From Phreatobacter aquaticus (GTDB taxonomy: Bacteria > Pseudomonadota > Alphaproteobacteria > Rhizobiales > Phreatobacteraceae), in the NCBI RefSeq assembly GCF_005160265.1, contig NZ_CP039865.1, positions 1,140,828 to 1,204,827 of the forward strand: a DNA stretch of 64,000 bases. Reading direction: 5' to 3'. Numbering within the stretch: position 1 is the stretch's first letter; every line of letters begins with the position of its first letter. The notes beneath the pieces were generated by a model, which saw only the letters and a list, made by a program, of their open reading frames with translations, had not been told where the DNA came from and did no database searches. This document shows, piece by piece, positions 1 through 64,000 of the stretch. The position numbers and the translations under genes were made by a program.

Positions 1-751
1 TGAAGACCACATCGAACTGGCCGGCACGCAGGCCGTTGAGGGCCGCTTCCTGCTGGCCTTCGCGGTTGTGGCATTCAACGCGGTCGAGGAAGGGAAAGCC
101 CTGGCGCCAATAGCGGTCGAACCGCTCCATGATCAGCGACCTGTTCGGGTCGGTCGAGACAATGCGGAACGGGCCGGTGCCGATGCCGTCGAAACCGATC
201 GTGTCGATCGGCGCGGCCGGCATGATCACGCTGTTATATTCGGCCAGGATATAGGGGAACTCGGAATTACCGGTGTCGAGCGTGAAGCGAGCCCGGAGCT
301 TGTCGAGCGCCTCGATCGAAATGATCTGGCCGGCAAAGGGCGCATTCTTGCGGTGATATTCGAAGGAGGCGACGACATCGCGCGCGGTCAGTTCGCGGCC
401 ATCATGGAACAGCACGCCCTCGCGGACGGTCACGTCCCAGACATTCATCTTGGCGTCGGTCGGCTCGATCTTGGAGGCGAGTTCATATTCCCATTCGAGC
501 TTCTCGTTGACCCAGGTCAGGCAGTTCCATTGCAGCCGGGTATTGGCATCGACAATGAAATAGGGGTGCTTGGCGGAGCGGGCATCGGAGGAGCGGCGAT
601 TGGCCGAGAGCTGGGCATAGACCAGGGTGCCGCCGCGCTTCGGCGCTTCCTGGGCTATGGCGGGTCCGAGCAGGGCCTGATCGAAGGCGGAGAGCAAGGC
701 CGGGCCGGCGAGGCCGGCAGTCAGGAATGTGCGGCGGTCAAAAGCGGTCAT
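1..751 (-). CDS. ABC transporter substrate-binding protein, family 5 (partial, C-terminus off window)
   Basis: About 250 N-terminal residues of a periplasmic solute-binding protein of the peptide/nickel/opine type (SBP_bac_5); it would bind a small ligand and hand it to an ABC permease. The N-terminus MTAFDRRTFL carries a twin-arginine-like signal followed by a hydrophobic stretch. The reading frame then matches its neighbour at 820-2391 segment by segment (for example HPYF-D--TR, LTWVNE-L, NVWDV-VR--VLFHDGRE), so the two are tandem paralogues. The start is set by a GGAG 8 bases upstream, the same arrangement as in the neighbour. The permease and ATPase genes, if linked, lie beyond the left edge. 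Family is clear; the ligand cannot be told from sequence. Confidence 0.85.
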   Translation of the reverse strand, partial: MTAFDRRTFLTAGLAGPALLSAFDQALLGPAIAQEAPKRGGTLVYAQLSANRRSSDARSAKHPYFIVDANTRLQWNCLTWVNEKLEWEYELASKIEPTDAKMNVWDVTVREGVLFHDGRELTARDVVASFEYHRKNAPFAGQIISIEALDKLRARFTLDTGNSEFPYILAEYNSVIMPAAPIDTIGFDGIGTGPFRIVSTDPNRSLIMERFDRYWRQGFPFLDRVECHNREGQQEAALNGLRAGQFDVVF

Positions 752-819
752 GGATGGCTCCGTCGATGGTCGGCGCGAGAAATCGGGTTCAGGAATGGCG
801 GGCCGGGGCCGCGCCCATG

Positions 820-2391
820 TCAGGCGCGCGAGACGCCGTCCCACATGATCGACCAGTGCTGGGGGTGGTTCTTCAGCCCGATCACCGATGGGCGCTTGAT
901 CAGCACATTGTTGCGCCCGGCCGGCAGGAGAGCTGGCACCTCTTCGGCGCAGATCTTCTGCATCTCGGCATAAATCGCCTTGCGCTCAGCGGCGCCCGCG
1001 GTGACCATGGCCTTCCCATAGAGCTCCATGTAGCGGTCATGCGCCGGGCCCGACCAATAGCCGGATTCGTTGTTGGCGCTGCGCATGCGGAACAGGCTGA
1101 TACCGGGGTTGCGCGGTCCGACCGCCGTATAGGCAAACTTGTGGAAATTGCCCTTGGTCACATCGGCGTCGCCGGTGCGGAAATTCAGGTAGCCGTCATT
1201 CGGCCGCTCCTCGATCGGCAGGATGATGCCGGCTTCCTTCACCGTTTCCTGCACAACCTGGAAGTAGCGGGCCATTTCCGGCCATTGGGGCGCGTAATAG
1301 AGCGTCGGCAGAGTGATGCCGTTGGGATGGCCGGCTTCAGCCAGCAGGGCCTTGGCCTTGGCCAAGTCGCGGCTGACCGGACGGGCCACGAACATCGGGT
1401 CCGTGCCGGCGAGATGGCTGTCATTGCCGACCCAGCCCCAGCGCGAGCCACCATAGACGACCCGCATGATCGCCTCGCGGTCGATCGCGAGCGCCAGCGC
1501 GCGCCGGATGCGGGCGTCGAGGAACGGCGATCCCGGATGCTTCGGCAGAACGATGACGGCCTGGTCGCCGGATGAGGCGGGGACGATGTCGGTGTCGCGC
1601 TCGCCCTGCAGCTGGCGCACAAGCCGCGGATCGATGTTGAGGACGGCGTCGAACTGGCCGGCGCGGAAACCGTTGATGGCCGATTCCATCTGGCCTTCGC
1701 GGTTCACCACCTCTAGGCGGTCGAGATAGGGGAAACCCTTGCGCCAGTAGGTCTCGTTGCGCTCCAGCACCATACGGCGCTGGGGATCGGCCGAGACGAT
1801 CTTGAACGGTCCGGTGCCGATGCCGGTCAGACCGATCTTCTGCCAATCGTCAGCGGGCATGACGACATTGTCGTACTCGGCCAGCACATAGGGGAATTCG
1901 GAATTGCCGGCCTCGAGGAAGAACCGGAGCGAATGCTTGCCGGTGACTTCGGTCCGCTGGATCTGGCCGGAGGCGAAATTGCGCCGTCGGTGCAGTTCAA
2001 ACGAGGCCGCCCAATCGGTGGCAGTGACCTCGCGGCCGTCGTGGAACAGCACGTCGTCGCGCACGCTGACGTCCCAGACATTCAGCCGCGCGTCGGCCGG
2101 TTCCAGCTTGGTCGCCAGTTCGGGGACGACCGTCAGATCCTCGTTGACCCAGGTCAGCGTGTTGTAGGCGGACCGGGTGATCAGATCGATCATGAAATAG
2201 GGGTGGCGTGTGTTGCTGGCGTCGCCGCCGCGCCGGTTGCCGGAGCATTGCGCATAGGCGAGGCTACCTCCGCGCTTCTGCGCCGGTGCTTGCGCCTGCA
2301 CCTCGCCGATAAGCGCACCATCGAGAGCAACCATGACGGCCGAGCCGCCAAGTCCGTAGCACAGAAGGTCGCGGCGTGTCGGGTCGGTCAT
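820..2391 (-). CDS. ABC transporter substrate-binding protein, family 5
   Basis: A 523-residue periplasmic binding protein of the SBP_bac_5 (peptide, nickel, opine) family, normal length for the group. Residues 5-10 (TRRDLL) plus the following hydrophobic segment form a Tat-type signal, with likely cleavage near the VQAQA region around residue 35. Extracytoplasmic binding with delivery to an ABC permease is the family role. An ATG 12 bases further upstream (2403) was rejected because it lies inside the operator palindrome at 2401-2417 and has no ribosome site; the chosen ATG has GGAG just upstream. It is divergent from the LysR gene and is followed 68 bases downstream by its paralogue. Its position suggests LysR control; ligand unknown. 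Confidence 0.88.
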   Translation of the reverse strand: MTDPTRRDLLCYGLGGSAVMVALDGALIGEVQAQAPAQKRGGSLAYAQCSGNRRGGDASNTRHPYFMIDLITRSAYNTLTWVNEDLTVVPELATKLEPADARLNVWDVSVRDDVLFHDGREVTATDWAASFELHRRRNFASGQIQRTEVTGKHSLRFFLEAGNSEFPYVLAEYDNVVMPADDWQKIGLTGIGTGPFKIVSADPQRRMVLERNETYWRKGFPYLDRLEVVNREGQMESAINGFRAGQFDAVLNIDPRLVRQLQGERDTDIVPASSGDQAVIVLPKHPGSPFLDARIRRALALAIDREAIMRVVYGGSRWGWVGNDSHLAGTDPMFVARPVSRDLAKAKALLAEAGHPNGITLPTLYYAPQWPEMARYFQVVQETVKEAGIILPIEERPNDGYLNFRTGDADVTKGNFHKFAYTAVGPRNPGISLFRMRSANNESGYWSGPAHDRYMELYGKAMVTAGAAERKAIYAEMQKICAEEVPALLPAGRNNVLIKRPSVIGLKNHPQHWSIMWDGVSRA

Positions 2392-2400
2392 TGATGGCTC

Positions 2401-2417
2401 CATAGAAATAATCTATG
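2401..2417. promoter_or_regulatory. LysR-type operator (T-N11-A palindrome)
   Basis: CATAGA-AATAA-TCTATG is a perfect 6-bp inverted repeat containing the LysR-family signature T-N11-A (T at 2403, A at 2415). It lies between the divergent binding-protein gene and the LysR gene, where such regulators normally bind to control the target and themselves. Seen directly; its use as the operator is inferred. Confidence 0.7.
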
Positions 2418-2466
2418 TCGAGTGGCTGTTGCTCCCATTTTCGTAATGGATGGAGATGTCACGGCC

Positions 2467-3369
2467 ATGACGATCCGACGCGGCTCCCGCTCGGCGGAAC
2501 CTTCGGTGACCTTGCCGGGATTGCGTGCATTCGTGGCGACCGCGGAAGCCCTGAGCTTTTCGGCAGCAGCGCAGGCGCTGGGTGTCAGCCAGCCGACCGT
2601 GTCGATCCAGGTCGCCGCGTTGGAACAGGCTTGTGGCGTACTCCTGTTTCAGCGCAAGCCGCAGCTGGTGCTCACCGGTCCGGGGCAGGACCTCTTCGTC
2701 ATCGCCCGTCTGATCTTGAGCCGAGTCGACGAGTTTGACGCATCGGTCCGAGACCTGCGGGTCATGCAGCGCGGACGATTGTCGATCGGATTGTCCACGC
2801 CACATGTGGCCATGCCGCTGATTGCCGCATTTGCCGCGCGGTTCCCGTCGATCCAGATCACCACGATCATCGGCAACACCTCGACCCTGCTTGAGGATGT
2901 CGGACGCTGCCGGATCGACATCGGGATCATGACCCTGCTCGACCCGCCCCAGAATCTCGCATGCCAGCTGATCTCGGCGCCACGCCTGGCGATCTGTGTG
3001 CGCCGAGACGATCCGCTTGGAGATTTTGCCAGTGTCGAACCAAAGACCCTTGCCGACCGGGCGTTTGTGCTGCGCGAAAGGGGATCAATGACGCGTCAGG
3101 TGCTGGAGGCTGGCTTTGAAATGGCTGGCATTGCTCTCAGGGCCGGGCTTGAACTTGGCAGCCGCGAGGCCATGAAGGAGGCGGTTGCCGCAGGCCTGGG
3201 CATTGGGGCCTTGTTCGAGGGGGAACTCGGTGATGATGCGCGCCTGCTGGCGATACCCTTTGACCATTTGCCACACCGAACCGGTGTCTATGCCGTGGCA
3301 GTGAAGGAATCGCTCGATATCCCCGCGGTGGGTGCCTTCCTCGATCATGTTGCAGGGCGCGATCCATGA
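2467..3369 (+). CDS. LysR family transcriptional regulator
   Basis: A 300-residue LysR-type regulator. The N-terminal winged helix-turn-helix is clear (SFSAAAQALGVSQPTVSIQ with the usual LysR spacing, then LE-A-GV-LFQR), followed by a LysR_substrate effector domain of about 200 residues. Start choice: GTG at 2422 and ATG at 2446 are in frame but lack a ribosome site, while ATG 2467 has GGAG at 2452-2455 and gives typical family length. It is divergent from the family-5 binding proteins, with a T-N11-A operator in the gap, so it probably controls them in response to the transported compound. The effector is unknown. Confidence 0.9.
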   Translation: MTIRRGSRSAEPSVTLPGLRAFVATAEALSFSAAAQALGVSQPTVSIQVAALEQACGVLLFQRKPQLVLTGPGQDLFVIARLILSRVDEFDASVRDLRVMQRGRLSIGLSTPHVAMPLIAAFAARFPSIQITTIIGNTSTLLEDVGRCRIDIGIMTLLDPPQNLACQLISAPRLAICVRRDDPLGDFASVEPKTLADRAFVLRERGSMTRQVLEAGFEMAGIALRAGLELGSREAMKEAVAAGLGIGALFEGELGDDARLLAIPFDHLPHRTGVYAVAVKESLDIPAVGAFLDHVAGRDP

Positions 3370-3974
3370 TGCGCTCCACGTCAGCGGGTTTGATATCGCT
3401 GCCGGCAGACCGGTCAGGTCCGCGTCAGGCCTGACCCTGGACTCGTTGCTCCTCGGGCCGGAGGAGAAAGATCAAGTGCTCTCACGCGGGCTGTCTTTGC
3501 AGTGTGAGCGTAGTCCTGAATTCGACGTGCGCATGGTTGCGGGGCGCTAAGCACGCCCACGTTTAGACGGGGTTGTCGCATCGACCACGAGCAGCCTCAA
3601 ATCGGCAGAATGAAAACGGCTACTCGCCAGACTAACAAAACAAGTAAGACAATAGGTGGGTAAAATAGAAGGCTATCTAGAAATCAAATTATCCCCAGAA
3701 GTGCGGGATGTATTGTCGGTTCGCCCACTCTCCGCCAATTGGCAACAGATATTGTCTTTCAGTTGATCTGAGGCATGCCGATCAAACTCCACGGCAATCT
3801 AGGCTCCAAGGCTCCTTAGTCCGAACGATGTCCGACGCAAGGATCCGTCGGAGTCGAATTCAGGCCAGGCGGTCGTTCCGACAGAGCCAGTCAGCCCATT
3901 CGGAGTTGCGTTGATCCTCGATTGCCCGCCGGCATGGGGTAGCGGAACGAGCCCGCGCGCAGCCGCATGCGAAC
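3370..3974. other. 605-base stretch with no convincing gene
   Basis: Short open frames here (72 and 68 residues) show no family resemblance, ribosome site or coding character. The part around 3600-3690 is visibly more AT-rich than the rest of the window. TCCGACG (3831-3837) and CGTCGGA (3846-3852) form a 7-bp inverted repeat without a T run. The stretch separates the LysR gene from the 3' end of the ArsR gene and may be decayed sequence. Confidence 0.5.
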
Positions 3975-4316
3975 TCAGACCGGCGGACAGAAGATGTCGC
4001 GCAGGGTTGCCAGAATCCGTTCCACCTCGTTGCTCGCCAACCGGTAGATGACCCTTTGGGCATCCTTGCGGGCCACCACAAGATTTTCCATCCGAAGCTG
4101 CGCCAATTGCTGGCTCGCCGCAGGCTCCCGGAGGCCTAGAACCTGGGCGATCTCACCAACAGGTCGCTCTCCCTCGGCGACCAGACAGAGGATGCGCAAG
4201 CGGGCGGGATTTGCCATGGCCTTGAGCAGTCTCGCAGCCTGTTCAGAGGCGGCGATCATGGGGTCGATGGCTGGTTTCGAGACGTCGACAGTCACAGGAG
4301 CAAGGGGAGTGATCAT
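3975..4316 (-). CDS. ArsR family regulator, BigR/SqrR-like sulfide-responsive type
   Basis: A 113-residue winged-helix repressor of the ArsR family. The central helix-turn-helix is VGEIAQVLGLREPAASQQL, followed by a beta wing. Two cysteines, C44 in LRILCLV and C110 in RDIFC, are 66 residues apart. This is exactly the spacing of the redox cysteines in BigR (C42/C108) and SqrR (C41/C107), which form a di- or tetrasulfide link on exposure to reactive sulfur. The start at 4316 is preferred over the upstream in-frame start because GAGAAGG lies 4 bases before it. It lies downstream of the DUF2892 gene on the same strand, which matches known BigR operons. Predicted to repress that operon through the palindromes at 4638-4674. 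A metal-sensing ArsR is the alternative, but no metal-site cysteine motif is visible. Confidence 0.85.
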   Translation of the reverse strand: MITPLAPVTVDVSKPAIDPMIAASEQAARLLKAMANPARLRILCLVAEGERPVGEIAQVLGLREPAASQQLAQLRMENLVVARKDAQRVIYRLASNEVERILATLRDIFCPPV

Positions 4317-4410
4317 GGCGCCTTCTCGGGAAGGGAAACGACTTCGTTGGCTACAAGCGATTCGCAGCCCGATCCGATCATTGCTCAAGATATGAGTTGC
4401 GCTGCAATAC

Positions 4411-4614
4411 TCACTTGAAGACGGCTCCCGGCGCGCAACCCAGCCGCTTGAAGATCATGGCAGCCGGGCAGAAGCCAGTAAGGCTAGCCTGCATCATGTT
4501 CAGGCCGACGAAGGCTGTGAGCAGATGAAACCACGGCGAGACCCAGATGCTCAAGGCAAGCGCAACGAGCACCATGGCCCCGGCGAACGCGAGAACAGCC
4601 TTATCGATGTTCAT
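4411..4614 (-). CDS. DUF2892 (YgaP-like) small membrane protein
   Basis: A 67-residue protein with two transmembrane segments (about residues 6-27 and 30-50) and the family signature SLTGFCPA before a C-terminal LGC. This is the transmembrane module fused to rhodanese in YgaP and found alone in sulfur-stress operons. It starts at an ATG with a GGAG-type site and lies about 95 bases upstream of the ArsR gene on the same strand. Palindromic sequences lie directly upstream. A role in sulfide or persulfide handling follows from the context and is not proven. No rhodanese, persulfide dioxygenase or permease is adjacent. Confidence 0.82.
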   Translation of the reverse strand: MNIDKAVLAFAGAMVLVALALSIWVSPWFHLLTAFVGLNMMQASLTGFCPAAMIFKRLGCAPGAVFK

Positions 4615-4637
4615 GTCGGATCACTCCTCACGAGAAT

Positions 4638-4674
4638 GTATATCTGCATATATACGCATAAATGATATTTATGC
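4638..4674. promoter_or_regulatory. Two adjacent palindromes, candidate ArsR/BigR operator
   Basis: GTATAT-N6-ATATAC occupies 4638-4655. It is followed directly by the perfect 8-bp repeat GCATAAAT-GAT-ATTTATGC at 4656-4674. Both lie 24-60 bases upstream of the DUF2892 start and are strongly AT-rich against the GC-rich surroundings. BigR operators are AT-rich imperfect palindromes overlapping the promoter, so this is the likely autoregulatory site. Confidence 0.65.
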
Positions 4675-4929
4675 AACCACCTTGCCGGATTTTGATTGGC
4701 GTGCTCCGAGGCAACCGTCCATTGCGCGCTCCCGCATGAGCGGCGGAGTTGCGCTAGCCAACGGAACTGGCGAGGTACCCGGGAGGGAGCGTCACGCGCA
4801 GGTTGGCCGAACGCTCAGATCGGAACTCCACCCACAACCGCAGGTCCCGGGTTGGCGCGCCAGTCGGGCGAGCAGGCCGTCGCGCCTCGTTAGGTCGGCG
4901 CTCATTGCACGCACCAGGTCTGGCGGGGA

Positions 4930-5718
4930 CTAATCCTCTTTGATCCCGAACCTTCCCAGGCCCGGCAGATTGATTGCCGGACGGCGGAATTCGACACCCG
5001 CCACTGCGCCAAACAGGTTGACCTCTATTCCCTCCACCCACCCGACACTGAACCCGCCATAACCGCCAAGATTCAGCCGGAGACCAGTGCCGGACGGCGT
5101 CACCGCCAGCCAACGGCCATCGTAGGGATAATCCTTTCCGATGGCTGTGGTCGGCAGCTTCAGACCAAGCTCGGGGGCCACAGTCATCACATTGGCAACG
5201 AACGTGTTGGAGTTCGGCCCAGGCCACGCCTGATAGTCTCCCACGGTGCGATAGCGGTACTCTGCAATCGCAGCCTTGATCCGGGGGATGGCTGCTGCGG
5301 CCTGAGCGCCATCAACCGCAAGGACGACCTCAGGCGCACGGCCAAACCAGCGACCATCGGGCGGAAAGCCGTTGACGCGGATAGGATCGCCCCAGGCGGT
5401 ATAGTCATAGCGCTGGTAGGCGGAAGCTCCCTCCTCCTTCACGACGATCCAGCAATGGGTGGCAAAGATTCCACGCCAGCGCACCGTGCGTGCGGCAAAC
5501 ACGCGAACGACCGCCTGGCGGTTGACGGCCGCGGGCGGCAATAGACCAGCACTGGACCGATCAGCGTTCCGCCAGTCGCGCGTGGCATCACTCTGGAAAT
5601 AGAGGCCGGCCGCGACGGCTATTGGGGCGACGAACACAATCAGGAAGGCGAGGCTGACGCGCCTGCCGACGCGGGACAGGCGCGGCCTGAGAGGACGGCT
5701 AACGGCGATGTCAGTCAT
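4930..5718 (-). CDS. DUF3750 domain-containing protein
   Basis: A 262-residue protein with one N-terminal membrane anchor (about residues 22-43) and then a periplasmic domain matching DUF3750. The recognisable segments are ATHCWIVVKEEG, RYDYTAWGDP, the WFGR-PEVV stretch and YQAWPGPNSNTF. The conserved His, Cys/Trp and Asn residues hint at a papain- or NlpC-like fold, but no enzyme activity is established for the family. It sits alone between the ArsR unit and the large kinase, on the same strand as both. Function unknown. Confidence 0.8.
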   Translation of the reverse strand: MTDIAVSRPLRPRLSRVGRRVSLAFLIVFVAPIAVAAGLYFQSDATRDWRNADRSSAGLLPPAAVNRQAVVRVFAARTVRWRGIFATHCWIVVKEEGASAYQRYDYTAWGDPIRVNGFPPDGRWFGRAPEVVLAVDGAQAAAAIPRIKAAIAEYRYRTVGDYQAWPGPNSNTFVANVMTVAPELGLKLPTTAIGKDYPYDGRWLAVTPSGTGLRLNLGGYGGFSVGWVEGIEVNLFGAVAGVEFRRPAINLPGLGRFGIKED

Positions 5719-5823
5719 GGTCTTCCAACGGCAGCGATATGGCTATCACGACGTTGCTCGGTGTCGGAATTGAGATCGCGTGGCGGCGGCAGAACGCCGC
5801 AACCCGCGAGCAGCTCGCCAAAT

Positions 5824-8763
5824 CTAGCTGGCGAGCTTGCGAGCCAAATTGTTCTCTTCACCCGGACGCTCCTTTGGGGCGTCCAATTGCCGCGTCTGTC
5901 GGAGTGCCGCCTGCAGGGCCTCCATCGCAGCCACATCGCCCCCCGCTACCAGCCGATTGCCGGTCGCACGGGTGATCGCCTCATAGCCCATGTTTGCTGC
6001 GGCCCCCTTGAGGGTGTGCAAATGGGTTTCAGCCGCATCCCGATCGCCTCTGCTTACGGCGAGATGAAGCGCCTCGACAATCGTCTCGGCATCCCCCCAG
6101 AACGACTGGACCAGAGCACGGCCAGCATCCGGACCAATCTCTCCGAACAGCATGTCCCGATACTCGGTATTGATGAGCATCGTTGCATCGCTAGCAGCGG
6201 TGGACGTGTTTTCAGCAACGGTATCTGAACCTGCGACGGCCAGAGCATCGTCCAGCTTGGCGCGGGTAATAGGCTTGGCAAAGAATGCGTCCATACCTGC
6301 GTCCAGACAGGCCTGCCGATCGGATGCGAAAGCGTTGGCCGTCAGGCCGACAATCGGTGCGTCGCGACTAGCTCCGCGGCCGCTGCGAATCGCTCGGGTC
6401 GCCTCGACGCCGCCCATCTCGGGCATCTGCATGTCCATCAGGATCAGGTCGTAGCGGCACTCCGCCGCCCTTGCTACAGCCTGCTGGCCATTCTCCGCGA
6501 CCACGACCTCATGTCCGATGCGCTTCAGAAGGAGGGTCGCGACTTCCTGGTTCACCTTGTTGTCTTCCGCCAGCAGGATGCGCAGGCTGCGCTGGATGGC
6601 GGGCAAGGGATTGGCGCGGACTGCACCCGTCTTGCCCTCTGCGACATGGCCATCGACCTTGCGGACGGGGATCTCGAACCAGAATGTCGAGCCCACACCG
6701 GGGCTGCTGTCGCAGCCGATCTCACCGTCGAGGGCCTCGATGATCCGCTTGCAGATCGCAAGTCCAAGACCAGTACCCCCGAAGCGCCTCGTAATCGAAG
6801 CATCGACCTGGGAGAATTCCCGGAACAGGCGGTCACGCGACTCCTCAGGAATTCCGATGCCGGTGTCGACGACAGAGAAGCGCAGGCGTGGCAGGACATC
6901 CAACACCCCTTCGCGCGCCTCGACCCGGATGGTGATTCCCCCCTCCTCGGTGAATTTGGCCGAATTGCCGACCAGATTGATCAACACCTGGCGGATGCGG
7001 CTTCCATCGGTATGAACCACGGCCGGCAGCTCAGGAGCCATCTGGACATCGAGCGAGAGGTGCTTGGCATGAATCCGAGCTCCGAGAATATCGACGGTAG
7101 AGGAAACAATTTCCTTCAGGACAACATCGGTGGCGTCGAGCTCGATCATGCCGGAATCGAGCTTTGAATAGTCGAGAACGTCGTTGATGATTTCGAGGAG
7201 CGCCTCTCCGCAACCGTGGATGGTTCTCAGGTAACTGTGCTGGTCGTCATTCAGATCGGTCTGCTCGAGAATGGATGACATGCCGATGATGCCGTTGAGA
7301 GGCGTGCGAATCTCGTGGCTCATCGTGGCAAGAAACGATGTTCGAACTTCGGACGCCGCTTCCGCACGGTCGCGAGCCTCGCGCAGGTCGCGTTCAGACG
7401 TCTTGCGTTCCGTCACATCTGTATAGGTCCGAACGACGCCGCCGCCGGCCAATTGCACACTGCGCACCTCCAGGACAGTACCGTTCGGCCGGGTGCGCTC
7501 GTAGACTGGCAGTGCTGTCGACAGACCCCCTGACTGGACATAGTCACGGAGCGCGTCGGGAATATCCTTGCCCGCGACGCCGAACTCATCTGCCCGCCAC
7601 TGGTATTCAAGCAGCTTTTGGAACGACAGACGTTCCGCCATCAGAGTCTCCGGCAGGTCTAGTAGCTCCAAGGCTCGGCGGTTGATCACGGCAACCTGCT
7701 CGTTGGCATCAACCATCAGGATGCCTTGGCTCATGTTGTTCAGCGTCAGGTCGAGTTCGCGCGACTTTTCCGCAGCCTCCGCCCGGCTTGCCGACAGTTC
7801 ATCGATGACATGGTCGAGGCGCCGACGATGGCGAACACCCAGCGCGATAACCACCAAGACCACCACGGACATCGCCAACGCGATAAGGCGCATTCTCCAG
7901 GCGGTCGCGGCCCGCGCGGCGGCCGCATCGGTGTCACCGACCGACACGGTCACGATCAACGGATGGTCCTCGATGGCCCGATAGGCTGTGACCGTCACGC
8001 CATCGCCCGTCTCCGAGGGCCGGTCAAATATACCGATGGAATTATAGAGGACCCTCTCGAAGAACTGGGGATCGTCCAGCCTGCTGCCGAGATTGTCGGC
8101 GGAAAGGCCGGCGCGTGCGCGGACAACCTGATCACGCCCCACGACCGCGATGCTGCCGCTGCGCCCTAGATCAATTGATTCATAGAATCGGGAGAGCCGA
8201 TAGGGATCGAGGGATGCCACGACAACGCCGGCAAACCGGCCTTCTGCATCTGTGATCCGGCGCGTCAGCTGAATCGACCAGCGCCCCGAAGCCCGCCCAA
8301 GCACAGGCTTGCTGATGAACAGCATGTCTGCAGGGCCCTGGACCTGCACACGGAAATGCTCGCGATCGCTAAGGTCAAGGCCCGCGCTGGCTCCGGGGGT
8401 CGTGGTCGAGTGCATGATGCCGTCGCGGCCGATCAAGGTGAATTGCAGCGCAAGATCGGTGAAACTGTACTGGTTCTTCACCCAGGCCTGGAGATCGAAC
8501 GCCGCGGGATCGCGCAGGAAATCCTGACGGATGAACTTGATCGTATGGTCGACCTCAGTAAGCGAGCGGGCAATATGCTCCTCGAACAGGCGGGCGTAGT
8601 TGCTTGCAGTTTGCGACGCCGACCGATGCGCAAACTCGCGCTCCTGACGAATGTCCGTCTCCACGCCGGTCCAGATCAGAGCAATCATGGCGAGGCCGAG
8701 CCATGTGACTGTGGCAGCAGCACCGCGCAAGGTGCGGTGTGCGCGAAGATTGGTCTGCTGCAT
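5824..8763 (-). CDS. Hybrid sensor histidine kinase (dCache-PAS-HisKA-HATPase-REC-Hpt)
   Basis: A 979-residue membrane sensor kinase with an internal phosphorelay. Transmembrane helix 1 is at about 18-34, a periplasmic dCache-like sensor at about 40-290, helix 2 at 293-310 and a PAS domain at 335-450. The HisKA H box is [11 protein letters not shown] with His483, then comes an ATPase domain with N, G1 and FGGTGLGL boxes (about 585-700). The receiver domain has phosphoacceptor Asp777 in MDMQMPE, and a C-terminal Hpt domain has His916 in HTLKGAA. All phosphotransfer residues are intact. The ATG at 8763 is used; an in-frame TTG 15 bases upstream has no better ribosome site. It is divergent from an HD-GYP response regulator 234 bases away, so the Hpt probably feeds that receiver and couples an external signal to c-di-GMP. 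Ligand unknown. Confidence 0.93.
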
Positions 8764-8997
8764 CGGAGGAAAACCCAAGGATCACGGACGGGGATTTCAT
8801 TGTCGCCCACGCAAGCTCGACAACTCGTTAAAATTGTATCCCTGGCTCTACAACCGGAAGGCCTGACTAATAATCTCTTGCACAAGCCCGGCGCATTGGC
8901 GGATCCGGCTATTTGCAATCAGTTTACCGCCACTGGTGGTTTTCCTTGCGTCAATCGCTTGCATTGCCCCACGGTTGTGATGACCAAGGAGACAACC

Positions 8998-10044
8998 ATG
9001 ACCATCATGATCGTTGACGACACCGAGACCAACCTGATGGTGCTCTCCGCGCTGGTGAACAGGCTTGATATCGATCAGATCCAGACCTTCAAGGATCCGC
9101 GACTTGCTCTTGTCGCACTCGAGACAGGGAGGCCCGACCTCATTCTTGTCGACTACATGATGCCTGGATTGGATGGCGTGTCGTTCATCTCGGAGGTTCG
9201 CCGCAGAGCGCACCTCGACGAAACTCCGATCGTCATGGTGACGACGAGCGACCAGCGCGCTGTGCGGCTTGAGGCGCTCGAAGCAGGCGCCTCCGACTTT
9301 ATTCACAAGCCAGTTGACCCTGCGGAATTCAAGGCGCGCGTACGCAATCTGCTACGCCTCGCTGAAGCCCAGAGAAACCTTCGCGATCAGGCCGCTTGGC
9401 TCGCAGAAGAGGTCGCGAAGGCGACCCGCACGATCCTGGTCCGTGAAGAGGAAATTGTCCTGCGCCTCGCCCGAGCTGCGGAGCTCCGCGATCGCGACAC
9501 GGGCGAACACATCACGCGCATGGCCCGCTATGCCGAAATGATCGCGCAGAATCTCGGCCTTGATCCGTCCTACAGCGCCCAGATTCACCTGGCCGCGCCG
9601 ATGCATGACATCGGCAAGATCGGGATTGCGGATTCCATCTTGCTGAAAGCCGGGCCACTGACTGCAGAAGAGCGGCTGGCGATGCAGGAACATGCGCGCT
9701 GCGGCGGCGAGATCCTGGCCTGCTCGTCATCGGTTTTGATCCGACTGGCAGGCGAAATCGCTCTCGCCCACCACGAAAGGTTCGATGGCACCGGCTATCC
9801 TCATGGGCTATCCGGCGAAGCGATCCCGTTGTCGGGACGCATCACCGCTGTGGCCGATGTTTTCGATGCACTCACATCCACACGGCCATACAAGAAGGCA
9901 TGGAGCGTCGACCAGGCCCGCGACTATCTGATCGCCGAAAAGGGCCGCCATTTCGACCCGGCCTGCGTCGATGCCTTGCTTAAGAGCTGGGGCGAGGTGA
10001 CCGCGATAGCCAGCGACACCGAGCGCTTGAGCGAGGCCGCCTGA
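8998..10044 (+). CDS. Response regulator with HD-GYP phosphodiesterase domain (RpfG-like)
   Basis: A 348-residue two-domain output protein. The receiver domain spans residues 3-120 with phosphoacceptor Asp52 in LVDYMMPG and Lys104 in HKP. A short helical linker leads to an HD-GYP domain (about 150-335) with HD at 203-204 (MHDIGKIGI), HHERFDGTGYP at 258-268 and the GYP at 266-268. HD-GYP domains hydrolyse cyclic di-GMP, so phosphorylation probably tunes c-di-GMP levels. The start is fixed by AAGGAG at 8986-8991, 6 bases before the ATG; the open frame runs far upstream but that part is antisense to the kinase gene. It is divergent from the hybrid kinase with an Hpt domain, its most likely partner. 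Confidence 0.92.
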   Translation: MTIMIVDDTETNLMVLSALVNRLDIDQIQTFKDPRLALVALETGRPDLILVDYMMPGLDGVSFISEVRRRAHLDETPIVMVTTSDQRAVRLEALEAGASDFIHKPVDPAEFKARVRNLLRLAEAQRNLRDQAAWLAEEVAKATRTILVREEEIVLRLARAAELRDRDTGEHITRMARYAEMIAQNLGLDPSYSAQIHLAAPMHDIGKIGIADSILLKAGPLTAEERLAMQEHARCGGEILACSSSVLIRLAGEIALAHHERFDGTGYPHGLSGEAIPLSGRITAVADVFDALTSTRPYKKAWSVDQARDYLIAEKGRHFDPACVDALLKSWGEVTAIASDTERLSEAA

Positions 10045-10123
10045 GGACTGAGCGCTGGATACCCTGACGGCCGGGGCCTCTAGCAGCGTTGGGACCTTGT
10101 GTCTCCGTCGGGGCGGGTAGGCA

Positions 10124-11494
10124 TCAGTTCGACGCCGACGAAATCACGCGCTCCAACACCTTGCGCGCCCTGGCCTCGATGGCGGAGCGCGCGACATGCC
10201 GCCCGCCATCCACCACACGTCGCCCCGAAACATAGACGTCACGGATCGAGCCGGCCGACGGCCCGAACACCCAGCTGTCGAGCATCGCATCGCCTTGGCG
10301 CCCGGCAAAGGCGATGTGGTTGGTGTCCAAAACGACGATATCGGCGACCGCCCCCACCTGGATGCCCTGAACTCCGAGGCCCAACGCCTGGCCGCCACCG
10401 GCAAGGCTCGCCTCGAACAGCGTGCGCCCGGTGGATGCACCCCGCGGCGCCAGCGCATTGCGCCGCCGAAAGCCGAGCCTCTGCGAATATTCGAGCGTTG
10501 CGAGTTCGCCCGACACCGAGATCGCGACATTCGAATCGGTGCCGACGCCGAAGCGGCCACCCTGCCCGAGATAATCCGCACCCGGAAAGATGCCGTCGCC
10601 GAGATTGGCCTCCGTCACCGGGCAGAGCCCGACGACCGCCCCCGACCGCGCCATGGCCGTGACCTCGGCTGGAGTGACATGGGTCGCGTGGATCAGGCAC
10701 CAGTTGGGGGCAAGCTCCACAGTGTCGGTGAGCAGTTCAATCGTCCGCCGGCCGTGAACGGCGAGGCAGTCCTCGATCTCCTTCACCTGCTCGGCCACAT
10801 GGATGTGGGTCGGCACATCCGGGAAGGCCTGGACCAGCACCTTCAGTTCGTCGAGGGTTGCGGCCCTCAGCGAATGCGGCGCGATGCCGAAGCGGCCGCG
10901 CGGATAGACTTGGGTCGCCGCGGCACAGCCGCCGGCAAGCCGCCCGAAGCTGTCGATATCGTTGATGAAGCGCCGCTGGCCTTCGCTCGGTGCCTGACCA
11001 CCGAAACCGGAATGGGCGTAGAATACCGGCAGCAGCGTGATGGCAAGCCCGGTCTCACTGGCCGCTGCCACGCAGCGCCGCCCGAGCTCCGCAATGTCCG
11101 CATAGTGGCGGCCGTCCCGGTCATGGTGGAGATAGTGGAACTCGCCGACGGTGGTGAAGCCGGCTTCCAGCATCTCGACATAGGCAAGCGCCGCAATCGC
11201 CTCGACATCGTCGGGGTCGAGCGCCAGCGCGAAGCGATACATCCAGTCGCGCCAGGTCCAGAACGAGTCGTCCGATTGGCCTGCCACCTCGGCCATGCCT
11301 GCCATGCCGCGCTGGAAGGCATGGGAATGGAGGTTTGGCAGACCGGGCAGCGCCGCGCCGGCAATCCGCGCGATGCCGGCAGCCTCGGCACCGGGCTCGA
11401 CGGCCGAGATCCGGCCCTCGGCATCGATCGTCACCAGGACATTGTCGGCCCAGCCTTGCGGCGTGAGCGCGGAGCGGAAGCTGAGCTTGTGCAT
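10124..11494 (-). CDS. hutF: Formimidoylglutamate deiminase HutF
   Basis: A 456-residue amidohydrolase that converts N-formimidoyl-L-glutamate to N-formyl-L-glutamate and ammonia in the five-step histidine degradation route. The metal-binding features of the family are present: NLHSHAFQRGMAG near residue 60, HIHVAEQ in the middle, LIHATHV and GTDSNVAIS further on. Start 11494 is preferred because GAGGG precedes it by 5 bases. It is divergent from hutI with an 83-base gap, so both are probably controlled from that gap. hutH, hutU, hutG and the usual HutC repressor are not in this window. Confidence 0.93.
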   Translation of the reverse strand: MHKLSFRSALTPQGWADNVLVTIDAEGRISAVEPGAEAAGIARIAGAALPGLPNLHSHAFQRGMAGMAEVAGQSDDSFWTWRDWMYRFALALDPDDVEAIAALAYVEMLEAGFTTVGEFHYLHHDRDGRHYADIAELGRRCVAAASETGLAITLLPVFYAHSGFGGQAPSEGQRRFINDIDSFGRLAGGCAAATQVYPRGRFGIAPHSLRAATLDELKVLVQAFPDVPTHIHVAEQVKEIEDCLAVHGRRTIELLTDTVELAPNWCLIHATHVTPAEVTAMARSGAVVGLCPVTEANLGDGIFPGADYLGQGGRFGVGTDSNVAISVSGELATLEYSQRLGFRRRNALAPRGASTGRTLFEASLAGGGQALGLGVQGIQVGAVADIVVLDTNHIAFAGRQGDAMLDSWVFGPSAGSIRDVYVSGRRVVDGGRHVARSAIEARARKVLERVISSASN

Positions 11495-11577
11495 CGGAAC
11501 CCTCATGCTAGCTTCCGTCATAACCAAAGCAGACGCCCGGCGCACGGGTCTGCACGACGGATTTCAGGACCTCTCGC

Positions 11578-12774
11578 ATGCAAGTCGATCGTGTCTTCAC
11601 CAATTGCCGGGTGGCCACGATGGCCGCCGGCCATCCGGGCCTCGGCACCATTGACCGCGCCACCATCGCGGTAGCGAATGGTCTGATCGCCTGGATCGGA
11701 CCTTCCGCGGAGGCTCCAGCCCTGGCCGCGTCCGAGACCATCGACCTCGGGGGCCGGTGGGTCACGCCGGGACTGATCGACTGCCATACCCACATCGTCT
11801 TTGCCGGCGACCGCTCCGACGAATTCGAGCGGCGCTTAGCCGGCGAAACCTATGCCGACATCGCCCGTTCGGGCGGCGGCATTGCCGCAACCGTCAGGGC
11901 GACGCGCGCGGCCAGCGAGAACGACCTCGTCCGCCTGGCTTCCGCGCGCCTCGATGCGCTCGCCGTCGAAGGGGTGACCACGGTCGAGGTCAAGTCGGGC
12001 TACGGCCTCGACGTTGAGACCGAGCTGCGCCAGCTGCGCGCCGCGGGGCGTCTCTTGGCTGAGCGCGCCATGCGCATCGAGCCGACCTTTCTCGGCGCCC
12101 ATGCCGTGCCGCCTGACATGGACCGCACCGCCTATCTCGACCGGCTGTGCAACGAGATGATCCCCCGCGTCGCGGCGGAGAAGCTCGCAGGCGTGGTCGA
12201 TGCCTTCCAGGAATCGATCGCCTTTTCGGCCGATGAGGTCGACCGCGTGTTCACGGCGGCACGGGCCGCGGGGCTCAAGGTGAAGCTCCATGCCGACCAG
12301 CTGACCGATTCCGGCGGCGCGGCATTGGCCGCCCGCCATCAGGCGCTCTCGGCCGACCATCTGGAATACACAAGCGAGGCCGGCGCCGCCGCGATGGCTG
12401 AAGCGGGCACGGTCGCCGTCATCCTGCCTGGCGCCTTCTTCATGCTGAAGGAGACGCAGAAGCCGCCGATCGAAGCCTTCCGCAAGGCCGGTGTCTCCAT
12501 GGCGGTGGCAAGCGACCTCAATCCAGGCTCGGCGCCGATTGCCTCGTTGCGCGTCTCGGCCACCATGGCTTGCGTTCTGTTTGGAATGACTGTGGAAGAG
12601 GTCATGCTCGGCATGACCCGCCATGCGGCAAAGGCTCTCGGCCGCTCCGATATTGGCACGCTGGAGACGGGCAAGCGCGCCGATCTCGCGGTCTGGTCGG
12701 TCGACCGGCTCGCCGAGCTCGTCGCCAAGATCGGCCCGACGCCGCTCCATGCCCGCTATCTCGGCGGCATCTGA
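11578..12774 (+). CDS. hutI: Imidazolonepropionase HutI
   Basis: A 398-residue amidohydrolase hydrolysing 4-imidazolone-5-propanoate to N-formimidoyl-L-glutamate, the step directly before HutF in histidine degradation. Signature residues include the metal ligands in DCHTHIVFAG (about residue 65), the substrate loop VKSGYGLD, HADQ and ASDLNPG. Length matches the family. It is divergent from hutF and followed after 15 bases by the tam methyltransferase on the same strand, so the two may be co-transcribed. Confidence 0.95.
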   Translation: MQVDRVFTNCRVATMAAGHPGLGTIDRATIAVANGLIAWIGPSAEAPALAASETIDLGGRWVTPGLIDCHTHIVFAGDRSDEFERRLAGETYADIARSGGGIAATVRATRAASENDLVRLASARLDALAVEGVTTVEVKSGYGLDVETELRQLRAAGRLLAERAMRIEPTFLGAHAVPPDMDRTAYLDRLCNEMIPRVAAEKLAGVVDAFQESIAFSADEVDRVFTAARAAGLKVKLHADQLTDSGGAALAARHQALSADHLEYTSEAGAAAMAEAGTVAVILPGAFFMLKETQKPPIEAFRKAGVSMAVASDLNPGSAPIASLRVSATMACVLFGMTVEEVMLGMTRHAAKALGRSDIGTLETGKRADLAVWSVDRLAELVAKIGPTPLHARYLGGI

Positions 12775-12789
12775 CGTCAGGAGGTCCCC

Positions 12790-13563
12790 ATGGACTGGTC
12801 AGCCAAGCAATATGTGAAGTTCGAGGACGAACGCACCAGGCCGGCGCGGGACCTCGTCGCGGCCATCCCGACGCGCGATCCGCGCCGGGTGGTCGATCTC
12901 GGTTGCGGTCCGGGCAACACCACCGAACTGCTGCTTGAGGCTTATCCGAAGGCGGAGATCGTCGGGCTCGATTCCTCCCCCGACATGATCACCAATGCGC
13001 GGGCACGCATGGCCCATATCCGCTTCGAGGTGGCCGATCTCACCACCTGGAAGCCGGATCCGGCGGCGCCCGTCGACATCATCTATTCCAATGCGGTGTT
13101 CCAGTGGGTGCCGGGTCACGAGACAATCCTGCCGCGGCTCATCCATCTCTTGCCCGAAGGCGGCACGCTGGCGATCCAGATGCCCGACAATGTCGGCGAG
13201 CCGAGCCATATCGGCATGCGCGAGGCGGGCCGGGCGGGACCCTGGGCCGAGCGGATCAGGGCGGCCGGCGCCGACCGCGAACCGCTCGCGTCGCCGGCCT
13301 GGTACTATGACCTCCTGAAACCCCATGCCGCCCGCGTCGATATCTGGCGCACCGCCTATCACCACCCGATGGTGGGCATCGAGGGCATTGTCGAATGGTT
13401 CAAGGGCTCCGCGCTCCGGCCATACCTCGCGCAGCTCGACGCTTCGGAGCAGGCGGCCTTCCTCGACCTCTACCGCAAGGCGATCACCCCGCATTATCCG
13501 GTTGCCGCCGACGGCAAGGTGCTGCTCGCCTTCCCGCGCCTGTTCATCGTCGCCACCCGCTGA
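12790..13563 (+). CDS. tam: Trans-aconitate 2-methyltransferase
   Basis: A 257-residue class I SAM-dependent methyltransferase that methylates trans-aconitate, a spontaneous by-product of cis-aconitate that inhibits aconitase. The SAM-binding motif VVDLGCGPGNTTELL is at residues 37-51, and the motif before it (MDWSAKQYVKFEDERTRPA) is characteristic of Tam. SNAVFQWVPGH follows at about residue 97. Full length. A strong AGGAGG sits 6 bases before the start, and the gene is 15 bases after hutI. The link to histidine degradation appears to be positional only. Confidence 0.92.
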   Translation: MDWSAKQYVKFEDERTRPARDLVAAIPTRDPRRVVDLGCGPGNTTELLLEAYPKAEIVGLDSSPDMITNARARMAHIRFEVADLTTWKPDPAAPVDIIYSNAVFQWVPGHETILPRLIHLLPEGGTLAIQMPDNVGEPSHIGMREAGRAGPWAERIRAAGADREPLASPAWYYDLLKPHAARVDIWRTAYHHPMVGIEGIVEWFKGSALRPYLAQLDASEQAAFLDLYRKAITPHYPVAADGKVLLAFPRLFIVATR

Positions 13564-13617
13564 CATTCCCCGCGCCCGCACAAGACGGGCCGGATCCATC
13601 CCCATGAGGAAACATCC

Positions 13618-14370
13618 ATGAACCAGATCGATCTCAAGGGCCGCGTCGCGGTCATCACCGGCGGCGCGCGCGGCATCGGCTATGGCGCCGCCGAGCGGAT
13701 GTTGTCGTCCGGCGCCTCCGTCGCGCTTTGGGATGTCGATGCCGCCCGCCTGAAGGAGGCGGAAGCAGCCCTCGGCAAACTCGGCAAGGCGACAAGCCAT
13801 GTGGTGGAACTGACCGACGCAGCATCCGTGCAGGCCGCGACGGACGCCGTCGTGGCCGCCCATGGCGGCATCGACATTCTCGTCAACAATGCCGGCATCA
13901 CCGGCGGCAATGGCAAGACCTGGGAGCTGGAGCCGGATATCTGGCGTCAAGTGATCGACGTCAATCTGGTCGGCCCGTTCCTCACCTGCCGCGCCATCGT
14001 GCCGGTCATGCTGAAGAAGGGCTACGGCCGCATCGTCAACATCGCCTCCATCGCCGGCAAGGACGGCAATCCCAACGCGTCGCACTATTCCGCCTCGAAG
14101 GCCGGCCTGATCGGGCTGACCAAATCGCTCGGCAAGGAACTGGCGACCTCGGGCATCCTGGTCAACTGCATCACACCGGCCGCCGCCAAGACCGAGATCT
14201 TCGATCAGATGAAGCAGGAGCATATCGACTTCATGCTGTCGAAGATCCCGATGAACCGCTTCCTGCAAGTGAACGAGGTCGCCGCCATGATCGCCTGGCT
14301 GGCCTCGGAGGACTGCGCCTTTTCCACCGGCGCGGTCTTTGACATTTCCGGCGGACGGGCGACCTATTGA
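13618..14370 (+). CDS. SDR family NAD(P)-dependent oxidoreductase
   Basis: A 250-residue classical short-chain dehydrogenase. The nucleotide-binding TGGARGIG is at residues 14-21, NNAG at 90-93, and the catalytic triad is Ser144, Tyr157 and Lys161 (HYSASKAG). The C-terminus DISGGRATY resembles sugar-acid and FabG-like members. Asp39/Asp41 after the second strand (LWDVD) suggests a preference for NAD over NADP. The substrate cannot be assigned. It lies 55 bases after tam and just upstream of the nas regulators. Confidence 0.9.
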   Translation: MNQIDLKGRVAVITGGARGIGYGAAERMLSSGASVALWDVDAARLKEAEAALGKLGKATSHVVELTDAASVQAATDAVVAAHGGIDILVNNAGITGGNGKTWELEPDIWRQVIDVNLVGPFLTCRAIVPVMLKKGYGRIVNIASIAGKDGNPNASHYSASKAGLIGLTKSLGKELATSGILVNCITPAAAKTEIFDQMKQEHIDFMLSKIPMNRFLQVNEVAAMIAWLASEDCAFSTGAVFDISGGRATY

Positions 14371-14408
14371 TCCCAGGCCCTGACGGCTTGTGCATCGCCC
14401 TTGTGCAG

Positions 14409-14425
14409 TGCACCATCACGGTGGA
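14409..14425. promoter_or_regulatory. NtrC-type binding site upstream of nasT
   Basis: TGCACC-ATCAC-GGTGGA matches the NtrC consensus TGCACC-N5-GGTGCA at 11 of the 12 defined positions. It lies 22 bases before the probable nasT start. It overlaps GTGCA-G-TGCAC (14403-14413), a second palindrome. NtrC control of nitrate assimilation genes under nitrogen limitation is well established; use of this site is inferred. Confidence 0.6.
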
Positions 14426-14446
14426 CCTGAACGCGGGAGCCCTGCC

Positions 14447-15034
14447 CTGATCGATGCCGCCCTGACGATCTGCATCGTCGACGAGAGCCGGTCGCGCGCC
14501 GCCATCATCGAGGACGGACTGCGCGAGGCGGGCTACCGGCGCATCGTGCACATCGACGAGATGACCAACCTGCTGGCGAGGCTCTATGCCACCGACCCTG
14601 ATGTGGTGGTCATCGACCTCGAAAACCCCTCCCGTGACGTGCTGGAACAGCTCTTCCAGGTCTCCAAACTGGTCAAGCGCCCGGTCGCCATGTTCGTCGA
14701 CCAGTCGGATACCCGCATGATCAATGCCGCCATCGAGGCCGGCGTCTCGGCCTATGTCGTCGACGGCCTGAAGAAGGAGCGGGTGCGCGGCATTCTCGAC
14801 ATGTGCATTGCGCGTTTCCACGCCTATTCGAAGCTTCAGGGCGAGCTCGACCATGCGAAATCCCAGCTCGAGGAGCGCAAGATCGTCGAACGGGCCAAGG
14901 GGCTCTTGATGAAGCACAAGGGCATTTCGGAAGACGAGGCCTATGCGCTGATGCGCCGGCGCGCCATGAACGAGAAAAAGAAGATCGGCGACATCGCGAA
15001 TGCCGTGGTGACCGGCCTGGAGATGCTCGGATGA
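14447..15034 (+). CDS. nasT: NasT, ANTAR-domain nitrate-responsive antiterminator
   Basis: A response-regulator-like protein of about 195 residues: a receiver-type domain (ICIVDESRSRAAIIEDGLRE...) and a C-terminal ANTAR RNA-binding domain (KIVERAKGLLMKHKGISEDEAY-LMRR-AMN). NasT binds tandem hexaloop hairpins in the leader of nitrate operons and prevents termination when NasS releases it. Start is uncertain. GTG codons at 14390 and 14408 are in frame but lack ribosome sites, and the extension would encode an unrelated segment overlapping an NtrC box. A CTG at 14447 has GGGAG 7-8 bases upstream, and family similarity begins there. The stop overlaps the nasS start by 4 bases, as expected for a translationally coupled sensor pair. 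Confidence 0.9.
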   Translation: MIDAALTICIVDESRSRAAIIEDGLREAGYRRIVHIDEMTNLLARLYATDPDVVVIDLENPSRDVLEQLFQVSKLVKRPVAMFVDQSDTRMINAAIEAGVSAYVVDGLKKERVRGILDMCIARFHAYSKLQGELDHAKSQLEERKIVERAKGLLMKHKGISEDEAYALMRRRAMNEKKKIGDIANAVVTGLEMLG

Positions 15035-16191
15035 AGCGGCTGACCATCGGTTTCATTCCGCTCACTGACGCAGCGCCGCTGATCGCGGCCCATGAATGCG
15101 GCTTTGCTGCCGATCAGGGCCTGGAACTCGATCTGGTGCGGGAAGTCTCCTGGGCGAATATCCGCGACAAGCTGTCGGTCGGCCTGTTCGACGCCGCCCA
15201 TATGCTGGCGCCGCTTGCGCTCGCCTCCGCGCTTGGCATCGGCCATGTGAAAGTGCCGCTGATCGCCCCGGTCACGCTGGCGCTGAACGGCAATTGCATC
15301 ACCGTCTCGACGGCCTTTGCGCGCGAAATGGGCGAGATCCCCGATGATCCCCTGGCTGCCCTGCCCTTGATCCGGGCCGCGATCGAGCGGCGGGCCAGTG
15401 CAGGCTTGAGCCCGCCGGTCTTCGCCATGACCTTCCCGTTCTCCACCCACAATTATCTCCTGCGCGCCTATCTCGCCGCGGGCGGCATCGATCCCGACCG
15501 CGACGTACAGCTGGTGGTGATCCCGCCGCCGCTCATGGTCAATTCGCTGGAGAAAGGCCTGATTGACGGGTTCTGCGTTGGCTCGCCCTGGAATTCGCTG
15601 GCCGTCGACCGCGGCATTGGCCGCATTCTCTGCCCGACCTCTGCGCTGTTCTCCGGGATACCCGAGAAGGTGCTGGCCATCGGCGCCACGCCTGACGCCG
15701 GCACCTCCCTCGCCCTCGTAGCGGCGGTCGCCCGTGCGGCCGCCTGGTGCGCTGATCCGGCCAATGCGCGGACGCTCGCCGACATGTTGGCCGCGAAACA
15801 TTATCTCGACGTCGCTGCACCCGTTGTGCTGCGCACGATCGAAGGCCGCCTGGTGCTGGAGCCGGGCGGACCGCAGATCGATATTCCCGACTTCATTCGC
15901 TACGACGTGCCGGATGCCGTCAGGCCGAATGCCGGCCGCTTCGCCTGGCTTTATGCGCAGATGGTGCGCTGGGGCCAGACCCGCTTCGATCCCGCTGCCA
16001 TGGGTCAGATCGAAGCCTTGATCCGCGCCGACCTGTTCGATCGGGCGCTCGAATCAATGCCCGTGACAGCCGCCGCGATTGTTGCCGGCGATCCCGTCGG
16101 CGCGCGCATCGACCGGCCCTTCAATCCCTTTGATATCGGCGGCTATCTCGCCGGATTCGACGCCCGCGGACTGCCGGCAGGCACGCGATGA
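15031..16191 (+). CDS. nasS: NasS, cytoplasmic nitrate sensor (NrtA/CmpA-like)
   Basis: A 386-residue homologue of the nitrate-binding protein NrtA that begins directly with the domain (MKRLTIGFIPLTDAAPLIAA) and has no signal peptide. This marks NasS, which stays in the cytoplasm, holds NasT inactive and releases it on binding nitrate or nitrite. It shares with NrtA the segments MTFPF/G-TH, DGFCVG-PWN and IPEKVLAIGA. It overlaps nasT by ATGA. The gene order (nasT first) differs from many relatives where nasS comes first. Confidence 0.9.
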   Translation: MKRLTIGFIPLTDAAPLIAAHECGFAADQGLELDLVREVSWANIRDKLSVGLFDAAHMLAPLALASALGIGHVKVPLIAPVTLALNGNCITVSTAFAREMGEIPDDPLAALPLIRAAIERRASAGLSPPVFAMTFPFSTHNYLLRAYLAAGGIDPDRDVQLVVIPPPLMVNSLEKGLIDGFCVGSPWNSLAVDRGIGRILCPTSALFSGIPEKVLAIGATPDAGTSLALVAAVARAAAWCADPANARTLADMLAAKHYLDVAAPVVLRTIEGRLVLEPGGPQIDIPDFIRYDVPDAVRPNAGRFAWLYAQMVRWGQTRFDPAAMGQIEALIRADLFDRALESMPVTAAAIVAGDPVGARIDRPFNPFDIGGYLAGFDARGLPAGTR

Positions 16192-16198
16192 AAATTCT

Positions 16199-16210
16199 TG
16201 CACTGCACAA
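16199..16210. repeat. 12-bp motif shared in inverted orientation with the nasT upstream region
   Basis: TGCACTGCACAA here is the exact reverse complement of 14401-14412 (TTGTGCAGTGCA) upstream of nasT. It lies about 120 bases before the sigma54-like promoter, a distance suited to an activator site, and contains TGCAC half-sites as in NtrC boxes. Function is inferred only. Confidence 0.4.
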
Positions 16211-16328
16211 CGATACGGCAGCTCTGCCCGCGGTCTGCTGAAAGATCGCGCCGGGCCTGGCGAAACGTAATCCCGGGCCACTTTTCGCAACACACTGATT
16301 TCTTGGAACGATTCTGATCGCGGGCAAC

Positions 16329-16345
16329 TTGGCACGCGGCTTGTA
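16329..16345 (+). promoter_or_regulatory. Sigma54 (-24/-12) promoter of the nrt-nas operon
   Basis: TTGGCACGCGGCTTGTA matches the sigma54 consensus YTGGCACGrNNNTTGCW at all but two positions, with GG and the -12 G spaced exactly 12 apart. Transcription would begin near 16356, about 30 bases before the ANTAR hairpins. Sigma54/NtrC control fits nitrogen assimilation. Confidence 0.75.
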
Positions 16346-16386
16346 TCTCCCTTTGTCAAGCGAGGGTCAGGTTGGACCTCCGTCCC

Positions 16387-16419
16387 GGCCCAACAGAGGG
16401 CCATCAGCAACGCCGCTGA
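16387..16419 (+). ncRNA. Tandem hexaloop hairpins, NasT (ANTAR) RNA target
   Basis: Hairpin P1 is GGCCC-AACAGA-GGGCC (16387-16402). A single A follows, then hairpin P2, TCAGC-AACGCC-GCTGA (16404-16419). Two adjacent stems each closing a six-base loop is the known ANTAR-target architecture. The P2 loop has A at position 1 and G at position 4, as that consensus requires; the P1 loop has A at 1 but A at 4. The 3' arm of P2 is also the 5' arm of the terminator at 16413-16497, so the two structures exclude each other. The cognate NasT and NasS genes are directly upstream. Confidence 0.8.
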
Positions 16420-16497
16420 CAGACGTTCGACAGATCGGATTGCGCGCTTCGACGAAGCGCCAGCGAACCGGAGTCGGGCCGAAGTCAGCGGTTTTTT
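16413..16497 (+). terminator. Leader terminator competing with the ANTAR hairpins
   Basis: CCGCTGAC (16413-16420) pairs perfectly with GTCAGCGG (16484-16491), which is followed by six T. The enclosed region contains a second perfect stem, GCGCTTC-GAC-GAAGCGC. The 5' arm overlaps the P2 hairpin, so NasT bound to P1-P2 would block termination and allow nrtA transcription. Confidence 0.72.
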
Positions 16498-16646
16498 GCG
16501 TTTCGGGCGACCGGAACGGCAGGCAGGCGGGAGAAGGCGGGCTTTCGACGACCGGCAACAAGCGGCGCGAAGCAGGCCACCAGGGGAATGAACCGATTGC
16601 GCGCCGCAGGGCGCGGGCCCGAGGGCCGTCAGACAGGAAAGCGACG

Positions 16647-17969
16647 ATGAGCAAGACTGTTTCCGCCAGCACGAGTGTTGCCCGCGCGATCGATCGCCGA
16701 TCGCTGCTGAAGTCCACCGCCGCGACCGCTGCCCTCTTCGCCGCTGCCAAGGCAGCGCTGCCCGGCGGCGCCTTTGCCCAGGGAACTGGTCCCGAAGTGA
16801 AGGGCACCAAGCTCGGCTATATCGCACTGACCGATGCGGCGGCGCTGATCATTGCCAAGGAAAAGGGCTTCTACGCCAAGCACGGCGTGCCCGACATGGA
16901 CATTTCCAAACAGGCCTCATGGGGCGCGACGCGCGACAACATGGCGCTCGGCACCAAGGCCAACGGCATCGATGGCGGCCATATCCTGCGTCCCAAGACC
17001 CATCTCTACACCACCGGCAAGGTGATGCAGAACGGCCAGCCGCTGCCGATGTACACGCTCCTCAACCTCAACGAGGACGGCCAGGCGATCTCCGTCTCCA
17101 ACGAGTACAAGGACCTGAATGTCGGCAAGGATGCCTCGCCGCTCAAGGCCGCCTTCGAGCGCAAGAAGGCTCAGGGCAAGGAACTCACCGCCGCAATGAC
17201 CTTTCCGGGCGGCACCCATGACCTGTGGATCCGCTACTGGCTGGCCGCCGGCGGCATCGACCCGGACACCGACATCAAGGTGATCACCGTTCCGCCGCCG
17301 CAGATGGTTGCCAACATGAAGGTCGGCAACATGGACTGCTTCTGCGTCGGCGAGCCGTGGAACGAGCAGCTGGTCAACCAGAACATCGGCTATTCGGCGT
17401 TGACCACTGGTGAACTTTGGTCGCGCCATCCGGAGAAGATTCTCGGCATGCGCGCCGACTGGGTCGACGCCAATCCGAAGGCCACCCAAGCCATCCTGAT
17501 GGCCGTCATGGAAGCCCAGCAATGGTGCGACGCCATGGCGAACAAGCAGGAACTGGCCGAGATCGTCGGGCGCCGTCAGTGGTTCAATGTGCCGGTCAAC
17601 GACATCAACGGCCGCCTGCGCGGCGACATCAATTACGGCAACGGTCGCAAGGTGAATGCGCCGGAACTGCGCATGAAGTTCTGGGGCGAGGGCGGGACGT
17701 CCTCCTACCCCTGGAAGAGCCTCGACACCTGGTTCGTCGCGGAGAACATCCGCTGGGGCAAGTTCGAGCCGACCACCGACATCAAGGCGCTCGTCGACAA
17801 GACCAACCGCTCTGACCTGTGGCTGCAGGCGGCCAAGACGCTGGGCGTCGCCGGCGTGCCGACCTCGGATTCCCGCGGCGTTGAGACCTTCTTCGACGGC
17901 GTGAAGTTCGATCCGGCCGACCCCTCCGCCTATCTGCGCTCGCTGAAGATCAAGCGCGCCCAGGTCTGA
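16647..17969 (+). CDS. nrtA: Nitrate ABC transporter substrate-binding protein NrtA
   Basis: A 440-residue periplasmic nitrate-binding protein of the NrtA/CmpA family. A Tat signal (RRSLL at 17-21, hydrophobic run, likely cleavage after GAFA near residue 44) precedes the binding domain, with LGYIALTDAAALIIAKEKGF, FPGGTHDLWIRYWLAAGG and DCFCVGEPWNEQ. The in-frame region upstream of 16647 is the regulatory leader and not coding; AGGAA precedes the chosen ATG. It is the first structural gene of the nitrate operon, behind a sigma54-like promoter and a NasT-controlled terminator. Confidence 0.94.
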   Translation: MSKTVSASTSVARAIDRRSLLKSTAATAALFAAAKAALPGGAFAQGTGPEVKGTKLGYIALTDAAALIIAKEKGFYAKHGVPDMDISKQASWGATRDNMALGTKANGIDGGHILRPKTHLYTTGKVMQNGQPLPMYTLLNLNEDGQAISVSNEYKDLNVGKDASPLKAAFERKKAQGKELTAAMTFPGGTHDLWIRYWLAAGGIDPDTDIKVITVPPPQMVANMKVGNMDCFCVGEPWNEQLVNQNIGYSALTTGELWSRHPEKILGMRADWVDANPKATQAILMAVMEAQQWCDAMANKQELAEIVGRRQWFNVPVNDINGRLRGDINYGNGRKVNAPELRMKFWGEGGTSSYPWKSLDTWFVAENIRWGKFEPTTDIKALVDKTNRSDLWLQAAKTLGVAGVPTSDSRGVETFFDGVKFDPADPSAYLRSLKIKRAQV

Positions 17970-17976
17970 TCCCTCA

Positions 17977-17999
17977 CCGCCCGGCACTGCGCCGGGCGG
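17977..17999 (+). repeat. Strong GC hairpin between nrtA and nrtB
   Basis: CCGCCCGGC-ACTGC-GCCGGGCGG is a perfect 9-bp stem with a 5-base loop just after the nrtA stop and without a T run. Such stems after binding-protein genes commonly protect the upstream mRNA, giving more binding protein than permease. That role is inferred here. Confidence 0.6.
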
Positions 18000-18025
18000 C
18001 CTTCCGCCTTTCGGAGACCGACATC

Positions 18026-18928
18026 ATGACGCGCCCCGCGCTCAAAGCAGTCGAGGATACCGGTTCGGCCATCGCGGCACCCGTCGCCGAGGTGATCCGG
18101 CTGGAGGTGCCCACCGGCCCGACACGCCGGGAGCGGCTGCGCGGCCAAGCGATCGGCGTGGCCTCCGCAGTTATCCCGCCGCTGATCATGCTGGCGCTGA
18201 TCCTGCTGGTCTGGGAACTGCTCTGCTCGGGCGCCAACGCGACGCTGCCCCCGCCTTCGCGCGTCTGGGCCGAGGCGAACGACCTGATCCTCGATCCGTT
18301 CTTCGTCAATGGCAGCCAGGATATCGGCCTTGGCTGGCGCGTGCTGACTTCGCTGCAGCGGGTTGCGATCGGCTTCGGGCTCTCGGCCGTGGTCGGCATC
18401 ATGGTCGGCGCCCTAGTCGGGCAGTCGACCTGGGCCATGCGCGGCCTCGACCCGATTTTCCAGGTGCTGCGCACCGTGCCGCCGCTCGCCTGGCTGCCAA
18501 TCTCGCTTGCCGCCTTCCGCGACGCCAATCCGAGCGCAATCTTCGTCATCTTCATCACGGCGATCTGGCCGATCCTGATCAACACCTCGGTCGGCATCCG
18601 CAACATCCCGCAGGACTATCGCAATGTCGCCGCCGTGCTGCGGCTGAACCATTTCGAGTTCTTCTGGAAGATCATGCTGCCCTCGGCGGCGCCCTATATC
18701 TTCACCGGCCTCAGGATCGGCGTCGGCCTCGCCTGGCTCGCCATTGTTGCCGCCGAAATGCTCACCGGCGGCGTCGGCATCGGCTTCTTCATCTGGGACG
18801 CGTGGAACTCCTCCAAGCTGCCCGACATCATCATCGCCCTCGTCTATATCGGCCTGATCGGGTTCGTCCTCGACCGGTTGATCGCAGCGCTCGGCAATGT
18901 CGTCACCCGCGGCACGGCCGCGAACTGA
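18026..18928 (+). CDS. nrtB: Nitrate ABC transporter permease NrtB
   Basis: A 300-residue inner-membrane permease of the NrtB/SsuC type with about six transmembrane segments from residue 50 on (VIPPLIMLALILLVWELL is the first). It includes the EAA-loop region DYRNVAAVLRLNHFEFFWKIMLP that contacts the ATPase. The N-terminal 45 residues are hydrophilic and cytoplasmic. It lies 56 bases after nrtA, separated by a stable hairpin, and 11 bases before the ATPase gene. It moves nitrate (possibly nitrite) delivered by NrtA. Confidence 0.93.
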   Translation: MTRPALKAVEDTGSAIAAPVAEVIRLEVPTGPTRRERLRGQAIGVASAVIPPLIMLALILLVWELLCSGANATLPPPSRVWAEANDLILDPFFVNGSQDIGLGWRVLTSLQRVAIGFGLSAVVGIMVGALVGQSTWAMRGLDPIFQVLRTVPPLAWLPISLAAFRDANPSAIFVIFITAIWPILINTSVGIRNIPQDYRNVAAVLRLNHFEFFWKIMLPSAAPYIFTGLRIGVGLAWLAIVAAEMLTGGVGIGFFIWDAWNSSKLPDIIIALVYIGLIGFVLDRLIAALGNVVTRGTAAN

Positions 18929-18939
18929 GGAGACGCCCC

Positions 18940-19743
18940 ATGGCACGCCAGGTCCCCTATCTCCTCATTGAAGGCGTGGAGAAGACCTTCACCCGCGGCA
19001 GCACCTCCAACAATGTGCTGCACAACGTCTCGATCGCCATCGAGCAGGGCGAGTATGTCTCGATCATCGGCCATTCGGGCTGCGGGAAGTCGACATTGCT
19101 CAACCTCATCGCCGGCCTCACGCCGGTGACCTCGGGCGGCATCCTGCTCGAGAACAAGGAGGTCAATTCGCCGGGCCCCGACCGCGCCGTCGTCTTCCAG
19201 AACCACTCGCTACTACCCTGGCTGACGGTCTACGACAATGTTCGCATGGCCGTGGACAAGGTCTTTTCCGGCCGCAAGTCCAAGGCCGAGCGCCATGACT
19301 GGACCATGCATGTGCTGGATCTCGTCCATATGGGCCATGCCAAGGACCGCCGTCCCGGCGAGATCTCCGGCGGCATGAAGCAGCGCGTCGGCATTGCCCG
19401 CGCGCTCTCCATGGAGCCCAAGATCATGCTGCTCGACGAGCCCTTCGGCGCGCTCGACGCGCTGACCCGCGCGCATCTGCAGGATTCGATCATGCAGATC
19501 CACGCCGCGCTGAAGAACACCATGATCATGATCACCCATGACGTCGACGAGGCAGTTCTGCTCTCTGACCGCATCATCATGATGACCAACGGCCCCTCCG
19601 CCACCATCGGCGAGGTACTCGACGTCACCCTGCCACGTCCGCGCAAGCGGCTCGAACTGGTCTCCAACCCGACCTACATCAAGGCGCGCGAGGCGGTACT
19701 CAAGTTCCTCTACGAGCGCCACAAGTTTGTCGAGGCGGCTTGA
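18940..19743 (+). CDS. nrtD: Nitrate ABC transporter ATP-binding protein (NrtD type)
   Basis: A 267-residue ABC ATPase. Walker A GHSGCGKST is at residues 44-52, then the Q loop VFQNHSLLPWLTVYDN, the signature SGGMKQRVGIARAL, Walker B IMLLDEPFGALD and the switch ITHDVDEA. It lacks the C-terminal NrtA-like domain of cyanobacterial NrtC, so it corresponds to NrtD/NasD. AGGAG is 8 bases before the ATG. It energises nitrate uptake with NrtA and NrtB. Confidence 0.93.
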   Translation: MARQVPYLLIEGVEKTFTRGSTSNNVLHNVSIAIEQGEYVSIIGHSGCGKSTLLNLIAGLTPVTSGGILLENKEVNSPGPDRAVVFQNHSLLPWLTVYDNVRMAVDKVFSGRKSKAERHDWTMHVLDLVHMGHAKDRRPGEISGGMKQRVGIARALSMEPKIMLLDEPFGALDALTRAHLQDSIMQIHAALKNTMIMITHDVDEAVLLSDRIIMMTNGPSATIGEVLDVTLPRPRKRLELVSNPTYIKAREAVLKFLYERHKFVEAA

Positions 19744-19758
19744 GAGCAGGGCGATCCC

Positions 19759-20967
19759 ATGTCGGAACGTCTCGTGATCATCGGCAACGGCATGGCCGCC
19801 GCCAAGCTCGTCGAGGAGATCGGCAAGCTTGGCCTCGGTCGCTACTCGATCCTGGTGATCGGTGCCGAGCCGATGCTCGCCTATAACCGCGTGCTTCTGT
19901 CCTCGCTGCTGGCGGGCGAGGTTGCCCGCGACGACATGGTGCTGAAGAACCGCGACTGGTGGCGCGCGCAAGGCGTCACGCTTCTCTATGGCGAAGCCGC
20001 AACCGCCATCGATACCCATGCAAGGACCGTGGTGCTCGACAGCGGCAAGATCATCCCGTTCGATCGCCTGGTGATCGCCACCGGCTCGACGCCGATCCGC
20101 CTGCCCAAGCCCGGCATGGACCTGCCCGGCGTCCTCACCTTTCGCGACCATGACGACGTCTCCGCCATGCTGGATGCGACGAGCCCGGTGACCCGCGCGG
20201 TGGTTATCGGCGGCGGCCTGCTCGGCATCGAGGCGGCACACGGACTGTCGAAAACCGGGGCGCGCGTCACGCTCATCCACCTGATGGACCGGCTGATGGA
20301 ACGCCAGCTCGATCCCGAAGCCGCCGTCCTGCTCCGCCGCGAACTGGAAGCCCGCGGCATCGAGATCATGCTGGGCGCCGATACGGCCGCAGTCGAGGGC
20401 GATGCTTGTGTCGAAGCCGTGCGACTGACCGATGGCCGCGTCCTACCCGCCGACATGGTCATCTCGGCAGTCGGCATCCGCCCCAATGCCGAACTGGCCC
20501 GTGCGGCAGGCCTCGCCGTCAACCGCGGCATTGTCGTCGACGACGGACTTGCGACCTCCGACCCCGCCATATCAGCGCTCGGCGAATGCGCCGAGCATCG
20601 AGGCACCTGCTACGGGTTGGTGGAGCCGGCCTATGATCAGGCCAAGGTGCTCGCGGCTCGTCTGTGCGGTCGGCCCGCCGCCTATGCCGGCACGGTGCTC
20701 GCCACCAACCTGAAGGTCTCGGGCATGCCGGTCTTCTCGGCCGGCGACTTCATTGGCGCCGAGGGAACAGAGGCCATCATCTATCGCGATCCAGGCCTCG
20801 CCACCTATCGCAAGCTGGTGCTGAAGGACGATGTGCCCGTCGGCACGGTACTGGTCGGCGAGACAGGCGACGGCCTCTGGTATCTCGACCTGATCCGTCG
20901 GGGTGAAAAGCTCGGTCCCCTGCGCGAGGCCATCGTCTTCGGACGCAGCTTCGCCGAAGCGGCCTGA
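19759..20967 (+). CDS. FAD/NAD(P)-dependent oxidoreductase, NasB-like electron donor for nitrate reductase
   Basis: A 402-residue pyridine-nucleotide disulfide oxidoreductase-fold protein. An FAD-binding GNGMAAAKL lies near residue 9, a second dinucleotide fold (VVIGGGLLGIEAAHGL) near 150, and the C-terminal domain resembles the N-terminal half of NirB. It has no siroheme or 4Fe-4S nitrite reductase half, so it cannot itself reduce nitrite. It sits 15 bases after the transporter ATPase and 7 bases before nasA, so it very probably passes electrons from NADH to NasA through the latter's [2Fe-2S] domain. Truncated NirB-like annotation is the alternative name. Confidence 0.85.
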   Translation: MSERLVIIGNGMAAAKLVEEIGKLGLGRYSILVIGAEPMLAYNRVLLSSLLAGEVARDDMVLKNRDWWRAQGVTLLYGEAATAIDTHARTVVLDSGKIIPFDRLVIATGSTPIRLPKPGMDLPGVLTFRDHDDVSAMLDATSPVTRAVVIGGGLLGIEAAHGLSKTGARVTLIHLMDRLMERQLDPEAAVLLRRELEARGIEIMLGADTAAVEGDACVEAVRLTDGRVLPADMVISAVGIRPNAELARAAGLAVNRGIVVDDGLATSDPAISALGECAEHRGTCYGLVEPAYDQAKVLAARLCGRPAAYAGTVLATNLKVSGMPVFSAGDFIGAEGTEAIIYRDPGLATYRKLVLKDDVPVGTVLVGETGDGLWYLDLIRRGEKLGPLREAIVFGRSFAEAA

Positions 20968-20974
20968 GGCGCCC

Positions 20975-23665
20975 ATGAACGCCTTAGGGACCTTGCCGAA
21001 GCCGGTCGCCACCGCCTGCCCCTATTGCGGGGTCGGCTGCGGCGTCCTGATGACGGCGGATGCCAGCGGCGCGATCACGGCCTCGGGCGATCCCGACCAT
21101 CCCGCCAATCGCGGCCGGCTCTGCGTCAAGGGCTCGGCGCTAGGCGAGACCATCGGCCTGGAAGGCCGCCTGCTCCACCCAATGATCCGATCGCGCTCCG
21201 GGACGCTGGAGCGGGTCTCATGGGACAGTGCGCTCTCGGCCACCGCCGAGGGCTTGTCCCGCATCGCGCGGACCCACGGCCCCGACGCCGCCGCCTTTTA
21301 TCTGTCGGGCCAGCTTCTGACCGAGGATTATTACGCGGCCAACAAGCTGATGAAGGGCTTTGTCGGCACGGCCAATGTCGACACCAATTCCAGGCTCTGC
21401 ATGGCCTCCTCGGTTGCCGGCCACCGCCGCGGCTTCGGCTCGGACACGGTTCCCGGCACTTACGAGGATCTCGACGAGGCCGATCTGCTCGTCCTGGTCG
21501 GCTCGAATGCCGCCTGGTGCCACCCGATCCTCTGGCAGCGCATGCTCGCCACCAAGCAGGCGCGCGGCGCCAGGATCGTCGTCATTGACCCGCGCAAGAC
21601 CGCGACCTCGGCCGATGCCGATCTCATGTTGGCGATCCGTCCGGGCATGGACGCCGCTCTCTTCTCAGGACTGCTGGTGCATCTCGCCGAAACCGGCGCG
21701 CTGGACCGCGCTTATATCGACGCCCATACGACCGGCCTGGACCAGGCCCTTGCGAGAGCGCGCGAGATCGCGCCGACGCTCGCCGCAACTGCGATCACCT
21801 GCGGCTTGCCCGAGGCCGATGTCGCAACTCTCTTTGCCTGGTTTACCGCCAACCCCCGCGTGGTCACGCTCTACAGCCAGGGCGTCAATCAATCGGCGCA
21901 GGGCACCGACAAGGTCTCCGCCATCCTCAATTGCCACCTCGCCACCGGCCGCATCGGGCGTGTGGGGATGGGACCCTTTTCGCTCACCGGCCAGCCCAAT
22001 GCCATGGGGGGGCGCGAGGTGGGTGGCCTCGCCAACATGCTGGCCGCCCATATGGGCTTTTCCGGCACCGAGATCGACCGGGTCGGCCGGTTCTGGGGCG
22101 CGCCACGCATGGCCGAGCGCGAGGGCCTGAAGGCCATCCAGATGTTCGATGCGGTGGAGGCCGGCAGCATCAAGGCGCTCTGGGTGATGGCCACCAACCC
22201 GGCCGTCAGCCTGCCACGCGCCGATGCTGTCAGGCGGGCCATGGCGGGCCTCGACCATTTCGTCGTCTCGGAGAACATGCTCTCCAACGACACCGTCAAT
22301 TCCGGCGCCCATATCCTGCTGCCGGCCGCCGCCTGGGGCGAGAAGGACGGCACCGTCACCAATTCGGAGCGGCGCATCTCGCGCCAGCGGCCCTTCCTGC
22401 CCTTGCCGGGCGAGACTCGACCAGATTGGTGGATCATTGCCGAAGTCGCCAAGCGCATGGGCTATGGCGAGGCCTTCGACTGGCCGGATGTCGCCTCGAT
22501 CTTCCGTGAACATGCAGCGCTCTCCAGCTTCGAGAACCGGGGCAGCCGCGATTTCGACATTGGCGGCTTCAGCCACCTGAGCAATTCGGACTATGAGGTA
22601 CTTGCGCCTGTCCAGTGGCCGGTGCGCACACCGACCGATCTTGGCGACAAGAGGTTCTTCGCCGAAGGTGGCTTCTTCACGCCCGACGCACGCGCCCGCT
22701 TCATCGCCATCGATCAGCCGGACCTGAAGGCGGAGCCCGATCCGGCCTTCCCCTATCTGCTCAATACCGGCCGTATGCGCGATCACTGGCACACGATGAC
22801 GCGCACCGGCAAGGCGCCGACGCTCGGACGCCACCGCGTGGAGCCCTTGCTCGAAATCCATCCCGACGATGCCGCCGTCGAGGGCCTCGCCGCGGGCGAT
22901 CTTGCCGAGGTGACCTCCACCCATGGCAAGGCGACGCTCAGGGTCGCTGTCGAACCAGGCCAGTCGCGCGGGTCGCTGTTCGCGCCGATCCACTGGAATG
23001 GCGAGACCGCCAGCCACGGCCGCATCGGCGCGCTGGTCCAGCCCTTCACGGACCCCTGGTCCGGGCAGCCGGAGATGAAGGCGACCCCCGTCTCCCTGAC
23101 GCGCGTTGCGCCGGGCCTGGAGGGCTTCATCCTGTCGCACGGCGCAGTCGACCTGCCGGCTGGCACGGTCTGGGCCCGCGCGGCGATCGATGGCGGGCTC
23201 GGTACGGTGTTCGCCGCACCGCAAGGGCTCGATGCGCCCGCACTGGCTCGGACACTCAAGCCGGAAGGCGGCTCGATCAGCGAGTTCGAAGATGCCGCCC
23301 GCGGGGTCTATCGCGCGGCGATCTTCGATGGCGAGCGCCTTGTTGCAGTGCTGTTCGCCGCACTTGGCGGCAGGCCATCCTGGTCGTGGATCGAAACCCA
23401 GTTCGGGGCGCCGGAACTCTCGCCACTCGCCCGCAAGGCGCTGCTCTCCGGGCGCTCGCCCGACGGCCTGGCCGATGCAGGTCCCACCATCTGTGCCTGC
23501 TTCGCCATTGGCCTCACCGCCATCAAGGCGGCGATCGCCCACGGTGCCTGCGACGTCGATGCCGTCGGCGTGGCGCTCAAGGCCGGCACCAATTGCGGAT
23601 CCTGCCGGCCGGAGATCAAGCGCGTGATTGAGACGCTGAACGGCCAAGCAAGAACCCTAGCCTAA
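20975..23665 (+). CDS. nasA: Assimilatory nitrate reductase catalytic subunit NasA
   Basis: An 896-residue cytoplasmic molybdopterin oxidoreductase that reduces nitrate to nitrite. The N-terminal [4Fe-4S] cysteines are C15, C18, C22 and C50 (CPYCGVGC... LCVKG). The Mo-bisMGD domain contains YLSGQLLTEDYYAANKLMKG, SRLCMASSVAG and QGVNQSAQGTDKV. The molydopterin dinucleotide-binding domain begins near residue 585 (YLLNTGRMRDHWHTMTRTGK). A C-terminal BFD-type [2Fe-2S] domain (CACF ... CGSC) receives electrons from the flavoprotein. No signal peptide. GAGG is 5 bases before the ATG; an in-frame start upstream lies inside the previous gene. Last gene of the operon. Confidence 0.95.
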   Translation: MNALGTLPKPVATACPYCGVGCGVLMTADASGAITASGDPDHPANRGRLCVKGSALGETIGLEGRLLHPMIRSRSGTLERVSWDSALSATAEGLSRIARTHGPDAAAFYLSGQLLTEDYYAANKLMKGFVGTANVDTNSRLCMASSVAGHRRGFGSDTVPGTYEDLDEADLLVLVGSNAAWCHPILWQRMLATKQARGARIVVIDPRKTATSADADLMLAIRPGMDAALFSGLLVHLAETGALDRAYIDAHTTGLDQALARAREIAPTLAATAITCGLPEADVATLFAWFTANPRVVTLYSQGVNQSAQGTDKVSAILNCHLATGRIGRVGMGPFSLTGQPNAMGGREVGGLANMLAAHMGFSGTEIDRVGRFWGAPRMAEREGLKAIQMFDAVEAGSIKALWVMATNPAVSLPRADAVRRAMAGLDHFVVSENMLSNDTVNSGAHILLPAAAWGEKDGTVTNSERRISRQRPFLPLPGETRPDWWIIAEVAKRMGYGEAFDWPDVASIFREHAALSSFENRGSRDFDIGGFSHLSNSDYEVLAPVQWPVRTPTDLGDKRFFAEGGFFTPDARARFIAIDQPDLKAEPDPAFPYLLNTGRMRDHWHTMTRTGKAPTLGRHRVEPLLEIHPDDAAVEGLAAGDLAEVTSTHGKATLRVAVEPGQSRGSLFAPIHWNGETASHGRIGALVQPFTDPWSGQPEMKATPVSLTRVAPGLEGFILSHGAVDLPAGTVWARAAIDGGLGTVFAAPQGLDAPALARTLKPEGGSISEFEDAARGVYRAAIFDGERLVAVLFAALGGRPSWSWIETQFGAPELSPLARKALLSGRSPDGLADAGPTICACFAIGLTAIKAAIAHGACDVDAVGVALKAGTNCGSCRPEIKRVIETLNGQARTLA

Positions 23666-23683
23666 AGCCGGCGCCTGCTGGCA

Positions 23684-24055
23684 TCAATCGGGGTCGCGTG
23701 CCAGATAGACCGCCGCCAAAGCGATCGCCGCAGGCAGGGCCTGCACGAACAGGATCGAGGTCTTGGAGGTCAGGCCGCCATAGAGGCCAGCGACCAGGAC
23801 ACAGCCGAGGAAGAACAGCTTGAGCGCGTGGCGCATGGTCTTCGGCGCTATCAGGCTCCAGAACAGGCCGGCGGCGAGGAAGCCATTGTAGAGACCCTGG
23901 TTCGCCGCCAGCACCGCCGACTGGGCCGCAAACTCGGGCGTCAGGTTGAACGAGCGCTGGCCGAAGGGCGTGTTCCAGAAGAACATCTCGATCACCAGGA
24001 TGCCGACATGTTCCAGCGCGATAAGGAGGACGAGAAGGCGGGCAACAAGGCTCAT
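23684..24055 (-). CDS. DUF1304 family membrane protein
   Basis: A 123-residue integral membrane protein with four predicted helices and the DUF1304 pattern LLVLLIALEHVGILVIEMFFW, NQGLYNGFLAAGL and LFFLGCVLVAGLYGG. Members are uncharacterised. The start at 24055 has GGAG 6 bases upstream, whereas the in-frame start 36 bases earlier has none. It is convergent with nasA, 18 bases apart, and downstream of metW on its strand, so it may be the last gene of that unit. Confidence 0.85.
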   Translation of the reverse strand: MSLVARLLVLLIALEHVGILVIEMFFWNTPFGQRSFNLTPEFAAQSAVLAANQGLYNGFLAAGLFWSLIAPKTMRHALKLFFLGCVLVAGLYGGLTSKTSILFVQALPAAIALAAVYLARDPD

Positions 24056-24136
24056 GGGGGCTCCGGCAGGAAGGGCGGCGTCTCGGTGCAAAACACGCGG
24101 TTCGCCTGTTCAAGTCAAGCGCACGGCCTTGGACCG

Positions 24137-24778
24137 TCAACCCTTGCGGCTGAGCTTGAACACCGCCTGTTCGCCGAACAGGTTCCAGAACCACCAGGGC
24201 GCATTGACCCGCACTTCGCGGCCCCAGCCGTCGAGCGCCGCCGAGCGCTCGATCTCGGCATCCAGTTCGCGCACGAGATCGACGAAGTCGCGCAGCGTGC
24301 AGAAATGGATGTTCGGCGTATCGTACCAGGAATAGGGCAGATTCTCGCTGGTCGGCATGCGGCCCCGCAGGATCAGCTGCAGGCGCAGCCGCCAATGGCC
24401 GAAATTCGGAAACGACACGATCGCCTGCCGCCCGATGCGCAGCATATGCTCCAGCACGACGCGCGGCTGGCGGGTCGCCTGGATCGTCTGCGACAGGATC
24501 ACCAGGTCGAAGGCATTGTCGGGATAGAAGGCGAGATCTGTATCGGCATCGCCCTGCACCACGGCGAGGCCGGCCGCCACGCAGTCGTTGACGCCAGCAC
24601 GCGACAATTCGATGCCACGGCCATCGACGCCCTTCTCGTCGCGAAGCAGCTTCAGGAGCCCGCCGTCGCCGCAACCGACATCCAGCACCTTGGATCCTGG
24701 CGTCACCATGCCGGCGACGACCAGATAGTCGGCCCGGATGCTGCCGGGCGTGGCGCTCATCGTCAGGTCATGACTCAT
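24137..24778 (-). CDS. metW: Methionine biosynthesis protein MetW
   Basis: A 213-residue methyltransferase-fold protein with SAM motif [15 protein letters not shown] (31-45), the MetW-typical [26 protein letters not shown] and [13 protein letters not shown]. MetW accompanies MetX in bacteria that acylate homoserine and is needed for full homoserine acyltransferase activity in several of them. It overlaps the end of metX by 4 bases, indicating translational coupling. Confidence 0.94.
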
Positions 24779-25977
24779 GGCTGAGCTCCCGCCGGCAGGC
24801 CGCGCGCGCGAGCCGCGGCATCGAGAAAGCCACGGCAGATTGCGAAGAGCTCGGGCTCGTCGAGCAGGAACGCGTCATGGCCCTTGTCGGAGGTGATCTC
24901 GGCAAAGGAGACCGAGGCGCCGGATGCATTGAGCGCATGAACCACCTGGCGCGAGCCCGCGGTGGGGAACAGCCAGTCCGACGTAAACGACACCACGCAG
25001 AACCGCGTCTTGGTGCCGGAAAAGGCCTTGGCGAGCGAGCCGCCATGCTCCTCGGCTATGTCGAAATAGTCCATCGCGCGGGTCACGTAGAGATAGGAAT
25101 TGGCGTCGAACCGCTCGACGAAGGCCTCGCCCTGATAGCGGAGATAGCTCTCCACCTGGAAATCGGCATCGAACGAGAAGGTCGGCGCGTCGCGGTCCTG
25201 GAACCTGCGGCCGAACTTCCGATGCAGAGCCATGTCGGAGAGATAGGTGATGTGGGCGGCCATGCGCGCCACTGCGAGACCGGCGGACGGTCGTGTGTTC
25301 TCGCCCAGATAGCGTCCGCCCCGCCATTGCGGATCGGCCATGATCGCCTGGCGGCCGACCTCATGGAACGCAATGTTCTGCGCAGAATGCCGAGCGGCAG
25401 TCGCGATCGGCAAGGCCGAAAACACCATGTCCTTGTACTCGGAAGCCCATTGCAGCACCTGCATGCCGCCCATCGAGCCGCCGATGGCGCAGAACAGGCT
25501 CTCGATGCCGAGCCTGCGCACCAGCATCCATTGCGCGCGCACCATGTCCGGAATGGTGATCAGTGGCAGGGTCAGGCCGAAAGGTTCGCCGGTCGCAGGG
25601 TCGATGGAGGCCGGCCCCGTCGTGCCCATGCAGCCGCCGAGCACATTCGAACAGATGACGAAATAGCGGTCGGTATCGATCGGCCGTCCCGGCCCGATCA
25701 TGATCTCCCACCAGCCCGGCTTGCCGGTGACCGGATTGGCGCTCGCCACATGCTGGTCGCCGGTCAACGCGTGGCACACGAGCACGGCATTGGACTTGTC
25801 GGCGTTCAACGTGCCGTAGGTCTGATAGCCGATCTGAAAGGGTGAGAGAGCCACGCCCGCATCAAGCATCAATGGCTCATCGGCGCCGAAACGCGCGATC
25901 AGACCATCCGGCTCATCGGCCTGGCGGCGCGCGGCATCCTGTACATTGGTGCTCAGGTCGGCACGGGTCATCGACAT
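24775..25977 (-). CDS. metX: Homoserine O-acetyltransferase MetX
   Basis: A 400-residue alpha/beta hydrolase-fold acyltransferase making O-acyl-L-homoserine for methionine synthesis. The nucleophile elbow [15 protein letters not shown] carries the catalytic Ser. [10 protein letters not shown] and CHALTGDQH are family signatures, and the DWLFPT and DKGHDAFL segments supply the Asp and His. Length is normal; ATG 25977 is used, and an ATG 6 bases in is equally possible. Succinyl versus acetyl specificity cannot be told without structural comparison. Translationally coupled to metW. No SAM-II riboswitch was recognised in the short leader. Confidence 0.92.
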
Positions 25978-26020
25978 CCAAGAGCAATCGCGAGAAGAGC
26001 GTTTTGAAAGTCAGTCGTTT

Positions 26021-26038
26021 CGTTCGGTATTCCGAACG
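26021..26038. repeat. 18-bp palindrome upstream of metX
   Basis: CGTTCGG-TATT-CCGAACG is a perfect 7-bp stem 44 bases upstream of the metX start and 40 bases after the S4-protein stop. No clear T run follows on the minus strand, so it may be an operator rather than a terminator. Confidence 0.4.
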
Positions 26039-26077
26039 CAGCAATTTTGCAAGCCTGCACGGCCGTTTGGAGGATGG

Positions 26078-26461
26078 CTATTCGTCGTCCTGGCGGAACC
26101 GGTGCATCTGCCGCCGGTCAGACTTGGTCGGTCTGCCGCTGCCACGCTCCCGTTCGGCGACCGGCGAAGGCAGCTCCTCGCGCGGCGGCGGCTCGGGCGA
26201 CAGATCCTCATAGATCAGCTGCGCCTCGCTGAACGGGCCGCGTCGCTCGGCGAGCGACACGATCTTCAGCACCTTGATGCGGCTGTTCAGTCCAATTGTC
26301 AGAACATCGCCGATCCGCACCGCCTTGTGGGCCTGGTCGACCTTGATGCCGTTCAGCCGGACTGATCCGTCCTCACACAGTGTCGACGCCGCCGACCGGG
26401 TCTTCACCACCCGGGCGACCCAGAGCCATTTGTCGATGCGCAGCTTGGCCGTCTCGGTCAA
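26078..26461 (-). CDS. S4-domain RNA-binding protein (HslR-like)
   Basis: A 127-residue protein with an N-terminal S4 RNA-binding domain (RIDKWLWVARVVKTRSAA, VRLNGIKVDQAHKAVRIGD) and a charged C-terminal tail ending in RRQMHRFRQDDE. It resembles the ribosome-associated heat-shock protein Hsp15/HslR, which binds stalled 50S subunits. It lies 12 bases after the helicase gene on the same strand and is probably co-transcribed with it, giving a small RNA-metabolism unit. Confidence 0.9.
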   Translation of the reverse strand: MTETAKLRIDKWLWVARVVKTRSAASTLCEDGSVRLNGIKVDQAHKAVRIGDVLTIGLNSRIKVLKIVSLAERRGPFSEAQLIYEDLSPEPPPREELPSPVAERERGSGRPTKSDRRQMHRFRQDDE

Positions 26462-26473
26462 TCGACCCCCTGA

Positions 26474-29400
26474 TCAAGGCTTCTTCTGCATCGCCTCTTT
26501 CAGCGCGAGCAGCTTGGCGAAGGGCGAGTTCGGATCAGGCTCGCGCTCCTTGCGAGGCGCGCGCTCCGGCTGAACGATCCGGTTATCGGGACGGGCATCG
26601 CGCTGCGGACGATCGCCCTCGGGGCGCGGACCCTTGAAGCCGCCGGCATCCTTGAACTTGGAGAAGTCACGGCGGGGCGGACGGCCACCTTCGGGACGCG
26701 GACCTGCCTCGCCATCGCGCGGACGACCACGATGTTGACCGCCAGCGGGCTGACCTTCACGCGGCGGCCTCGCCTCACCGGCAGGACGGGGTTCACCGGG
26801 AGCTCGCGGTTCGCCAGACGGCTTGCCGTGACGCGGCCGGAAATCGCGACGCTGGCCCGGTTCACCGCCGGCACCGCGCTCGCCGCCCTTGCGGAAGTCG
26901 CGACGCGCCGGACGCTCGCCGTCCATGCGTCCACCCGGACGCCACACCTCAACCATGGCCGGCTCGGCCGGGGCAGCGGCGGCCTCTGCTGGTGCGGTCC
27001 CGGCATTGGCCAAGGCAATCTGTTCGACCGGCTCGCCTTCAGCCGCGGTGGCCGCAACCACCTCATCCTCTGCAACGGCCAAGGCGGGAGTTTCAGCGAT
27101 CTCCTCGACCGCAGCTGCAGGCTCGGTCGGCGCGGCAACCGGCTCGTCCGTCACAACGGGATCGAGGGACACCTCGACAGGGGCCTCTGTCGCCTCGACC
27201 GAAGCCTGGGCCTCAGCATCGCCGTCAACTGACTCTGCAAGCACGGGGTCAACCGGCTGGGCAGCTGCATCGGGCGTCGGGCCCACCTCGTCCGTTGCTG
27301 GCGCAACAATTGCCACAGGCTTCGGCACGGGCGCCGGACGCTTCTCCATGCGGTAGCCGAGGCCCTTCAGGATGGACGCGAAATCCTCGCCCGAACAGCC
27401 GACCAGCGAGGTCATCGAGACCGTCGTGGTGAAGCCGCCGCCCGGAAAATGTCCGGCCGGCTCAGGCGTCGCAGTGCCGGGACGCCAGGCAAGTGCTGGT
27501 CGGATGATGTCGGCAAGCCGCTCAAGAATGTCGACGCGCACGGCCCGTGGGCCAAGCGCCCGGAAGCCGACGAACCGGTACAGATCCTTGTCGATCTCCG
27601 GATCGACAGCGATCGAGGTCCGGCCCGACGCCGCGAGCGCCGGAAGCTCGGCGAGCCCCTTCGCCTCGAGCATGTCCTGCTTGAGCATGTGCAGCTGCAG
27701 CGCCAGGGCGCGCGGCGCCGGCTTGAGCGTTGCCGGCAGATAGATGTGATAGGCACCGAAGCGGACGCCGAGCTTGCGCAGGGCAGCCCGAGCCTCCTGG
27801 TCGAGTTGCTTAACGTCTTCGGCGATCTTCTGCCGCTCGATGACGCCGATGGCCTCGGCAAGTTGGAAGGCGACGCCGCGAGCAAGGCCTTGCAGTTCTT
27901 CCGACTTCTCCAGCGCCGTCACCGGACCCAGCAGCTTCTCGATCTGGGCATGGACCCAGAGATCGAGGCGCGCCTGAACCTGGTCGCGCGGTGCGCCGGT
28001 CAATTGCTCGTCGGCGAGGATGCGAATCCGCGGGCTGAGCACCTTGTCGCCCGCCGCGAGCTTGGCCACCGCCTCACCATGCCAGCGGATCGTCCCGTCA
28101 TTCGACAGGATGAACGCCTCGTCGCCCGAGCCCGAAAGCTTCTCGGCACGGCTGTCGATCTCGCTCGCCAGCGCTTTGGAAGCGGCAGCGCGCAGAGCCT
28201 TGCCGGCTTCCCCGTCGCCGGCCGCCGGGTCTGGCGCGAAGCGGAAGCCCTCGAGGCGTCCGACGTGCTGACCTTCGACGGTGACGTCGCCAGTCCTGGT
28301 GATCTCGGCTTCGAGCATGGTGTTTTCCCTAAGGCGCCGCATCAGCACGCTCGTCCTGCGATCGACAAAGCGTTGCGTCAAGCGTTCGTGAAGTGCATCG
28401 GATAATTTGTCTTCCACCCGGCGGGTCTCCGCCTGCCAGTGGACAGGGTCGTCGACCCAGTCTGGCCGGTTGGCCGCGAAGGTCCAAGTTCGGATATGAG
28501 CGATGCGGTTGGAAAGCGTATCGATGTCGCCATCGGTCCGATCCGCGAAGGCCACCTGCGAGGCGAGCCAATCCGAGGGAATGCGACCGGAACGACCGGT
28601 CAGATAGCCAAAAATGGTCACAACCAGGTCTGCATGGCTCGCCAGCGAGATGTTCCGGTAGTCCGGCATCAGGCAGGCATCCCACAATTGTGCGACCGCC
28701 GCCCGCCCAACGGCCCGGGTCCGCACCTCCTCATCGCGCAGCGCCAGGTCCAGAACACGCTGGTCTTCGGCGATCGGCGAACGGGTGAGTCCCGCCTCGT
28801 TCGGCAGGAGATCGAGGCTTTCGCGCAAGCGATCGACACTTGCGAAATCCAGATGGGTGTTGCGCCATTGCAGCACTTTCACGCCATCGAAGGAATGCGC
28901 CTCCAGCGCGTGGACGAGTTCATCCTCCAGCGGCGGACAGCGTCCGGTCGTGCCGAATGTGCCATCGCGGTTGGAGCGCCCGGCCCGGCCGGCAATCTGG
29001 GCAAACTCGACCGGGTTCAGGCGCCGGAACTGATAGCCGTCAAACTTGCGATCGCCGGCAAAGGCGACATGCTCGACATCGAGATTGAGGCCCATGCCGA
29101 TGGCATCGGTCGCAATCAGATAATCGACGTCGCCGGACTGGAAGATTTCAACCTGGGCATTGCGGGTGCGTGGGCTGAGGGAACCAAGCACGACGGCAGC
29201 ACCGCCGCGTTGACGCCGGATCAGCTCGGCGATCGCATAGACCTCGTCGGCCGAGAAGGCGACGATCGCCGAACGCCGGGGCAACCGGGTCAGCTTCTTC
29301 TCCCCGGCGAACAGGAGGTTCGAGAAACGCGGCCGGGTGACGATATTGGCGCCGGGGATCAGCTTCTCGATCAGGCCGCGCATGGTGGCGGCACCCAGCA

Positions 29401-29797
29401 GCATGGTTTCGTCGCGGCCGCGACGGTTGAGGATGCGGTCGGTGAAGACATGACCGCGCTCCAGATCGGAAGCGATCTGAATCTCGTCGATCGCCATGAA
29501 CGAAACATCGAGATCGAGCGGCATGGCCTCGACAGTCGAGACCCAGTAGCGCGCTCCCTGCGGCTTGATCTTCTCTTCGCCAGTGATCAGCGCCACGGCG
29601 CCAACGCCCGCCCGTGCCACCAGCTTGGAATAGACCTCGCGGGCGAGCAGGCGCAGGGGGAGACCGATGAGGCCCGAGGGATGGGCCAGCATCCGCTCGA
29701 TGGCGAGCGTGGTCTTGCCCGTATTAGTCGGGCCCAGCACTGCGGTGACCCCACGCCCGCGGAGGGCGGGGGGCAATGGCGGAAAGGAGAGCGTCAT
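26474..29797 (-). CDS. Suv3-like DEAD/DExH RNA helicase with long disordered tail
   Basis: A 1107-residue superfamily-2 helicase resembling mitochondrial Suv3. Walker A is GPTNTGKTT (about 22-30), with DEIQ as motif II (about 105-108). ATDAIGMGLNLD and the motif VI segment QIAGRAGR complete the second RecA domain, followed by Suv3-type C-terminal domains to about residue 820. After that the chain becomes low complexity: residues 821-950 are Ala/Pro/Glu-rich and acidic, 951-1090 are rich in Arg/Gly/Pro and basic, and the last 17 residues (NSPFAKLLALKEAM) look conserved. Start 29797 is where similarity begins; an in-frame extension of 46 residues overlaps the inverted repeat upstream. Co-transcribed with the S4 protein. 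Confidence 0.87.
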   Translation of the reverse strand: MTLSFPPLPPALRGRGVTAVLGPTNTGKTTLAIERMLAHPSGLIGLPLRLLAREVYSKLVARAGVGAVALITGEEKIKPQGARYWVSTVEAMPLDLDVSFMAIDEIQIASDLERGHVFTDRILNRRGRDETMLLGAATMRGLIEKLIPGANIVTRPRFSNLLFAGEKKLTRLPRRSAIVAFSADEVYAIAELIRRQRGGAAVVLGSLSPRTRNAQVEIFQSGDVDYLIATDAIGMGLNLDVEHVAFAGDRKFDGYQFRRLNPVEFAQIAGRAGRSNRDGTFGTTGRCPPLEDELVHALEAHSFDGVKVLQWRNTHLDFASVDRLRESLDLLPNEAGLTRSPIAEDQRVLDLALRDEEVRTRAVGRAAVAQLWDACLMPDYRNISLASHADLVVTIFGYLTGRSGRIPSDWLASQVAFADRTDGDIDTLSNRIAHIRTWTFAANRPDWVDDPVHWQAETRRVEDKLSDALHERLTQRFVDRRTSVLMRRLRENTMLEAEITRTGDVTVEGQHVGRLEGFRFAPDPAAGDGEAGKALRAAASKALASEIDSRAEKLSGSGDEAFILSNDGTIRWHGEAVAKLAAGDKVLSPRIRILADEQLTGAPRDQVQARLDLWVHAQIEKLLGPVTALEKSEELQGLARGVAFQLAEAIGVIERQKIAEDVKQLDQEARAALRKLGVRFGAYHIYLPATLKPAPRALALQLHMLKQDMLEAKGLAELPALAASGRTSIAVDPEIDKDLYRFVGFRALGPRAVRVDILERLADIIRPALAWRPGTATPEPAGHFPGGGFTTTVSMTSLVGCSGEDFASILKGLGYRMEKRPAPVPKPVAIVAPATDEVGPTPDAAAQPVDPVLAESVDGDAEAQASVEATEAPVEVSLDPVVTDEPVAAPTEPAAAVEEIAETPALAVAEDEVVAATAAEGEPVEQIALANAGTAPAEAAAAPAEPAMVEVWRPGGRMDGERPARRDFRKGGERGAGGEPGQRRDFRPRHGKPSGEPRAPGEPRPAGEARPPREGQPAGGQHRGRPRDGEAGPRPEGGRPPRRDFSKFKDAGGFKGPRPEGDRPQRDARPDNRIVQPERAPRKEREPDPNSPFAKLLALKEAMQKKP

Positions 29798-29884
29798 TCG
29801 GTAAGACCTGTACCACGCCGGCACCACAGGTGGGTGACAATTCGGCACCGGCGGATGCCGGCATTCATCCTGCGAACGGGAGGG

Positions 29885-29933
29885 GAACGAATCGGGCCCG
29901 AATCGCTGACTCTGCGTGAGTCCCGATTCGTTC
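29885..29933. repeat. 49-bp nested inverted repeat upstream of the helicase
   Basis: GAACGAATCGGG (29885-29896) and CCCGATTCGTTC (29922-29933) are a perfect 12-bp inverted repeat. Inside it GACTC-TGCGT-GAGTC (29908-29922) forms a second hairpin, and TCGGGCCCGA is a third palindrome. No T run flanks it. It could be a protein-binding array or a cruciform; function unknown. Confidence 0.6.
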
Positions 29934-30117
29934 ACGTCTAGATGTGGTGGTGGAGAGTCCTGGCACCCACAGACGGAGTCTTGTCGCGGGGCTTACCGAG
30001 TCCGGAAGGCGTCGCGAGACAGTCATTATCGTCAATCAATAGTTAACACTGGCACCTGAGACGATTGGCGTCATGGCTGACCATCCCGCTAGACTCACGG
30101 CCCCGGGCACAAGACTC
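29889..30117. promoter_or_regulatory. Cluster of ten GANTC (CcrM) sites in a non-coding region
   Basis: GANTC occurs at 29889, 29900, 29908, 29918, 29925, 29955, 29976, 29998, 30092 and 30113, ten times in 229 bases where about one is expected by chance. GANTC is the methylation site of the cell-cycle methyltransferase CcrM. The cluster fills the 365-base gap between the helicase start and the 3' end of the kinase gene, and no gene was seen in that gap. Confidence 0.65.
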
Positions 30118-30162
30118 CGGGCGAGCGCAGGGAAGCGTCCGAAAACCATGTCAGGTTCACTG

Positions 30163-32142
30163 TCACGAGCGGCGCGCAAGCCCGCCGACGGTCTCCAGGA
30201 TGTGTCGCACCTCGGCGAGCCCGAACGGCTTTTCCATCATGGGAATCTGGCCATTGTCGGCCTTGCGCTGAATGGCACCCGGCCCCTCCACCGCATCGCC
30301 GGTCATGATCACCACCCGGTTGGCGAGCGCCGGATTGATCGCCACCAGACGGTCGCGGAACCTCAGACCATCGGTGCCGGGCATCCGCAGGTCGACGAAG
30401 GCCAGATCGGCGGCCATCACCGCCGCCTGGTCCAGCGTCTCGGCGGAATGCTGGATCGGCACCACGTCATGGCCGAGCAGCTCCAGCATTTCCGCGAGAC
30501 TGTCGCGCACATCGGTCTCGTCATCGATCACCAGAATTGAAAGTGCCGGCGATGCGACGATTCCCGCGGCGACCGCTCTGCCCTCTTGTGTCTCTGCCGG
30601 CAGCCGGACTGTGAACCGCGCGCCACCCTGGTCGCTTCGACCCAACGTGATGGTGCCTCCGTGGGATTCCACGACGGTGCGGCAGATCGACAGGCCGATA
30701 CCCGTACCGACGCCTGCCGGCTTGGTGGTGAAATAGGGCTCGAAAATGCGCTCGGCGAGCGCATCGGGAACGCCCGCGCCATTGTCCGAAATCTCGATGA
30801 TGGCGAAGCCCGGCTCCGTCCGCGTGGTGAGGCCGATCCGGCGTGGCTCGGGCCTGTCGGTCAAGGCATGCTGGGCATTGATGATGAGATTGGCGATCAC
30901 CTGACCAAGGAAATCGTGGTCGGCCATGATCTTCGGCAGAGCGGGATCGAGTACCTGATCGACGGTGATGCCATGGGTGCGCAGGCCGTAGCCAAGCATG
31001 TCCACGCTCGCCTTGACGAGATCGTTGAGGTCGGTGGGCTCTCGCTTTTCCGGTCGCTGGCGCGCCATGGCAAGGAAGCTCTTCACGATCCGACCAGACC
31101 GTTCGGCCGCCGCATGGATGCGCTCCGCCCGCCGCTTGATCTCGGGGCTCGGGGCGGTTTCGACCAGCAAGGTCGACTGGGCAACCAGGATTGCCAGCGG
31201 GTTATTCAACTCGTGGGCGACGCCGGCGAGCAGCGACCCCATGGCCGAGAGCTTCTCCGCCTGGTGAAGCCTGTCGCGTTGGGCGGCAAGCAGGGCCTCA
31301 GCATGGCGCGCGGCGGTGAGATCGCGCAGATGCGCGGTGAATACTCGGCGCAGGGGTAGCCGGATCTCGGAAATGGTCATCTCGACCGGCAGGACGGAGC
31401 CGTCGCGGCGCAGGGCATCGACCTGGATGCGTTTGTCCAGCACTCGGCTGATGCCGGAGGCCTTGTAGCGGGCCATGCCGGCCGCATGGGCGCCGCGCGA
31501 CGACTCCGGTACAATGAGTTCGGCGATCGACCGCCCGATGGCCTCTTGCCGCGAATAGCCGAAGGTCTCCACCGCCGCCGGGTTCAGATCCTCAAGCAAA
31601 CCTTCCTCGTCGACCACGACGATCGGATCGAGGGAGGTCGCAAGGATCGCGCTGGAAACAGCCTCGCGCGCATTCAGTGCCGCGACCTGCTCCTCGAGCG
31701 CCTCCTCGCGCAGTTTCAGATCGGTCGTGTCGCGAATGAAGGCGATGTAGCCCACGAGTGCACCGTCATGGGTGATGCAAGGCGAGTAGATCTGCTCGAC
31801 AAAGCGCCGGAGCCCGTTCGGATAAACCGCCCAGTCGCTCCATTGCACGGCACGGCCGGCTTTCAGCTCATCAACCAGCGGCGCGGCGCGATCGGCGATC
31901 ACATCGCCGACAATCTCGCGATAGGACCGTCCGACAATGTCCTCCAGCCGGTAGCCGAGCAGATCGAGCGCCTGCCGGTTGGCATAGACATAGCGGTGGT
32001 CGGCATCCTGGGCCGTCACGCGCGCCGGGATGGCATCGAACAGGCGCGCCAGGATGGCCGGATCCAGCCGGCCGGCAGGCGCCAGCACCTTGTCGTCGAA
32101 CATGTCCGCGAAAAGCGGGCCGGCGCTGCTGGCTTCCGCCAT
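30163..32142 (-). CDS. Soluble hybrid histidine kinase (PAS-PAS-HisKA-HATPase-REC)
   Basis: A 659-residue cytoplasmic sensor kinase without transmembrane segments. PAS domains lie at about 30-145 and 160-280, and the H box GVAHELNNP carries His310 (NtrB-like subfamily). The ATPase domain ends with FTTKPAGVGTGIGLSI near 470-486. The receiver domain is at about 534-650 with phosphoacceptor Asp584 in FVDLRMPG and Lys in MEKPF. It is closely similar from the second PAS onward to the kinase at 34392-36698, so the two are paralogues. It lies 2 bases downstream of an OmpR-type regulator on the same strand, its probable partner. The signal is unknown; no haem- or flavin-binding motif was identified in the PAS domains. 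Confidence 0.92.
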   Translation of the reverse strand: MAEASSAGPLFADMFDDKVLAPAGRLDPAILARLFDAIPARVTAQDADHRYVYANRQALDLLGYRLEDIVGRSYREIVGDVIADRAAPLVDELKAGRAVQWSDWAVYPNGLRRFVEQIYSPCITHDGALVGYIAFIRDTTDLKLREEALEEQVAALNAREAVSSAILATSLDPIVVVDEEGLLEDLNPAAVETFGYSRQEAIGRSIAELIVPESSRGAHAAGMARYKASGISRVLDKRIQVDALRRDGSVLPVEMTISEIRLPLRRVFTAHLRDLTAARHAEALLAAQRDRLHQAEKLSAMGSLLAGVAHELNNPLAILVAQSTLLVETAPSPEIKRRAERIHAAAERSGRIVKSFLAMARQRPEKREPTDLNDLVKASVDMLGYGLRTHGITVDQVLDPALPKIMADHDFLGQVIANLIINAQHALTDRPEPRRIGLTTRTEPGFAIIEISDNGAGVPDALAERIFEPYFTTKPAGVGTGIGLSICRTVVESHGGTITLGRSDQGGARFTVRLPAETQEGRAVAAGIVASPALSILVIDDETDVRDSLAEMLELLGHDVVPIQHSAETLDQAAVMAADLAFVDLRMPGTDGLRFRDRLVAINPALANRVVIMTGDAVEGPGAIQRKADNGQIPMMEKPFGLAEVRHILETVGGLARRS

Positions 32143-32144
32143 CC

Positions 32145-32873
32145 TCAGGCCCCGTTTGGCACGAAGACATAGCCTTCGCCACGCACGGTCTTGATGAAGC
32201 GGGGATGCTCCGCGTCCGGCTCGATCTTCTTGCGCAACCGGGTCACCCGGATGTCGATAGAGCGATCGCTTTCATCGGCACTGCGGCCATGGGCGAACTC
32301 CTGCAACTGTCCGCGCGACAAAACGCGATTCGGCCGTGTCGCCAGGGCTTGCAGCAGGTCGAACTCCATAGCTGTGAGATCGATCGGCGCGCCAGCCGCG
32401 TCAACCAGACGCCGCGCGTCGAGGTCGAGCGTCAGTGTGCCGAACTTCAGGCTCCTGCCCTCCTGAAGCACCGCCTGTGGGGCCGTTGCCTGACCATTGG
32501 CCGGTGCCGCCTTGACCCGCCGGAGCACGCTCTTGATGCGGGCAAGCAGTTCGCGAAGTTCATAAGGCTTCACCAGATAATCGTCCGCGCCGATCTCCAG
32601 ACCGACGATGCGATCGATCGGCCGGCCGGCCGCCGTCGCCATGATGATCCCGGTCTGGCGTGTCTTGCGGATGAAGCGCGCGAGCGAGAGGCCGTCCTCT
32701 CCGGGCATGGCGATGTCGAGGATTGCGACATCGATGGCCTTGCCAACCGACTCCTCGCGGAAGACCTGGGCATTGCGGTAGGACAGAACGTCGAAACCCT
32801 GGAGTTCCAGATATTCCGCGACCGCCTCACGCAGGTGTTCTTCGTCATCAACGATCGCGACCGTCGTCTTCAT
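32145..32873 (-). CDS. OmpR-family response regulator
   Basis: A 242-residue two-domain regulator. The receiver (2-120) has DDEE at 9-12, phosphoacceptor Asp in AILDIAMPGEDG near 53 and Lys in VKPYELRELLARI near 102. The winged-helix DNA-binding domain (about 140-240) has the recognition-helix segment SIDIRVTRLRKKIEPD and the wing TVRGEGYVF. Its stop is 2 bases before the start of the soluble hybrid kinase, indicating an operon and a cognate pair. It is divergent from another OmpR-type regulator 113 bases away. Confidence 0.93.
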   Translation of the reverse strand: MKTTVAIVDDEEHLREAVAEYLELQGFDVLSYRNAQVFREESVGKAIDVAILDIAMPGEDGLSLARFIRKTRQTGIIMATAAGRPIDRIVGLEIGADDYLVKPYELRELLARIKSVLRRVKAAPANGQATAPQAVLQEGRSLKFGTLTLDLDARRLVDAAGAPIDLTAMEFDLLQALATRPNRVLSRGQLQEFAHGRSADESDRSIDIRVTRLRKKIEPDAEHPRFIKTVRGEGYVFVPNGA

Positions 32874-32940
32874 GCGTTCTGCCCTTGCCTCTTCGCGGAC
32901 AATGATGACATTGCCCTTGGCTGCACACTAGGATGAATCA

Positions 32941-32965
32941 TCGCGACAGCTTCTGACGGTCGCGA
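32941..32965. repeat. Inverted repeat between divergent response regulators
   Basis: TCGCGAC-N11-GTCGCGA lies in the 113-base gap between the two divergent OmpR-type genes, 22 bases before the start of the plus-strand gene. It could be a regulator-binding site serving either promoter. Confidence 0.35.
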
Positions 32966-32986
32966 ATGCATTGGGAAGGCTGTCAC

Positions 32987-33700
32987 ATGGCGCGACGCGG
33001 CCGCATCGCGGTGCTGGACGACGAACCCGATTGGGTTGACGCCGTCGAGGAATACCTGGTCGATCTTGGCTACGACGTGGACCGGCTGGCGGCCGCCTGG
33101 GAACTTGAGCCCTATCTCGCCCGCGAAAAGCCCGACCTGATCATTCTCGATCTCGGCCTGCCTGGCGAAAGCGGGATCGACATCCTGATCCGCACCGATC
33201 TCGCCAGCGACGTCGCGGTCCTGGTTCTGACCGGCAATCCCGACCCCGTTGACCGTGTCCTGGGCCTCGAGCTCGGCGCCGACGACTACGTCCAGAAACC
33301 GGTAGAGCTGCGCGAATTGGCCGCCCGCGTGGCTGGCATCCTGCAACGCCGGCTCGGGCGGCGTCGCAACCTCGTGGTGTTCGAGAGCTCGTCGGTCGAT
33401 CTCGTCGCCGCCCGCGTCCTGAAGGCTGACGGTTCCACTGAACGCCTGTCGGCCGGCGAGGTCGCGCTGATCCGAGCTTTTGCCGACAATCCCGGCAAGG
33501 TGCTGACGCGCGAGGAAATCATGGAAAAGGCGCCGGCCGAGGACGAGGAAGCCTTCGACCGCGCGATCGATTCGCGCATTGCCCGGCTTCGCCGCAAGCT
33601 CGACACCGAAGCCATCCGCACGGTGCGCGGCCATGGCTATGTCTTCGACCTGCCCGCCCATGCCGGCGAGCCAACACAATCGCCCGCCGGGAACGGCTGA
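32987..33700 (+). CDS. OmpR-family response regulator
   Basis: A 237-residue regulator. The receiver domain has DDEPD near residue 12, phosphoacceptor Asp in IILDLGLPGESG near 54, Thr in LVLTGN and Lys in VQKPVEL. It is followed by a winged-helix domain with RAIDSRIARLRRKLD and TVRGHGYVFDL. GGGAAGG precedes the ATG by 7 bases; an upstream in-frame ATG has no ribosome site. It has no kinase on its own strand. The paralogous kinases on either side (30163-32142 and 34392-36698) are candidate partners. Confidence 0.92.
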   Translation: MARRGRIAVLDDEPDWVDAVEEYLVDLGYDVDRLAAAWELEPYLAREKPDLIILDLGLPGESGIDILIRTDLASDVAVLVLTGNPDPVDRVLGLELGADDYVQKPVELRELAARVAGILQRRLGRRRNLVVFESSSVDLVAARVLKADGSTERLSAGEVALIRAFADNPGKVLTREEIMEKAPAEDEEAFDRAIDSRIARLRRKLDTEAIRTVRGHGYVFDLPAHAGEPTQSPAGNG

Positions 33701-33839
33701 ATCGGCCCGCATTCGGGCGTCATCGGGGGCGGTGGCGGCGATTGCGATCATGGATACCTGCTTCGGTTGGCCGGACATTGGACAGCGCACCTGCGCGCGC
33801 TGATGTCGCCGCATTGATCCTGTTGTTTCAGCAAGCGAT

Positions 33840-33881
33840 CGTCGCCCGGTAGGCGGAAACGTTGGAAACGGGCGGGCGACG
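33840..33881. repeat. Hairpin upstream of the globin gene
   Basis: CGTCGCCCG (33840-33848) and CGGGCGACG (33873-33881) form a perfect 9-bp stem about 70 bases before the globin start. The loop contains the direct repeat GGAAACG-TT-GGAAACG. No T run follows. It may be a leader structure or an operator. Confidence 0.4.
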
Positions 33882-33950
33882 CGGTCGGCATCGGGTTGAA
33901 GGCGAACGAGACGACAAAGGGAGCCATCCTCAGTCCCGAAAAGGTTCGCC

Positions 33951-34382
33951 ATGACACCCGCCCAGATCGCCGTTGTCCGCCAGCAGTTCGGCATGATCGC
34001 GCCGCAGAAGGACGTCTTCGCGGCCTTGTTTTACGACAAGCTGTTCGATTCCGATCCGATGCTGCGGCCGATGTTTCCTGCCGACATGCGCCCTCAGCGG
34101 GCCAAGCTCATTCAGGCACTTGCCCACGTCATCCTGTCGCTCGACAATCTCGGGGCGGTTCTGGACGATGTGCGGTCTCTTGGCATGCGCCATGCGGCCT
34201 ACGGGGTCGAAGCCAACCATTATGCGCTGGTGGGCGAAACGTTGCTGGCGGCCCTCGCTGAAACACTTGGTGCGCGGTTCGATGCCAAAGCGGAAGCCGC
34301 CTGGGCGCTGGCCTACGGCATCGTCTCGGATGCCATGATCGAAGCGGCGGCGGACTTGCAGTCACGGCAGGCAGCCGAGTGA
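33951..34382 (+). CDS. Single-domain globin (bacterial haemoglobin type)
   Basis: A 143-residue globin of the Vitreoscilla haemoglobin/flavohaemoglobin head type. The order of helices fits, with FYDKLFDSDPMLRPMFP (B-C-D), QRAKLIQALAHVI (E) and RHAAYGVEANHYALVGETLL (F-G). The His in the last segment is the expected proximal haem ligand. There is no reductase domain. Such proteins bind O2 or NO. It lies between a response regulator upstream and a convergent sensor kinase 9 bases downstream, which hints at a link between gas binding and signalling, but this is context only. Confidence 0.85.
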   Translation: MTPAQIAVVRQQFGMIAPQKDVFAALFYDKLFDSDPMLRPMFPADMRPQRAKLIQALAHVILSLDNLGAVLDDVRSLGMRHAAYGVEANHYALVGETLLAALAETLGARFDAKAEAAWALAYGIVSDAMIEAAADLQSRQAAE

Positions 34383-34391
34383 AATCGATCA

Positions 34392-36698
34392 TCAACCCTT
34401 GGGGCTGAGCCGGGCCGCCAGGTCGTTGGTCGCGACCTTGGCCAAGACGCCCTTGACGTCCTCGAAGGTGAAGGGTTTCTCCAGCACTACCACCGCGCTG
34501 CCCTGTGCCTTGGCAAGCCGGTCCGGCCCGGCCACGGTGTCGCCGGTGACAATGATCGTGCGGTCAGCAAGCGCAGGATCAATAGCGTGGATCCGGTCCC
34601 GGAAATCGATGCCATCAAGGCCGGGCATGCGCAGATCGGCAAACACAATGTCGAACACGCCGGAGCCGATCCGTTCCAGGGCGAGGTTCGAGCGGTCAAC
34701 AATGATCGCCTGATGACCCAGCCCCTCGACGATTTCCGCGAGGCTCTGCGCCACATCCACCTCGTCGTCGACGATCAGCACCGACAGGCCCGGCCGGCCT
34801 TCCGCCACCGCCGCAGCGACTGCCTGCTCCATCGCCCCTTCCGATTTGGGCAGGGAAATGTCGAACCGCGCGCCGCCCTCGGGCTGGTTGGTCAGCGCGA
34901 TCGTGCCGCCGTGTGCCTCGACCACGTTGCGGCAGATCGAAAGCCCGATGCCGGTCCCGACACCGGCAGGCTTGGTGGTGAAATAGGGGTCGAAGATACG
35001 CCGCACCAGATCGGGCGGGACACCGGGACCATTGTCGCTGACAACGATCGCGATACGGTCGCCGGCCTCGCGCGTCTCGACTCGGACGATCCGCGGCGCC
35101 GATCGATCCATCAGCGCCTGCTGGGCGTTGATCACCAGGTTGGCGAGAACCTGGGTCAACAGGTCGCGGTCGCCCGTGAGGGTCGGCAATCCCTCGCCAA
35201 GCTTCAGCTCGACCGCGATGTCGGAGCTGCGCAGTCCATAGCCGACCATGTCGAGCGCGCCGGTGACCACCTGGTTAATGTCCACCGGACTGCGTTGCGG
35301 CGGCTTCTGTCGGGCCATGGCCAGGAAGCTCTTGACGATGCGACCGCAGCGCTCGGCGGCTGCATGAATGCGCTCGCCGCGGCGCCTTACGTCGTCGGCC
35401 TGGGCCTTCTCGACCAGCAGCGACGACTGGGCAATGACAATGGCGAGTGGATTGTTGAGCTCATGCGCAACGCCCGCAAGGAGCGAACCCAGGGCGGAAA
35501 GCTTCTCGACCTGGTGCAGGCGCTCGCGGCTCGCTTGCGCCTCGTCCGCCATGCGATGGGCTTCGGTGAGATCGCGGACATGGGCCATGAACAGGCGGAA
35601 ACCGCCCGATCGCACCGTGTTGACCGAGTATTCGACCGGGAACGCCGAGCCGTCCTTGCGGCGCGCAAGAGTTTCAAAACGCCGGGCCATCGACCCGACA
35701 TCCACTTTCGCCTTGTAACGCTCCATCGTGTCGACCTGCATCTGACGCAGGTCGTGCGGCACGACGAGATCCCAGGATTTCTGGCCAACGGCCTCCTCGC
35801 GAGAGTAGCCGAACATGGCCTCGGCGGCCGGGTTGAACTCGACCACCTGCCAGTCCTCGTCCGAGACGATGATCGCGTCGAGCGATGACTGCACCACGGC
35901 TTTGTTCAGCGCTTCGCTGCGGGCGAGTGCGTCGATGTTCCTGGCCAATTCCTGCTCGCCGATCTTCAACTCGGTGAGGTCACGCGTGAAGGTCAGGAAC
36001 CCAACCTCGATCTCACCGATCGGCACATAGGGAATAAGCGAAACCTGCAGGTAGCGCCCGCCCTTCTCGACAAAATCGATCCAGCCCTCCCAGCGCATGA
36101 CCTCGCCGGAGCGCACCCGGTCGCCCATCGCGACATATTGGGCAACAACCTTCGGCCCCAGGATTTCCTCGACCGTGTGCCCGATCACCTCCTCAGCCGT
36201 CTTGCCGACGAATTCGAGGAACTCGCGGTTGGCGTCGCGATAGATCAGCAGATGATCGACGTAGACGGTGCGCAGCGGAATTCCGTCGATCATCGCGCGC
36301 AGTTGGTGGATGCGCTGGCTTTGTTCATCGACAGCGGAGGCAACCTGCCGGCGAAGCGACAGCCAGGGTTGGGGGACGTTGGGCACCGCTCCGGCATGGC
36401 CGCCGCGCGCCTCTGCACCGAAGCGGGCGATCGCAACCGCGGGCGCGACGAACTGGCGCCAGATCAACACGGCAAGGACCGTGAACGTCGCGACGATGCC
36501 GGCAACGAGGACGATATGCTCGACCAAATGCTCGCGCGCCTGCGCCGTGACCTCCGCACGGCCATAGGTCGCCCAGGCGAGATAAAGAACCAGACAGAGC
36601 AGGGGCAGACCGCACAGGGTCAGGAGCCCGGCAAAACGCCGGGACAGGTCGGAGCCGCTCTGGGGCGCGGGATCGTTGCGCGCTCCGAACTCAGCCAT
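34392..36698 (-). CDS. Membrane hybrid histidine kinase (2TM-PAS-PAS-HisKA-HATPase-REC)
   Basis: A 768-residue sensor kinase. Two transmembrane helices (22-44 and 61-83) enclose only a very short periplasmic loop, so sensing is probably cytoplasmic or in the membrane. PAS domains lie at about 130-245 and 260-380. His412 is in GVAHELNNP, the ATPase domain is at about 505-617, and the receiver has Asp688 in FADLRMPG. From the second PAS on it closely parallels the soluble kinase at 30163-32142 (RLHQ-EKLSA-GSLLAGVAHELNNPLAI and FTTKPAGVGTGIGLSICR are shared). The start at 36698 has GGAGG upstream; the earlier in-frame start was rejected. Convergent with the globin; the cNMP-domain gene and a third OmpR-type regulator lie upstream on the same strand. 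Confidence 0.92.
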   Translation of the reverse strand: MAEFGARNDPAPQSGSDLSRRFAGLLTLCGLPLLCLVLYLAWATYGRAEVTAQAREHLVEHIVLVAGIVATFTVLAVLIWRQFVAPAVAIARFGAEARGGHAGAVPNVPQPWLSLRRQVASAVDEQSQRIHQLRAMIDGIPLRTVYVDHLLIYRDANREFLEFVGKTAEEVIGHTVEEILGPKVVAQYVAMGDRVRSGEVMRWEGWIDFVEKGGRYLQVSLIPYVPIGEIEVGFLTFTRDLTELKIGEQELARNIDALARSEALNKAVVQSSLDAIIVSDEDWQVVEFNPAAEAMFGYSREEAVGQKSWDLVVPHDLRQMQVDTMERYKAKVDVGSMARRFETLARRKDGSAFPVEYSVNTVRSGGFRLFMAHVRDLTEAHRMADEAQASRERLHQVEKLSALGSLLAGVAHELNNPLAIVIAQSSLLVEKAQADDVRRRGERIHAAAERCGRIVKSFLAMARQKPPQRSPVDINQVVTGALDMVGYGLRSSDIAVELKLGEGLPTLTGDRDLLTQVLANLVINAQQALMDRSAPRIVRVETREAGDRIAIVVSDNGPGVPPDLVRRIFDPYFTTKPAGVGTGIGLSICRNVVEAHGGTIALTNQPEGGARFDISLPKSEGAMEQAVAAAVAEGRPGLSVLIVDDEVDVAQSLAEIVEGLGHQAIIVDRSNLALERIGSGVFDIVFADLRMPGLDGIDFRDRIHAIDPALADRTIIVTGDTVAGPDRLAKAQGSAVVVLEKPFTFEDVKGVLAKVATNDLAARLSPKG

Positions 36699-36821
36699 GG
36701 GTCTCGCCTCCAGGCGCCGCGACGGGCGCCAGACAAGCTCGCGAGCCGCCGGACCCCTTCTGGCCAATGTCGCAAGAGTGGGTCGGCAGGGCCTATGTCG
36801 TCAAGAATGTCTGAGGCGGGG

Positions 36822-37280
36822 TCAGGGTGTGTCGATCGTCTCGAACATGCGCCCGACACGTGTCAGGCTTTCGGTCGTGCGCTGCATCTTCTGGTGGAAC
36901 TCGGCATGAACCCGGCGAGCGGCAGCCGGAAATTCAGCCAACACGCGCCGGAACAGCATGCGCGGAATGCGCATCACAGTCGATGGCTCGCGCGCTATTG
37001 CGGTGGCAGGCCGCAATGTTGCGACGATCAATGCGATCTCGCCGAGCAGGGCGCCAGGACCGACGGCACGATCGCCGAGGCCACCGGAATTGCTGAGGAT
37101 GAAGCCACCCTCGACCACGACAAAGCCGGAATCCGCCGCCTGGCCTTCACGGAACAGAATGTCCCCGCTGCCGAGCATGCGCGTTTCCGCCGAGAAGGCC
37201 AGCAGGCGCAGCGGGTCCTGCCCGAGCGAAGCAAAGAGCGGAACGTGCTCGAGCAGCGTGATGTCGTCGTCAAGGGCCAT
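36822..37280 (-). CDS. Stand-alone cyclic nucleotide-binding domain protein
   Basis: A 152-residue protein consisting of one cNMP-binding (CRP-like) beta-roll: LLEHVPLFASLGQDPLRLLAF, SGDILFREGQAADSGFVVVEG and the phosphate-binding-cassette region GPGALLGEIALIVATLRPATA. The cassette has the Gly-Glu and the Arg. The protein ends after the C-helix and lacks the helix-turn-helix of CRP/FNR regulators, so it is not a DNA-binding CRP. It lies 18 bases after an OmpR-type regulator and 123 bases before a hybrid kinase, all on the same strand. It may modulate that signalling pair. Confidence 0.87.
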   Translation of the reverse strand: MALDDDITLLEHVPLFASLGQDPLRLLAFSAETRMLGSGDILFREGQAADSGFVVVEGGFILSNSGGLGDRAVGPGALLGEIALIVATLRPATAIAREPSTVMRIPRMLFRRVLAEFPAAARRVHAEFHQKMQRTTESLTRVGRMFETIDTP

Positions 37281-37298
37281 AAGGTCCGGGTGACCCGA

Positions 37299-37985
37299 TC
37301 AGGGTACGAGCTTGTAGCCGCCGCCTTCGGTGACCAACAGGGAAGCGTTGCCCGGATCTTTCTCGATCTTCTGGCGCAGCCGATAGATATGAGTTTCCAG
37401 GGTATGCGTCGTGACGCCGGAATTGTAGCCCCAGACCTCGGAGAGCAGCACGTCGCGCGACACAGGCTTGATCCCCTGGCGATAAAGATAGCGCAGAATC
37501 GCGGTCTCCTTCTCGGTCAGACGGATCTTGCTGTTCTTCTCGGTGATGAGAAGCTTGGAGGAGGGACGGAAGCTGTAGGCGCCGATCTGAAACACGGCGT
37601 CTTCGCTGGCCTCGTGTTGGCGCAACTGCGCACGGATACGAGCGAGCAGCACAGCGAAGCGAAACGGCTTCACCACATAATCATTGGCCCCGGCTTCGAG
37701 GCCGAGAATCGTGTCCGAATCCGTATCGTGGCCGGTCAGCATGATGATCGGCGAGGCGAAGCCGCCTTTGCGCATGATCTTGACGGCCTCTCGACCATCC
37801 ATGTCGGGCAGGCCGACGTCCATGATCAGAAGATCGAAATGGTCGCCCTTGACGGTCTGCATCGCCTTGGCGGCAGAATCGACGCTGTCGACCTGAAACT
37901 CCTCGTGGATAGCCAATTGCTCTGTCAACGCGTCGCGGATGTCGGCATCGTCGTCGCAGAGAAGAATTTTCCGCACCTGGCTCAT
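37299..37985 (-). CDS. OmpR-family response regulator
   Basis: A 228-residue regulator with receiver (CDDDADIRD near 10-18, phosphoacceptor Asp in LLIMDVGLPDMDG near 56, VVKPF near 105) and winged-helix domain (THTLETHIYRLRQKIEKD, TEGGGYKLVP). The ATG at 37985 with GGTGA upstream is preferred to an in-frame start 33 bases earlier. First gene of a minus-strand unit with the cNMP-binding protein and the membrane hybrid kinase, so the latter is its likely partner. Confidence 0.92.
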   Translation of the reverse strand: MSQVRKILLCDDDADIRDALTEQLAIHEEFQVDSVDSAAKAMQTVKGDHFDLLIMDVGLPDMDGREAVKIMRKGGFASPIIMLTGHDTDSDTILGLEAGANDYVVKPFRFAVLLARIRAQLRQHEASEDAVFQIGAYSFRPSSKLLITEKNSKIRLTEKETAILRYLYRQGIKPVSRDVLLSEVWGYNSGVTTHTLETHIYRLRQKIEKDPGNASLLVTEGGGYKLVP

Positions 37986-38102
37986 CGAATCACCCAGAAA
38001 AGAGGGGGCGCACCGCAACTGCGGTGCGTTGGACTAGGACATAGAACGACACTACGCGCAAACCGGGTCGCGCGTTACGAACCGCAAAATTCCCGTGTTC
38101 AT

Positions 38103-38648
38103 ATGGATGTCGGATTGATGAACGGCCAGCGCGTGCGACAGATTTTCGTCCACTCCCTGCCGGGGCGCCCGACGCGCGGCATGCTGCATGTCGGCCTCGT
38201 TGCCTTTCCCTGTGCCCTCGGGCGCTCGGGAATTCGGACCATCAAACGCGAGGGTGACGGAGCAACGCCCCGTGCTCGATTGCCACTGAGGCGCGTGTTT
38301 TTCCGCAAGGATCGGCTCCAGCGGCCGGCCAGTCTGCAAACGATCCGCGCCATCCGCCCGACAGATGCCTGGTGCGATGACGCCCGGGACCGGCGCTACA
38401 ACCGGTTGATCGCAAGGCCTCCGGGCACGGCGGAGGAGTGCCTCATCCGCGACGATCATCTCTACAATGTGATCGTAGAGCTCGGCTGGAACGACCAGCC
38501 GGTTCGGCGCCATCACGGCAGTGCAATCTTTTGGCATGGCGCGCGGGACGGATTGACGCCGACGGCCGGTTGCGTTGCGATCCCGATCAGCGTCTTCGCG
38601 AAAATCCTGCCGAGGCTGGCGCGCAATGCGGTGATGATCGTGCGCTAG
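38103..38648 (+). CDS. L,D-transpeptidase (YkuD) family protein
   Basis: A protein of about 181 residues with the YkuD catalytic region: HHGSAIFWHGA (His) and TPTAGCVAIP with the nucleophilic Cys, near residue 162. The N-terminal half contains GRSGIRTIKREGDGATP, as in short L,D-transpeptidase-fold proteins. Such enzymes cross-link peptidoglycan or attach proteins to it. There is no clear signal peptide, which is unusual for an exported enzyme. Two ATG starts (38103 and 38118) are possible and neither has a strong ribosome site. A very long open frame upstream is antisense to the kinase and not part of the gene. Convergent with the M48 protease gene. Confidence 0.83.
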   Translation: MDVGLMNGQRVRQIFVHSLPGRPTRGMLHVGLVAFPCALGRSGIRTIKREGDGATPRARLPLRRVFFRKDRLQRPASLQTIRAIRPTDAWCDDARDRRYNRLIARPPGTAEECLIRDDHLYNVIVELGWNDQPVRRHHGSAIFWHGARDGLTPTAGCVAIPISVFAKILPRLARNAVMIVR

Positions 38649-38663
38649 GCGTCCGGTCGAGGC

Positions 38664-40121
38664 CTATTCGCTAACGATCTTGACCAATTCGCCTCCCCGC
38701 GGCTGCTCCTCGGGTCCGAGGCCGTTGAGGACTCGGAAGCGCTCCTGAGCCCGGTCGGCCACCTGCATCCGCCGCGCAAAGGTATCGACCGTGTCGCCCT
38801 CGCCTGCCCGGACCAGCCGGATTCGGAGCGGCTTGACCGCGGCTTCCGTACTCGACAGCCGGCGGAAACTTTCCATCGAACCGCGAAACATGGCGTCCAC
38901 TTCGGCGTTGAGGTCCTTCGCCGCATAGATCAGCCGATAGACCTCGCTCCCGAACCGCACGACGAAGATCCGGAAGGACCAGTCAGCGCCCCGCGCGATG
39001 GCGGTGGCCGCCTGGAAGCCGTTGACGGTCACGCTCTCGACCGACTGTTCCGCAAGACCATCGATCCAGCCGGAGGTGAGATAGCCTGTGAGGCTCTGGT
39101 TCGCCGCCACCCTGACCACGTCAAGGCGGATCGCCATGTCGTTCGGGCCGAGGCCGGTCACCGCCGAGCGGGAGTTTTCCAGCGTGAAGCCTTCCGGCGC
39201 CGTCACCATGAAGCCAAGACGCGGATGGATGAACGAGCGCCCGCGTACCACGCCCTGGCGCGGATCCTCGCCATAGGTGATGCCGTCGAGTGCCCGCAGA
39301 TAGCGTTCGCGTTCGCGCGGCGCGCCGTCCGGCGCGGAGAACTGGCGAGCCGCGAGGACAGCCTGGCGAATGCGCTCGGGCGTCGAGGGGTGAGATGCGA
39401 GAAAGTCGGGGCCTCCGCCAGCCTGCTGCATGGGTGTGCGAAGGGCTGCATTGCGTTCCATCGACTGGAGAAAACGCGACGCGCCGTAGGGATCGAAGCC
39501 GGCCTTGTTCAAGAGCGCGACGCCGAGCGCATCGGCTTCAAGCTCCTGGGTGCGCGAAAAGCTCGCCAGCGAGATCCGAGCTGCCTCGCGGCGCTGCTCG
39601 GCACCGGCAAGGTCATTGAGCAGCCTCGCCCGCATCACAGCGACCAGTTCGCTGGTCCGCACCTGGTCCTCGCGCTGGTTGGCATGGCGGGCCGAGACAT
39701 GCCCCATCTCGTGGCCGAGAACGGCGGCAAACTCCGAGACGTCATTGATCAGTCCCAGCATGCCGCGGGTGATGTAGAGATGGCCGGACGGCAGGGCAAA
39801 GGCGTTGATCGACGGCGAATTGAGCACGGTCAGCCGGTAGCGCTGGTCCGGCCTGTCCGACGCGGCACCAAGCTTGTCGAGGACCTCGGTTGCCAGACGG
39901 TCGATCGCAGTTGCCTCGTACTCGCCGCCAAAGGCCGCAAGAATTCTGGCGTGGTCGCGTGTGGTCAGCGGCGGCAGTCGCGATTCAGTCGGGGCTGGCT
40001 CGGGCAACGGCACAGGCTCGGGCACCGTCGCGCAGCTCGCCAAAAAAAGCGCAAGCGCTAGCGAAGCCGCCGGCCCGGCGAACTGCTGCCATGTCTTCAC
40101 TGCTCGTCCGAACCGAACCAA
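38664..40121 (-). CDS. M48 family metalloprotease lipoprotein (BepA-like)
   Basis: A 485-residue periplasmic zinc protease. The signal peptide ends in a lipobox LASC with Cys30, giving a lipoprotein. The M48 motif HEMGH is at 137-141 and the third ligand Glu is in ELEAD near 193. After the protease domain is a substrate-binding region, and the last 60 residues (LRIRLVRAGEGDTVDTFARRM ... RGGELVKIV) resemble a LysM-type module. Members degrade or assist misassembled outer-membrane proteins. Just downstream of a nuclease-like secreted protein and acs on the same strand. Confidence 0.9.
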   Translation of the reverse strand: MVRFGRAVKTWQQFAGPAASLALALFLASCATVPEPVPLPEPAPTESRLPPLTTRDHARILAAFGGEYEATAIDRLATEVLDKLGAASDRPDQRYRLTVLNSPSINAFALPSGHLYITRGMLGLINDVSEFAAVLGHEMGHVSARHANQREDQVRTSELVAVMRARLLNDLAGAEQRREAARISLASFSRTQELEADALGVALLNKAGFDPYGASRFLQSMERNAALRTPMQQAGGGPDFLASHPSTPERIRQAVLAARQFSAPDGAPRERERYLRALDGITYGEDPRQGVVRGRSFIHPRLGFMVTAPEGFTLENSRSAVTGLGPNDMAIRLDVVRVAANQSLTGYLTSGWIDGLAEQSVESVTVNGFQAATAIARGADWSFRIFVVRFGSEVYRLIYAAKDLNAEVDAMFRGSMESFRRLSSTEAAVKPLRIRLVRAGEGDTVDTFARRMQVADRAQERFRVLNGLGPEEQPRGGELVKIVSE

Positions 40122-40130
40122 GGCCGGCCG

Positions 40131-40868
40131 TCACCTTGCACCGCGAGCGGGCGTTTCAGCGATTGTCAGGGCCTCGGGTATCGCCGCCGCGACAGTCGGG
40201 CCACGCCGGATCATCACGACCCCGCGCACACGGAGGATTTGCCCGCGGATTGCGGCAGGTTCAAGCCCACTCTCGCGAAAAGCCGCCATGTCACGTTCGA
40301 GTATAGTTACCGTCAATGCCCCAGAGTTTGGTGGGCCGAAGTTCACATAGGTGATCCGACCTTGGGTCCTGACGCTCGAAACACGGCCTTGAATGACCGA
40401 AAAACGGCCATCCGCGCCGCGCAAGGTTGCCGCGTCACTGGCCGAGATGATGGCTTCAGGCCGAGCCCAGAGGCCAAGCCGGCCGGCAACGGCCACATTC
40501 TCTGCGATCTCCAGACGGCGCCAGCATTCCCGCGAAAGCTGCTTGGTCGGCGTCAGCCGTGCAAGACCAGCCGACAGAAGCGATGTTTCGAACGGCTCCT
40601 CACCGACGAATCCTTGCGCCGGAATGCGGCCGTGGCGATTCGGCGGACCAAGCGCCGCGAGCTTCAGACCCGCAACCGGCTCAGGTGTTGCGTCTCCCTG
40701 GAGGGCGACAAGGCGGAATCGCCTACCGTCCTGGCCAGCCAGTCCCAACGGACCATCGGCGCGCAGCCCTGGAACCTCCATGGCCCCTTCCGAAACGCAA
40801 GCGGCGGCCACAGGGGCCGCCGCAAAACTCACCAGCAAGGCGGCAAGGGCGATGTCCCGCCCTGCCAT
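40131..40868 (-). CDS. Secreted thermonuclease-like (SNase-fold) protein
   Basis: A 245-residue protein with an N-terminal signal peptide (about residues 1-22) and a degenerate staphylococcal-nuclease-like region (RLVALQGDAT, LLSAGLARL, ENVAVAGRLGLWA). An OB-fold-like segment follows (VIQGRVSSVRTQGRITYVNFG). The usual catalytic Arg-Glu-Arg set is not evident, so nuclease activity is doubtful. It lies 9 bases before the M48 protease and 2 bases after acs, in one minus-strand unit. Family assignment is moderate. Confidence 0.7.
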   Translation of the reverse strand: MAGRDIALAALLVSFAAAPVAAACVSEGAMEVPGLRADGPLGLAGQDGRRFRLVALQGDATPEPVAGLKLAALGPPNRHGRIPAQGFVGEEPFETSLLSAGLARLTPTKQLSRECWRRLEIAENVAVAGRLGLWARPEAIISASDAATLRGADGRFSVIQGRVSSVRTQGRITYVNFGPPNSGALTVTILERDMAAFRESGLEPAAIRGQILRVRGVVMIRRGPTVAAAIPEALTIAETPARGAR

Positions 40869-40870
40869 GA

Positions 40871-42820
<1,950 letters not shown>

Positions 42821-43060
42821 GGGCTGCAGTCCCTCTTCACATATCGCCATCAGCGACGCGATGGCTGGTCGTTTCCTCAAGCAGTCTTGCTGCGACTGGC
42901 TTCGATTTCGGCGCGACAATACGTCTTCGCGCTTCGGAGTCTCAAGAGAGAGAACGTCACACTTTGGTCGTTGACCTTTAGACGGAGCCGCCCCGCCGAT
43001 CGGCAGCATTGACCCTCTTGGGCTACCGCTTCAAGGTCCGGCGCGGCAGAGGAGGCGGAT

Positions 43061-44227
43061 GTGCAGCAACTTGCAGGGCTCGATGAGATCTTGTCGCAGA
43101 GCACGGAGGCGGGCGAGGTCCCGGGTGTTGCGGCAGCCGTCGGCACGCATGACAGAATCCTCTATCAGGGCGCCTTCGGCCGCCGCAGCCTGTCCACACC
43201 CGATCCTATGAACCTTGACACGGTCGCCTGGATTGCCTCGATGACCAAGGCGGTGACGACAGTTGCCCTCCTGCAACTGGTCGAGCAGGGCCGGATTGAT
43301 CTGGACGCGCCAGCTGGCCGCTATTGCCCCGAAATCGGCGCAGTTCGGGTGCTGGAGAGCTTTGCTGATGACGGCACGCCGCGCCTTCGTCCGCCGTCCG
43401 GGCCTGTAACGGTCTGCCATCTGCTCACCCACACCTCCGGCTACTCCTACGACTTCGCGTCCGCCGCGATCCGCAAATACATGAAGGCAACCGGCCTGCC
43501 GCCGACCAACAGCGGCAAGCGCGCGTCCCTGGGCGCCCCGTTGATCGCCGATCCCGGAAACCAGTTCATCTACGGCATCTCGACCGACTGGGCCGGGCAG
43601 ATCGTCGAGGCCGTTTCGGGCGAGACGCTTGGCGACTATTGCCGCACGAACATCTTCGATCCGCTCGGCATGGCCGACACGATGTTCAAGCTGGGCGCGA
43701 GCCAGCATGCCCGCCGCGCCACGGTCCATGCAGTCAAGGAAGACGGCAGCTTCGTACCTACCGAGATGGTGGTGGAGCAGAACCCGGAATTCGCCTCCGG
43801 CGGTGGCGGGCTCTATTCGACGGTTGGCGACTATCTGACCTTCACGCGGATGATCCTCGCCGGCGGTAGGCTGAACGGCCAACAGATCTTGTCCCGTGAG
43901 TCGGTCGCAAGCCTCAGACGGGACGAGATTCCGCATCTCACCATTCCGGGCCTGCCGCTCTTCTCGCCGATGGGTCCGCGCGTCGCCGACTTCTTTCCGG
44001 GCAAGCCGACCGGCTGGTCACTCGCGTTCCAGATCAACCGCGAGGCGACCCCAGAGGGCCGCTCGGTGGGATCGCTGTTCTGGGGCGGTTTTGCCAACAC
44101 CTTCTACTGGATCGATCCCATTCGGGACATCACCGGCGTTTTCATCACGCAGATCGTGCCGTTCTTCGATCCGCGCGCGGTGAAGTTGTTCAAGGAATTC
44201 GAGACAGAAGTCTATCGGAGGCTATGA
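43061..44227 (+). CDS. Serine hydrolase, class C beta-lactamase fold (EstB-like)
   Basis: A 388-residue beta-lactamase-family serine hydrolase. The SxxK motif is SMTK near residue 60, and a Tyr-containing motif YGISTD near 170 takes the YxN place. HLLTHTSGY near 128 is typical of esterase and peptidase members. No signal peptide, so probably cytoplasmic. GTG start with GGAGG 5 bases upstream. True resistance to beta-lactams is unlikely; esterase activity is the usual finding in the group. Convergent with a CoA-transferase gene. Confidence 0.88.
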   Translation: MQQLAGLDEILSQSTEAGEVPGVAAAVGTHDRILYQGAFGRRSLSTPDPMNLDTVAWIASMTKAVTTVALLQLVEQGRIDLDAPAGRYCPEIGAVRVLESFADDGTPRLRPPSGPVTVCHLLTHTSGYSYDFASAAIRKYMKATGLPPTNSGKRASLGAPLIADPGNQFIYGISTDWAGQIVEAVSGETLGDYCRTNIFDPLGMADTMFKLGASQHARRATVHAVKEDGSFVPTEMVVEQNPEFASGGGGLYSTVGDYLTFTRMILAGGRLNGQQILSRESVASLRRDEIPHLTIPGLPLFSPMGPRVADFFPGKPTGWSLAFQINREATPEGRSVGSLFWGGFANTFYWIDPIRDITGVFITQIVPFFDPRAVKLFKEFETEVYRRL

Positions 44228-44245
44228 CGCCGACGGTTGGCCGCC

Positions 44246-45463
44246 CTACTCGGCCGCCTTCGGCAGGCTCACGCCCGCGTCCTTCAGCACGTCTGCCGTG
44301 TCCTGGCCAAGTTTCGGCGGAGCCAACCGCGTCGAGGCGGGGCTGGCCGAATAATTCACCGGGTGCTTCATGTCGACCCAGGTATAGCCATCCGGATGGG
44401 CATGCTTGCTGAAGAAACCCACCGCCTTCAGGTGCGGATCGTTCATCAGGTCGTCAAACCGGTTGATCGGCGCGAACGGGATCGCCTTCTCGGTCAGCAC
44501 CTTGGCCCAGTCGTCATTGGTGCGGGTCGCCACCATCCCGTCCATCATGGAATAGAGCTCCTTGATGTTCACCATCCGCGCCCTGTAGGTCGAGAATTTC
44601 GGATCCGTGTTGAGCTCCGGTCGTCCCGCCAGCGCGAAGAAATCGGACCAGTTCTTGTCGCTGTAGGGCAGGATGCCGATCCAGCCGTCCTTGGACTGGT
44701 AGGGCCGGCGGTCAGGATTGTGGATGCGGCCATAGCCAAAGCCCGAACCTTCAGGGGCGGGATCATAGACATGCCCGTAGAGATTCTCGTGCATCACGAA
44801 ATGGGTGTAGCACTCGAACATCGGCACTTCGACAAACTGGCCCTCGCCGGTGCGCTGCTTGTGGAATAGCGCCGCGATCACCGCCTGGACCATGAACAGG
44901 CCGACCGTCTTGTCGGCGGCGAGCGTCGGCAGGTAACGCGGCGCCGGATTGCCATCGACGCGCGGCAGGATGTCGGCGCCGCCCGAGATACCCTGGATCA
45001 GGTCGTCATAGGCCGGGCGCCCGGCATAGGGACCATCCGCGCCAAAACCGGCAGCGTGCACATAGATCAGGTTCGGAATGCGGGCCTTCAGACTGTCATA
45101 GTCCATGGTCAGGCGGGCCGCCGTGTCCATCCGCATGTTGGAGCAGACGACGTCGCAGGTCTGCGCCAATGCGATGCAGGCTTCCTGGTCCTCCGGGCGC
45201 TTCAGGTCGAGCGCCACGGACTTCTTGTTCTTGTTGTACATCATGTAGAGCGGGCCCATGCCCGGCCCTGCTGCCTCCGGCCAGGTCCCCGGCCAGCGCA
45301 TGATGTCGCCGCCGCCCTCACCGGGGCTCTCGACCTTGATGATCTCGGCGCCCATGTCGCCCAGCAGCATCGTGGCATAAGGCCCGAGGATCACCGCGGT
45401 CAGATCGAGGATGCGGATGCCGGCAAGAGGTCCGCGAGGGGTCGGTGCAGCGTCGGTCATCAT
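44246..45463 (-). CDS. CaiB/BaiF family CoA-transferase
   Basis: A 405-residue class III CoA-transferase (formyl-CoA transferase, L-carnitine or racemase type). LAGIRILDLTAVILGPYATMLLGDMGAEIIKVE at the N-terminus and RPAYDDLIQ near residue 150 with the catalytic Asp are characteristic. The chain shows no break. Substrate unknown. Convergent with the serine hydrolase, 18 bases apart. Confidence 0.9.
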   Translation of the reverse strand: MMTDAAPTPRGPLAGIRILDLTAVILGPYATMLLGDMGAEIIKVESPGEGGGDIMRWPGTWPEAAGPGMGPLYMMYNKNKKSVALDLKRPEDQEACIALAQTCDVVCSNMRMDTAARLTMDYDSLKARIPNLIYVHAAGFGADGPYAGRPAYDDLIQGISGGADILPRVDGNPAPRYLPTLAADKTVGLFMVQAVIAALFHKQRTGEGQFVEVPMFECYTHFVMHENLYGHVYDPAPEGSGFGYGRIHNPDRRPYQSKDGWIGILPYSDKNWSDFFALAGRPELNTDPKFSTYRARMVNIKELYSMMDGMVATRTNDDWAKVLTEKAIPFAPINRFDDLMNDPHLKAVGFFSKHAHPDGYTWVDMKHPVNYSASPASTRLAPPKLGQDTADVLKDAGVSLPKAAE

Positions 45464-45563
45464 GAACCCGGATGAAATGAGGTTTCGCTCAATCTAGCGC
45501 GGACCACGCCGAATGCGAACCCTCGCATCCGAAACCGCGCCCTGCACCGGCCGCAGGCGGATG

Positions 45564-45989
45564 TCAGGCCGGATCGACGCCGCCCATGGTGCAAATCAGC
45601 TCCCATTCAGCTTCGGTCACCGGCTGCACGGACAAGCGCGATAGCTTCATCAACGCCATGTCGGCCAGCCGCGGCTCACCCTTGATGGTGGCAAGCGACA
45701 CGGGAGTCTTGAGTGGCTTGACCGCCTTGATCTCGACCACCACCCAAGGCTCGGCGGCCTCTGCTGTGGGATCCGGATAGGCTTCGCGGGTCACCTCCAC
45801 GATGCCGACGATCTCCTTGCCTTCGTTGGAATGGTAGAAGAAGCCGCGCTCGCCGACCTTCATCCGCATGAGATTGAGCTTGGCGGCGTGATTGCGCACG
45901 CCGTCCCAGAAGGTTCCCTTGTCGCCGGCCTTCACCTGGGCATCCCAGGACCATTTGAAGGGTTCGGACTTGTAGAGCCAATGCGCCAT
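45564..45989 (-). CDS. EVE domain-containing protein
   Basis: A 141-residue protein made of one EVE domain (PUA-like fold): MAHWLYKSEPFKWSWD, WDGVRNHAAKLNLMRMKVGERGFFYHS and the GIVEV strand. EVE domains read modified bases in DNA or RNA; the cellular role of the small bacterial forms is not settled. Last gene of the tsaD-gpsA unit, starting 1 base after the preceding stop. Confidence 0.92.
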   Translation of the reverse strand: MAHWLYKSEPFKWSWDAQVKAGDKGTFWDGVRNHAAKLNLMRMKVGERGFFYHSNEGKEIVGIVEVTREAYPDPTAEAAEPWVVVEIKAVKPLKTPVSLATIKGEPRLADMALMKLSRLSVQPVTEAEWELICTMGGVDPA

Positions 45990-45990
45990 G

Positions 45991-46278
45991 TCAGACCCCG
46001 GCCTTCGGCGCCTCGCCGGCGGAGGGAATGAGTTTGCGGAACGTGTCCAGCTCGGTCACGAAACGCTCGAACTCGGCCAGCGTCATCACCGACTTCGCAT
46101 CCGATATCTCGACCGAGACGATCGGCTCGCCATCGCCACGGCGCTTCATCAGCTTGGCGACCGGAAAGGTCACGGCATGGGTCAGGTCGAAGGGGTGGGT
46201 CTCCGCCACCACGTCCGATCCGATCACCTTCGTCGCAGCCTCGACGCCACGGGCCAGTTTCTCGAAGAAATTCGCCAT
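45991..46278 (-). CDS. Small protein of unknown function (95 aa)
   Basis: A 95-residue protein not recognised by family. It has a helical N-terminus (MANFFEKLARGVEAATKVIG), a central mixed segment with KLMKRRGDGEPIVSVEISD and a second helix (MTLAEFERFVTELDTFRKL). No signal or membrane segment. It is fitted between gpsA (6 bases) and the EVE gene (1 base), so it is almost certainly translated as part of this unit. In many relatives I recall a YciI-family gene at this place, and this does not look like one. Confidence 0.75.
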   Translation of the reverse strand: MANFFEKLARGVEAATKVIGSDVVAETHPFDLTHAVTFPVAKLMKRRGDGEPIVSVEISDAKSVMTLAEFERFVTELDTFRKLIPSAGEAPKAGV

Positions 46279-46284
46279 TTCCGC

Positions 46285-47283
46285 CTACTCCGCTCGCTGC
46301 GGTCGCGCCATGAGCTGCGCGATCGCCTGATTGACGTCGATGAGGCCGCCGAGCACCGCATCGATCGCCTCCGCGATCGGCATGGTGATCCCCTTTGACC
46401 TTGCCTTCTCGACAAGTATTTCGGCGGTCAGCGCGCCTTCGGCAAGCGCTCCCTTGCCCGAGAGGAGATCGAGGCCCTTGCCCTCACCAAGCGCGAGGCC
46501 GAGCGCAAAGTTCCGCGACTGGCTGGACGAGCAGCTCAAGATGAGGTCGCCGAGGCCCGAAAGCCCCATCAATGTTTCCGGATTGGCCCCAAAAGCACGG
46601 CCGAACCGCATGAGCTCGGCAAAGCCGCGGGCCGCGATGGCCGCCGATGCACTGGCCCCAAGCCGCCTGCCTGCGACAATGCCAGCAGCAATCGCCAGCA
46701 CATTCTTGGCGGCACCGCCGATCTCGACGCCGCGCATATCGGTGGAATGGTAGAGCCGGAAGGTCGGGGTGCCCAGCTTCTCGGCAATCTGACGAGCCAG
46801 CGCCTCGTCGGCAGCTGCAACCGTCACCGCTGTCGGGAGGCCCTTCTCGACATCGGCGGCGAAGCTCGGCCCCGACAGGATGGCCGGAACGGCATTGGGC
46901 GCGGCCTCAGCCACCACCTCGGTCATGAACCGGCCGGTTCCGCGCTCGATGCCCTTGGCACAGACCACCAGCGGCGTTCCTCTGGCGATCAATGGCTGAA
47001 TCTGCTCGGCAACACGGCGCAATGACTGCGCCGGCACAACAGCCAGAACGATGCCGCCAAGCGCCGCATCACTCAGCGCCGCTGTGGCCATCACACCATC
47101 CTGAATCCGACACCCCGGCAGATGGCGCTCATTGCTGCGCTTCCGGTTGATCTCGTCGACCACAGCCGGGTCGCGTGACCAGATCAGCGTGCGATGCCCG
47201 CCACGGGCCGCCGCATTGGCCAACGCTGTCCCCCAGGCGCCGCCGCCCAGCACGGAAACCGCCGGGCCCCCTGTCGATGTCAT
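46285..47283 (-). CDS. gpsA: Glycerol-3-phosphate dehydrogenase [NAD(P)+]
   Basis: A 332-residue dehydrogenase making sn-glycerol 3-phosphate for phospholipids. The Rossmann motif [12 protein letters not shown] is at residues 10-21, then SGPSFAADV, the catalytic Lys region [14 protein letters not shown] and [11 protein letters not shown]. The ATG at 47283 overlaps the tsaD stop (ATGA), so the longer open frame upstream is not used. Confidence 0.95.
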
Positions 47284-48362
47284 GCCTTGGCTCCCAGTCG
47301 CCCCGAGCCGATCGTAACCGAGCCAGCATCGAGCGGCCAGCGCGCCCGTGGTGCCGTATCGAGCGGATCGGTGAAGCCCAGCCGGAACCGCTCGGCGCCC
47401 GCCCAGGCGATCATCGCGCCATTGTCGGTGCAAAGCTTGGGCGGTGGCACGACGAGGGCAAGGCCCATGCTCGCGGCCGTCTCGGCGAGGACCCGCTTCA
47501 GCGTCTGGTTGGCGCCAACGCCTCCAGCGACAACCAGAGCCGTCGGCTCGCCGAAGCGCTGGCGGAAAAGGCGGATCGCGACGCGCGATCGATCCGCCAC
47601 AACGTCGGCCACGGCCTGCTGGAACGAGGCAGAGAGATCTGCGACATCAGTCTCCGAGAGATTGCCGCTGTCGTCCATCAACCGCTCGGCCTCGATCCTG
47701 ACCGCGGTCTTGAGGCCGGACAGGGAGAAGTCGGGCTCGGGACGGCCGGCCAGCGGCCGCGGCAGGGCAAAGCGCGCGGGGTTGCCGACAAGCGCCCGCT
47801 GCTCAATCTCAGGCCCGCCCGGATAGGGCAGACCCATCAGCTTGGCCGCCTTGTCGAAGGCCTCGCCGATCGCATCGTCGATCGTCGTGCCGAGCTTGGC
47901 ATAGGCGCCGACCCCGGTGACGGCGAGCAGCTGCGTGTGGCCACCGGAAACCAGCAAGAGGAGATAGGGAAAGGCGACATTGTCCGTCAGCCGAGCCGTC
48001 AGAGCGTGAGCCTCGAGATGATTGACCGCAATCAGCGGCTTACCCGTGACCAGCGCCATCGCCTTGGCTGTCGTCAATCCGACCAGGACGCCGCCAATCA
48101 ACCCCGGCCCCGCAGCCGACGCGATCGCATCCATGTCGGAAGCCCGCATGCCCGCTTGGTCGAGAGCCTCTAGCACAACGCGGTCGACGACCTCGACATG
48201 GGCACGGGCCGCAATCTCCGGCACCACGCCGCCATAGGGCGCGTGATCCTCGATCTGGGCACGCACGACATTGGACAGGATCGTGCCCCGGCCATCCTTC
48301 TCCACCCGCACAACGGCGGCGGCGGTCTCGTCGCAAGTCGTTTCGATTCCGAGCACGAGCAT
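47280..48362 (-). CDS. tsaD: tRNA N6-adenosine threonylcarbamoyltransferase TsaD
   Basis: A 360-residue ASKHA-fold enzyme that transfers threonylcarbamoyl to A37 of ANN-decoding tRNAs. N-terminal [28 protein letters not shown], the metal-binding HLEAH and LVSGGHTQL are all present, with VAGGVGAN near residue 275. Translationally coupled to gpsA; divergent from hemC with a 94-base gap. Confidence 0.96.
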
Positions 48363-48456
48363 GGGAGGATTTGCGGGTCCGGCACGAGGAGTCTATCGGT
48401 CGCGGCACCGGTCGCTATGATCCGGCGCCGGCCCCCGCCTAACACTGGACCTTCCC

Positions 48457-49386
48457 ATGGCGCAATCGCCCTTCCTTCGCATCGGCACCCGCGGCTCGCT
48501 CCTGGCCCTTGCCCAGGCGCATCAGGTGCGCAGCTTGCTTGCCGCCGCCCATGGAGTTGCCGAAGACACCATCGCGGTCGAGATCATCAAGACATCCGGC
48601 GACATCATCCAGGACCGGCCTTTGTCGGAAGCCGGCGGCAAGGGCCTTTTCACCAAGGAGATCGAGGAAGCGCTATTCGCAGGCACAATCGATCTGGCCG
48701 TCCATTCCTCCAAGGACATGCCGACCGTGCTCCCCGACGGCCTCGGTTTGACGGCCTTCCTCGAGCGTGAGGACGTCCGCGAGGCCTTCATCGGATATCA
48801 GGTGAAGAACCTGGCCGAACTGCCCAGAGGCGCCGTCTTCGGTTCGTCCTCGCTGCGCCGCCAGGCCCAGCTGCGCCGCGAGCGGCCGGACCTCGACATC
48901 GTCATGTTCCGCGGCAATGTGCAGACACGCCTCGGCAAGGTGTCGAGCGGCCAGGTTTCTGGCACTCTCCTGGCGCTGGCAGGCCTTCGGCGCCTTGGCA
49001 TCGCCAATGTTGCAACCGAGATCATCGAGGCGGACCGGTTCCTCCCAGCCGTCGGCCAGGGCGCCATTGGCATCGAAACGCGCCTCGGCGACCAGCGAAC
49101 GCGCGAGCTCCTCGCCGCCATCAACCACCCCGCAACTGCCACTGCGCTCACCGCGGAGCGCGCGTTCCTGAACGTTCTCGACGGCTCCTGCCGCACTCCC
49201 ATTGCCGGGCTTGCCACGATCAATGGTGGGAGCATTCGCTTTGCCGGTGAGATTCTCAGGCCCGACGGTAGCGAGAGCCACGCCACGACCCGCGAGGGTG
49301 GCCTCGCCGAGGCCCAAGCCCTCGGCCGGGATGCTGGTGAGGAGCTGAAAGCGCGGGCGCCCGCAGGCTTCTTCGGCGCAGCCTGA
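48457..49386 (+). CDS. hemC: Hydroxymethylbilane synthase (porphobilinogen deaminase)
   Basis: A 309-residue enzyme that joins four porphobilinogens. [14 protein letters not shown] at 8-21, VHSSKDMPT with the catalytic Asp, FRGNVQTRL, and LDGSCRTPI with the Cys that carries the dipyrromethane cofactor near residue 247. First gene of a plus-strand unit with hemD, mic60 and hemY; its stop overlaps the hemD start (TGATG). Confidence 0.96.
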
Positions 49387-50105
49387 TGTCCGGCCGCGGC
49401 TCCGTTCTCGTGACACGGCCGGAGCCAGAGGCCCGGCGCACCGCGGAGAAACTCGCCGCACTTGGCTGGCAGCCCATCGTCGCACCCCTCATGGTGGCGC
49501 AGGCAATGCCCGATTCACCACCCATGACCGGGTTCGACGCCGTCGCCATGACCAGCGCCCGGGCTGTCGAATATATGCGCGCGGCCGATCGGGCCGCGTT
49601 GGCTGACCTGCCTGCCTTTGCGGTCGGCGCCCGGACGGCCGATGCTATGCGCTCAGCCGGATTCCGGCATGTGGCCTCAGCGGATGGCGACGTGACGGCC
49701 CTGGCGGCCCTGATTGCCGGCTCAGGCATGAAGGCCGGCGGCCGCGTCGCGCATATCGGCGGCCAAGACCGGGCCGGCGATCTGTCTGGTCTGGTCGCAA
49801 TATCGGGCATCAAGGTCGAAACCATCGCGGTCTATCGCATGGCGCCCGTGACTGAATTGCCCGAAATCGCGCACAGGGCGCTTGAAGACGGATCGATTGT
49901 CGCAATCGTGCATTATTCTCCGAGATCTGCCGAGATTTTCCGAGATCTCATCTGCGCGGACAGACTGATCGGAGCCGCCGCCCGAGCTCGCCATGTCTGC
50001 CTGTCCAGCCAGGTTGCCGAACCGCTGCGCACGGTCTTTGGTGCGACGATCACCATCGCCCGCGAGCCAAACGAACCATCCTTGCTTGAAGCCCTCGGTG
50101 CCTGA
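49386..50105 (+). CDS. hemD: Uroporphyrinogen-III synthase
   Basis: A 239-residue two-lobed cyclase converting hydroxymethylbilane to uroporphyrinogen III. The weakly conserved family pattern is visible: VLVTRPEPEARRTAEKLAALG at the N-terminus, AMTSARAVEYM, FAVGARTADAMR, and YSPRSAEIF in the second lobe. Starts within the hemC stop codon. Confidence 0.9.
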   Translation: MSGRGSVLVTRPEPEARRTAEKLAALGWQPIVAPLMVAQAMPDSPPMTGFDAVAMTSARAVEYMRAADRAALADLPAFAVGARTADAMRSAGFRHVASADGDVTALAALIAGSGMKAGGRVAHIGGQDRAGDLSGLVAISGIKVETIAVYRMAPVTELPEIAHRALEDGSIVAIVHYSPRSAEIFRDLICADRLIGAAARARHVCLSSQVAEPLRTVFGATITIAREPNEPSLLEALGA

Positions 50106-50170
50106 CGCGGTTGCGGGCGGCAGCCCCGGGGGATAGACCTTGGGAGGGCCCCCTCCGGGAGACATGTGAT

Positions 50171-51655
50171 ATGGCGACCGATAATCGCGCAACGGGCGAC
50201 CAGAAGCAGACGCGGCGCGGAAAATCGCCCGTCATCACACTTGAAGCGACCGAGATTGCCGCCGCCACCACCGAGCAGACCGCAGCGACGGTCGAGGGTA
50301 CCGAGCCTGCGGCAGGGCCGGAGGTGGCTGAAGCTTCGCCGTCCGACACCATACCTGGGCCGCCAGAACCGGCAGTGCCTGATTCCGCTCCGACCGACGA
50401 GCCGTCGGAAACTGCTTCAGGGCGCGCACAGCCATCCGACGGCGACCATGGCCCCGCATCGTCTGTTGAACAATCCGCGCCCGCGTTGGACCGGGTCGCC
50501 GAGCCGGCCCGCACGCCGGAGCCCCCGGCAGCCGGTTTTGGCCGCCTTGTGGCTGCTGGCCTGATCGGCGCCCTGCTGACGGGAGGGCTCGCAATCGGAG
50601 CTCAGGTCGCGGGGATCGTTCCGGGCACGAATCCACCTGTCACCCCCGATATCCAGGCGCGCCTTGCCGCTATGGACCAGGCTTTGAAGGATGTCGCGGC
50701 CCGGCCACTACCCGCAAGCGCAGGAGCCAACATTGCTCCCGACCTTGCGCCCCTGCGGCAGCAGATGGAATCGGCGGTAGCAAGCCTCGAACGACGGCTC
50801 AAGGCTCTGGAGGATCGCCCGGCACCGGCTGTGTCCACCGGGACGGCCGCACCCGCACCGACGGTCGATCTTGAACCGCTCAATCGTGAGATCACCGCTC
50901 TGAAGGCGGCGATGACTGCCCTCAATCAGCCCCGCCCGCCCACTCCGACCGCTGCCATCGATCCTGCACTTGTCGACCAGCGCATTCGGGCGGCTATCCA
51001 GCCGCAGACCGATCGCATCGGCGTCCTGGACGGTCGTCTTCAAGGGACAAACGCGGATCTGAAGGCGCTAGCGGACAATCTCCAGGCGCTCGGTGCGAAG
51101 ATCGCTGTGCTGGACGCAGCGCGGGGTCAGGGTGACGCCCTCGGCCAGAAGGCGGCGCTCGTCGTCGGTCTGCAACTGCTGCGCTCGGCGGCTGACCGTG
51201 GCGGCCCCTATGGTTCGGAACTGGCGGCCGCCAAGGCGCTCGGTGCAGACACCACAGCCCTGCAGCCTCTCGAAGCCGCTGCGGCGACCGGACTTGCGAC
51301 GCGTGACGCATTGGCAATGCGATTTGCAACGCTCGCACCGGCCATCCAGCGCGCCGGCACGCCCGCGCCGGAAGGCGGGGTCATCGACCGCCTGACAGCA
51401 AGCGCCCAGTCACTGGTGCGCGTCCGACCCGTGGGGGAGACCTCTGGTGACGATGTCGGCGCCGTGGTTGGACGCGTCCAAGCCAAGCTGGCGCGCAATG
51501 ACCTTGCCGGCGCCATCGCGGATGCCGACAGGCTACCCGCTGCAGCCAAGGCCCTGGCCCAGGGTTGGCTGACCGAGGCCGGTGCCCGCCTCGCCGCCGA
51601 CACCGCCTTGCAACGCACGACAGCTCAGGCGCTTACCGCGCTTGGCACCCGCTAG
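50171..51655 (+). CDS. Mic60/mitofilin-domain membrane protein (COG4223)
   Basis: A 494-residue inner-membrane protein. The cytoplasmic N-terminus of about 120 residues is low in complexity (Pro/Ala/Glu/Thr), one transmembrane helix follows at 123-148, and then a long periplasmic coiled coil (about 160-310) and a helical C-terminal mitofilin-like domain. Alphaproteobacterial Mic60 is the relative of the mitochondrial cristae protein and shapes intracytoplasmic membranes. Its place between hemD and hemY is the conserved one and supports the call. ATG 50171 has GGGAG upstream; the open frame before it is not used. Confidence 0.85.
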   Translation: MATDNRATGDQKQTRRGKSPVITLEATEIAAATTEQTAATVEGTEPAAGPEVAEASPSDTIPGPPEPAVPDSAPTDEPSETASGRAQPSDGDHGPASSVEQSAPALDRVAEPARTPEPPAAGFGRLVAAGLIGALLTGGLAIGAQVAGIVPGTNPPVTPDIQARLAAMDQALKDVAARPLPASAGANIAPDLAPLRQQMESAVASLERRLKALEDRPAPAVSTGTAAPAPTVDLEPLNREITALKAAMTALNQPRPPTPTAAIDPALVDQRIRAAIQPQTDRIGVLDGRLQGTNADLKALADNLQALGAKIAVLDAARGQGDALGQKAALVVGLQLLRSAADRGGPYGSELAAAKALGADTTALQPLEAAAATGLATRDALAMRFATLAPAIQRAGTPAPEGGVIDRLTASAQSLVRVRPVGETSGDDVGAVVGRVQAKLARNDLAGAIADADRLPAAAKALAQGWLTEAGARLAADTALQRTTAQALTALGTR

Positions 51656-51665
51656 GAGCAGACGG

Positions 51666-53282
51666 ATGATTCGCGTTGTTCTGTTTCTGGTTCTCCTCGC
51701 CTTTCTGGCGACCGGCGCGGCCTGGATCGCCGATCAGCCTGGCACCGTGACCATGGTCTGGCTCGGCCGGCAGATCGAGTTCGAGGTCCTCACCGGCGTC
51801 ATCGGACTTGTCCTGCTCGCAGCCGCCATCATGGCAGCAATCGGCATTCTGAAATGGTTGATTGCCAGTCCGGCGGTCGCCGCCCGCTCGATGGAACGCC
51901 GTCGGGCTGCCAAGGGTCAGGACGCGATCACCCGTGGGATCGTCGCCATCGGCGCCGGCGACCGTCGTTCTGCCGAGAAATTTGCAGCCGAGGCCGAGAA
52001 GCTCGCGCCGGCCGCCCCGCTCACTCTGCTCTTGCGCGCCCAAACAGCTCAGCTCGCGGGCGACCGCCCCGGCGCCGAGGCTGCCTTCCGCGCCATGATC
52101 GACAAGCCCGAGACGCGCGTTCTCGGTCTGCGCGGCCTCTATGTCGAGGCACAGCGGCGGTCAGATACCGCAGCGGCTCGTGCCATTGCCGACGAGGCCG
52201 TCAAGGCCTCCGCCACGGCCGGCTGGGCCGCGCAGGCCGTGCTTGAAGACCAGGGACGATCGGGAGATTGGGACGGCGCGCTCACCAGCCTGGAGCGCCA
52301 ATATGCGGCCCGCGTGATCGACAAGGACACAGCCAAGCGCCGTCGTGCCGTTCTGCTCACGGCTAAGGCCACCATGCTGGTCGACCATGATCCGGCCATG
52401 GCGAAGGCACTCGCCATTGAAGCCAATGGCCTTGCCTCTGATCTGGTTCCGGCAGCAACCTTGGCTGGACGGCTGCTGGCCGCCGATGGCGACACGCGGA
52501 AAGCCTCGCGCCTGCTGGAAGCGGCATGGAAGCTGTCGCCTCATCCCGATCTCGCCGAGACCTATGCGATCGCCCGAAGCGGCGATTCCCGCCTCGATCA
52601 GCTAAAGCGCGTCGAACATCTTGCCCGCAGCACGCCGTCTCATCCCGAAAGCCTGCTGGCCGTTGCGCGGGCCGCGATCGATGCCGGCGAATTCGCCGTC
52701 GCACGCCGTGCTCTCGAGGAAGCGACCGGCAGCGCGCCGACACAGCGCGCCTGCCTTCTGATGGCGGAACTCTCGGCCAAGGATGGCAATGACCAGGGCC
52801 ATGCGCGGGAGTGGATGGCACGCGCCCTCAGGGCTGCCCGCGATCCGGTTTGGACGGCTGATGGGCAGACCAGCGACGTCTGGTTGCCGGTTTCCCCTGT
52901 TACAGGCAGGCTTGATGCCTTCGAATGGAAAGTGCCGGTCGCAGAGCTCGGCGGCCCGATCCTGCATGTCGACGATGTTCTGGCGGACGCCCACGAGCCG
53001 GAAACACCGGTGATCGATATGCTGCCCGCTGCTGCGCCGGAGCCTGCCCCGGTTGAGATCGTCGCTGAGCCCGTGGTTCCTGCGCCCCCTATGGCCGAAC
53101 CGGCTCCGCCGGTCGCGCAATACGCGGCAGAGGTCGAGCTGGCAGCACGCGTCCCTGAGCCTGCAAACAAGGACAGATCGGTTCCCGCTGAAACCGTCTT
53201 TCCGATCGCTCGCGCCCCCGATGATCCGGGACCGGACCAGCCAGCAACCCCACCGAAACGGCTGTCCCTTTTCGGCAGCTGA
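51666..53282 (+). CDS. hemY: HemY-type membrane protein with TPR-like repeats
   Basis: A 538-residue protein with two N-terminal transmembrane helices (about 3-22 and 40-65) holding a short loop with TVTMVWLGRQIEF, the HemY_N pattern. A long helical repeat region follows (about 80-400; TPR-like GAGDRRSAEKFAAEAEKL, AGDRPGAEAAFRAM and so on). A Pro-rich C-terminal tail ends in KRLSLFG. HemY of this type is not protoporphyrinogen oxidase; it is an uncharacterised factor tied to heme genes. AGGAG lies just before the ATG and the gene begins 10 bases after mic60. Confidence 0.88.
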   Translation: MIRVVLFLVLLAFLATGAAWIADQPGTVTMVWLGRQIEFEVLTGVIGLVLLAAAIMAAIGILKWLIASPAVAARSMERRRAAKGQDAITRGIVAIGAGDRRSAEKFAAEAEKLAPAAPLTLLLRAQTAQLAGDRPGAEAAFRAMIDKPETRVLGLRGLYVEAQRRSDTAAARAIADEAVKASATAGWAAQAVLEDQGRSGDWDGALTSLERQYAARVIDKDTAKRRRAVLLTAKATMLVDHDPAMAKALAIEANGLASDLVPAATLAGRLLAADGDTRKASRLLEAAWKLSPHPDLAETYAIARSGDSRLDQLKRVEHLARSTPSHPESLLAVARAAIDAGEFAVARRALEEATGSAPTQRACLLMAELSAKDGNDQGHAREWMARALRAARDPVWTADGQTSDVWLPVSPVTGRLDAFEWKVPVAELGGPILHVDDVLADAHEPETPVIDMLPAAAPEPAPVEIVAEPVVPAPPMAEPAPPVAQYAAEVELAARVPEPANKDRSVPAETVFPIARAPDDPGPDQPATPPKRLSLFGS

Positions 53283-53333
53283 CGCGATGGGTTCTTGCGG
53301 GCGCCATCCCGGCCGTGACATAGAGGGCGCAAC

Positions 53334-53410
53334 GGTCCCGTAGCTCAGCAGGATAGAGCAGCGGTTTCCTAAACCGAAGGTCAGGGGTTCGAATCCCTTC
53401 GGGACCGCCA
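53334..53410 (+). tRNA. tRNA-Arg (CCT anticodon)
   Basis: A 77-base cloverleaf: acceptor GGTCCCG/CGGGACC, D stem GCTC/GAGC, anticodon loop TTCCTAA with anticodon CCT, T loop GGTTCGAATCC, discriminator G and encoded CCA. It reads AGG codons. It lies 51 bases after hemY; no integrase or repeated 3' end was seen nearby. Confidence 0.96.
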
Positions 53411-53453
53411 GATATCAGCGCCGAATTGGGTGCTCTTCTCGCAATGCGCCGCG

Positions 53454-54257
53454 TCAACCTGCGGGCTTGTCAGCCACCGCGGGTTCTGCCGGCTTCTTCA
53501 GGCGCAATGGCGGGCTTGTTGCCTCGAAATCGTCGACCCGCTTGTCATAGATCGGCGAAATCGTGCCGCAGACGCGGTCCCAGAACGAAAAGTAATTGGC
53601 ATAATTATAGCGGAACTCGGCGTGGTGCTGATCGTGATAGGTCGTGCACAGCATGGGCGAGGGATAACGCGCGGTCTTCGACGCGAAATATTCAAAACCG
53701 GCATGGCCGAACGTGCCGTTGATCTGGTCGAAAGCCCGGTGCAGCAGCAGGATGACCGCCGGGAACGGCACCAGGAACACGATCACCATGTAGAAGCCCT
53801 GCGACATGGCCGTATCGACATGGCCGATGGAATCGTTGCTCCACACCGTCGGCGCGACGCTGCGATGATGCAGCGCATGGAAGCGATAGAACGGCTTGGT
53901 GTGCAGCAGGCGATGCGCGAAGTAGAACCAGGCGTCGAACAGCACCATGCAGAACAGGAACAGCGGCACGGCGTTCCACCAGGTGAGGGTCCAGGGCGTG
54001 AGCGCCCAACCCTGCTGCTGCGCGAAGATCCCGATTGTCACCACCAGACAGGTCACGAAGATGGATTCGATGCTCTGACGGATCTCAACCGCCTTTCGGA
54101 TCTCGCCGCGCCGCGACTTCTGAATGCGCCGCTCCGGATTGCGGTCGTTCAGCCATGTGATGCCGTAGCCAAGGGCGAAATAGAGCGCCACGGTAGCGGC
54201 ATAGATTGCAGCCAGCAGGAGCGCGAAATCCTGAGCGGCCTTCAGCACGGCATCCAT
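53454..54257 (-). CDS. Sterol desaturase/fatty acid hydroxylase family protein
   Basis: A 267-residue membrane di-iron enzyme. Four hydrophobic segments are evident, with the His clusters HRLLH, HALHH and HDQHH that bind the iron pair. The N-terminus MDAVLKAAQDFALLLAAIYAA begins the first helix. Substrates in the family include sterols, hopanoids, carotenoids and fatty acids; which applies here is unknown. It stands alone between the tRNA gene and yggS. Confidence 0.9.
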   Translation of the reverse strand: MDAVLKAAQDFALLLAAIYAATVALYFALGYGITWLNDRNPERRIQKSRRGEIRKAVEIRQSIESIFVTCLVVTIGIFAQQQGWALTPWTLTWWNAVPLFLFCMVLFDAWFYFAHRLLHTKPFYRFHALHHRSVAPTVWSNDSIGHVDTAMSQGFYMVIVFLVPFPAVILLLHRAFDQINGTFGHAGFEYFASKTARYPSPMLCTTYHDQHHAEFRYNYANYFSFWDRVCGTISPIYDKRVDDFEATSPPLRLKKPAEPAVADKPAG

Positions 54258-54328
54258 GGTGGTTCTCCGGTAAACGGCGGCATCTTAACGGGTCATGGCC
54301 GGGGTGACACGGCCTTCCTCGCCTGACC

Positions 54329-55000
54329 TCAGCCCCTCGATCCAAAAATCGCACTGCCGACCCGGACATGGGTCGCGCCCATGGCAACCGCAATCGGATA
54401 ATCCGCGCTCATCCCCATAGAGATGACCTTCAGGCCGTTGCGGCGGGCAATCGACGTCAGCAACGCAAAATGTGGCGCAGGCGGCTCATCGGCGGGCGGA
54501 ATGCACATGACCCCCTCGACATCCAGTCCGTACTGCTCTCGGCAGGCCAGAATGAAGGCATCGGCCTGCTCTGGCAGAATGCCACCCTTCTGCGGTTCGG
54601 CACCGGTATTCACCTGGACGAGGAAACGTGGCGGCTTCCGACCAGCCGCCTTCTGGATTTCCTTCTGCAACTCCTTGGCGAGCGACGGACGGTCCAGGCT
54701 CTCGATCACGTCGAACAGAGCGACCGCATCCTTGGCCTTGTTGGACTGCAGCGGCCCAATCATGTGAACCTCCGCATCCGGATAGCGTGCCCGCAGCGCC
54801 GGCCACTTGTCCTTTGATTCCTGGACATAGTTCTCGCCGAACACCCGCTGTCCAGCCGCCAGAACCGGCTCGATCGCTTCAGCCGGAAAGGTCTTCGACA
54901 CGGCAACCAGCGTGACATCGCCCGCGGGACGCTTTGCGGCTGAGGTCGCATCCGCAATCGCGGCCTTGACCTCCGTGAGGCGGGAAACGGCATCTGACAT
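54329..55000 (-). CDS. YggS/PLPBP family pyridoxal phosphate homeostasis protein
   Basis: A 223-residue PLP-binding barrel protein. [13 protein letters not shown] with the PLP-binding Lys, [62 protein letters not shown]. Members bind PLP without known catalysis and balance vitamin B6 and amino acid pools. ATG 55000 has GGAG 9 bases upstream. Divergent from leuS. Confidence 0.94.
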
Positions 55001-55149
55001 GGCTGGCACTCCGGATCTGGCCCGATCCGCTACCGTGTAAATGGTTGACCGGTCCAGACCTTTCGTGTGTTGTCCGGCCTCGCTTTTCAACGCCCCGCGC
55101 CTGGCTGTCTGCCATGCAACGGCTGCCCCGCATGGCCAAATCGCTGATC

Positions 55150-57757
<2,608 letters not shown>

Positions 57758-57771
<14 letters not shown>

Positions 57772-58300
57772 CATGTCGCGGCGCCTGGTTCTGAGGGCTC
57801 TGGCCATCACGTCTGCGAGCGCGATGCTCGCAGGCTGCTTCACACCGCTCTATGGCGACCCCAATGTCGTATCGGGCGGCAGGGCGGCGCAGAATCAGCT
57901 TCGTGAGCTGGATATTCCGGAAATCTCCGGCCGTAGCGGTGTCATTCTTCGCAATGAACTGATCTATCTGACCCAGGGTGGCGGCGGCCGCGCCGCCAAT
58001 CCGGCTCATGTCCTGAAGGTCAACCTGACCATCGACACGGTGCCTCTGCTGCTCAACACGGCAGCCGGGCGACCCTCGGCTCAGACCGTTTCGCTCACCG
58101 CTGCCTACACGATCGTGGCGGTCGGCGGCACCGACGTGCTCTATCGCGGCTCGTCCTTCGCATCGGCCTCATTCGACCGCACGTCCCAGCGCCTGGCGTC
58201 CGACCGCGCCATCATCGAGGCGCAGGAACGCGCGGCCAAGACGCTGGCCGAAAACATCGTTACCCAGGTAGCCGGCTGGTACGCGACACGGCCCCGGTAG
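57758..58300 (+). CDS. lptE: LPS assembly lipoprotein LptE
   Basis: A 180-residue outer-membrane lipoprotein. The signal sequence ends at lipobox MLAGC with Cys27, followed by FTPLYG, the usual start of the mature alphaproteobacterial LptE. LptE plugs and assists LptD in inserting lipopolysaccharide. ATG 57758 has AGAGG upstream and overlaps leuS by 14 bases; ATG 57773 is the alternative. Placed between leuS and holA, as in most proteobacteria. Confidence 0.88.
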
Positions 58301-58303
58301 ACG

Positions 58304-59335
58304 ATGGCTGTTCTCAAGGGCGGTGAAATCGACCGGTTTCTGAAGGCGCCGGATAGTGCCCGCCCGATCATCCTGATCTACGGCCCCGATGCCGGCCTCG
58401 TCGGTGAGCGGGCTCGCATGCTGGCCAAGGCCGCTGTTCCCGATCTGGATGACCCCTTCTCCGTGGTGCGCCTGGAGGGCGACAGTCTCGCTTCCGATCC
58501 GGCCCGCCTTGCAGACGAGGCTGGTACCGTCGCGATGTTCGCCGCGCGCCGCCTGATCTGGGTGAAAGCCGGCGACAAGTCTTTCGCCGCCGCGGTCACT
58601 CCGCTGCTCGCTGCGCCACCGGCCGACGCGATCGTGCTGATCGAGGCAGGCGACCTCAAGAAGAATGCCCCCTTGCGCGTCGAAGCCGAACGCTCGGCGA
58701 AGGCAGCCGTCATTCCCTGCTATTCCGACGGCGAGGCCGACATCCGCAGGCTGGTGTCCGATGAGGTCGCCCAGGCCGGCATGGTGATCGACCCGGATGC
58801 CGCAAGTCTGCTGGTGGCCCATCTCGGTGGCGATCGGCTGGCATCGCGCGCCGAGATCCAGAAGGTCTGCCTCTATGCCCACGGCAAGGAGCGGATCAGC
58901 GCCGAAGACGTCGAGGCGATCGCCGGCGACAGCATGGCGCTCGGTATCGATGAAATCATCGACGCGGCGGCAGGCGGCGAGCCCGCCATCCTCGACCGGC
59001 TGCTGGTGCGTGCCGATGCATCGGGCGTCGCTGCTCCGCAGATCATGTCCGCCATGGGCCGCCACCTCGGATCGCTCCACAAGGCAAGGGTCGCAGTCGA
59101 GAAAGGCTCATCCGTCGAGACGGCCGCCGATCGGTTCGAGCCGCCGCTATTCTTCCGCAGGAAGGCACTGGTTCAGCGCCAGCTGAACCGTTGGTCCGCC
59201 GCGCGCCTGGAGCGCATGATGGTGCGTGTTGCAGAAGCCACATTCGAGACCCGTATCAAGGCGGATCTTGCAACAGCCATCGTCAATCGCACGCTGATGG
59301 CGATCGCGATGAACGCCAGGGCGACGAAGCGCTGA
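58304..59335 (+). CDS. holA: DNA polymerase III subunit delta
   Basis: A 343-residue clamp-loader subunit that opens the sliding clamp. IILIYGPDAGLVGERARML at the N-terminus, DPARLADEAGTVAMFAARRLIWVKAGD and the central VAHLGGDRLASRAEIQKVCLYA are family patterns. Starts 3 bases after lptE. Convergent with parB, with 3 bases between the stops. Confidence 0.93.
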   Translation: MAVLKGGEIDRFLKAPDSARPIILIYGPDAGLVGERARMLAKAAVPDLDDPFSVVRLEGDSLASDPARLADEAGTVAMFAARRLIWVKAGDKSFAAAVTPLLAAPPADAIVLIEAGDLKKNAPLRVEAERSAKAAVIPCYSDGEADIRRLVSDEVAQAGMVIDPDAASLLVAHLGGDRLASRAEIQKVCLYAHGKERISAEDVEAIAGDSMALGIDEIIDAAAGGEPAILDRLLVRADASGVAAPQIMSAMGRHLGSLHKARVAVEKGSSVETAADRFEPPLFFRRKALVQRQLNRWSAARLERMMVRVAEATFETRIKADLATAIVNRTLMAIAMNARATKR

Positions 59336-59338
59336 ACC

Positions 59339-60214
59339 TCAGCCGTTGAGGCGGCGGGCAACCTCGTCCAGTTGCTCGAGCGACTTGTAGCGGATGCGCA
59401 ATTCGCCACCCGCCCCCCGGTGATCGATCGTCACCACCATGCCAAGCCGGTCCGACAGTGACTTCTCGAGGGCGCGGGTATCAGCGTCCTTCTCGACGCG
59501 CTCGCGCTGCCGGGGCGCACGACCCGCCTGCTCGGCCTGATCCTGCGCAAGCGCTTCGACCTGGCGGACATTCAGGCCCTGCTCGACGATTTCGGCAGCG
59601 ACTCGATCGGGATTGGCGTGTGACAGCAGCGCGCGCGCATGGCCCGCGGTGAGCTGGCCGTCGCGCAGGTAGGTCTGCACCTTGTCCGACAGCTTCAGCA
59701 GGCGCAGCGTATTGGCGACATGGCTGCGGCTCTTGCCGATGACCTTGGCAAGGTCGGTCTGGCTGTAGCCGAACTGCTCGATCAGCTCATTATAGCCCTG
59801 CGCTTCTTCCAGCGCGTTCAGGTCAGCGCGCTGGACGTTTTCGATGATCGCCAGCTCGAGAGCCTCACGATCACCGACCTCGACGAGATGAACCGGGATC
59901 TCGTGCAGACCCGCCAGCTGCGCCGCCCGCCAGCGGCGTTCGCCGGCAACGATCTCATAGGCGTCGACAGCGCCAGCCACGGTCCTGACGACGATCGGCT
60001 GGATGATACCGCGCTCGCGGACAGAGTCCGCCAGCTCCTGGAGATCCTCCTCCCGGAAGGTCCGGCGCGGATTACGCGGATTGGCGCGAACGAACTCGAT
60101 CGGCACCTTGCGCGTGGCCCGCAGCCGGTCAACAGCCGCCGTTTCCTCGCCAACATCGCCGATCAGGGCCGCAAGCCCCCGGCCAAGGCGCTGACGCACC
60201 GCCTCTTCCGCCAT
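59339..60214 (-). CDS. parB: Chromosome partition protein ParB
   Basis: A 291-residue CTP-dependent clamp that loads at parS. The N-terminal ParA-interaction segment is RQRLGRGLAALIG. The CTP-binding box GERRWRAA is at 91-98, NPRNPRRTF precedes it, and the helix-turn-helix SQTDLAKVIGKSRSHVANTLRLL lies in the middle. A C-terminal dimerisation domain (LRIRYKSLEQLDEVARRL) ends the protein. Downstream of parA on the same strand; two parS sites lie 1.5 and 3.5 kb away. Confidence 0.96.
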   Translation of the reverse strand: MAEEAVRQRLGRGLAALIGDVGEETAAVDRLRATRKVPIEFVRANPRNPRRTFREEDLQELADSVRERGIIQPIVVRTVAGAVDAYEIVAGERRWRAAQLAGLHEIPVHLVEVGDREALELAIIENVQRADLNALEEAQGYNELIEQFGYSQTDLAKVIGKSRSHVANTLRLLKLSDKVQTYLRDGQLTAGHARALLSHANPDRVAAEIVEQGLNVRQVEALAQDQAEQAGRAPRQRERVEKDADTRALEKSLSDRLGMVVTIDHRGAGGELRIRYKSLEQLDEVARRLNG

Positions 60215-60280
60215 GACATCCTCCTGGGAAGCGCCGCCGCACGCGGCCTCCTGGTCGATCCGGGACCGAATCGAACTCGA

Positions 60281-61093
60281 TTACGCTGCGCGCAGAACTT
60301 TTTCGCGCTGGATGATTTCCGACGCCAGCCGCAGATAGGCCTGGCTACCGACGCACTTCAGATCATAGAGCAGCACCGGCTTACCGTAGCTCGGCGCCTC
60401 CGACACCCGCACATTGCGCGGAATGATGGTCTGATAAACCTTGTCGCCCATGAATTGGCGGACGTCATCGACGACCTGGGCTGACAAGTTGTTGCGGGCA
60501 TCATACATGGTCAGAACGATGCCATGGATGGTGAGCCCCGGGTTGAGCGTCGCCTTCACCTGCTCCACCGTCTTGATCAGCTGCGAAAGGCCCTCGAGCG
60601 CGAAGAACTCGCACTGCAGCGGAACCAGAATCGCGTTGGCCGCCGACATCGCGTTGATGGTCAGCAGGTTGAGCGACGGCGGGCAATCGATGAGCACATA
60701 GGAATACTGGCTGGCGACGCTGTCGATGGCGTTCCGCAGCCGAAACGCACGGTCGCGGGCACTGGCGATTTCCAGCTCGACGCCCGACAGATCCATGGTC
60801 GATGGCGCGATCGACAGGCGCGGGATCGAGGTTTCCTGGATGGCGTCGGCGAGCGTGATATCGCCAACCAGAACATCGTAGGTGGACTTCTCCCGCGAGC
60901 GGCGGTCGACACCGAGCCCGGTCGAAGCATTGCCCTGCGGATCGAGGTCGACGATCAGCACCTTCTCGCCGATGGCGGCAAGCGCCGTCCCCAGGTTGAT
61001 GGCGGTTGTCGTCTTGCCGACGCCCCCCTTCTGGTTTGCGAGAGCCAGAATCCGGGGACCGCTGAAAGCGGGGGACGAAGAGATCATCGCCAT
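60281..61093 (-). CDS. parA: Chromosome partition ATPase ParA
   Basis: A 270-residue Walker-type ATPase: deviant Walker A KGGVGKTT near residue 19, Walker A' VDLDPQGNASTGLG, Walker B YVLIDCPPSLNLLTIN. With ParB it moves the parS region during segregation. ATG 61093 (or 61087) is used; the open frame further upstream overlaps rsmG. It lies 26 bases after rsmG. Confidence 0.96.
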   Translation of the reverse strand: MAMISSSPAFSGPRILALANQKGGVGKTTTAINLGTALAAIGEKVLIVDLDPQGNASTGLGVDRRSREKSTYDVLVGDITLADAIQETSIPRLSIAPSTMDLSGVELEIASARDRAFRLRNAIDSVASQYSYVLIDCPPSLNLLTINAMSAANAILVPLQCEFFALEGLSQLIKTVEQVKATLNPGLTIHGIVLTMYDARNNLSAQVVDDVRQFMGDKVYQTIIPRNVRVSEAPSYGKPVLLYDLKCVGSQAYLRLASEIIQREKVLRAA

Positions 61094-61119
61094 GACGGAC
61101 CGTCCGACGTTAGAGAAAG

Positions 61120-61779
61120 CTAGGATGCGACTGGTTCGGCGCGTCGGACCGTGACGATGCGTCCGTCTTGTTCCGTGACGCTTGGCGTCAGCACGGTGTC
61201 GAGCTTCCAATATTTAGCGGCTTGCGTCAATTCGGACCCTACATCTTGTCCCTTCGGAAAGAGTCCAAAGGCCCCAGTTTTCAACAGGGGAACGCTAAGT
61301 CTGACCAGCTGATCGAGCGGCGCAAGCGCACGGGCTGTCACCACGTCGACCGGCTCGGTCCATTGAGCCAAAACGCCTTCGATCCGGAAGGCATGGATCG
61401 TCGCGGGCACGCCCATCTGGCGGGCTGCCTCCCGGAGGAACGCAGCCTTGCCGAGCTTGCTCTCGACCAAATGGATCCGGGTGCCGGCACGCTCCGCCAA
61501 CACAGCCGCAATGACAAGGCCTGGAAGCCCGCCGCCCGATCCAAGATCGACCCAGGTGCGCGCATCCGGTGCTAGCGCCGCGAGCTGCAGACAGTCGGCA
61601 ATATGGCGCTCCCAGACAGCCGACAGGGTGTGTGGCGAGACCAGGTTCTTCACCGGGTTCCAGCGCCGCAGAAGACTGACATAGAGGACCAAGCGATCCT
61701 GCGTTTCACGTGAAACGGCAACGCCCGCCTGTCGCGCGGCGGCCTCAGCGGCTGCCCGATCTGAAACATTGGCGGCCAT
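61120..61779 (-). CDS. rsmG: 16S rRNA (guanine-527-N7) methyltransferase RsmG/GidB
   Basis: A 219-residue SAM-dependent methyltransferase. LVSPHTLSAVWERHIADCLQLA, the SAM motif TWVDLGSGGGLPGLV, HLVESKLGKAAFLRE and VVTARALAPLDQL are present. The N-terminal AVSRETQ segment is encoded by the parS site at 61702-61717, a known arrangement. An in-frame TTG six bases upstream would overlap the mnmG stop; ATG 61779 is used here. Confidence 0.95.
   Translation of the reverse strand: MAANVSDRAAAEAAARQAGVAVSRETQDRLVLYVSLLRRWNPVKNLVSPHTLSAVWERHIADCLQLAALAPDARTWVDLGSGGGLPGLVIAAVLAERAGTRIHLVESKLGKAAFLREAARQMGVPATIHAFRIEGVLAQWTEPVDVVTARALAPLDQLVRLSVPLLKTGAFGLFPKGQDVGSELTQAAKYWKLDTVLTPSVTEQDGRIVTVRRAEPVAS
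61702..61717. promoter_or_regulatory. parS: parS centromere site inside rsmG
   Basis: CGTTTCACGTGAAACG contains the full 14-bp parS palindrome GTTTCACGTGAAAC. It encodes V-S-R-E-T of RsmG. ParB loads here; parA and parB are 0.6-2.4 kb away. Confidence 0.92.
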
Positions 61780-61781
61780 GA

Positions 61782-63647
61782 TCAAGCCGCTCCTGCTTCG
61801 CGCCGGGCCCAGATGGCGATCAGCGTCAGCGCCGCCGGCGTCATACCGTCCATCCGTGCCGCCTGCCCCAGTGTTTCGGGACGGTACCGAATCAACTTCG
61901 CCCGGATCTCGTTGGACAGTCCTGGGACAGAAAGCGTTTCCCAGTCGGTCGGCAGAGCCAGAGCTTCCTCACGCCGATAGAGGTCGGCCTCGGCCGACTG
62001 GCGCTTCAGATAGACGGAATAGCGCGCATCTGTCTCGACCTGCTCCGCCAGCTTAGGATCAACTTCGCTCAGGTGAGGCCAGGCACGAGCAAGGTCCGAC
62101 CAGGCGATCTCGGGGTGAGACAGCAACTCGAAACCGTTCCGCCGGACACCGTCTTGATTGAGCGCGATCCCAAACTCGGCTGCCTGGTTGGGCGTCAGCG
62201 ACAGGCTTTCGACCTGGCGGCGCAACGCCTGCAGCGCCTCAAGCTTGGACCGGAACCGAATCGAACGAGCATCGCCGACACAGCCAAGCGCCAGGCCCTT
62301 CGACGTCAGCCTCTGGTCCGCGTTGTCGGCTCGTAACGACAGACGGAACTCTGCACGCGAGGTGAACATGCGATAGGGCTCTGTGACCCCCCGGCTGGTG
62401 AGATCATCGATCATCACTCCGAGATAGGCCTCGTCCCGCCCAAAGGTCACGCCATCGCCGCCACCCGCCCGGCGAGCCGCGTTGATGCCCGCAACCAGGC
62501 CCTGCCCTGCGGCTTCCTCGTAGCCGGTCGTGCCATTGATCTGGCCAGCCAGAAACAGCCCGCGGATGCGGCGTGTCTCGAGGGTCTGGGCCAGCTCGCG
62601 GGGATCGATATGGTCATACTCGATCGCATAGCCGAACCGGCGAACCGCGACCTTCTCAAGCCCAGGGATCGTCCTCAGGAACGCGTCCTGGACATCCTCG
62701 GGCAGAGACGTGGAAATCCCGTTGGGATAGACGGTGTCATCGTCGAGGCCCTCGGGCTCCAGGAAGATCTGGTGGCCATCGCGGTCACCGAACCGGACAA
62801 CCTTGTCCTCAACGGAGGGGCAATAGCGCGGGCCGATGCCCTCGATCCTCCCGCCATACATGGCAGACCGGCCAAGATTGTCCCTGATGATACGGTGGGT
62901 CGCGTCAGTGGTTCGGGTGATGCCGCAGGCGATCTGCGGATTGGTGATCGCCCCCGTCATCATGGAGAACGGTTCCGGATCCGAATCGGCTTCCTGCTTC
63001 TCCAGGCTTGCCCAATCGATCGTTCGTCCATCGAGGCGAGCCGGCGTCCCCGTTTTCAGCCGGCCAAGCGCAAAGCCATGCGCGAGCAGGCTCTCGGACA
63101 GCCGCACGCTGGGCGCTTCGTCCACGCGGCCCGCCGGGATCTGCTTTTCGCCAATGTGGATGAGACCCCGCAGGAATGTCCCCGTGGTGATCACCAGTGC
63201 CCCGCACGACACCTCACGACCATCAGCGAGAACCAGACCGGTCAAACGGCCACCATCGATCTTGAGCTCGGCGGCCTCCTGCTCAACGACAGTGAGCCCC
63301 TCCTGGGCCCGAACCATCGTCTGGATCGCCCGCGCATAGAGCTTGCGATCAGCCTGGGTACGCGGGCCACGGACTGCCGGCCCCTTCCGGCGATTGAGCA
63401 GCCGGAACTGGATGCCGCCAAGATCAGCCGCGCGGCCCATAAGACCATCCAGCGCATCGATCTCGCGAACCAGATGGCCCTTGCCAAGGCCGCCAATGGC
63501 CGGATTGCAGGACATGGACCCGATCGTGTCGAAGCGATGGGTCACCAGCGCGGTCCGGGCGCCCATGCGGGCCGCGGCGGAGGCCGCTTCGCAACCGGCG
63601 TGGCCACCGCCAATCACAACGACATCAAAGGACAGATCGATTGCCAT
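61782..63647 (-). CDS. mnmG: tRNA uridine-5-carboxymethylaminomethyl enzyme MnmG/GidA
   Basis: A 621-residue FAD enzyme that with MnmE modifies U34 of certain tRNAs. The FAD motif [13 protein letters not shown] is near residues 9-21. [20 protein letters not shown] and [11 protein letters not shown] are family signatures, and [21 protein letters not shown] lies near 360. ATG 63647 is where the family begins; the longer open frame from a TTG is not used. parS sites lie on both sides. Order mnmE-mnmG-rsmG-parA-parB is conserved. Confidence 0.96.
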
Positions 63648-63740
63648 GGCCGCTTCTACCGCAGCATCGCGGTCAGGGTCAAAGCACTCGGACGCAAGTG
63701 TGCCCAAATCGGGCTTGGGTCATATCGGTGGCGAATCGAT

Positions 63741-63756
63741 CGTTTCACGTGAAACA
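63741..63756. promoter_or_regulatory. parS: parS centromere site between mnmE and mnmG
   Basis: CGTTTCACGTGAAACA differs from the canonical 16-bp parS TGTTTCACGTGAAACA only at the first base; the 14-bp core is perfect. It lies 8 bases after the mnmE stop in the intergenic gap. Confidence 0.94.
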
Positions 63757-63763
63757 CCTGGCC

Positions 63764-64000
63764 CTACTTGCCGATGCAGAACGACGAGAAGATCACGTCG
63801 AGGATCGCTTCGGCTCCGACTCGACCCGATCCGCGGGCCAAGCCAAGCGATGCGAGGCGGAGATGCTCCGCCACGATATCAGCCGCCTCGTCCCAATCCG
63901 CAATCGACAGAGCCGCGTCGCTGTGGCTCAGCGCATCGGCAAAGGTCTGGCGATGCCGCTCCCGGACGAGAACGGCGGGCTCTCCGCCAGCAAGGTTCGC
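63764..64000 (-). CDS. mnmE: tRNA modification GTPase MnmE (partial, C-terminus only)
   Basis: The last 78 residues of MnmE, ending in AILDVIFSSFCIGK, where the C-terminal Cys of the CIGK motif is essential in the family. The upstream RHRQTFADAL and ADIVAEHLRLASLGLARG helices also fit. The rest runs off the right edge. Partner of MnmG, which follows on the same strand after 117 bases holding a parS site. Confidence 0.95.
   Translation of the reverse strand, partial: ANLAGGEPAVLVRERHRQTFADALSHSDAALSIADWDEAADIVAEHLRLASLGLARGSGRVGAEAILDVIFSSFCIGK

Follow-up and report, generated by a model that had tools for sequence, protein, structure and literature searches.

A predicted NasT-type attenuator with a variant P1 hexaloop ahead of nrtA in Phreatobacter aquaticus

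In Paracoccus, nitrate dissociates the NasS-NasT complex and NasT binds the nasA leader, in which hairpin HI is required, as described in PMC3795266 and PMC5424462. In the account of the EutV-RNA structure in PMC8934654, G4 of the hexaloop is the only base-specific contact; it stacks against Tyr164, and Arg142, Lys149 and Glu160 form bonds with it. The same paper reports that EutX RNA carries an additional hexaloop. Changes of G4 in either EutV loop lower induction according to PMC3369931, and for NasR PMC7496416 gives a value of about 1 uM when both hairpins are present and of about 12 uM when P2 stands alone.

Here we describe a leader in a 64-kb stretch of Phreatobacter aquaticus DNA (the window, that is, the whole stretch analysed), which is, as predicted from its sequence, a conserved NasT-type attenuator. 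Since EutV, NasR and NasT already exemplify this mechanism, the finding is largely ordinary and expected.

The nasTS-nrtABC-nasBA locus and its leader

The genome is a single contig of 4.97 Mb, in which a profile search found one ANTAR match, NasT itself. Genes for RpoN and for NtrC (above its cut-off) are also encoded. The following genes surround the leader:

14390..15034, + strand: nasT, receiver plus ANTAR domains (Pfam ANTAR PF03861, 71 bits; Response_reg, 37 bits; both above cut-off); start codon uncertain, the portion used in the domain search starting at 14450
15031..16191, + strand: nasS, NrtA-like nitrate-binding protein (Pfam NMT1_2, 236 bits), overlapping the nasT stop codon; no signal peptide by eye
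16647..17969, + strand: nrtA, substrate-binding protein of a nitrate ABC transporter (Pfam NMT1_2, 346 bits)
18026..18928, + strand: nrtB, permease of the nitrate ABC transporter (TIGR01183, 314 bits, above its cut-off)
18940..19743, + strand: nrtC, ATPase of the nitrate ABC transporter (TIGR01184, 337 bits, above its cut-off); start taken from the open reading frame, the profile search having begun at 18943
19759..20967, + strand: NirB-like FAD protein (first half of the TIGR02374 profile, 401 bits, below the full-length cut-off)
20972..23665, + strand: nasA, molybdenum oxidoreductase (formate dehydrogenase alpha 462, NasC 412 and NasA 396 bits, all below their cut-offs); start codon uncertain

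The Pfam domains and the gene order agree with the sequence-only reading, which had placed nasT and nasS directly upstream of the leader, and the ATG of nrtA at 16647 bears out its distance of some 150 bases past the terminator. The first regulated gene after the leader is nrtA, and its counterparts after the leader in ten relatives are 86-92% identical. The product of 20972..23665 is a probable assimilatory nitrate reductase, named nasA from context, and the NirB-like FAD protein its probable electron-transfer subunit. The C-terminal stretch of the nasA product (residues 772-889) matches the middle of NirB (TIGR02374).

Within the intergenic region between nasS and nrtA, we identified the following elements:

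16204..16220, + strand: conserved element TGCACAACGATACGGCA, 17 bp, with ends conserved in 11 aligned genus sequences
16329..16345, + strand: sigma54-like -24/-12 box TTGGCACGCGGCTTGTA, kept in the genus
16360..16383, + strand: P0 hairpin with six-base loop AGGTTG (minimum-energy fold)
16387..16402, + strand: P1 hairpin GGCCC-AACAGA-GGGCC, with A at loop position 4 (sequence and fold)
16404..16419, + strand: P2 hairpin TCAGC-AACGCC-GCTGA, with a canonical A1/G4 loop (sequence and fold)
16413..16497, + strand: predicted intrinsic terminator, mutually exclusive with P2 (sequence, folds and detector)

The twin six-base-loop hairpins P1 and P2 had been reported earlier with coordinates that proved exact to the base; P0 was absent from that account. 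The single base A16403 links P1 to P2. The terminator likewise lies where claimed; its arms are CCGCTGAC at 16413-16420 and GTCAGCGG at 16484-16491, then come six T at 16492-16497, and the 3' arm of P2 is used as the 5' arm of the terminator. A detector for twin hexaloops with an overlapping terminator, run with one G4 required, found a single place on both strands of the 64-kb window, which was this leader, and nothing on five mononucleotide shuffles (one strand). The fold of the leader (16356-16500) reaches -70 kcal/mol, with z = -4.8 against shuffles. A simple terminator scan with loops of 3-8 bases lent no support, giving one weak site in 14300-16700 vs 1.4 expected. At one pair of the arm 16484-16491 the window has A-U where all ten genus relatives have G-U, which makes the window terminator arm the stricter match.

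Promoters of the sigma54 type carry GG at -24 and GC at -12, the -12 part usually being TTGCA. The sequence-only reading had called the box near-consensus. Its position (16329-16345) is right and the GG at -24 is present; the -12 part deviates, being TTGTA rather than TTGCA. This element has GT in the window and GA or GT across the genus, departing from TTGCA in all 11 genus leaders; GC is present in some families outside the genus. Among the 35 leaders collected below, 32 have a TGGCA[CT]-type box upstream of P1, vs 17 of 8228 control windows, by a pattern written after the sequences had been seen. Further upstream, TTGCACTGCACAACGATACGGCA (16198-16220, including the 17-bp element) shows good conservation across the genus and might serve as an activator site. 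The ends of TGCACAACGATACGGCA look NtrC-site-like, a putative function; set by eye against the P. denitrificans motif given in PMC5424462, they match, and the central TT differs.

As nasS and nrtA share an orientation and are separated by about 455 bases, nrtA might be transcribed mainly from the nasTS promoter or from one inside the leader, so that the switch would act on little mRNA. We consider this quite improbable: the sigma54-like box keeps a near-fixed distance from P1 (42-54 nt ahead of the P1 loop in 30 of 35 leaders), a simple scan of 14300-16700 revealed no sigma-70-type site, and readthrough from nasTS would run into the same terminator.

Leaders in related genomes

The arrangement nasT-nasS-leader-nrtA is present in ten of the 11 genus-mates searched, and sigma54-like box, P1, P2, terminator and T run occur together in all 11 Phreatobacter leaders (window included). 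The eleventh genus-mate (G001, 89% complete) has neither an ANTAR match nor an R1 match (R1 and R2 being the covariance models introduced below), and a 27.7-bit R2 match. Loops of P0 differ across the genus. Those of P1 also vary in their letters, while positions 1 and 4 are near-fixed, with A1 in 10/11 (all but L114) and G4 in 10/11 (all but the window), so that the ten relatives set off one natural A4 exception.

Rfam gave no match to the leader at the gathering score and, when E values up to 5 were admitted, a single 8-bit match, which lay on the opposite strand. For this leader without an Rfam match, the covariance models built here supply a description that reaches several families. Model R1, with the window included in its seed, was run on 297 genomes of the order; R2, seeded with the window and 16 other leaders, was run at two ranks, on 387 genomes from the class and on 397 from the order. 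Both returned many weak matches, and small or phylum-wide searches added little. Chosen by model score and then by terminator, from the subset of listed matches that was fetched, 35 leaders were kept, each with both hairpins and a terminator; they fall into 8 families, 11 coming from the genus, 16 from family f34 and 8 from elsewhere. The strict detector confirms only part of these sites; with a looser script, 33 of 35 showed an unbroken arm match of at least 5 pairs at a T run, and L152 and L161 were accepted by fold. Beside nasTS in 75 loci, mostly of Bradyrhizobium (L037-L111), the detector, set there to demand A1 and G4 in both loops, found no leader. One further site, L220, looks by eye like L163 of the same family while the detector is silent; it stays outside the counts.

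Across families, both stems covary. In the alignment of the 35 leaders, which is fitted to the model and therefore favours it, 91.7% of paired cells were complementary vs 88.2 in shuffles (sd 0.7), 12 cells had changed on both sides vs 3.9 (sd 1.5), and the covariation score was 0.121 vs 0.068; for each measure none of 500 shuffles was as high. Sliding the partners by 1-3 columns lowered pairing to 27-48%. Further pair types did not exceed the shuffles (7 vs 7.3; 388 of 500 as high), and the fifth, outer pair of P2 is missing in 21 of 34 distinct rows. Absence of compensatory changes in relatives had been named beforehand as grounds for refutation; changes on both sides were found across families. 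Within the genus the covariation expected earlier for both stems holds once for P1, where L112 has an inserted A-U pair (GGACCC/GGGTCC) with both arms changed, but not for P2, which shows no compensatory change there; L113 lacks the outer P2 pair.

The terminator follows P2 to varying degrees. In L152 (family f22), P2 is CCGGC/GCCGG and the 3' arm of the terminator has changed to match in the fold, with a broken T run. In L160, L162 and L163 the arm follows the altered P2 only via a mismatch or bulge (by eye), and in L162, L163, L192, L195 and L199 the terminator arms match without a break only over GCCGC/GCGGC, with two bases in common with the P2 arm. The linker measures 1-4 bases across the relatives (L161 counted with a 5-bp P1). 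The one-base linker, earlier taken as a departure from the usual pattern, is thus ordinary for the group.

Outside the genus, each genome with a checked leader also encodes an ANTAR protein (21 of 21). Three further genomes were checked: G757 and G001 are without an ANTAR match, and G177 has one and no valid leader.

These data bear on a plainer reading, in which the leader is a constitutive attenuator or a 5' stability hairpin without NasT, and the terminator arms fold into P1 and P2 only incidentally. The arms do partly force P2, and the stretch with the hairpins and without the terminator (16356-16425) folds only modestly better than shuffles (z = -2.4; 5 of 200 equally good). Yet a purine at P1 loop position 1 (35/35) and G4 (34/35) are kept although needless for a terminator, and the leader co-occurs with ANTAR genes; we regard the plainer reading as highly improbable and retain the NasT-controlled attenuator.

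Several other matches were set aside. In the P. aquaticus genome, R1 gave one strong target at 64 bits (the window being in the R1 seed), followed by a next match at 19 bits. Of ten weak R1 matches there (14-19 bits), the seven checked as further targets (L123-L129) lack a terminator-linked pair and were treated as chance for that reason. R2, at E up to 0.01, found only the known site in this genome. The match in G177 (L140/L198) has no terminator and no sound P2, and phylum-wide matches L221-L224 have no terminator-linked pair. In G757 (L200, L209), a hairpin TCAGC-AACGCC-GCTGA stands alone directly after a sigma54-like box and before a gene we take to be hcp-like; as a NasT target it was rejected, with no terminator found, and it is probably a chance occurrence, since that genome is without an ANTAR match.

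Two further observations concern second sites. Three genomes of family f34 (G238, G743 and G219) have a second leader, L201, L202 and L203 respectively, which combines a sigma54 box with P1, P2 and a terminator and lies at a distance of about 3.5 kb from the first. Five genus genomes have a second weak R2 match of 26-30 bits (G011:C16:72064, G005:C10:32432, G010:C7:27409, G006:C3:147258 and G003:C34:473377); in three stretches fetched from these sites (L204-L206), a linked terminator was not found.

The P1 loop, the third hexaloop and class membership

The A in place of G at position 4 of the P1 loop, noted by the sequence-only reading, is a real departure and stands alone among the 35 leaders. 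G4 is otherwise universal in P1, and this count may be favoured by the R2 seed, whose 16 other leaders all have it; the non-seed sites have it in 18 of 18. The remaining four positions, other than 1 and 4, vary. Position 1 is G in 5/35 P1 loops (L114, L152, L159, L160 and L161) and in 7/35 P2 loops (L150, L151, L161, L190, L192, L193 and L195), so that a purine, and not strictly A, describes position 1 better in this group.

The window NasT does not explain A4, because the residues that contact G4 are kept: in the alignment, Tyr, Arg, Lys and Glu occupy the corresponding places of EutV. Lys143, Arg168, Met172 and Asn173 of EutV are also kept, with Arg for Lys147 and Lys for both Arg175 and Arg177 (EutV was mapped by hand, the residue numbers of the paper being two below the chain positions). 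We expect A4 in P1 to weaken the recruitment of NasT and not to abolish it.

Against the dual-hexaloop definition in PMC3369931 (two adjacent stem-loops of at least 3 bp with six-base loops, and A1 and G4 in both), the leader has two adjacent stems of 5 bp each and A at position 1 of both loops (AACAGA and AACGCC), and fails on G4, which P2 has and P1 replaces with A. The C-G pair closing each loop, found in the NasR selection (PMC7496416), is present in both. The genome encodes an ANTAR protein, NasT, whose gene adjoins the leader. The linker of 1 base compares with 5-12 in eut targets, 2-25 in the actinobacterial set as given in PMC8164766 and 1-4 in the relatives. That actinobacterial survey, as described, accepted loops with one point variation, and by its rule the window leader would pass. 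Because G4 in both loops fails, we classify the window copy as a variant by descent and not a standard member, which most likely works like one.

A stronger form of this departure would be that the leader descends from a working NasT target whose strong control has been lost here: as P1 has A4 and P0 lacks G4, NasT would have a poor hold on P2, and operon expression would be set mainly by terminator leakiness and the promoter. In its favour, this is the only leader of 35 without G4 in P1, NasR is roughly tenfold weaker on a single hairpin than on the pair (PMC7496416), EutV G4 changes in either loop cut induction (PMC3369931), and the window terminator has A-U vs G-U in the ten genus relatives. 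However, both stems and their C-G closing pairs are intact, as are the P2 loop, the terminator, the -24 element and the residues with which NasT makes contact, the single loop base is the only defect seen, and the purine changes at position 1 in relatives indicate that the loops tolerate some change. Loss of control thus seems unlikely to us, and we prefer a leader that would still respond to NasT.

The leaders of family f34 contain a third six-base-loop hairpin between promoter and P1, with purine-1 and G4, at 15 of 16 sites (loops e.g. GGCGCT, AACGAT and GACGAG); L197 scores via another hairpin. Examples are L141 (1474-1493), L159, L160 and L161. In the minimum-energy fold, an additional pair reduces 10 of these 15 P0 loops to tetraloops; two of the hairpins do not beat 5% of shuffles. 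ANTAR-like P0 hairpins with unrelated stems occur in single leaders of f81, f84 and f86, and f23 has a weak 4-bp P0; none was found in f22, f42, two of three f86 leaders or any of the 11 genus leaders. An ANTAR-like hexaloop score of at least 7 is reached by 305 of 8234 40-nt control stretches of these GC-rich loci, and this background makes the single cases weak evidence on their own. The P0 of the window was rejected as an ANTAR hexaloop: its loop AGGTTG is without G4, and 0/11 genus leaders have an ANTAR-like P0. Among the papers listed by searches of open-licence literature, none was shown to describe a third hexaloop or an nrtA leader of this kind.

Tentatively, alphaproteobacterial NasT leaders could form a class wider than the dual-hexaloop rule, with a sigma54 promoter, a linker of 1-4 bases, purine-1 and, in several families, P0; we hold this to be possible, on the doubtful side. 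If true, the window leader would be the stripped end of the class, with G4 only in P2 among P0, P1 and P2, and a natural test of whether one proper hexaloop suffices for antitermination. The question raised by the EutV structure, whether an ANTAR dimer needs two proper hexaloops or takes one at a time, becomes testable with natural sequences.

Proposed switch and its described counterparts

The leader very probably attenuates the nrtABC-nasBA operon under the control of the upstream nasTS, with NasT binding and antitermination as its putative means. Under nitrogen shortage, the NtrC/sigma54 promoter would start RNA at about 16356, and P1 and P2 are computed to form co-transcriptionally. When the RNA is lengthened in 5-base steps and folded at each, P2 is present at ends from 16420 to 16485 and gone at 16490, 16495 and 16500; NasT would therefore be left a span of about 65-70 transcribed bases for locking P2. 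Nitrate would make NasS release NasT, as found by others in Paracoccus, and free NasT would grip the hexaloops and hold P2, keeping GCTGA from the terminator and allowing readthrough into nrtA. When nitrate is lacking, NasT would stay on NasS; once 16484-16491 has been made, the computed terminator fold displaces P2 (-70.0 vs -58.6 kcal/mol with P1 and P2 forced, a difference of 11.4 kcal/mol), and transcription would then halt at the T run. The outcome would be an AND gate for nitrogen shortage and the presence of nitrate. Because of the A4 in its P1, this copy probably makes a weaker initial, recruiting contact and leans more on P2.

The locus is most readily compared with the P. denitrificans nasA leader as described in PMC3795266 and PMC5424462. 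In both, nasTS lies directly upstream and the hairpins sit in a short intergenic leader; in P. denitrificans, HI is needed for growth on nitrate and NtrBC is involved, where we infer NtrC/sigma54 here. Unlike that system, in which nasA is the first gene and the tested NtrC site lies before nasT, nrtA comes first here, a sigma54-like box precedes the leader and one loop has A4 (same reports). The Enterococcus faecalis EutV targets share the two hexaloop hairpins and the second hairpin that overlaps an intrinsic terminator (PMC3369931, PMC8934654). They differ in their linker, 5-12 bases, whose shortening to 3 hurt induction (PMC3369931), whereas it is 1 here and 1-4 in the relatives, and in having A1/G4 in both loops where P1 has A4 here (PMC3369931, PMC8934654). 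Klebsiella nasF/NasR resembles the system predicted here in its nitrate-responsive ANTAR antitermination and in the C-G closing pair; as given in PMC7496416, A1 and G4 are preferred in both loops of the NasR target, and one protein senses and binds, whereas two, NasS and NasT, share these tasks here. Finally, NasT antitermination at hairpin leaders, as predicted here, has been described for nosR, nirA and coxS of Bradyrhizobium diazoefficiens (PMC6759348), where NasT has several targets including denitrification, in contrast with the one detected here, which belongs to nitrate assimilation.
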